Source: Nitriliruptoria bacterium (GTDB taxonomy: Bacteria; Actinomycetota; Nitriliruptoria; Euzebyales; Egibacteraceae). Taken from it: a DNA stretch of 33,690 nt. Shown in pieces: positions 1 through 33,690 of this stretch; within the stretch, counting starts at the first letter, position 1, and the number at the start of each line of letters is the position of its first letter. The stretch lies in the NCBI GenBank assembly GCA_003550425.1, contig PUKE01000017.1:1-33690 (forward strand), read 5' to 3'. The translations under genes were made by a program, and so were the position numbers. Under the pieces are notes generated by a model, which did not search any database, was not told where the DNA came from, and worked only from the letters and a program-made list of their open reading frames with translations.

Positions 1-15
1 CGCGCGCGCGACAGT

Positions 16-888
16 GTGACCACGGACCTGGCGCGAGGACGCGCCGCGATGCCCCCAACGGTCGGGACCATGGCCCACGACGTGCGCAGCCGCTTCGCGC
101 GCCTGGTGCGCGAGCCCGACGCCGACCTCGCCGAGCTGGCGCTGTGCTGCGGCGCCGCGCTGACCGGCGAGGTCGACGTCGACGCCGAGCTCGCCCGCGT
201 CGACGAGCTCGCGGGGCTGCTCGACCCCGCCGAGGTCACCGGGCAGCCGCGCGCCGAGGCCGCCGCCCTGTCGGCGCTGCTGGCCGGCGAGCTCGGCTTC
301 CACGGCGACCAGGACACCTACCACGACCCGCGCAACGGCCTGCTGCACGAGACGCTGGCCCGGCGCCGTGGCCTGCCGATCACCCTGGCGATCCTCTACG
401 TGGCGGTCGCGCGGCGCGTGGGCATCCCCGCCCACGGGTGCAACACGCCCGGGCACTTCCTCGTCGCGGTCGGCGAGGGGTCGCCGCCGCCGGTGCTGAT
501 CGACGCCTTCGACCGCGGGGCGCTGCTCGACCCCGCGGACGTGGCCGCGCGCATCCCCGCCGTCGGCGAGGTCGCCGGCGGGCTCGCGCGGGTGCTGCGC
601 CCCGCCAGCCCCGTCACGATCCTGCGTCGCGTGCTCGCCAACCAGGTGCGCGACCTCCAGGCAGCCGGCGAGCTGGGGCGCGCGCTGACCGCCGCCGAGC
701 TCACCCGTCTGCTGCCCGACTCGGGCAGCGCTGATGTGGACCAGCACGCGCGGCTGCTGCTCGGCGTCGGGCGCTTCCAGGACGCCGCGGCGCTGGTCGA
801 CGACCATCTCGCCGCCGCCGAGCCGCCCGAGCCCGCTGCCACCGAGCTGGCCCGGCTTGCGCGCGCCGCGCGCGCCCGCCTCAACTGA
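16..888 (+). CDS. SirB1 / transglutaminase-like family protein (start could be GTG 16, ATG 49 or ATG 70)
   Basis: Motifs YHDPRNGLLHETLARRRGLPITLAILYVAVARRVGIPAHGCNTPGHFLV typical of SirB1 N-terminal family, followed by a helical TPR-like C-terminus. Confidence 0.85.
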   Translation: MTTDLARGRAAMPPTVGTMAHDVRSRFARLVREPDADLAELALCCGAALTGEVDVDAELARVDELAGLLDPAEVTGQPRAEAAALSALLAGELGFHGDQDTYHDPRNGLLHETLARRRGLPITLAILYVAVARRVGIPAHGCNTPGHFLVAVGEGSPPPVLIDAFDRGALLDPADVAARIPAVGEVAGGLARVLRPASPVTILRRVLANQVRDLQAAGELGRALTAAELTRLLPDSGSADVDQHARLLLGVGRFQDAAALVDDHLAAAEPPEPAATELARLARAARARLN

Positions 889-920
889 CCACGCCCAATC
901 GAGGACCCGCCGAGGAGCCG

Positions 921-2237
921 ATGTCCCCAGCCGACCGCGATCCCCGCGATCCCCTCGCCGCCGCGGCCGCCGGGGCTCGCGACCACCGGCCCGGCGCCCC
1001 ACCGGCGGGTCCGCCGCCCGGCCCGTCGTGGCTGGACGCGCCCGGCCACCATGCCTGGCTGAAGGCCGAGCTCGCGCGCCTGCTCGCCTTCCCCCACGCC
1101 GACCGCCACCCCCAGGGCGGGTTCGCCTGGCTCGACGCGCGCGGGCGCGGGCAGGCCAACGCGCCAGTGCGCACCTGGATCACCGCCCGGCAGACCCATG
1201 TGGCCGCGCTGGGCCACCTCCACGGGGTGCCCGGCCAGGCGCCGCGCATCGACCACGGCGTCGCCGCGCTCACCGGGCCGCTGCACGACGCGCGCCACGG
1301 CGGCTGGCACGGCGGGCTGGCCCCGGACGGCGCGCCGCTGGAGGAGCCCAAGAGCGCCTACGACCACGCGTTCGTGGTCCTGGCCGCGGCCAGCGCCGCC
1401 GCCGCCGGCCGCCCCGGCGGCGACGCGCTGCTCGAGGCGGCGCTGACCACCCTCGACGCGCGCTTCTGGGACGACGCCGCCCAGCGGTGCGTCGAGTCGT
1501 GGGACCGCGCCTGGACCACCTGCGAGCCCTATCGCGGGGCCAACAGCAACATGCACGCCGTCGAGGCGCTGCTCGCCGCCGGCGACGTCACCGGCGACCC
1601 GCAGTGGCATCAGCGCGCCCTGGCGATCGCGACGGCGCTCATCGACGACGTCGCCCGCGCCCACGGCTGGCGCGTGGTGGAGCACTTCGACGCCGCGTGG
1701 ACCCCGTTGCCCGAGCACCACGCCGACCAGCCCGACCATCCCTTCCGCCCCTACGGCACCACGGTGGGCCACTGGCTCGAGTGGGCGCGGCTGCTGCTGC
1801 ACCTCGAGGCGTCGCTGCCCGACCCGCCCGCCTGGCTCCTGGAGGCCGCGACCGCGCTGTTCGACGCGGCGGTCAGCGTCGGCTGGGCCGCCGATGGGCG
1901 CCCGGGCTTCGTCTACACCCTCGACTGGCACGACCGCCCGGTGGTCGCGGGCCGGCTGCACTGGGTCGCCGCCGAGGCGATCGGGGCGGCCGCCGCGCTG
2001 ACGCGGCGCCTGGGCGCACCGAGCCACGAGGCGTGGTACCGGGCGCTGTGGGACCACGCCGCGTCGGCCTTCCGCGACCCGACCGACGGCAGCTGGCATC
2101 ACGAGGTCACGCCCGACGGTGACCCGGCCGGCGGGGTGTGGTCGGGCAAGCCCGACCTCTACCACGCGGTGCAGGCGACCCTCCTGCCACGCCTGGCGCT
2201 GGCCCCCGCGCTCGCCCCGCAGCTCGCGCAGCGCTGA
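921..2237 (+). CDS. AGE (N-acylglucosamine 2-epimerase) family epimerase/isomerase
   Basis: (alpha/alpha)6-barrel-like sequence with GGFAWLD, RTWITARQTHVAA, GGWHGGL, KSAYDHAFVVLAAAS, RGANSNMHAVEALLAA, PDHPFRPYGTTVGHWLEWARLLL. Confidence 0.88.
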   Translation: MSPADRDPRDPLAAAAAGARDHRPGAPPAGPPPGPSWLDAPGHHAWLKAELARLLAFPHADRHPQGGFAWLDARGRGQANAPVRTWITARQTHVAALGHLHGVPGQAPRIDHGVAALTGPLHDARHGGWHGGLAPDGAPLEEPKSAYDHAFVVLAAASAAAAGRPGGDALLEAALTTLDARFWDDAAQRCVESWDRAWTTCEPYRGANSNMHAVEALLAAGDVTGDPQWHQRALAIATALIDDVARAHGWRVVEHFDAAWTPLPEHHADQPDHPFRPYGTTVGHWLEWARLLLHLEASLPDPPAWLLEAATALFDAAVSVGWAADGRPGFVYTLDWHDRPVVAGRLHWVAAEAIGAAAALTRRLGAPSHEAWYRALWDHAASAFRDPTDGSWHHEVTPDGDPAGGVWSGKPDLYHAVQATLLPRLALAPALAPQLAQR

Positions 2238-2282
2238 CCGCAGCGCTGACCGCAGGGCCGCCCGCCGCGCCGCCCGCGGTCG

Positions 2283-3332
2283 TCAGGAGGGGCGGTCGTG
2301 GCTGGCGCGGCGACGCCGCCGCCGACCGCGGCCCGCCAGCGGCAGCCCCACGAGACGGTCGCCGCGGCGCAGCCGACCGAGGGCGGGGTCGTCGTAGCGC
2401 AGCAGCGTCCCCTCGCGCTCGACCGCCACGGTCCGCTGGCCGCCGATGTCCTCGAGGCGCTCGCCGATCTCGGACTCCTCCACCTCGCGCTCGTCCAGCG
2501 CGAGCCCGCCGGTGGTGTGCAGCAGGTCGCTGACGACCTCGCCGACGCTGGGCTGCAGGCTCGTGATGCCCAGCAGCCGGCCGGCGGTCTCGGCGGAGAC
2601 GATGACCTCGTCGGCGCCGCCCTGGCGCAGCAGCCCGGCGTTCTCCTCCTCGCGGGCGGCGGCCACGATCATGGCCTGCGGCGCGAGCTCGCGGGCGGTG
2701 AGCGTGGTCAGCACCGCGCTGTCGTCGCGGTCGGTGGCCACGATGATCGCCTTGGCGCGGTCGGCGCGCGCCTCGCGCAGCACCACGGTCCGGGAGGCCT
2801 CGCCGACCACCGTCGTGTAGCCGGCGTTGCTGGCCTCGGCCGCGGTGTCGCGGTTCTCGTCGACGATGACCACCTCGTCGCGCGGCAGCCCGTCCTCGCA
2901 CAGCGCGCGCGCCGCCGCGCGGCCCTTCACGCCGTAGCCGCAGATCACGTAGTGGTCCTTGACCCCCTGACGCCAGCGGTTGCGGCGGTGGGCCTCGCGC
3001 CAGCGCTCGGTCAACAGCTCCACGGTGGTGCCGACCAGCAGCAGGAGGAACGCCACGCGGGCCGGGGTGACGATCAGGGCGGTGGCCAGGCGCGCGCCCG
3101 GCGTGACCGGCGTGATGTCGCCGTAGCCGGTGGTGGTCACCGACACCGACGCGTAGTAGACGGCGTCCAGGAAGGAGATCGGCCCCCCGGCGTCGTCGGT
3201 GAAGCCCTCGCGACCCACCCAGACCGTCAGGGCCACCACCAGCAGCAGCGCGAGGCCCATCAGGACGCGCCAGGACAGGGCGCGCACCGGTCCGACCTCC
3301 CGGCGGGGAGGTCGTGCTTGGATCAGGTCCAC
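2283..3332 (-). CDS. Ion-channel (2TM, TTTGYGD selectivity filter) with TrkA-N/RCK domains; potassium channel family protein
   Basis: SVSVTTTGYGDITPVTPGARL pore, HYVICGYGVKGRAAARAL Rossmann nucleotide-binding motif, C-terminal TrkA-C-like region. Confidence 0.9.
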   Translation of the reverse strand: MDLIQARPPRREVGPVRALSWRVLMGLALLLVVALTVWVGREGFTDDAGGPISFLDAVYYASVSVTTTGYGDITPVTPGARLATALIVTPARVAFLLLLVGTTVELLTERWREAHRRNRWRQGVKDHYVICGYGVKGRAAARALCEDGLPRDEVVIVDENRDTAAEASNAGYTTVVGEASRTVVLREARADRAKAIIVATDRDDSAVLTTLTARELAPQAMIVAAAREEENAGLLRQGGADEVIVSAETAGRLLGITSLQPSVGEVVSDLLHTTGGLALDEREVEESEIGERLEDIGGQRTVAVEREGTLLRYDDPALGRLRRGDRLVGLPLAGRGRRRRRRASHDRPS

Positions 3333-3397
3333 GGCTCCTCGACCTCGTCAGCGACCGCCTCGGCGGCGACGGCCCACCGCCCTACCGTAGCAACGGC

Positions 3398-4288
3398 TCA
3401 TGGCTGCAGTGACCGTGGGCGCGCCACCAGCACCGGGCAGGGGCTGTCGCGCACCAGCGTGATCGCCGTCGAGCCGATCCGCAGGCGCCGCAGCCCGGTG
3501 CGCCCGTGGGTGCTCAGCGCCGCCAGGCCCGCGCCGCGCTCGCGCAGCGCCGCGACGAGGTGGGGCACCGGCTGGCTGGGGTCGGGGGCGGCGACCGCGT
3601 CGCTGCGCACCGTCTGGCCGGCGGTGCGCAGCCGGGCCGCGAGGCGCTCGGTGTAGCCGCGCGGGCAGCCGGGCGTCTCGGCGCAGTCGGCGTCGGCGTC
3701 GCCCGCGGCGCTGGCGGCCCAGCGCTCGGGCACCACCTCCAGCAGCCGCAGGTCCATGCCGAACCGGTGCGCCCAGCTCGCGGCGGGCTCGAGGATCTCC
3801 TCGGACAGCTCCGAGCAGTCGACGCAGGCGATCACCTCGCCGGTCGTGGGCACGCGGTCGGGCTCGCAGGTCGGGCCGACGAGCAGCACGGGGCCAGGCA
3901 GGCGCCCCAGCGCCGCCTCGGCGACGCTGCCCAGCGCCGGCCCGCCCCGCTCGGCCGCGCGACCGTGGCTGGACAGGCACACCAGCGCGCCCTCCTCGGC
4001 GCTCGCGGCCGCCTCCAGCCCCGTCACCGGAGAGGGCGCCACCTCCACGCGCACCTCGACGGGCACCTCGGGGACCGTGGCGGCGAGCTCCCGCAGCGCG
4101 GCGGCGCGGCGGCTGCCCGCCGGGTCGCCGTCGGCCTCGCTGGGGTAGAGCTGGCTGTACAGCAGCAGCCCGACGCCGCTGGCGCGGGCCACCGCCGCCG
4201 CATGCGGCAGCGAGCGGGCGGCCAACGCGCTGCCGTCCTGGGGCACGATGACGCGGGTGAGCGGTGGCGCCTCGGTCGTGGCCGGCAT
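3398..4288 (-). CDS. Tandem universal stress protein (two UspA domains)
   Basis: LTRVIVPQDGSALAARSLPHA at the N-terminus; two SHGR/THGR ATP-binding-type motifs (CLSSHGRAAERGGPALGSVAEAALGRLPGPVLLVGP; ALSTHGRTGLRRLRIGSTAITLVRDSPCPVLVARP). Start ATG chosen at 4288. Confidence 0.9.
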   Translation of the reverse strand: MPATTEAPPLTRVIVPQDGSALAARSLPHAAAVARASGVGLLLYSQLYPSEADGDPAGSRRAAALRELAATVPEVPVEVRVEVAPSPVTGLEAAASAEEGALVCLSSHGRAAERGGPALGSVAEAALGRLPGPVLLVGPTCEPDRVPTTGEVIACVDCSELSEEILEPAASWAHRFGMDLRLLEVVPERWAASAAGDADADCAETPGCPRGYTERLAARLRTAGQTVRSDAVAAPDPSQPVPHLVAALRERGAGLAALSTHGRTGLRRLRIGSTAITLVRDSPCPVLVARPRSLQP

Positions 4289-4331
4289 GGCGGTCCTTTC
4301 GCTGCGGGCGGCCAAGCGGCGCGCGGCCAGG

Positions 4332-4910
4332 TCAGGCGGCCGGCCCGCTGTCCGCCTCCTCGTCGCGCTCGGCGTCCTGGGCCTGGGCACCGTCCCCGGG
4401 CGAGGTCTCGTGGCCGCCGGTCGGGTCGAGGGGGCCGTTGTGGGCGAGGCGGCGCTGCAGGCGCGCGGCCTGGTCGCGGTTGAGCTCGCGCTCGCTGCGC
4501 AGGAAGTCGCGGATGACCCGCAGCTGCTCCTTGGTGGCGCGACGCAGGGTCGTGGCGCCCGCGGCCGCGATCTCGGCCCGCACGTCGCCCACGGTGCGCG
4601 CCGCGGTCTCGGTGGGGACCACCAGCACGCGCCGTCGGTCGGCGCGGTCGCGCTGCCGCTCGGCGTAGCCCGCGCTCTGGAGGCGGTCGACCACGCTGGT
4701 GATCGCGCCGGTGGACAGCCCCGTGGCCTCGGCCAGCGCCCCCGCGGTCATCGGCCCGTGCAGCAGCAGCATGTCCAGGGCCCGCGCATCGCTGCGGTTC
4801 AGGTCGATGAGCTCGGCGATGGTCGCCTCGACCTGATCCGCTGCCACGTGCAGCGCCCGTACCTCGTCGCGCACGGACGCCACGAGATCCTCGCGGGTCT
4901 CCCTGGCCAT
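4332..4910 (-). CDS. MarR family transcriptional regulator
   Basis: LDMLLLHGPMTAGALAEATGLSTGAITSVVDRLQSAGYAERQRDRADRRRVLVVPTE winged-helix with DRR wing motif. Confidence 0.9.
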   Translation of the reverse strand: MARETREDLVASVRDEVRALHVAADQVEATIAELIDLNRSDARALDMLLLHGPMTAGALAEATGLSTGAITSVVDRLQSAGYAERQRDRADRRRVLVVPTETAARTVGDVRAEIAAAGATTLRRATKEQLRVIRDFLRSERELNRDQAARLQRRLAHNGPLDPTGGHETSPGDGAQAQDAERDEEADSGPAA

Positions 4911-4920
4911 CGTGCTCTTT

Positions 4921-4950
4921 CGATGTTCGAGAAGTAAAGGTTGGACATCG
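4921..4950. promoter_or_regulatory. Candidate MarR operator: inverted repeat CGATGTTC-N14-GGACATCG
   Basis: Interrupted palindrome (7/8 arm match) immediately upstream of the marR start (4910, minus). Confidence 0.45.
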
Positions 4951-5124
4951 GAAGGTTATCACCCGCGGACCGCCTCGGGGTGCCGTCCCCTTGGCCGCGC
5001 CCCTCGTCCGCGCGCGACGGGCCGCGCCGACCATCCCGCGGGCGACCGCGACGATCCTGGCGCGTTCGCTCCGCGTTCACCTTCGCGGGCTAGGGTCGGC
5101 ACGACGCGACGAGGAGCACGGCGC

Positions 5125-5667
5125 GTGACCACCGTGGAGCTGCTCCGCCACGCCAAGGCGGGATCGCGCAAGGACTGGCACGAGGGCCCCGACGCCCAGC
5201 GCCCCCTCACCGAGGAGGGCTGGGCCCAGGCGCGCGTGCTCGCCGACGAGCTGCTGGCGCTCGGCGAGCCCGACCTGCTGCTCAGCAGCCCGCTGACCCG
5301 CTGCTGGCAGACCATGGAGCCGCTCGCGCGGCGCATCCAGCGCCCGATCGTGGGCGCCGATCCCCTCGCCGAGTCGCCAGGGGTGCCGGTGGTGGACGCG
5401 GGCAGCCTGTGGGTCGGCGCGGCCTGGCTCGGTGGGCGCGCGGTCGGGCTGATCGACGAGCTGGTGACCGGTCGCCCCGGCCAGCGGCTGGTGCTGTGCA
5501 GCCACGGCGACATCATCCCGGCCACGCTGTCGGTGCTGGCCGGTCGCGATGGGCTGGACCTCGACGATGTGCACCTCAAGAAGGGCGGCCGCGCCACCCT
5601 CGCCTTCGAGCACGGCCGCTGCGCGGCGGTGACGCTGCACCCCGCACCGTCGGTGCGGGTGGGGTAG
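5125..5667 (+). CDS. SixA-like histidine phosphatase family protein
   Basis: VTTVELLRHAKAGSRKDWHEGPDAQRPLTEEGWAQA (RHG/RHA motif), LLSSPLTRCWQTMEPLA, LVLCSHGDIIPA; GTG start at 5125. Confidence 0.9.
   Translation: MTTVELLRHAKAGSRKDWHEGPDAQRPLTEEGWAQARVLADELLALGEPDLLLSSPLTRCWQTMEPLARRIQRPIVGADPLAESPGVPVVDAGSLWVGAAWLGGRAVGLIDELVTGRPGQRLVLCSHGDIIPATLSVLAGRDGLDLDDVHLKKGGRATLAFEHGRCAAVTLHPAPSVRVG
5641..5659 (+). terminator. Perfect 8-bp hairpin CCCGCACC-GTC-GGTGCGGG within the last codons of the phosphatase gene
   Basis: Self-complementarity read directly; no U-tract. Confidence 0.4.
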
Positions 5668-5706
5668 GGGCGCGCCGGCGGCGCGGCATGGCCCTGGCGC
5701 GCCTGG

Positions 5707-6654
5707 TCACCCCGGTGCCCGGCCGCTGGCGAAGTCGCGGCTGCGGCGCCCCAGCAGCGCGCCGCCCACGCCCACGAGAGTGAGCAGGCCGCCGCCGAGG
5801 TGGGTGGCCGTGACCGTCTCGGCCAGCAGCGCCCAGGCGAGCAGCCCCGACAGCACCGGCTGGGCCAGCTTGGCCAGCGCGGGGACGTTGGCGGGGACGA
5901 AGCGCAGCGCCCAGGTCATCCCGAAGTGGCCGAGGAAGCCTGGGCCCGCGGCGACGGCGGCGGCCAGCGCGACGTCACGGCCGGTCACCGCGGCCACCGG
6001 CTCGCCGAGCGCCAGCGCCCCGAGGCTCACGATCACCGTGGCCACGACCATCACCGCCAGCAGGTAGGAGACGGTGTCGACGTCGCTGCGCGCGCCCTTG
6101 GTGGCCACGAAGAACAGCCCGAGGAACACCACATTGGCCAGGGCCATGGCGACCCCGACCGGGTCGCCCTGCGGGCCCTGGGCGCCGGCGAGGGCCACGA
6201 GCGCCGCGCCGGCCATGGCCACCGCGCCCCAGCCGACGAACCCTCGGGTGGGCCGCTCGTCGAACAGGCGGATCGCCAGCAGGCCGACCACGACGGGCCC
6301 GAGCGTGCCGATGAGCGCCACCGTGGCCACGCTCGTGGCCTTCACCGCGGAGAAGAACAGCAGCTGGTGGACCCCGAAGGCGGCGCCGCCGCCCAGCACC
6401 CAGGCCCAGCTGCGCCCGCGCGGCAGCCGCGCGCCCCCGCGGGCGCGCAGCAGCGCGGCCGCGGCGCCGAGCACGGCCACGCCGAGCCACAGGCGCCAGA
6501 AGGCGAACACGGTGCCGCTGACCGCGGTGGCCTGCGCCAGCACCGGCCCGGTGCTGTAGAGCACGGTGGCCACGAGGACCACCGCGAGCGGCAGCCGCCG
6601 GGCCGAGGCGAGGGCGCGGTGCGCCGCAGCCGCGGACGACGTGGCGACGGTCAC
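5707..6654 (-). CDS. EamA/DMT superfamily transporter
   Basis: Multiple hydrophobic helices, [32 protein letters not shown] and [34 protein letters not shown] typical of EamA repeats. Confidence 0.88.
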
Positions 6655-8435
6655 GGCTGCGCGCGCTCCTCAAGGCGGGCCAGCTCGTCGTCGACCACTG
6701 CCGGGTCCAGCTTGGTGAACAGCGGCGAGGGGGCCGACAGCGGCTGCCCGACCGGCAGGTCCTGCGAGGCCCAGCGCCCCCACGTGGCGCCCTCGGGCAG
6801 GCGCAGCACGCGGTGCTCGTGCCCGTGCTGGTCGGTGCTGGTGGTCACCACCGGCTGCGGGGCGATGACGTCGTCGTGGCCGAGCAGCTCGTGGAGGCGC
6901 TGGCTGGAGAACGGCAGGAACGGCGCGAACAGCCGCGCGAGGTCGCGCACGCACTGCAGGGCGGTCCAGATCACGGTGCGCGCCCGGGCCTCGTCGGTCT
7001 TGCGCAGCCTCCAGGGCTCCTGGGCGCTGATGTAGCGGTTGGTCTCGCCGGCCAGGCGCATCGCCTCCTGCAGCGCCGCCTTGAAGTGCGCCGACTCGAT
7101 CAGCTCGCCGACGCTGTCGAACCCGCTCGCGACGGCCTGGCGCACCTCGCGATCCTCGGGGGCGAGCGCGTCCGGCTCGGGGACGGTCCCGCCGAGCTGC
7201 TGGGCCAGGCGCAGCACGCGGTTGCTGACGTTGCCCCAGGTGGCCACGAGCTCCTCGTTGGTGCGGCGCACGAACTCCGACCAGGTGAAGTCGGTGTCCT
7301 GCTGCTCGGGGCCCGCGATGGTCAGGTAGTAGCGCAGCGCGTCGGCCTGGTAGCGGTCCAGCACGTCGCGGACGTAGATGACCACGCCCCGGCTCGAGGA
7401 GAACTTGCGGCCCTCCATGGTCAGGAACTCGCTGGAGACCACGTTGTCGGGCAGCCGCAGCGGGCGCCCGTCGGCGTAGCCGCCGTCGGCGCCGTAGCCC
7501 AGGAGCAGGCTCGGCCAGATCGTGGTGTGGAAGACGATGTTGTCCTTGCCCATGAAGTACAGGTGCTTGGCCTGCTCGTCCTGCCACCAGTCGCGCCAGC
7601 GCTCGGGCTCCCCGATCGCGTGGGCCCACTCGATCGCGGCCGACAGGTAGCCGATCACCGCGTCGAACCACACGTAGATGCGCTTGTCGTCCCGGTCGGC
7701 GTACTCGGGCAGGGGGATCGGCACGCCCCACTCGATGTCGCGGGTGATCGGGCGCGGCTTGAGCTCGTCGATGTAGTTGAGCGTGAACTTCTTGATGTTG
7801 GGGCGCCAGTCGGTGCGCGGCTCGATCCACTCGCGCAGGGCGTCGGCGAAGGCGGGCAGGTCCAGGTAGAAGTGATGGGAGTCGCGGAACTGCGGCGGCT
7901 GCCCGTCGGAGACGCTGCGCGGGTCGATCAGGTCGGTGGGGTCCAGCTGCTTGCCGCAGTCGTCGCACTGGTCGCCGCGCGCGCTGTCGGACCCGCAGTG
8001 GGGGCAGGTCCCCTCGACGTAGCGGTCGGGCAGCGCGCGCCCGGTGGTGGCGCTGAACGCGCCGAGCTCGGTGCGCTCGATCAGGTAGCCCTTGCGGTGC
8101 AGGGTGGCGAAGACGTCCTGGACCACCGCGTAGTGGTTGGCCGTGGTGGTGCGGGTGAACAGGTCGTAGGCCAGCCCCAGGTCGGCGAGGTCCTGGGTGA
8201 TCACCGCGTTGTAGCGGTCGGCGAGCGCGGACGGGCTCACCCCCTCCTCGTCGGCCGCCACCGTGATCGGCGTGCCGTGCTCGTCGGTGCCGCTGACCAT
8301 CAGGACCGCGTCGCCCTTCATGCGGTGGTAGCGCGCGAGGACGTCGCTGGGCACCCCGAAGCCGGCGACGTGCCCGATGTGGCGTGGCCCGTTGGCGTAG
8401 GGCCAGGCGACGGCCACGAAGACGCGGTCGGCCAT
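6651..8435 (-). CDS. metG: Methionyl-tRNA synthetase
   Basis: [19 protein letters not shown] (HIGH), [18 protein letters not shown] zinc knuckle, [10 protein letters not shown] (KMSKS-equivalent), anticodon-binding C-terminal region; ATG at 8435. Confidence 0.96.
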
Positions 8436-8566
8436 GGCAGGGCTCCTCGAGGGTCGGGGGACAGTGCGGACGCGGTCACATCCTAGCCCCCGCCAGCGTG
8501 CCCCCGTCCGCGCCGCGCGACGCCGCCGCGGGCTTGCCAAGATCTGCTAGTCATGGCATGTTTAGA

Positions 8567-8588
8567 CTTGAGCCTGCAAGGCTAAGAT
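8567..8588 (+). promoter_or_regulatory. Possible HAIR/HspR-like half site CTTGAGC-N7-GCTAAGA upstream of hsp20
   Basis: Left arm CTTGAGC matches 6/7 of CTTGAGT; right arm GCTAAG resembles GCTCAAG with one base missing; located about 70 bp upstream of the hsp20 ATG. Confidence 0.3.
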
Positions 8589-8657
8589 TGGGACGGCATC
8601 GACGAGACGGAGTGATCACACGGCGCACCGCAGCCGTTGCGACGAGGAGGTGGTGGT

Positions 8658-9128
8658 ATGGCGCTTCGGACCTGGGACCCCTTCGGCGACCTTGCGGCCC
8701 TGCAGCGCGACATGGGAGAGCTGGTGAACCGCACGCTCGGCCCGACCGGGGTGCGCGAGGGCACCGCGAGCCTGGTGCCGCCGATCGACGCCTACCGGAC
8801 CGAGGACGCGGTGGTGATCCACATGGAGCTGCCCGGCTTCACCACCGATGACGTCGAGATCGAGGTCCAGGACGGCGTGCTCACCGTCAGTGGCCAGCGC
8901 GCCCGCACCGCCGATGTGGACGAGGAGGCCTGGCTGCGCCGCGAGCGCGCGGTGGGCGAGTTCACCCGCAGCTTCACGCTCCCCGAGGGCGTGGACCCCG
9001 AGCAGATCCGGGCGGACTTCGCGCACGGGCTGCTGGAGCTGCGCATCCCACACCCCGAGGAGCGCAAGCCGCACCGCATCTCCATCCAGCCGGGCAGCGA
9101 GCAGACCGCGGTCGGCGCGGGCAGCTGA
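8658..9128 (+). CDS. Hsp20/alpha-crystallin family small heat shock protein
   Basis: ALRTWDPFGDLAALQRDMGELVNR; IHMELPGFTTDDVEIEVQDGVLTVSGQR; FTRSFTLPEGVDPEQIRADFAHGLLELRIPHPEERKPHRISI; RBS-like gacgaggagg just upstream. Confidence 0.95.
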   Translation: MALRTWDPFGDLAALQRDMGELVNRTLGPTGVREGTASLVPPIDAYRTEDAVVIHMELPGFTTDDVEIEVQDGVLTVSGQRARTADVDEEAWLRRERAVGEFTRSFTLPEGVDPEQIRADFAHGLLELRIPHPEERKPHRISIQPGSEQTAVGAGS

Positions 9129-9194
9129 CGCCCCGCCACCGCAAGGCAGCCCCGCTCGCGCACCCGCTCACCCTGCGCGAGCCTCGCTGCACCA

Positions 9195-9227
9195 CGAGGG
9201 CCGGCCGCCATCGGCGGCCGGCCCTCG
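9195..9227. terminator. Bidirectional hairpin, 15-bp perfect stem CGAGGGCCGGCCGCC-ATC-GGCGGCCGGCCCTCG
   Basis: Perfect inverted repeat between convergent hsp20 (+) and acyltransferase (-) genes. Confidence 0.7.
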
Positions 9228-9236
9228 CGCGTGCGG

Positions 9237-10604
9237 TCACGCCGCCGTGCGGCTCGACCGGGGAGCGTCGCCGGTGAGGCGATCGCCAACCACGCCGAGG
9301 GCCACCAGGCCAGCCACGAGCGGGGCGAGCCCGGGAAGCGGCAGGCCGAGCGGCATCGCCGGCTCGGTGAGGCCGGCGACCACCAGCCAGGCCACGCCGC
9401 CGGCACACAGCGTCACCCCGAGCCCGGCCACGGCCGCCGCTGGGCGCGGTCGCAGGGATGCGGGGCGCGGGGGTGGTGGCGCCTCGAACCGGCCGACGAC
9501 GGCGACGAGCGCGCCGAGCGCCGCCGCGCACAGCGCCAGCCACAGGGGTCGGGTCGCCCACCACGACCCGTCGACCTCCCCGGCGACCGGCCACAGGCCG
9601 GGGAGGACCGTCGCGTTGGCCACGGCCAGCATCGCCGTCTGGTGCCACAGGTAGATCGTCATGAGCCGGCCGCCCGGCAGCGCCACCGCCGCCCACGGCG
9701 TCGGTCGCTGGAGCCAGGTGGTGACCCGATCGCGAGCCAGCAGCACCACCGCCAGCTGGCACAGCCCGAGCGCCACCAGCGCCGCGCTCGGCGGGTTGAG
9801 GTTGTTGGGCAGCTCGGTGCCGGCGACCGGCACCATGGTGAGCGGGTAGGGCCCGAGCCCGATCATCGCCACGAGCGCGCCCGCGCCGACGAGGCCGAGC
9901 TGGACCTGGTGCCACGCTCGCCGCGGCAGCCGCTCGTCGGCCCAGAGGTAGCCGAGCTGGTGCAGCACCACCCAGACGGGCAGGTAGTTGACCGCGCCGA
10001 TGGCGGGCTGCCCCTCGATCGTCAGCCCGTCGGCCTGCGGGCCGAAGCGCAGCAGGTCCACGCCGACGGCGACGACCACGCAGAGCGCGATGAGCCAGAG
10101 CCCGCCCGCCCACTCGTGCAGCCGCACCGTCACCGGGGTGAGGGCGGTGACGACGAGGTAGGCGGCGAGGAACCAGACGGGGGCGATCGCGGCGTCGGGG
10201 TCGAGGACCATCGCCTCGGCGCCGACGGTCGCCTCGAGCGCCAGGGCGATCCCGATCCACAGCGCCAGCAGCGGCACGAGGGGGCGCAGCAGCCGTCGGC
10301 TGCGGCGGCGCAGCCAGTCGGCGGCGCGCTCGCCCTGCGCGCGGGCGCGGCGCCAGCTCCCCGCGTTGAGCGCCCCGCCGACGAGGAAGAAGATCGGCAT
10401 GACGTTGACCAGTAGCGTCGCCCACTGCGTCGCGGGCACCGACTCCAGGATGTAGACGTCGCCGACCGCGCCGTCCTCCTCGATCAGCACGCGAGCCAGC
10501 CAGTGGCCGAGGACGACCACGAGGATGCTCGCCACGCGGAGGGCGTCGAGGTACCGGTCGCGGGTCGCCGGGGTCTGCTCGTGGATCCGCTGCGCGAGGC
10601 TCAT
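9237..10604 (-). CDS. Acyltransferase family membrane protein (acyltransferase 3-like)
   Basis: RYLDALRVASILVVVLGHWLARVLI start, about 10 hydrophobic helices, IFFLVGGALNAGSW, YLWHQTAMLAVA. Confidence 0.85.
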   Translation of the reverse strand: MSLAQRIHEQTPATRDRYLDALRVASILVVVLGHWLARVLIEEDGAVGDVYILESVPATQWATLLVNVMPIFFLVGGALNAGSWRRARAQGERAADWLRRRSRRLLRPLVPLLALWIGIALALEATVGAEAMVLDPDAAIAPVWFLAAYLVVTALTPVTVRLHEWAGGLWLIALCVVVAVGVDLLRFGPQADGLTIEGQPAIGAVNYLPVWVVLHQLGYLWADERLPRRAWHQVQLGLVGAGALVAMIGLGPYPLTMVPVAGTELPNNLNPPSAALVALGLCQLAVVLLARDRVTTWLQRPTPWAAVALPGGRLMTIYLWHQTAMLAVANATVLPGLWPVAGEVDGSWWATRPLWLALCAAALGALVAVVGRFEAPPPPRPASLRPRPAAAVAGLGVTLCAGGVAWLVVAGLTEPAMPLGLPLPGLAPLVAGLVALGVVGDRLTGDAPRSSRTAA

Positions 10605-10715
10605 GAGGTCCCTGCAGCCGAGGTCAGGGCGCCGCGTCGTTCACTGCGGCGTGCGGCCTGGGCGCGCCCCTCAGCGTGCCCGCAGGCCGGGGCGGGTCAT
10701 GTGGCGCCGGCTCGG

Positions 10716-11105
10716 TCAGCGCACCGCGCGGATGCGGATCGGCCCGCGCGCCCGGTCAGGGTCGACGACCTGGCCCCGCTGGGTGAGCTCGACCTCGCCG
10801 GCCGCCACGAGCCGCCGCGCCGCCTGACGAGCGGGCTCCATCAGCACCCTCCAGTCCTCCTCGCCGCGCTGCTCGGCGACGCGCCGCGCGGCCTCGGAGG
10901 GGCAGATGGTCTTGCCCGCGCCGCGGCGCGCCAGCAGGTCGCGGATCGCGGTCTCGAGCGCGGCGGCGGTCGGGTCGCCGCGAGCGCGACGGCAGCGTTG
11001 CGAGCAGTAGCGCACCGAGGGCCAGTCGTCGGCCCACTTGCGGCGCCAGGTGATGGTCCGCCCGCACACCGCGCAGGGCTTGGTCGGCAGGGGCGCGCGG
11101 CTCAC
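10716..11105 (-). CDS. DUF2256 and DUF3253 domain-containing fusion protein
   Basis: [37 protein letters not shown] (DUF2256-type zinc motif) fused to [27 protein letters not shown]...[42 protein letters not shown] (DUF3253-type); GTG start at 11105 overlaps upstream stop by 4 nt. Confidence 0.88.
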
Positions 11106-12496
11106 CGGCGCCTCCCGCGCCCGCGCGAGCCGCCGCCCCCGCGCGAGCTGCCCTTGCCCCGCGAGCCGCCCCCGCGCGAGCCGCCCTCGGCGTGCTTGCG
11201 CCAGGCGGTGAACGACTGCAGCGGGCCCTCGTGGGGTCGGCGCAGCCAGGGCCAGGGGTGCAGCGCGGCGACGTCGAGCCGCGCCGACCGGGCGCGCCAG
11301 CCCGGCACCGGCGCGAAGGTCGTGGCCAGCGAGGTCCCGGCCAGCGCCGCGACCGGGTCGCCGCGCCACAGGTGCACCGTGCGGGTGGTCGCCAGCTCGG
11401 CCAGGGTCTCGGCGAGGAACACCAGCCGCTTGCCCGACAGCGCCAGGCGCGCCAGCAGCGGCGCGTCGAACACGAAGACCGCGGGCACGTCGGGGTGGGC
11501 CAGCAGCGCTGGGTCGTCCTCGCCCAGCGACTCGGCGGTGAGCCAGACGAGCTCGGGGGCACCGGCGACCTGCGCGGTGCGTGGCCCGCCGGTGGCCTCG
11601 GGATCGGGGTCGCGCCGCAGCAGGGGGTCGGCCTCGCGGCGGTCGAGCTCGACCTCGGGCGGCGCCTCGACCGGGCAGCGGTCCGACAGCGGGCACGTCT
11701 GGCACAGGCCGGGAGCGCGCCGCTCGACCTGGCGGCGGCTGAACCCGTAGGGCCGCCCGGTGCCGGTGCCGGCCGCCCACTGCCAGCCGGTGCCGTTGGC
11801 GGCCCGCGAGCCGTCGAGCAGGTGGGCGAAGAACCGCTGCTCGCCCTCGCGCCAGTCGAGGCCGTGGCGCACCGCCCACTGACCGGCCAGCCACAGGCGC
11901 GCCTGGTTGGGGACCCAGCCCTCGTCCTCGAGCTCGCCGACGGTCAGGTCCATGCACGCCATCCGCCGGTCCCAGGCCTGCTCGGGGCTGGCGTCGCCGG
12001 CGGTCGGCGGGTCGGCGCGCAGCGGGGCCCGCAGCCGCGAGCCCAGACGGGCGTAGAGGTGGCGGCTGTACTCCTGCCACAGCAGCTCGTCGCGCAGCTT
12101 GTCCACGTCGGCCGACGGGCCGCCCTCGACGGCCTCCCAGACGCGCGGCAGGGTCAGCAGCCCGTGACGGATCCAGGGCGAGAGGCCAGTGGCGCCGCGG
12201 CGCTCGCGCGGCCACACCTCGTTGCGCCAGCGCGCGTAGCCGCGCACGTCCAGCGCTGCCAGCGCCGCGTCGGCGGCGCGCTGGCCACCGCGGAACGCCG
12301 GGGAGGGCGCGGGGTCGTCGCTGCACAGGTCGCCGAGATGGTCAGCGACCCAGCGCGCGACGCCGTGCGGGTCGTCGGCGGGCGGGAGTGGCAGCGCGAT
12401 CGTGGACACGACGTGGCTGTACCCGCTCGCGGCGATGCGAACGCCGATGCGAGCGCCCGCGACGCGGCAGGCATGAGGCACGGGGAGAGATGGCAT
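11102..12496 (-). CDS. Photolyase/cryptochrome-like FAD-binding protein with apparently permuted domain order (start could be ATG 12496 or internal GTG near 12409)
   Basis: N-terminal FAD_binding_7-like motifs: [108 protein letters not shown]-terminal photolyase alpha/beta-like motifs: [70 protein letters not shown]. Confidence 0.85.
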
Positions 12497-13652
12497 GCTG
12501 TGGCCCGTGTCTACTGTCTTGGTTCCTGCCGAGCGGGCCGCGGGCGAGACCCGCGTGGCCGCGACCCCCGACAGCGTCGGGCGCCTGCTGCGCCTGGGCC
12601 ACCACGTGCTGGTCGAGCCTGGCGCGGGCGCGGCGTCGGGCCATGCCGACGAGGCCTACGTCGCCGCCGGCGCCGAGATCGTCGCCGACGCCGACGCGGC
12701 CTGGTCGGACGCCGAGGTCGTGCTCGTGGTCGGCCCGCCCGACCCCACGCGCGCGGCGCTGCTGCCGGCCGGCGCCACGCTGATCGGCCTGCTGTCGCCG
12801 GCGCGCAACCTCGAGACCGTGCGCACCCTCGCCGAGCGGCAGGTGCGCGCGCTCGCCCTCGAGCTGGTCCCGCGCATCAGCCGCGCCCAGGCCATGGACG
12901 CGCTGACCTCGCAGGCCAACCTGGCCGGCTACCGCGCCGCGATCGTCGCCGCGGCGGCCAGCCCCCGCTCGTTCCCGCTGTTCATGACCGCCGCCGGGAC
13001 GCTGCGGCCGGCCACCGTCGTGGTCCTCGGGGCCGGCGTGGCGGGCCTGCAGGCCATCGCCACCGCCCGGCGCCTGGGCGCCCTGGTGCGCGCGAACGAC
13101 ATCCGACCCGCGGCCGCCGAGGAGGTCCGCTCGCTCGGGGCCGAGTTCATCGACACCACCGACGAGGCCGGCCAGGCCGAGGGCGGCTACGCCCGCGCGG
13201 CCTCCGCGTCGCAGCTGTCGGCCCAGCAGGAGGTCCTCGCCGAGCACCTCGCCGCCGCCGACGCCGTCATCTGCACCGCGGTGGTGCCCGGCAAGCCGGC
13301 GCCCACGCTCGTGCCGGCCGAGATGGTCGAGCGCATGGCGCCCGGCGCGGTGATCGTGGACCTCGCCGCCGCCGAGGGCGGCAACTGCGCCCTGACCGAC
13401 CCCAGCGGCGAGGTCACCCATCACGGCGTGCGCCTGATCCCCGCCGCCGACCTCGCCCGCTCGCTGCCCGGCGAGGCCAGCGACCTCTACGCCCGCAACA
13501 CCCAGGCCGTGGTGGAGCTGCTCACCGACGACGACGGCGTGGTCGCGCCCGACACCGACGACGCGATCGTCGACGCGGCGCTGCTGACCGCCGACGGGGT
13601 GGTGCGCCACGGCCCGACCGCCGAGCTGCTCGGCGACCACCAGCGGGCCTGA
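12495..13652 (+). CDS. pntA: NAD(P)+ transhydrogenase subunit alpha part 1 (NAD-binding domain I); start ATG 12495 or GTG 12507
   Basis: VLVPAERAAGETRVAATPDSVGRLLRLGHHVLVEPGAG; RISRAQAMDALTSQANLAGYRAAI; VVVLGAGVAGLQAIATARRLGALV; VIVDLAAAEGGNCALT. Confidence 0.94.
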   Translation: MLWPVSTVLVPAERAAGETRVAATPDSVGRLLRLGHHVLVEPGAGAASGHADEAYVAAGAEIVADADAAWSDAEVVLVVGPPDPTRAALLPAGATLIGLLSPARNLETVRTLAERQVRALALELVPRISRAQAMDALTSQANLAGYRAAIVAAAASPRSFPLFMTAAGTLRPATVVVLGAGVAGLQAIATARRLGALVRANDIRPAAAEEVRSLGAEFIDTTDEAGQAEGGYARAASASQLSAQQEVLAEHLAAADAVICTAVVPGKPAPTLVPAEMVERMAPGAVIVDLAAAEGGNCALTDPSGEVTHHGVRLIPAADLARSLPGEASDLYARNTQAVVELLTDDDGVVAPDTDDAIVDAALLTADGVVRHGPTAELLGDHQRA

Positions 13653-13695
13653 CCCGCCGACCCCGACACCGCTGGCGTCGAGGAGGAGGAGCACC

Positions 13696-13980
13696 GTGGA
13701 CGGGACGCTGCTGGTCAGCCTGTACGTGTTCGTGCTCGCGGCCTTCCTGGGCTTCGAGCTGATCACGAAGGTGCCACCGACCCTGCACACGCCGCTGATG
13801 TCGGGCGCCAACGCGCTGAGCGGCGTCACCGTGCTGGGCGCGCTGTCGCTGCTCGGCGTGGCCACCGCCACCGCCTCCACGGTGCTCGCCGTCGTCGCGC
13901 TCGCGCTGGCGGCCGTCAACGTGGTCGGCGGCTTCCTGGTCACCGACCGCATGCTCGGCACCTTCGGCTCCAAGCGCTGA
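13696..13980 (+). CDS. NAD(P) transhydrogenase subunit alpha part 2 (transmembrane)
   Basis: 94-aa hydrophobic protein with LYVFVLAAFLGFELITKVPPTLHTPLMSGANALSGVTVLGAL ... VNVVGGFLVTDRMLGTF. Confidence 0.93.
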   Translation: MDGTLLVSLYVFVLAAFLGFELITKVPPTLHTPLMSGANALSGVTVLGALSLLGVATATASTVLAVVALALAAVNVVGGFLVTDRMLGTFGSKR

Positions 13981-14056
13981 CGCGTGGCGCGCTGACCGCG
14001 CCCCCGCGCTGACGCCCGATCCCCCTGACGATCCCCTCGCCGCGAAGGGAGACCCC

Positions 14057-15484
14057 GTGAACGCCACTGCGCTGGACGGCGGCCTGGGCGACCTGGTCGC
14101 CCTGGTGTCGATCGTGCTGTTCGCGATCGGCCTCAAGCGCCTCGCCCGCGTGCGCACCGCGCGCAGCGGCAACGCCCTGCTGGCCACCGGCATGCTGCTC
14201 GCCGTGGTGCTGACGATCGCCCAGACCGGGGTGGTCGGCTGGCCGTGGATCCTCGGCGGCCTCGGCGTCGGTGCCCTCGGCGGCGTGGTGATCGTGCTGA
14301 CCGCCCGTGCCACCCGCATGCCCGAGATCGTCGCGCGCTTCAACGGCTTCGGCGGGGCCGCCAGCGCGCTCGTGGCGCTCGCGCTGTTCTGGCGCGAGGT
14401 CGTCGAGCCCGGCGAGGCCACCGCCGCGGCCGCGCTCGGCCTGGTGCCGGCCGGCACCCTGGCGCTGTCGGTGGTCATCGGCGGGGCCACCTTCTCGGGC
14501 AGCCTCCTGGCCGAGCTCAAGCTTCGCGGGCTGCTGCGCGACGCCGGCGGGGTGCCGGCCCGCACGGTGGTGATGATCGTGCTCGGCCTGGGCGCGCTCG
14601 CGCTGGCCGGGGCCTCGCTGTACGTGCTCGAGGACCCGACGTGGGCGGTGGCCACGGTGCTCGGCCTCGCGGCGGTCAGCGCGCTCGTCGGGCTGCTGCT
14701 CGTGGCCCCGATCGGCGGCGCGGACATGCCGGTGGTGATCTCGCTGCTGAACTCCCTGTCGGGCCTGGCGGCCGCCGCCGCGGGCTTCGCGCTGGGCCAG
14801 GTGCTGCTGATCATCGCCGGGACGATGGTCGGCGCCGCCGGGCTCATCCTGACGCGGATCATGTGCCGATCGATGAACCGGTCGCTGCTGGCGGTGCTGG
14901 CCGGTGGCTACGGCGCGGTGCCCGCCGAGGACGCCCGCGACTACCAGCACGTCACCTCCTCGGACCCCGAGGAGGCCGCCATGGTCCTGGAGGCCGCCCG
15001 CTCGGTGGTCATCGTGCCCGGCTACGGGCTGGCGGCGGGACGCGCCCAGCACGCCGCGGCCGAGCTCGCCGGGGTGCTGTCGGCCCGCGGCGCGTCGGTG
15101 CGCTACGCCATCCACCCGGTGGCCGGCCGCATGCCCGGGCACATGAACGTGGTCCTCGCCGAGGCCGACGTGCCCTACGAGCAGCTGGTCGAGATGGACC
15201 AGATCAACCCGGAGTTCAAGACCACCGACGTGGCGATCGTGGTCGGGGCCAACGACGTGGTCAACCCTGCCGCCAAGGAGCAGCCGGGCAGCCCGATCGC
15301 AGGCATGCCGATCCTCGAGGTCGAGCAGGCCCAACGGGTGCTGGTGATCAAGCGCAGCCTCTCGCCGGGCTACGCCGGCATCAAGAACGAGCTGTTCGAG
15401 CGCGACAACACGGTGATGCTCTACGGTGACGCCAAGGGCGTGCTCGACCAGCTCACCAGCGAGCTCGAGGGCGCCCCCGTGTGA
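14057..15484 (+). CDS. pntB: NAD(P)(+) transhydrogenase subunit beta
   Basis: N-terminal TM domain; C-terminal VVIVPGYGLAAGRAQHAAAELAGVLSARGASVRYAIHPVAGRMPGHMNVVLAEADVPYEQLVEMDQINPEF..VVGANDVVNPAA. Confidence 0.96.
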   Translation: MNATALDGGLGDLVALVSIVLFAIGLKRLARVRTARSGNALLATGMLLAVVLTIAQTGVVGWPWILGGLGVGALGGVVIVLTARATRMPEIVARFNGFGGAASALVALALFWREVVEPGEATAAAALGLVPAGTLALSVVIGGATFSGSLLAELKLRGLLRDAGGVPARTVVMIVLGLGALALAGASLYVLEDPTWAVATVLGLAAVSALVGLLLVAPIGGADMPVVISLLNSLSGLAAAAAGFALGQVLLIIAGTMVGAAGLILTRIMCRSMNRSLLAVLAGGYGAVPAEDARDYQHVTSSDPEEAAMVLEAARSVVIVPGYGLAAGRAQHAAAELAGVLSARGASVRYAIHPVAGRMPGHMNVVLAEADVPYEQLVEMDQINPEFKTTDVAIVVGANDVVNPAAKEQPGSPIAGMPILEVEQAQRVLVIKRSLSPGYAGIKNELFERDNTVMLYGDAKGVLDQLTSELEGAPV

Positions 15485-15543
15485 GTGCCGACGGGCTCGC
15501 CAGCGCCAGCGCGTGAGCGGGCAGGCCCGGGAGAGGAGCCAGG

Positions 15544-16074
15544 GTGGCCCAGCTGACCGACCGCCTGTGGATGCAGCGGGCGCTGGAGGAGGCGCGGCTG
15601 GCGCCCGACCACGACGACGTCCCCGTGGCGGCCGTGGTGGTCCGCGAGGGCCAGGAGATCGCCCGGGGACGCAACCGGCGCGAGGGCGACGCCGACCCCA
15701 CCGCGCACGCCGAGGTCGTGGCCCTGCGCGCGGCCGCTGAGCGGCTGGGCACCTGGCGCCTGGAGGGCTGCACCCTGTACGTGACCCTGGAGCCGTGCGC
15801 GATGTGCGCGGGCGCGCTGGTGCTGGCCCGCCTGGATCGGCTCGTCGTCGCTGCCACCGATCCCAAGGCCGGTGCGGTCGGCTCGCTCTACGACATCCCG
15901 CGCGACGAGCGGCTCAACCATCAGGTCGAGGTCGCCTCGGGGGTGCTGGCGCAGGAGGCCGGTGAGCTGCTGCGGACCTTCTTCCGGGCGCGACGACGCT
16001 CCGCCGAGGCGCCCGAGGACACCGCTGACGAGCGCGACGCTGCTGCTACCCTGCCCCGCGGTGGAGTCGCATAG
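15544..16074 (+). CDS. tadA: tRNA-specific adenosine deaminase
   Basis: HAEVVAL and PCAMCAGALVLARLDRLVVAATDPKAGAVGSLYDI deaminase motifs; GTG start. Confidence 0.93.
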   Translation: MAQLTDRLWMQRALEEARLAPDHDDVPVAAVVVREGQEIARGRNRREGDADPTAHAEVVALRAAAERLGTWRLEGCTLYVTLEPCAMCAGALVLARLDRLVVAATDPKAGAVGSLYDIPRDERLNHQVEVASGVLAQEAGELLRTFFRARRRSAEAPEDTADERDAAATLPRGGVA

Positions 16075-16151
16075 CCTGGCCTAGTGCGCCGCACTCGAAA
16101 TGCGGTAGGGGCCTTCGCCCCTCGTGGGTTCGAATCCCACCTCCACCGCCA
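16060..16151 (+). tRNA. tRNA-Ser (anticodon CGA), CCA encoded
   Basis: Acceptor GGTGGAG/CTCCACC + G + CCA; anticodon arm CCGCA-CTCGAAA-TGCGG; long variable arm; T-arm GTGGGTTCGAATCCCAC. Confidence 0.95.
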
Positions 16152-16153
16152 CG

Positions 16154-16181
16154 ACGAGCCCCCGCGACCGCGGGGGCTCGT
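16154..16181 (+). terminator. 12-bp stem hairpin ACGAGCCCCCGC-GACC-GCGGGGGCTCGT downstream of tRNA-Ser
   Basis: Perfect inverted repeat 3 nt after the tRNA CCA. Confidence 0.65.
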
Positions 16182-16195
16182 GGCGTCTCGGGCCC

Positions 16196-16320
16196 GCGTC
16201 AGGACACAGCGGCTCAGAGTGCCGCGTCAGGACAGCGGCTCAGAGTGCCGCGTCAGGACACAGCGGCTCAGAGTGCCGCGTCAGGACAGCGGCTCAGAGT
16301 GCCGCGTCACGAGAGCGGCC
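16196..16320. repeat. Tandem repeat, alternating 28/26-bp units (54-bp higher-order unit x2 plus degenerate partial fifth unit)
   Basis: GCGTCAGGACACAGCGGCTCAGAGTGCC / GCGTCAGGACAGCGGCTCAGAGTGCC, units at 16196, 16224, 16250, 16278, partial at 16304. Confidence 0.95.
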
Positions 16321-16852
16321 AGGTGGCGACCGTGTCGTAGGTCGCGCCGCTCGGGCCACGCACCGAGCGCATGAGGTTGAGCTGCTCGACGCGCCAGCTC
16401 GAGGTGGGACCGGCGAAGTCGCGCTCGGCGGCGTCGGGGATCGCGCCGTCGCGGGGGGCGCGCGCGAGGGTGAGGTGCGCCGAGAACGCCTTGTCGTCGA
16501 CGAACCCCAGGGGGGCGAGCGCCTCGCGGACCGCCGCGGCGAGCGCGTCGAGCTCCGCGTCGGGCTCCAGGCGGGCCCACAGCACCCGGCGGCCGAAGCG
16601 CCCGGCCGAGCCCTCGAGGCGGATCCGGGGGGCCTGCACCTGCGCGACCGAGCCGGCCAGCGCGCCGGCCACGCGCGGGACGGTGGCCGGCGCGACGTCG
16701 CCGAGGAACAGCAGGGTGAGGTGCCAGGACTCTGGCGCGACCCAGCGCAGCCGCGGGTGCTGGGCGCGCAGCGGCGCCACGGCCTCCTCGAGGGCCTCCC
16801 GGACCCAGGCGGGCACCGGGACGGCCACGAACATGCGGTGCGCCTCGCTCAC
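16307..16852 (-). CDS. thpR: RNA 2',3'-cyclic phosphodiesterase (2'-5' RNA ligase family)
   Basis: RMFVAVPVPAWVREAL; SWHLTLLFLGDV and FSAHLTLAR: two HxTx motifs. Confidence 0.92.
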   Translation of the reverse strand: MSEAHRMFVAVPVPAWVREALEEAVAPLRAQHPRLRWVAPESWHLTLLFLGDVAPATVPRVAGALAGSVAQVQAPRIRLEGSAGRFGRRVLWARLEPDAELDALAAAVREALAPLGFVDDKAFSAHLTLARAPRDGAIPDAAERDFAGPTSSWRVEQLNLMRSVRGPSGATYDTVATWPLS

Positions 16853-16925
16853 GTGCGCTCCTCGGGGGCCTTGGGTCGCGGGACGCGAGGCATCGGCCGT
16901 GCGGTCCGCGGGGCGCGGCGTGCCC

Positions 16926-17288
16926 TCAGCCGCGCTTGGCGATCAGGCCAAGGGCCACCGAGGCGGCGCCCAGCGCGACCGAGGCGATCGCGGAGCCGGC
17001 GGGGATCTGCTTGCGGAACCCGGCGATGGCCATGGTCGCGGTGTCGGCGGCGTTGAGCGCCACGCCCACCTCGAGGGCGCGCTCGCGCTCCTTCTTGTCG
17101 TCGCTGGCGAGCGCGGCGAGCATCGCCAGCTCGCGCGAGGCGTACAGGCGGCCGGCCCACGGCAGGGCCTCGTTGCGCGTCGGGTCGATGCGGAAGATCC
17201 TCATCCACACCTTCGGGAACAGCGCGCCGCTGCCGAGCGCGCCGCGGATGGCCATGACGCCGGTGCGGGCCTGGTCGGCGGTGAGCAT
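16926..17288 (-). CDS. Conserved-looking hypothetical small protein (120 aa) with C-terminal hydrophobic segment
   Basis: ORF MLTADQARTGVMAIRGALGSGALFPKVWMRIFRIDPTRNEALPWAGRLYASRELAMLAAL...; no family recognised with confidence. Confidence 0.65.
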   Translation of the reverse strand: MLTADQARTGVMAIRGALGSGALFPKVWMRIFRIDPTRNEALPWAGRLYASRELAMLAALASDDKKERERALEVGVALNAADTATMAIAGFRKQIPAGSAIASVALGAASVALGLIAKRG

Positions 17289-17380
17289 GGGCTGCCTCCT
17301 GTGCGTTGCCGGCGGTCGGTTCGCTCATCGGAGCGTCGGTGCAGACCATACGCGATGCGACCCGCCCCGAAACCTCGGCC

Positions 17381-17420
17381 CGAGCCCGTCCGAGGGCGGC
17401 CGAGCCCGTCCGAGGGCGGC
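17381..17420. repeat. Exact 20-bp tandem duplication CGAGCCCGTCCGAGGGCGGC
   Basis: Two identical adjacent copies 17381-17400 and 17401-17420. Confidence 0.95.
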
Positions 17421-17470
17421 GCGTCGGTGGGCTGCGCCCAGGACGCTCGTGCGCCTAGCATGGGCCGCCC

Positions 17471-17563
17471 GGTGGGGTCGCATAGTCTGGCCTAGTGCGC
17501 CCGCTTGGAGTGCGGGTAGAGGTGAACAGCCTCTCGCGGGTTCGAATCCCGCCCCCACCGCCA
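17471..17563 (+). tRNA. tRNA-Ser (anticodon GGA), CCA encoded
   Basis: Acceptor GGTGGGG/CCCCACC + G + CCA; anticodon arm CCCGC-TTGGAGT-GCGGG; T-arm GCGGGTTCGAATCCCGC. Confidence 0.95.
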
Positions 17564-17660
17564 GCCCCGTCGTCGCCCGCCCGCCCGCATGGGCCGGGCG
17601 CGCGGCGGCGCTCGCGCCACGGTGACCCGATCGTGTCCCTCCTGTGACCCTCGAGCCGCG

Positions 17661-18812
17661 ATGACCGCAGAGCCCCGCGCGCCGCGCGCCTATCCCAGGG
17701 CGCGCACGGTCTTCCGCGCCCGAGGGGTGCCGGTCCGCCTGGACTGGAGCGTGCTGCTGATCGCCGCGCTCGTGGGCTGGGTGCTGGCTGGCCTGCTGGC
17801 CGACAGCCCGAGCCTGCAGGGCGCCTCCACGGCGGTGATCGGCGTGGCCGCGGCGGTGGGGACGGTGCTGTTCTTCGCGAGCGTGCTGGTCCATGAGCTC
17901 GGCCATGCCTGGACCAGCCAGGAGCGCGGCCTGCCGGTCGCCGGGATCACCCTGTTCCTGCTCGGCGGGCTCACCGAGGCGACCGCCGAGGCCAAGCGCG
18001 CCCGTGACGACTTCATGATCGTGGCGGCCGGCCCGTTCATGAGCCTCACCCTGGCGGCGGCCTTCGGCCTGGCGCACGAGGGGCTGCGCGCCACCGACCT
18101 CGCCGCCCTGGTTCCCGCGGCGGTGCTCGCCGCCTACCTGGGCTGGGCGAACCTCGCCCTCGCGGTGCTGAACCTCGTGCCCGCGTTCCCCCTCGACGGC
18201 GGCCGGCTGCTGCGGTCGGTGCTGTGGGCGCTGGGCGCGGGCACGCATCGCTCGACGCGCCTGGCCGCGCGCGTCGGCCAGGCCTTCGCCCTCGGGCTGG
18301 GCGGCGTCGGCATCTGGGCGCTGACCCGCGACACCGGGCCCGGGCTCGGCGGGATCTGGGAGCTGATCATCGCCCTGTTCCTGTTCAAGGGCGCCGCGGA
18401 CGCGGCACGCTCGGCGCGCCTGCGCGAGCGGCTCGCCGGGCGGCGCGTCGGCGAGGTGATGGGCGCCGCGCCACCGCCGCTGTCGGCCGACCTGCCGCTG
18501 CACGACGCCGCCGTCGCGCTGCGCCAGCATCCCGCGCTGCTGTGGCCGGTCGACGACCCGCCGAGCGCCGCGGTGCGCCTGGCCGACCTCGAGGCGCTCG
18601 ATCGGCGGCGCTGGTCCACCACGGCGCTCGCCGAGGTCGCCTCCGACCTCGCCGGGCAGACGGCCTCGGCCGAGGAGGACCTCGATGACGCCGTCGCTCG
18701 GATGGTCGACGCGCCCGCGGGGATGCTGCTGGTCCTCGACGAGCGCGGCGCCGCGCGCGGCCTGCTGACCCCGAGCCTCGTCGCCGATGTCACCGAGCGC
18801 GCGCGACGATGA
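17661..18812 (+). CDS. Site-2 protease family (M50) metalloprotease
   Basis: VHELGHAWTSQERGLPVAGITLFLLGGLTE (HExxH) and NLVPAFPLDGGRLLRSVLWAL (PxFPLDGG) in a polytopic protein; ATG at 17661. Confidence 0.92.
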   Translation: MTAEPRAPRAYPRARTVFRARGVPVRLDWSVLLIAALVGWVLAGLLADSPSLQGASTAVIGVAAAVGTVLFFASVLVHELGHAWTSQERGLPVAGITLFLLGGLTEATAEAKRARDDFMIVAAGPFMSLTLAAAFGLAHEGLRATDLAALVPAAVLAAYLGWANLALAVLNLVPAFPLDGGRLLRSVLWALGAGTHRSTRLAARVGQAFALGLGGVGIWALTRDTGPGLGGIWELIIALFLFKGAADAARSARLRERLAGRRVGEVMGAAPPPLSADLPLHDAAVALRQHPALLWPVDDPPSAAVRLADLEALDRRRWSTTALAEVASDLAGQTASAEEDLDDAVARMVDAPAGMLLVLDERGAARGLLTPSLVADVTERARR

Positions 18813-19894
18813 GCGTCGCGGACGACCGGGAGGCCAGCCAGGGCCGCGAGCGCGGGCTCCTGGCCCTGCTCGGGCGCCTGCCACGGGGCACGGTCCTCGC
18901 GCTGTGCCTGGTGATCCTCGTGGCCGCGGCGACCACGGTGCGGCTGCCGGTGCTGGTCGAGCGCCCCGGCGACCCGGTGCCCACCAGCGGCGCGCTGACC
19001 GTCGACGGCCGGCCGGGCGACGCCGTGGACGGCGAGTTCGCCATCAGCACGGTCCGGCGTGGCGAGGCCACGCCGTGGACGGCGCTGCTCGGCGCCGTGG
19101 ATCCCGGGCGCACCCTGCGGCCCACCGGGGAGATCGTGCCGCCCGATGAGGACTTCGAGGGCTATCGCGAGCGCCAGCGGCTGGTCTTCGAGGGGTCGGT
19201 GCGCACCGCCGCCGCGGTGGCCCTCGCCGAGGCGGGCCTTGCCGTCGAGCAGCACCTGGAGGTCGTGCAGGTGCTGGAGGGCGCCCCGGCCGAGGCGCAC
19301 CTCGAGCCGCAGGACCGGGTGCTCGCGGTCGATGGCCAGGCCCTGGAGACCCAGGCCGAGCTGTCGCAGCGCCTGGAGGCGGGCGAGCCGACCGCGCTGA
19401 CCATCGAGCGCGACGGCGAGCAGCGGGAGGTGCGCCTGACCCCCGCGCGGTTCTCCCATGCCGGCGAGGAGCACGAGGGCCTCGGGGTGCTGCTCCAGCA
19501 GCAGCCCGACCTGCCGGTGCCGGTGGACGCCGACCTCGACCGCATCAGCGGTCCCAGCGCCGGGCTCCTGCTGGCCCTGACCGTGTACGACGTGATCGAC
19601 GAGGACGTCGACCTCGCCCGCGGGCGGCTCGTGGCCGGCAGCGGCACCCTGAACCTGGACGGGCAGGTCGGGCCCGTCGGCTCCATCGAGGCGAAGGTCG
19701 CTGGCGCCATCGCCGCCGACGTCGACGTCTTCCTGGTGCCCGAGGTCAACGCCGACGCCGCGCGCGAGGCCGCCGACGGCGCGCTCGACGTGGTCGGCGT
19801 GGCCACCTTCGGCGAGTCGGTGGAGGCGCTGACCGAGCCCGACGGCGACGAGGTGGCCGGACCCTGGTGCCCCCGCGGGCGGGGTGGCTGCTAG
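18809..19894 (+). CDS. YlbL-like PDZ + Lon-type (S16) serine protease, membrane anchored
   Basis: N-terminal TM, PDZ-like region (EAHLEPQDRVLAVDGQALETQAELSQRL), GPSAGLLLALTVYDV catalytic Ser motif and SIEAKVAGAIAADVDVFLVP catalytic Lys motif; ATGA overlap with upstream gene. Confidence 0.9.
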   Translation: MSVADDREASQGRERGLLALLGRLPRGTVLALCLVILVAAATTVRLPVLVERPGDPVPTSGALTVDGRPGDAVDGEFAISTVRRGEATPWTALLGAVDPGRTLRPTGEIVPPDEDFEGYRERQRLVFEGSVRTAAAVALAEAGLAVEQHLEVVQVLEGAPAEAHLEPQDRVLAVDGQALETQAELSQRLEAGEPTALTIERDGEQREVRLTPARFSHAGEEHEGLGVLLQQQPDLPVPVDADLDRISGPSAGLLLALTVYDVIDEDVDLARGRLVAGSGTLNLDGQVGPVGSIEAKVAGAIAADVDVFLVPEVNADAAREAADGALDVVGVATFGESVEALTEPDGDEVAGPWCPRGRGGC

Positions 19895-19921
19895 CCTTGG
19901 GCGTCCGGCGCGGTCAGCGCC

Positions 19922-20018
<97 letters not shown>

Positions 20019-20160
20019 CACGCCGCGTCGGCGCCCGTCCGGCGGTGGCCGCGCCGACGCGATGCCGGCCCACCGGCGCGCGGTCGCCGGCGAGCCCTGC
20101 CAGGCCCCGGGATGGCCCACGCGCTGGTCGGGCCCGTCCGTGCAGGGCCGTCCTCGGCGC

Positions 20161-22272
20161 GTGAGGTTCCCGGTGGACCATCGATCGCTGTACCGCACCT
20201 ACCGGCCGCAGGGCTTCGACGAGGTCGTCGGGCAGCGCCACATCACCCAGACGCTGGCCCGCGCGGTGGCCGAGGGGCGCGTGGCGCACGCCTACCTGTT
20301 CACCGGGCCCAGGGGGACCGGCAAGACCTCGACCGCGCGCATCCTGGCCAAGGCGCTCAACTGTGCCGAAGGGCCCACCGCGACCCCCTGCGAGGCCTGC
20401 CAGTCCTGCCGTGACATCACCGCGGGCTCCCACGTCGACGTGATCGAGATCGACGCGGCCAGCCACGGCGGCGTCGACGACGTCCGCGACCTGCGCGACC
20501 GGGTCGCCTTCGCGCCGGCGGTGGCCCGCACCAAGGTCTACATCGTCGACGAGTGCCACATGCTGTCGACGGCGGGCTGGAACGCCTTCCTCAAGACCGT
20601 CGAGGAGCCGCCGGGGCACGTGCAGTTCGTGTTCGCCACGACCGAGCCGCACAAGGTGCTCGACACGATCCACTCGCGCACCCAGCGGATGGACTTCCGC
20701 CGCGTCTCGGCCGCCGACCTGGACGCGCACGTCCAGGTGCTCGCCGACCGCGAGGGCCTGGAGCTCGAGCCCGGCGCGCGCGACCTCATCGTCCGCGCCG
20801 GCGACGGCAGCGTCCGCGACACGCTGAGCGTGCTCGACCAGGTCCGGGCGTTCACCGGCGACACCATCGCCGCGGCGGACGCGGCCGAGGTCCTCGGCGC
20901 CGTCGACGCCGACACCCTGACCGCGCTGGTCACGGCCCTCGCCGGGCGCGACGCCGGGGGCGTGTGCACCCTCGTGGGACGGCTGGCCGACGAGGGCGTC
21001 GACCTGCGCCAGTTCGCCAAGGACGCCGTGGAGCACCTGCGCCAGCTGCTCCTGCTGCAGGCCGCGCCGGAGGCAGGGCTCGTCGAGGCGACCGCCGAGC
21101 GCCTCGCCGAGCTGCACCGCCAGGCCCAGCAGCTGCCCCGCGCGCAGCTCCTGCGCACCCTCGAGCTCCTGTCGGAGGCCCAGCCGCGCATGCGCCGTGG
21201 CAGCACGCGCCTGCCCCTGGAGCTCGCGCTGCTCAAGGCGGCCCTGCCCGAGACCGACGAGGACACCGCCGCGCTCGCGGGGCGACTCGAGCGCCTCGAG
21301 CGCGGGATGGGCCACGAGCAGCGCTCCGCGGCCGCGGCCCCGCAATCCGCGCCAGCGCCGGAGGCACCGGCGCCACCGCCGCAGCCTGCATCGGCCTCGG
21401 AGCCACAGCCCGCGTCGGCCTCGGAGCCAGAGCCTGCGCCCGCCTCGGAGCCCGAGCCGGAGCCGGCTCCCGGGCCCGAGCCGGAGCCCGAGCCCGCGCC
21501 CGCGCCGGCCCCGGAGCCTGAGCCTGCGCCCGCGCCGGCTCCCGAGCCCGAGCCCGAGCCCACGCCCGCGGCCTCCGGTGGCCAGCCGTCCGGCGGGGGA
21601 GCGGTGGACCTCGCGCGGGCGCAGGCCGACTGGCCGGCGGTGCTCGAGGCCATCAAGCGGCGCAAGAAGCCCCGGGTGCACGCGTTCGTGTGCGAGGGCG
21701 CGCCGGCCGCGGTCGACGGGTCGGTCCTGACCGTGCGCTTCCCGCCCGAGAAGTCCTTCCATGCCGAGCAGCTCAAGGACGACGGCGTCCAGCAGGTCGC
21801 CGCGGACGCCGTGGAGGAGGTGCTCGGGCGGCGGCTGCGGCTGCACCCGATCGTCGACCAGGACGCGCCACCGCCAGCGGCCGGCGGCAGCGGCGGCGCC
21901 ACGCCCGCGCCGGCACCCGCGCCCGCGCCCGCAGCAGCGCCCGCCCCGACGCCGACCGCTGAGCCGGAGCCAAGGGGTGGCGCCGAGGCGCCGGAGGACC
22001 CTGTGGCTGGCGACGCCGGCGCGGCCCCAGCCGCGGACGCGCCAGCGCCGCCCGCCTCCGCGACGCCCGCCTCCGCGCCGCCCGCGCCGGCTCCGCCGCC
22101 GCGCCCCGCCACGCCGGCCAGCGATCCCGAGGAGGCCGCGGCCGAGCGCGAGCGCGCCGAGGCGCAGGGCGAGGAGCTGCCCTCGCTGTCCCACCAGGAG
22201 GCCGTCGAGGCGGTCCAGCGCGAGCTCGGCGCCCGGCTGGTCGACCCCGACGCCGACCCCGGTCGCGGCTAG
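20161..22272 (+). CDS. dnaX: DNA polymerase III subunits gamma/tau (start GTG 20161 or 20173; ORF extends to 20062)
   Basis: LYRTYRPQGFDEVVGQRHITQTL, GPRGTGKTSTARILAKALNC, C4 zinc motif, DECHMLSTAGWNAFLKTVEEPP. Confidence 0.95.
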   Translation: MRFPVDHRSLYRTYRPQGFDEVVGQRHITQTLARAVAEGRVAHAYLFTGPRGTGKTSTARILAKALNCAEGPTATPCEACQSCRDITAGSHVDVIEIDAASHGGVDDVRDLRDRVAFAPAVARTKVYIVDECHMLSTAGWNAFLKTVEEPPGHVQFVFATTEPHKVLDTIHSRTQRMDFRRVSAADLDAHVQVLADREGLELEPGARDLIVRAGDGSVRDTLSVLDQVRAFTGDTIAAADAAEVLGAVDADTLTALVTALAGRDAGGVCTLVGRLADEGVDLRQFAKDAVEHLRQLLLLQAAPEAGLVEATAERLAELHRQAQQLPRAQLLRTLELLSEAQPRMRRGSTRLPLELALLKAALPETDEDTAALAGRLERLERGMGHEQRSAAAAPQSAPAPEAPAPPPQPASASEPQPASASEPEPAPASEPEPEPAPGPEPEPEPAPAPAPEPEPAPAPAPEPEPEPTPAASGGQPSGGGAVDLARAQADWPAVLEAIKRRKKPRVHAFVCEGAPAAVDGSVLTVRFPPEKSFHAEQLKDDGVQQVAADAVEEVLGRRLRLHPIVDQDAPPPAAGGSGGATPAPAPAPAPAAAPAPTPTAEPEPRGGAEAPEDPVAGDAGAAPAADAPAPPASATPASAPPAPAPPPRPATPASDPEEAAAERERAEAQGEELPSLSHQEAVEAVQRELGARLVDPDADPGRG

Positions 22273-22356
22273 CGCGAGGGCGACCCGCCCGGGACGGCGA
22301 CGCCACGGCGCGCGGCAGTAGGCTGGGCGCCCCGGCCCCGACGGTGAGGCCCCACC

Positions 22357-22662
22357 ATGAACCAGATGATGCGTCAGGCCCAGGCGCTTCAGCGCAAGAT
22401 GGCCAAGGCCCAGGAGGAGCTCGCCGCCGAGGAGGTCACCGGAGCCGCGGGCGGTGGCACGGTCACCGCCACCGCCTCGGGCAACGGGGAGCTCAAGCGG
22501 GTCGAGATCGCGCCCGACGTGGTCGACCCCGACGACGTCGAGATGCTCCAGGACCTCGTCACCGCGGCGGTCAACGAGGCGATGCGGGCCGCCAAGGACC
22601 TCGAGGAGGAGCGCATGGGCGACCTCGCCGGCGGCCTCGGCCTGCCCCCGGGGATGCTCTAG
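22357..22662 (+). CDS. YbaB/EbfC family nucleoid-associated protein
   Basis: MNQMMRQAQALQRKMAKAQEELAAEEVTGAAGGGTVTATASGNGELKRVEIAPDVVDPDD; located between dnaX and recR. Confidence 0.95.
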   Translation: MNQMMRQAQALQRKMAKAQEELAAEEVTGAAGGGTVTATASGNGELKRVEIAPDVVDPDDVEMLQDLVTAAVNEAMRAAKDLEEERMGDLAGGLGLPPGML

Positions 22663-22713
22663 CCCCCGCGCCCACGACCGCCCGCGCCCCCGCTCGACAG
22701 GACCGCGCCTCCG

Positions 22714-23310
22714 ATGGACTACGAGGGTCCGATCCAGGACCTCATCACCGAGCTGGGCCGCCTGCCCGGCATCGGGCCCAAGAGCGCCCAGCGCCTGGCG
22801 TTCCACCTGCTGACGGTGGACGCCACCGACGCGCGGCGCCTCGCCGACGCGATCACCAGCGTGAAGGAGCGCGTGCGCTTCTGCGAGGTGTGCTTCAACG
22901 TCTCCGAGGGGCCGCGCTGCCGGGTGTGCCGCGACGAGCGCCGCTCCGACGAGGTGCTGTGCGTGGTCGAGGAGCCCCGCGACGTGGTGGCCATCGAGCG
23001 CACCGGCGAGTTCCGGGGCCGCTACCACGTGCTCGGCGGCGCGATCAGCCCGCTGGACGGCATCGGCCCCGCCCAGCTGCGGGTCAAGGAGCTGCTGGCG
23101 CGCCTGTCGGACGGCGCGGTGACCGAGGTGGTCATCGCCACCAACACCTCCATCGAGGGCGAGGCCACCGCCAGCTACCTCTCGCGCCAGCTCCAGCCGC
23201 TGGGCGTGCGCCTGACGCGGCTCGCGGCCGGCCTGCCGGTGGGCGGCGACCTCGAGTACGCCGACGAGGTCACCCTCGGCCGCGCCTTCGCCGGACGGAC
23301 ACAGCTGTAG
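22714..23310 (+). CDS. recR: Recombination mediator RecR
   Basis: [24 protein letters not shown] helix-hairpin-helix, C4 zinc finger [16 protein letters not shown], Toprim [27 protein letters not shown]. Confidence 0.97.
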
Positions 23311-23376
23311 GCCCCGCCGGCGGCACCGGGCCCGCTACCATGCGTCGCGGTCCGACCTCGTCTCGGGGAGCAGCCG

Positions 23377-24620
<1,244 letters not shown>

Positions 24621-24624
<4 letters not shown>

Positions 24625-25682
24625 GCCACCACCACGAGGGCCGCACGCTGGCGATCGTCGGCGCGACCGGCGCGGTCGGGCGCGTGATGCGCCAGCTCGT
24701 CGCCGAGCGGGACCTGCCCTTCGACGAGGTCCGCCTCGTGGCGTCGTCGCGCTCGGCCGGCTCCACGCTCGAGGTCCGCGGCGAGCCGGTCGTGGTCCGT
24801 GACGTGGCCGAGGACGACGTGTTCGACGGGGTGGACGTCGCCCTGTTCTCCGCCGGCGGCAGCGTGTCCAAGGAGCACGCGCCGCGGGCGGTCGCCGCCG
24901 GCGCGAAGGTCGTCGACAACTCCTCGGCCTTCCGGCTGGCCGACGACGTCCCGCTGGTGGTCACCGAGGTGAACCCCGAGGCGCTCGAGTCGCTGCGCGA
25001 CGGTGGGGGCATCGTCGCCAACCCCAACTGCACGACGATGACCGCGATGCTGCCGCTGAAGGCGCTGCACGACGCCTTCGGGCTGGTCGGCTACACCGCC
25101 ACCAGCTACCAGGCCGCCGGCGGCGCCGGGCAGCCGGGCATCGACGAGCTGATGGCGCAGACCGAGGCGCTGGCCTCCGACCCCGAGGGCCTGCGCGACG
25201 ACGGTGGCGCGCTGCGCGCCAAGGCGCCGCGCCCGGAGGTCCACACCGACGTGCTCGCCTTCAACGCCGTCCCGCTGCTCGGGCCCAGCGACGCCGAGGG
25301 CTACACCGAGGAGGAGCGCAAGCTCGTCAACGAGTCGCGCAAGATCCTCGGCCTGCCCCAGCTCGCGGTCGCGCCGACGTGCGTGCGCGTGCCCGTGGTC
25401 GTGGGCCACGCCATCGCGCTGCGCGCCGTGCTGGTCGACCCGGTCCACGACGTGGCCAAGGCCGTCGAGGCGATCGAGGGCTTCCCCGGCACGGTGGTCG
25501 AGGAGTCGCCGACGCCGCTGGCCTACGCCGGGCGCGACGAGGTCGCCGTGGGGCGCATCCGCCTCGACCTCGTCGACGACCACGCGGTCAACCTCTGGGT
25601 CGTGGGCGACAACCTCCGCAAGGGCGCGGCGCTCAACACCGTGCAGATCGCCGAGGAGCTCGTCCGCCGCGGCCTCGCCTGA
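24621..25682 (+). CDS. asd: Aspartate-semialdehyde dehydrogenase
   Basis: [45 protein letters not shown] catalytic Cys; ATGA overlap with ask. Confidence 0.97.
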
Positions 25683-25702
25683 CGGCGCGGCTGGCTGGCC
25701 GC

Positions 25703-26896
25703 CTAGAAGAAGTCCGCCAGCGTGGGCTGCGGGCCCGCGAACGCGGCGGTCAGGGCGGCCAGCGCGCCGGCATCACCCGACGCTCGACCCGCCAGCGCCA
25801 GCTGCTCGGCGGTGCGGTGCCCGGTCAGCAGCGGCCCCACCGCGGTGGCATCCAGGCGCGCGGTCGCGAGGACGTCGTCGTCGTTGGCGAGCGGCTCGAG
25901 GGACCCGTGGCCATCGGCGACCGACAGCCGCCAGGGGCCGCGAGCGTCGGGCAGCTCGGGGTCGTCGATGCGCAGCGCCACGCTGGCGCGCACCGCCGCG
26001 GGGAACCCGCGCGCGGCGATCGCGGTCGGCAGGTCCAGGCCACGCGCCATCCAGTGGAAGTGCCCGGTCAGCGCGAGGTCCTGCTCGGGCAGCACCAGTG
26101 ACCAGGGGTGGGGGATCGGGCCGCGCAGCACCGCGTCAGCGGCCGTGGTCCCATGGCCGCCCACGAACGCGACCAGGGCCCGCAGCCCCTCCGGCGACGT
26201 CGCGGCCCAGTCGCGGATGCGCAGCCGGTAGCGCCAGTCGCCCGTGATGCTCTCGTGGTCGACCAGCGCGTAGGCGTCGAGCCCGTCGTCGCCATCGTGG
26301 CCCCAGGCGAAGCGGGCGTCCTCCAGCCGTGACCAGGCGCTCTCCTCGCGAGCCTCCAGGCACGGCTGGCCGGCGGCGAAGCGCGCGTGGCAGGCGCGCA
26401 CCGCCGCGCGGTCGGCGGGCTCGCGCAGGTCGAGACGCCGCACCCTGGGCCCGCGCCCCGCCACGCGGGCGGAGCGGCACTCCAGGCGCCACCACGCGAA
26501 CGCCCCGGCCTGCTCCCAGCCCAGCGCCCGGTACATCCCGTCCAGCGCGGGGAACAGCAGCGACAGGCCGAGCCCCTCGCGGGCGCCCTCGGCGATCACG
26601 TGGCGCATCAGCGCGCTGCCGGCGCCGCGACCCCGATCCTCGGGGGCCACCGCGACGCTGGCCACGTGCTGGCAGGGCACCCGCTGCCCGCCGATCCAGT
26701 GGTCGGCGGGCCACACGGCGCCGTGGGCCAGGACGCGGCCGTCGGACTCCACCCCGACCAGGGCGCCGTGGTCGACCCGCTCGCGCAGGCGCTCGTTCAG
26801 CGTGTCCTCGCCGCGCGGGGTGCCGAAGGCGGCGACGGCCCGCTCGACGGCGTCGGGCAGGTCCGCGCCGGTCAGCCGCCGGTAGGTCAGGGTCAT
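25703..26896 (-). CDS. Eis-like GNAT family N-acetyltransferase with SCP2-like C-terminal domain
   Basis: TLTYRRLTGADLPDAVERAVAAFG; VASVAVAPEDRGRGAGSALMRHVIAEGAREGLGLSLLFPALDGMYRALGWEQAG; C-terminal region ending LAALTAAFAGPQPTLADFF. Confidence 0.88.
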   Translation of the reverse strand: MTLTYRRLTGADLPDAVERAVAAFGTPRGEDTLNERLRERVDHGALVGVESDGRVLAHGAVWPADHWIGGQRVPCQHVASVAVAPEDRGRGAGSALMRHVIAEGAREGLGLSLLFPALDGMYRALGWEQAGAFAWWRLECRSARVAGRGPRVRRLDLREPADRAAVRACHARFAAGQPCLEAREESAWSRLEDARFAWGHDGDDGLDAYALVDHESITGDWRYRLRIRDWAATSPEGLRALVAFVGGHGTTAADAVLRGPIPHPWSLVLPEQDLALTGHFHWMARGLDLPTAIAARGFPAAVRASVALRIDDPELPDARGPWRLSVADGHGSLEPLANDDDVLATARLDATAVGPLLTGHRTAEQLALAGRASGDAGALAALTAAFAGPQPTLADFF

Positions 26897-26939
26897 GCTC
26901 GGGCTCCCGCGTCGGTGGTGTGCCCGCCGGGGCTGGCGC

Positions 26940-27230
26940 TCATCGGTCCTGGGCGCACGCGCACGGCAGCGACCCGCAGCGGGGGCAGCCCTCGGCGTAG
27001 CGCGCCGCCGCGGCGGCGAGGTCCACGTCGGCCTGCTCGGCGAGGGAGGCCAGCCAGGCGAGCACGTCGGCCATCTCGCGCTCGCGGTCCTCGTGGTCGC
27101 CGCGGAACAGCGCGCGGCTGAGCTCGCCGCACTCCTCGACGAACCAGGCGAACGTGCGCGCCTGCCCGCGGGCGGCATCGCGCTCGCCGTACAGGTCGGC
27201 CATCTGACGCTGGAAGTCTCGCAGGTGCAT
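26940..27230 (-). CDS. MazG-like nucleotide pyrophosphohydrolase
   Basis: LRDFQRQMADLYGERDAARGQARTFAWFVEECGELSRALFRGDHEDREREMADVLAWLASLA (EExxE...D motif); Cys-rich C-terminus CPRCGSLPCAC. Confidence 0.85.
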   Translation of the reverse strand: MHLRDFQRQMADLYGERDAARGQARTFAWFVEECGELSRALFRGDHEDREREMADVLAWLASLAEQADVDLAAAAARYAEGCPRCGSLPCACAQDR

Positions 27231-27252
27231 GAGCGCGCAGTCTGACGTGCGA

Positions 27253-27278
27253 GGGCCCCGCCGGCACCGGCGGGGCCC
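27253..27278 (-). terminator. Hairpin GGGCCCCGCCGG-CA-CCGGCGGGGCCC downstream of tRNA-Pro
   Basis: 12-bp perfect inverted repeat between mazG-like start and tRNA 3' end. Confidence 0.6.
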
Positions 27279-27287
27279 ATCGAGGAG

Positions 27288-27362
27288 TCGGGATGCCCGG
27301 ATTTGAACCGGGGACCTCCACGTCCCGAACGTGGCGCGCTAACCAAGCTGCGCTACATCCCG
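27288..27362 (-). tRNA. tRNA-Pro (anticodon CGG), CCA not encoded
   Basis: Reverse complement CGGGATGTAGCGCAGCTTGGTTAGCGCGCCACGTTCGGGACGTGGAGGTCCCCGGTTCAAATCCGGGCATCCCGA; anticodon arm CCACG-TTCGGGA-CGTGG. Confidence 0.96.
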
Positions 27363-27417
27363 ATCGCATCGCGCCGTGGCGATGCTGGCGTGAGTGTAGG
27401 TGCGCGGGCACCGCCCC

Positions 27418-28359
27418 TCAATGCGCGGCCGGGACCACCTCGAGCAGCGTGGCCTCGGGGCGGCAGGCGAAGCGCATCGGCCCCGACGCCGACACCCCCA
27501 GGCCCGCCGACACGTGCAGCCACGGCCCCTCGGGCGAGGCGCGGGACAGGCCGCGCGCCTGTCGTCGGGGGAGGTCGCAGTTGGTGGTCAGCGCGCCCAC
27601 GCCCGGCACCCGCACCTGCCCGCCGTGGGTGTGCCCAGCCAGGATCAGCTCCGCGCCGTCGGCGGCCAGCGCCGCCAGCGCGCGCTGGTAGGGGGCGTGG
27701 ACGAGCCCCAGTCGCAGCACCGGCGCCGGGACGCCGGGCTCGGGGGCGCTCGGGCGCGGTCCCAGCCGCATGGGACGGTCGCGGCCGATGTGGGGGTCGC
27801 CCAGCGCGGCCACCGCCACGGGCCCAGCGGCGGTCGTCACCGTGGTGCGCGCGTTCTCGAGGACCTGCCAGCCGCGCTCGGTGAGGGCTCGCACCAGCCG
27901 GTCGGTGTCCAGCGGCGGCCCGAGGACGCGCTCGCGCCGGGTGCGCAGGTAGCGCAGCGGGTTGCTCGGGGTGGGCCCGTAGGCGTCGTTGGAGCCGAGC
28001 ACCACCAGGCCCGGGACGCCGCGTCGCTCACCGAGCGCCCGGGCGACCGCCGGGATCCCGGCGGCGCCGCCGAGGAGGTCGCCGGTGGCCACGACCAGGT
28101 CGGGCTCTGCGTCCAGGGCGCGGGCCAGGAAGGCCTCCACCCGTGGGGAGGGCGTGGCGAGGTGCAGGTCCGAGACGTGCAGCACCCGCAGGGCGGGCCT
28201 CGTCGAGGATCGATCCGCTGGGGGCAGGGGGACGGTGACGCGGCGCAGGACCGGCCACCGGGGCTCCACGCCGATCGCCCATCCGGCGGCCAGCCCTCCG
28301 AGGGCCAGCGCGCCCACCGCGAGCGATGCCGCGGATCGGGCGGCCGGCGGCCGCCTCAC
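27418..28359 (-). CDS. Metallophosphoesterase (YkuE/calcineurin-like)
   Basis: LRVLHVSDLHLATP, DLVVATGDLLGG, LVVLGSNDAYG, LVHAP, ELILAGHTHGGQVRVP; GTG start overlaps PBP stop by 4 nt. Confidence 0.93.
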   Translation of the reverse strand: MRRPPAARSAASLAVGALALGGLAAGWAIGVEPRWPVLRRVTVPLPPADRSSTRPALRVLHVSDLHLATPSPRVEAFLARALDAEPDLVVATGDLLGGAAGIPAVARALGERRGVPGLVVLGSNDAYGPTPSNPLRYLRTRRERVLGPPLDTDRLVRALTERGWQVLENARTTVTTAAGPVAVAALGDPHIGRDRPMRLGPRPSAPEPGVPAPVLRLGLVHAPYQRALAALAADGAELILAGHTHGGQVRVPGVGALTTNCDLPRRQARGLSRASPEGPWLHVSAGLGVSASGPMRFACRPEATLLEVVPAAH

Positions 28360-31064
28360 GAGTCGTCCTGCTCCTCGCCGTCCTCGCCGTCCTCGCCGTC
28401 GCCGTTGCCGCCGTTGGCCCCGTTCACGCCGTCGTCGCCGTCGCCGTTGCCGCCGTTGCCGTCGCCCTCGTCGTCGCCGTCGGCGTCCTCGTCGTCCGGC
28501 TCGCCCTCGTCCTCGGGAGGCTCGTCGTCCTCCTCGGCGTCGTCCTCGTCGTCGCCGAACAGCTCGTCGAACAGGTCCTCGAGGCCCTCCGGCGGGTCGT
28601 CGCCGAAGGCGTCGCGCAGGGTGCTCTCGTCGAACTCCTCGGGGGGAGCGCCGATGTCGAGGGTCACGGCATCGCCGTCCTCCACGACCGTGCCGGCCGA
28701 GGGCGACTGCCCCGTCACCGTGCCGACCTCGTCGTCGGAGGCCGCGGGGACCTCGCTGGTCGAGACCGACAGGTCCACGCCGACGTCGTCGGCGAACCCT
28801 TGGAGGGCGTCGAGGGCCTCGTCCTCGGTCAGGCCGAGCAGGTCGGGCAGCCCGGGCTCGGTGCCGGTGCCGTCGGACACCTCCAGGCTGACCAGCGAGC
28901 CCTCCTCGAGGGTCGTCCCGCCCTCGGGGCTCTGGTCGACGACCTCGCCCTCGGGGCGCCAGTCCTCCACGGTCTCGGTGCTCGCGGCGAAGTCGGCGTC
29001 CTCGAGGATCTCGACGGCGTCGTCCTCCTGCTCGCCGACCACGCCGGGGACCTCGGTCTCGGGCAGCGCCGGCGGGTCGGGGAAGTCCTCGGGCTCGAGG
29101 TCGAGCAGGTCGACGGCGTCGCTCATGAACGACGACCACACCGTGGTCGGCACGCACCCGCCCGTCACGCGGCCATTGCAGGCTGGGTGGGTCAGCGTGT
29201 CCTCTCGGCTGGTATTGCCCATCCACATCGCGGCCGACAGCTGGGGCACGTAGCCCACGAACCAGGCATCGCCGTACTCCTGCGAGGTCCCGGTCTTGCC
29301 GGCCGCCGGTCGCCCGATCTGCGCGGTCGGGGCGGCGGTGCCCTCCTCGATCGGGCCGCGCAGCAGCTCGGTGACCTGGTTGGCGACGTCGGGCTCGAGG
29401 GCCTGCCCGCAGTCCTGGTCGGTGTTGTCGATGATCGCGTCGCCGTTGCGGTCGCGGACCTCGGCGATCACGTGGGGCTCGCAGCGCTCCCCCTCCTGGG
29501 CGAAGGCGCCGAACGCGGCGGCCATCTCGGCCACGCCCTGGTCCTCGGTGCCCAGGATCTGGGCGCAGCCGGCATCCTGTCGCTGCCGCAGGCCTAGGCG
29601 CTCGCTGACGTCGCGCACGGGGTCCATGCCGACATGCTGGTCGAGGAGCTCGGCGAAGTAGGTGTTGCTCGAGATCGTGGTGGCCTCGAACATGTCGAGC
29701 TCGCCACCAGTGGCGTGAGCGAAGTTGGTGGCCGACCACTCCTGGCCAGGCTCGTCGCACAGGTCCTCGGGCTCGTACTCCGTGGCCGTGTCCATGGCCA
29801 GCGACGGGGGCAGCCCCTCCTCCAGGGCGGCGGCCAGCCCGACCGCCTTGAACGACGACCCGGTCTCGCGCCCCTCGTTGACCAGCTCCTGCGCGGTCAG
29901 GGGGCTCCCGAAGTCGTCGCGGAAGTCCTCGTAGTCGTGGGGGCCGTGCGCGGCGGCGTAGACCTCGCCGGTGCGAGGGTCGACCGCGGACAGCGCGCCG
30001 TGGGGCGTGTCGTCGGCGAGCAGGTGCTCGGCGATGGCGTCCTCGGCCAGCTCCTGGACGTCCTGGTCGATGGTCAGGCGGACCTCGAGGCCGCCGGTGG
30101 CCAGGGTGTTGAACCGCTCCTCGGGGGTGTTGCCGAGCGCGCCCTCGCCCTCGAGGACCTCGATCGCGAGGTCGACGAGGAGGTCGCCGCTGCCGTCGGC
30201 CGCGTCGCGCTCGCGGACGTCGAGGTCGAGGTCGTCGTCGGCGAGCGCGCGCGCCTCGCCCTCGTCGAGGTAGCCCTGATCGGCCATCTGCGCCAGGACC
30301 ACCGCGCGTCGCTGCAGCGCGGCGTCCTCGTTGGTCAGCGGGTTGTTGCGCTCCGGGGCGCGCAGCATCCCGGCGAGCAGGGCGCCCTGCTCGGGCTCGA
30401 GCTCGCTGACGTCGGCGTCCCAGTAGAACTCGGCGGCGGTGCCCACCCCGTAGACGCCGTTGCCGAAGTACGCCGTGTTCAGGTACTGCTCGAGGATGTC
30501 GTCCTTGGACATCCGCTCCTCGAGCTGCACGGCGTAGGCGGCCTCCTGGATCTTGCGGCGCAGCGTCTGCTCGGCCTGCTCGCCGCGCTCGGTCAGCACG
30601 GTGTTCTTGACCAGCTGCTGGGTGATGGTCGACGCGCCCGCCGTGATCCCCCCGGCCCGGACGTTGTCCCAGCCCGCACGAGCGATGGCGCCCCAGCTGA
30701 CCCCGTCGTGCTCGTAGAACTCGCGGTCCTCGGTGGCCACGACCGCGTGCTGGACCTCCTCGGGCACGTCCTCGAGCTCGACCAGGATGCGGTTCTCGTC
30801 GCGGACGAGCGCCAGCGTCTCGCCGTCGCGGTCGGTGATGCGGCTGCGCACGGCGAGGTCGCGCAGGTCGTCGGGCAGGGGCTCGAAGCCCATGAGATGC
30901 TCCGACACCGCGCGCACCCCCCAGTTCGCGAGCGCCGCGGTGGGGGCGAACGTCGCCGCGAGCAGCAGTGCTGCCGCCGTCGCCAGCAGCGGGATGCCCA
31001 GCAGGATCAGGAGGCGACGCCCACGGCGCCGCCGCGGGCGGGGACGATCGGCTGCGGAGGACAC
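28356..31064 (-). CDS. Class A penicillin-binding protein (transglycosylase/transpeptidase) with two PASTA domains and an acidic C-terminal tail; PonA2-like
   Basis: GT51 motifs VVATEDREFYEHDGVS, GASTITQQLVKN; transpeptidase SSFK (GSSFKAVGLAAAL), KTGTSQEYGDAWFVGY; PASTA repeats VPGVVGEQEDDAVEIL and LPDLLGLTEDEALDAL. Confidence 0.95.
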   Translation of the reverse strand: MSSAADRPRPRRRRGRRLLILLGIPLLATAAALLLAATFAPTAALANWGVRAVSEHLMGFEPLPDDLRDLAVRSRITDRDGETLALVRDENRILVELEDVPEEVQHAVVATEDREFYEHDGVSWGAIARAGWDNVRAGGITAGASTITQQLVKNTVLTERGEQAEQTLRRKIQEAAYAVQLEERMSKDDILEQYLNTAYFGNGVYGVGTAAEFYWDADVSELEPEQGALLAGMLRAPERNNPLTNEDAALQRRAVVLAQMADQGYLDEGEARALADDDLDLDVRERDAADGSGDLLVDLAIEVLEGEGALGNTPEERFNTLATGGLEVRLTIDQDVQELAEDAIAEHLLADDTPHGALSAVDPRTGEVYAAAHGPHDYEDFRDDFGSPLTAQELVNEGRETGSSFKAVGLAAALEEGLPPSLAMDTATEYEPEDLCDEPGQEWSATNFAHATGGELDMFEATTISSNTYFAELLDQHVGMDPVRDVSERLGLRQRQDAGCAQILGTEDQGVAEMAAAFGAFAQEGERCEPHVIAEVRDRNGDAIIDNTDQDCGQALEPDVANQVTELLRGPIEEGTAAPTAQIGRPAAGKTGTSQEYGDAWFVGYVPQLSAAMWMGNTSREDTLTHPACNGRVTGGCVPTTVWSSFMSDAVDLLDLEPEDFPDPPALPETEVPGVVGEQEDDAVEILEDADFAASTETVEDWRPEGEVVDQSPEGGTTLEEGSLVSLEVSDGTGTEPGLPDLLGLTEDEALDALQGFADDVGVDLSVSTSEVPAASDDEVGTVTGQSPSAGTVVEDGDAVTLDIGAPPEEFDESTLRDAFGDDPPEGLEDLFDELFGDDEDDAEEDDEPPEDEGEPDDEDADGDDEGDGNGGNGDGDDGVNGANGGNGDGEDGEDGEEQDDS

Positions 31065-31166
31065 GATGACTCGACTCGTCAGGGTGACGTCGGCTCGGGG
31101 TGCTCAGGGTAGCCGCCCCTGCACCCCCGGTCGGGTCGGGTCCCTCCGACGAAAGGGCGGGGTGGC

Positions 31167-31200
31167 GCCACGGCGACCGCCAGGAGCCCGTCGCCGTGGC
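31167..31200. terminator. 11-bp stem hairpin GCCACGGCGAC-N12-GTCGCCGTGGC between the ArsA-like ATPase pair and the PBP gene
   Basis: Perfect inverted repeat. Confidence 0.5.
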
Positions 31201-31229
31201 CGCTGGTGTGGTGGGCCGCTGGTGTGGCG

Positions 31230-32462
31230 CTATGCCCTCGCGTCGGGCGGGTCGTCGCCGTGCAGGCGCGCGCCGACCTCGCCGAGCGCCTCGAGGTCGT
31301 GGACCTCCGGGCGCAGCCGCGGGACCTCCACGAGCCGCCCGGGCGTGGTCCCCTGGAGGGCGGCGGCGACGTCGCGTCGCTCGCGGGCGGCGAGCTCCCA
31401 CCGGTCGGCGTGCAGCTCGAGGAGGGCCGCCACCGCGCGGTCCTCGGCGTCGCCGGTCGTCAGCCTCCCGGCCGCGGCGCGCGCCGCCTCCGGCGTCAGG
31501 TCCGCGAGCGCCGGGTCGGGCGGCGGCGTCAGCCGGTTGATCACCAGGCCCGCGGTGGGCATCCCGTCCTGCTCGAGGCGGTGGAGGAAGTAGCGCGCCT
31601 CGCGCAGCGCCGGCGGCTCAGGGCTGGCGACCACCACGAAGGCCGACCCCTGGCTCGCGAGCAGCCGGTACACCTCCCCGGCGCGCTCCTTGAAGCCCTC
31701 GTACATGCCCTCGAAGGACTGGAAGAAGTCCCCGAGGTCCTCGAGCACCCCGGCGCCGGTGATGCGGCTGGCCGCCCGCATGAACAGCCCCGAGCCCCAG
31801 CCCACGGCGCGGCCCACCTGCTTGCCGGCGCGCATGCCCGGGGCGAGGAACATCCGCAGGAACCGCCCCTCGAGGAAGTCGGTCAGGCGCCGCGGCGCGT
31901 CCAGGAAGTCCAGCGCGCTGCGCGTGGGCGGGGTGTCGATCACGATGCAGTCGTAGCGGCCGTGCTCGTGCAGCTCGTAGAGCTTCTCCATGGCCATGTA
32001 CTCCTGGGTCCCGGCCAGGGAGCTCGCGAGCTGCTGGTAGAAGCGGTTGGCCTTGATGCGCTCGGCGCGCTCGGGATCGGGGGCGTGGCGGTCGATGAGC
32101 CCGTCGAAGGTCCGCCGCATGTCGAGCATCATCGCGTCCAGGCCGGTCGCGCCCGGCACGGCGCGGGCCTCCTCGGACATCGCATCCAGCCCCAGCGACT
32201 GGGCCAGGCGCCGGGCCGGGTCGATGGTGAGCACCACCGTCTTGCGCCCTCGCGCCGCCGCGCCCAGCGCCAGGGACGCGGCCATCGTGGTCTTGCCGAC
32301 CCCGCCAGCGCCGGTGCACACGATGATCGAGGCCTGCGCGACCACCTCGGACAGGTCCCCGTCGTGCCACCGCGCCAGCGGGTCGCTGGCGCCGGGCGCG
32401 CTGCCGCGCGCCGCCTCGCTGCCGCGCGCCGCCTCGCTGCCGCGCGCCGCCGGCGGGCTCAT
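31230..32462 (-). CDS. ArsA/Get3-like ATPase, second subunit (Walker A GAGGVGKTT)
   Basis: IIVCTGAGGVGKTTMAASLALGAAARGRKTVVLTIDPARRLAQSLGL; YDCIVIDTPPTRSALDFLDAPRRLTDF. Confidence 0.92.
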   Translation of the reverse strand: MSPPAARGSEAARGSEAARGSAPGASDPLARWHDGDLSEVVAQASIIVCTGAGGVGKTTMAASLALGAAARGRKTVVLTIDPARRLAQSLGLDAMSEEARAVPGATGLDAMMLDMRRTFDGLIDRHAPDPERAERIKANRFYQQLASSLAGTQEYMAMEKLYELHEHGRYDCIVIDTPPTRSALDFLDAPRRLTDFLEGRFLRMFLAPGMRAGKQVGRAVGWGSGLFMRAASRITGAGVLEDLGDFFQSFEGMYEGFKERAGEVYRLLASQGSAFVVVASPEPPALREARYFLHRLEQDGMPTAGLVINRLTPPPDPALADLTPEAARAAAGRLTTGDAEDRAVAALLELHADRWELAARERRDVAAALQGTTPGRLVEVPRLRPEVHDLEALGEVGARLHGDDPPDARA

Positions 32463-33433
32463 GCCACGCGCTCCTCGATCGCGCGCGCGAGCGTGTCGAG
32501 CTCCTGGGGGCCGAAGCGGGTGCCGTAGCGCTCGGGCAGCTCCAGCAGCGGGACGTCCAGGTGCTCGTGCAAGCGCTCGCGCAGCTCGGCCTGCAGCGCC
32601 AGGCGCGCCCGATCGGCCTCGGCCTGTGCCAGCAGCAGCCGCGCGCCGTCGGGCTCCAGCGCCGCGCCGGCGCGCTGGGCGCGGTCGGCGACCGCCTGGG
32701 GCGACAGGCCCTCGACCAGGGCCGCGCGCGCCTCCGCATCGACGCGCTCGGGCAGCACCCGGTTGACCACGACCGGCCCGAGGGCCACGCCCAGCGCGCG
32801 GAGCGCCGCGGCGCCCTCCAGGGTCTCGGTGACCGGCAGGTCCTCGAGGACGGTCACCGGCACCGCGCAGGTGCGCTCGTGGTCGGTGACCATGTCGACG
32901 ACGCTGCGGGCCTGCTGGCGGATCGGCCCCATGGTGACCAGCTCCAGGGTGGCCTCGGGGGCGCGCAGGAACGCCACGACGCGCCCGGTGGGCGGCGCGT
33001 CGAGCACGATCAGGTCGTAGGTGAAGCGCCCGTCGGGCTCGCGGCGACGCTCCATCTCCTTGACCTTGCCGATCAGCAGCACGTCCTTGATGCCCGGCGC
33101 CGCGGTCGTGGCGAACTCCACCGCCGTGGACCCCACCACGAAGCGCGACAGCCGCTTGGCGCCATAGAACAGCTCCAGGTACTCCTGCAGGCTGTCCTCG
33201 GCATCGACCGACACGCCGAACAGCCCCGGGCGCACCTCCCGCTCCTCGAAGTCCCAGGGAGGGGTGTCGAACAGCGACGCGAAGGCCTGCCGGCCCTCCA
33301 CCTCGACCAGCGCGGTGCGTCGTCCCCCGCGCGCGCTGGCCAGCGCCAGCGCGGCGGCGGTCGTGGACTTGCCCACGCCGCCCTTGCCGGTCACGACCAG
33401 CAGGCGGTGGGAGAGCAGCGTGTCCAGGGTCAC
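32459..33433 (-). CDS. ArsA/Get3-like ATPase, first subunit (Walker A GKGGVGKST)
   Basis: LLVVTGKGGVGKSTTAAALALASARGGRRTALVEVEGRQAF; YDLIVLDAPPTGRVVAFLRAP; ATGA-type overlap with the downstream paralogue. Confidence 0.92.
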   Translation of the reverse strand: MTLDTLLSHRLLVVTGKGGVGKSTTAAALALASARGGRRTALVEVEGRQAFASLFDTPPWDFEEREVRPGLFGVSVDAEDSLQEYLELFYGAKRLSRFVVGSTAVEFATTAAPGIKDVLLIGKVKEMERRREPDGRFTYDLIVLDAPPTGRVVAFLRAPEATLELVTMGPIRQQARSVVDMVTDHERTCAVPVTVLEDLPVTETLEGAAALRALGVALGPVVVNRVLPERVDAEARAALVEGLSPQAVADRAQRAGAALEPDGARLLLAQAEADRARLALQAELRERLHEHLDVPLLELPERYGTRFGPQELDTLARAIEERVA

Positions 33434-33467
33434 CGGCGCGGTCCTCGTGAGCGGGGGCTCGTGGCGC

Positions 33468-33545
33468 GGACGCGGGGCGTCGGGCCCCGCTTCGGACGCG
33501 GGGCGTCGGGCCCCGCTTCGGACGCGGGGCGTGGGGCCCCGCCTA
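33468..33545. repeat. Three tandem 26-bp units GGACGCGGGGCGTCGGGCCCCGCTTC (third degenerate), each with GCGGGGC-N5-GCCCCGC hairpin
   Basis: Units at 33468, 33494, 33520. Confidence 0.95.
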
Positions 33546-33556
33546 GACTGTCGACC

Positions 33557-33690
33557 ATGCTGCCCACTGCCCGGCCCCTCGACCCCCGCTCCGGCTGGTC
33601 TGTGGCCCTCGTCCGGCTGATCGGGCTCGCGCTGGTGGCGGTCGGCGCCGCGCTGCTGACCGTCGGGCCGGCCCTGGGAGCGGTCGCCTC
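33557..33690 (+). CDS. 5' end of a CDS truncated by window end; signal-peptide/TM-like N-terminus
   Basis: Open frame ATG 33557 to window end: MLPTARPLDPRSGWSVALVRLIGLALVAVGAALLTVGPALGAVA. Confidence 0.5.
   Translation, partial: MLPTARPLDPRSGWSVALVRLIGLALVAVGAALLTVGPALGAVA

Follow-up and report, generated by a model that had tools for sequence, protein, structure and literature searches.

Photolyases with an inverted domain order are already known, having been described between 2020 and 2022. In Synechococcus and Cyanobium, Phr4/Phr5 and Phr6 were presented as 'reverse domain order' photolyases with four cysteines, next to Phr7, which consists of an FAD domain plus a Z-domain (mBio 2022; PMC9426592). 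According to that paper, the two domains are encoded in marine Synechococcus by the separate adjacent ORFs phr4 and phr5, phr4/5 protected E. coli better from UV-C than from UV-B, and Phr4/5/6 were predicted from their cysteines to be (6-4) photolyases. Inverted domain topology is likewise attributed to the NewPHLs or SPLs in PMC13274461; as in the protein described here, the catalytic domain of NewPHL is N-terminal (Emmerich et al. 2020, as cited in PMC13274461 and PMC9426592). The SPL class has been taken as the base of the photolyase/cryptochrome tree for its apparent simplicity, having an FeS cluster but lacking an antenna domain (PMC9649867); the same paper cites a report of CPD repair by an SPL (Xu et al. 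2021). A sequence-only reading of the DNA analysed here had proposed a permuted photolyase and left its novelty open; permuted members have in fact been catalogued (PMC9426592, PMC9649867, PMC9178010, PMC13274461).

The window (the whole stretch of 33,690 nucleotides that was analysed) encodes a protein that is most likely an SPL/Phr6-type FAD/FeS CPD photolyase with inverted domain order. Among the known kinds, it is closest to Phr6 and the FeS-SPLs. The features of the locus are:

10716..11105, minus strand: gene with DUF2256 and DUF3253, 129 aa (Pfam; DUF3253 E=1.3e-29, DUF2256 E=1.6e-18)
11105..12409, minus strand: CDS of 435 aa, counted from the likely GTG start, for the probable inverted-order photolyase of the SPL/Phr6 type, stop TGA at 11104-11102
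11105..11182, minus strand: Gly/Ser/Arg-rich, low-complexity C-terminal tail, predicted disordered (alignment, pLDDT, repeats)
11183..11557, minus strand: alpha/beta domain homologous to the antenna domain PF00875, residues ~314-438 (hhalign, AF2, Foldseek)
11666..11707, minus strand: Cys loop with C265, C268 and C274, putative 4Fe-4S ligands (77/77; weak EndIII_4Fe-2S)
11708..12409, minus strand: catalytic FAD-binding domain, residues ~30-263 (Pfam FAD_binding_7, PDB relatives, Foldseek, conservation)
11954..11956, minus strand: codon of Cys181, the most N-terminal of the four putative 4Fe-4S cysteines (77/77 invariant)

The ORF at 11102-12496 comprises 464 codons from an ATG at 12496 and holds the peptides from which a photolyase-like protein had been recognised. 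This identification was confirmed, the strand, which the sequence-only reading left unstated, being the minus strand. Residue numbers such as C181 and W238 follow the 464-aa ORF. In the alignment with relatives, conservation sets in near residue 30, upstream of which the sister species could not be aligned to the window ORF, and the N-terminus of the relatives, 'M..LPxP', falls at the place matching residue ~30. Both observations make the GTG at 12409 the probable true start, the ATG at 12496 lying too far upstream. With the GTG start, the divergent AlaDH/PNT gene at 12495 is 85 bp away; with the ATG start, the two genes would overlap. A scan for promoter and terminator consensus sequences around the photolyase gene returned nothing. 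The C-terminal tail was confined, in the family alignment, to the window protein and its sister species, and the AlphaFold model had pLDDT values below 50 at residues 420-435. Its coding region (11105-11182, minus strand) is built of short repeats of 18-33 nt that give a genus-specific, RGG-like sequence.

The N-terminal assignment to FAD_binding_7 held: PF03441 was matched at residues 173-247 (Pfam; E=2.3e-11, 43.9 bits vs. a cut-off of 27), and this catalytic domain was found in all 77 family members. Only ~30 residues precede it, so that an N-terminal alpha/beta domain is absent. The best PDB relatives were class I CPD photolyases of Thermus, Anacystis and E. coli (1iqr, 1tez, 1dnp and 1owl; phmmer 1.4e-15 to 1.1e-14), which the family profile also found nearest for the FAD domain; Foldseek aligned the domain with 2j07 (E=2.3e-7). 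The domain search suggested by the sequence-only reading was thus positive for PF03441 and negative for PF00875, which had no Pfam match in the single window protein. PF00875 was sub-threshold in six of the 77 family members (best E 0.026). In a homologue on a Deinococcus plasmid, FAD_binding_7 at 102-218 is followed by PF00875 at 300-395 with E=7.2e-4, below the curated score cut-off.

Since the single-sequence search for PF00875 was empty, a profile-profile comparison was needed. The profile of 77 C-terminal domains was compared by hhalign with 19 canonical N-terminal antenna domains of photolyases drawn from related genomes, giving a probability of 95.4% and E=1.9e-8 over 111 columns in register, beginning at the first strand of the antenna-type domain and stopping close to its final one. 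The score was 53.0, vs. a maximum of 22.0 in 300 column shuffles and 12.6 for the reversed profile; chance similarity was set aside on this shuffle control. The Deinococcus C-terminal domain bridges both sides (hhalign 98.5% to the window family and 95.6% to the canonical antenna domains), and the whole-family profile weakly touches the N-terminal domain of the Anacystis photolyase (c-Evalue 4.7e-4). The full-length AlphaFold model had a mean pLDDT of 93.4 and a pTM of 0.91. Modelled in isolation (AF2, pLDDT 88.5), the C-terminal domain showed five strands whose order is the one expected of such domains, and in a Foldseek search of the PDB its ranks 1-5 were all the alpha/beta domain of the M. 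mazei class II photolyase (probability 0.99-1.00, TM 0.52-0.58, modest E-values of 0.017-0.06). A search of the PDB with the C-terminal domain profile (hmmsearch) retrieved no photolyase and one irrelevant match. On these profile comparisons and models, we regard homology of the C-terminal domain to the canonical antenna domain as established, as the sequence-only reading had supposed; instead of an unrelated fold, structure prediction gave photolyase domains as the best matches.

The stretch ahead of the fourth strand is reduced in length relative to the canonical antenna domain, and 'TAESLG' stands in place of the canonical 'RRDLRL' loop; the capacity to bind an antenna may therefore have changed or disappeared. 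A model of FO-synthase (CofH) found no match in the organism's own genome, which may therefore not make the antenna pigment 8-HDF. This would argue against an 8-HDF antenna; as the assembly is ~95% complete, the point is not pressed.

The swapped domain order that had been proposed is shared by a whole family. A scan of genome contigs gave 410 relatives at E<=1e-3, and the best 80 of these 410 were nearly all from Actinomycetota, with ORFs complete at the 3' end in 79. The inverted order was kept in all 76 relatives aligned from this set, hence in 77/77 proteins including that of the window. An annotation or assembly artefact was set aside in view of the 76 intact homologues. Of 296 genomes sampled evenly across the phylum, 23 had a match at E<=1e-40, and every one of these matches extended into the C-terminal domain. 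In the GTDB family of Mycolicibacterium, a homologue was present in 18 of 201 genomes, and none of the matches stopped short of query residue 434. We take this family to include Rhodococcus, the genus from which the characterised type SPL (Xu et al. 2021) is said to come, namely from the actinomycete Rhodococcus fascians. The window family resembles the SPLs as described in its class I/III-like catalytic region, the absence of an N-terminal alpha/beta domain and the four cysteines of many SPLs; the four conserved in the FeS-SPL subset occur in 77/77 members. It differs in that the class is described as lacking an alpha/beta domain, whereas the actinobacterial proteins have one at the C-terminus. 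The presence of this domain in actinobacterial members of a class described as 'lacking' one may be new.

The inverted order could have arisen in the same enzyme not through circular permutation of a two-domain photolyase but through the joining of two separate proteins, one catalytic and one an antenna-type domain standing alone, which we consider a substantial possibility, though clearly on the lower side of even. It is favoured by the separate adjacent ORFs phr4 and phr5 of marine Synechococcus (PMC9426592) and by the FAD domain, which lacks its canonical C-terminal end and has the Cys loop instead. On the other hand, the linked architecture occurs in both Actinomycetota and Deinococcota, and the tree does not settle whether it is derived or ancestral. 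In that FAD-domain tree, the actinobacterial SPLs, Deinococcus, NewPHL, Persicobacter, class I and FeS-BCP sequences each formed one group; the branching order among the inverted groups was not separated, long branches meet, and FeS-BCP formed a separate branch with 100/100 support.

Whichever way the order arose, the catalytic domain is conserved at its active site. In E. coli PhrB numbering, the aligned positions corresponding to E274, W277, N341, W359, N378, W382 and W384 (here E137, W140, N197, W215, N234, W238 and W240) were invariant in the 77 sequences. The place of M345 holds Met in 72/77 and Leu in 5/77, among them the window protein (L201). At the places of R278, R342 and D374, the whole clade (77 sequences) has Q, Q and S instead, so contacts to FAD or DNA may differ. 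The N341 place is occupied by Asn in CPD photolyases and by His in (6-4) enzymes. Overall, the active-site residues look like those of a CPD photolyase and not like those of a (6-4) enzyme. The class I CPD photolyase E. coli PhrB is like the window protein in its catalytic domain and CPD-site residues, and its alpha/beta domain is homologous; it differs in its opposite domain order, the absence of FeS cysteines and a longer C-terminus of the FAD domain.

Four cysteines, a signature that escaped the sequence-only reading although it had the domain order right, were invariant in 77/77 sequences (C181, C265, C268 and C274) and probably bind a 4Fe-4S cluster. The last three form a C-x2-C-x5-C loop shortly downstream of the GWQW motif, at the position from which a canonical FAD domain would run on into its C-terminal part, and this loop gave a weak Pfam match to EndIII_4Fe-2S (E=0.3). 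Their spacing is 84-3-6, vs. 85-3-6 in Synechococcus Phr4, whose C169, C254, C257 and C263 were taken by the authors as FeS ligands (PMC9426592). Compared by description, Phr4/Phr5/Phr6 thus share with the window protein an FAD domain first, an alpha/beta domain second and four cysteines at near-identical spacing; they differ in being cyanobacterial, often split into two ORFs and predicted to be (6-4) enzymes, whereas the site here is of the CPD type. The alphaproteobacterial NewPHL-like proteins have no FeS cysteines; the 'Z' domain at their C-terminus gave no profile link to that of the window protein (hhalign probability 0.3%). FeS-BCP (A. tumefaciens PhrB) has the four-cysteine iron-sulfur signature in common with the window protein but differs in its N-terminal PF04244 domain, its separate tree branch and its (6-4) specificity; PF04244 had no Pfam match in the window protein, the genome's PF04244 gene lying elsewhere.

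The genome also encodes a class I photolyase (contig C225) and an FeS-BCP (6-4) photolyase (contig C161). Together with the SPL, these make up the same trio as PhrA, PhrB and PhrC of S. elongatus (PMC9178010), of which PhrC is, like the R. fascians protein, a characterised SPL. Among 61 relatives, 19 of the 20 genomes with an SPL also had an FeS-BCP gene (Fisher p=4e-9, uncorrected for kinship).

Given its cysteines, the protein could instead be an inverted-order, FeS-containing (6-4) photolyase, the specificity predicted for Phr4/5/6 in the Synechococcus study. This would agree with the four FeS cysteines, which FeS-BCP has too, and with the stronger protection of E. coli by phr4/5 against UV-C than UV-B (PMC9426592). 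We nevertheless judge it improbable: the active site is of the CPD type (N197, W140 and E137), the FAD domain is nearest to class I CPD photolyases, FeS-BCP sits on its own 100/100 branch, the genome already has an FeS-BCP, and an SPL is reported to repair CPDs (PMC9649867).

The gene immediately downstream of the probable CPD photolyase, also missed at first, encodes DUF2256 and DUF3253. Its GTG start at 11105 overlaps the photolyase stop (GTGA), and the two genes are likely translationally coupled, judging by this overlap. In 21 of 80 loci, a DUF2256-DUF3253 homologue directly adjoined the photolyase gene and shared its strand (19 upstream, 2 downstream), with an overlap of a few bases in nearly all of these pairs; in four more, it lay nearby on the opposite strand. 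Of 15 genomes with DUF2256 among the 61 relatives, 13 carried an SPL (Fisher p=9e-7) and 14 an FeS-BCP gene (p=5e-6), both values uncorrected for kinship. The encoded protein looks like a functional partner of the photolyase. In the literature library searched, no paper named DUF2256 together with photolyase, and the abutting gene in 21/80 loci may be a new observation.

The same coupled gene, unexplained as it is, leaves some room for an inverted-order photoreceptor or signalling flavoprotein (a bacterial cryptochrome) without DNA repair, a reading also favoured by several changes at the FAD site and by the fact that some FeS-BCP relatives were originally named cryptochromes; it appears about as unlikely as a (6-4) specificity, since the residues contacting the CPD are invariant in 77 sequences and the gene tracks with photolyase genes. 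It is very improbable that convergence made an unrelated Rossmann-like domain in the C-terminal half resemble the antenna domain, with no real domain swap: the missing significant PF00875 match in the single sequence, the domain-profile search of the PDB without a photolyase and the modest Foldseek E-values (0.017-0.1) are outweighed by an hhalign E=1.9e-8 across the whole domain in register with far lower shuffles, by the Deinococcus protein (PF00875 E=7.2e-4; bridging matches of 98.5% and 95.6%) and by a Foldseek probability of 1.00 to photolyase domains.

In the CPD photolyase that we favour, the N-terminal helical domain would bind FAD and probably also a 4Fe-4S cluster, the latter probably structural or aiding redox tuning. 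A cyclobutane pyrimidine dimer would be flipped into the usual pocket, and blue light would excite FADH-, from which an electron would pass to the flipped-out dimer and split it; W238 and W215 stand at the places of two of the E. coli reducing tryptophans. The C-terminal alpha/beta domain, presumably a relocated and shortened relative of the antenna domain, probably forms a lid over the FAD cavity and might, or might not, carry an antenna pigment. More broadly, we suggest, at a little short of an even chance, that of the 'short photolyases' proposed as ancestors of the family without an antenna domain, at least the FeS-containing actinobacterial and deinococcal ones carry a homologous C-terminal antenna-type domain, are rearranged rather than primitive, and work with the adjacently encoded DUF2256-DUF3253 protein. 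If actinobacterial SPLs do carry an antenna-type domain, the simplicity argument for rooting the tree at the SPLs weakens, and the swap in order becomes an event needing explanation. The coupled gene offers a testable link of DUF2256 and DUF3253, both of unknown function, to light-driven DNA repair.

Several further loci were observed in the course of the scan. In two genomes, the inverted photolyase gene adjoins the FeS-BCP (6-4) gene (L157 1063-3878 in G035; L156 ~1193-4134 in G024), an arrangement that would amount to a combined CPD plus (6-4) photorepair operon. Proteins on Persicobacter plasmids (Bacteroidota; L152 and L153) have the FAD domain first, a C-terminal segment ending in 'SFFAYWKK' and no FeS cysteines; hhalign gave no profile link between this segment and the actinobacterial C-terminal domain, and these proteins are possibly another inverted group. 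Photolyase loci of the actinobacterial type also appeared under the titles Rubrivirga sp. NP52 (L091) and Bifidobacterium breve (L039, L042, L048, L057, L088 and L095), which are probably mis-binned or mislabelled metagenome assemblies.
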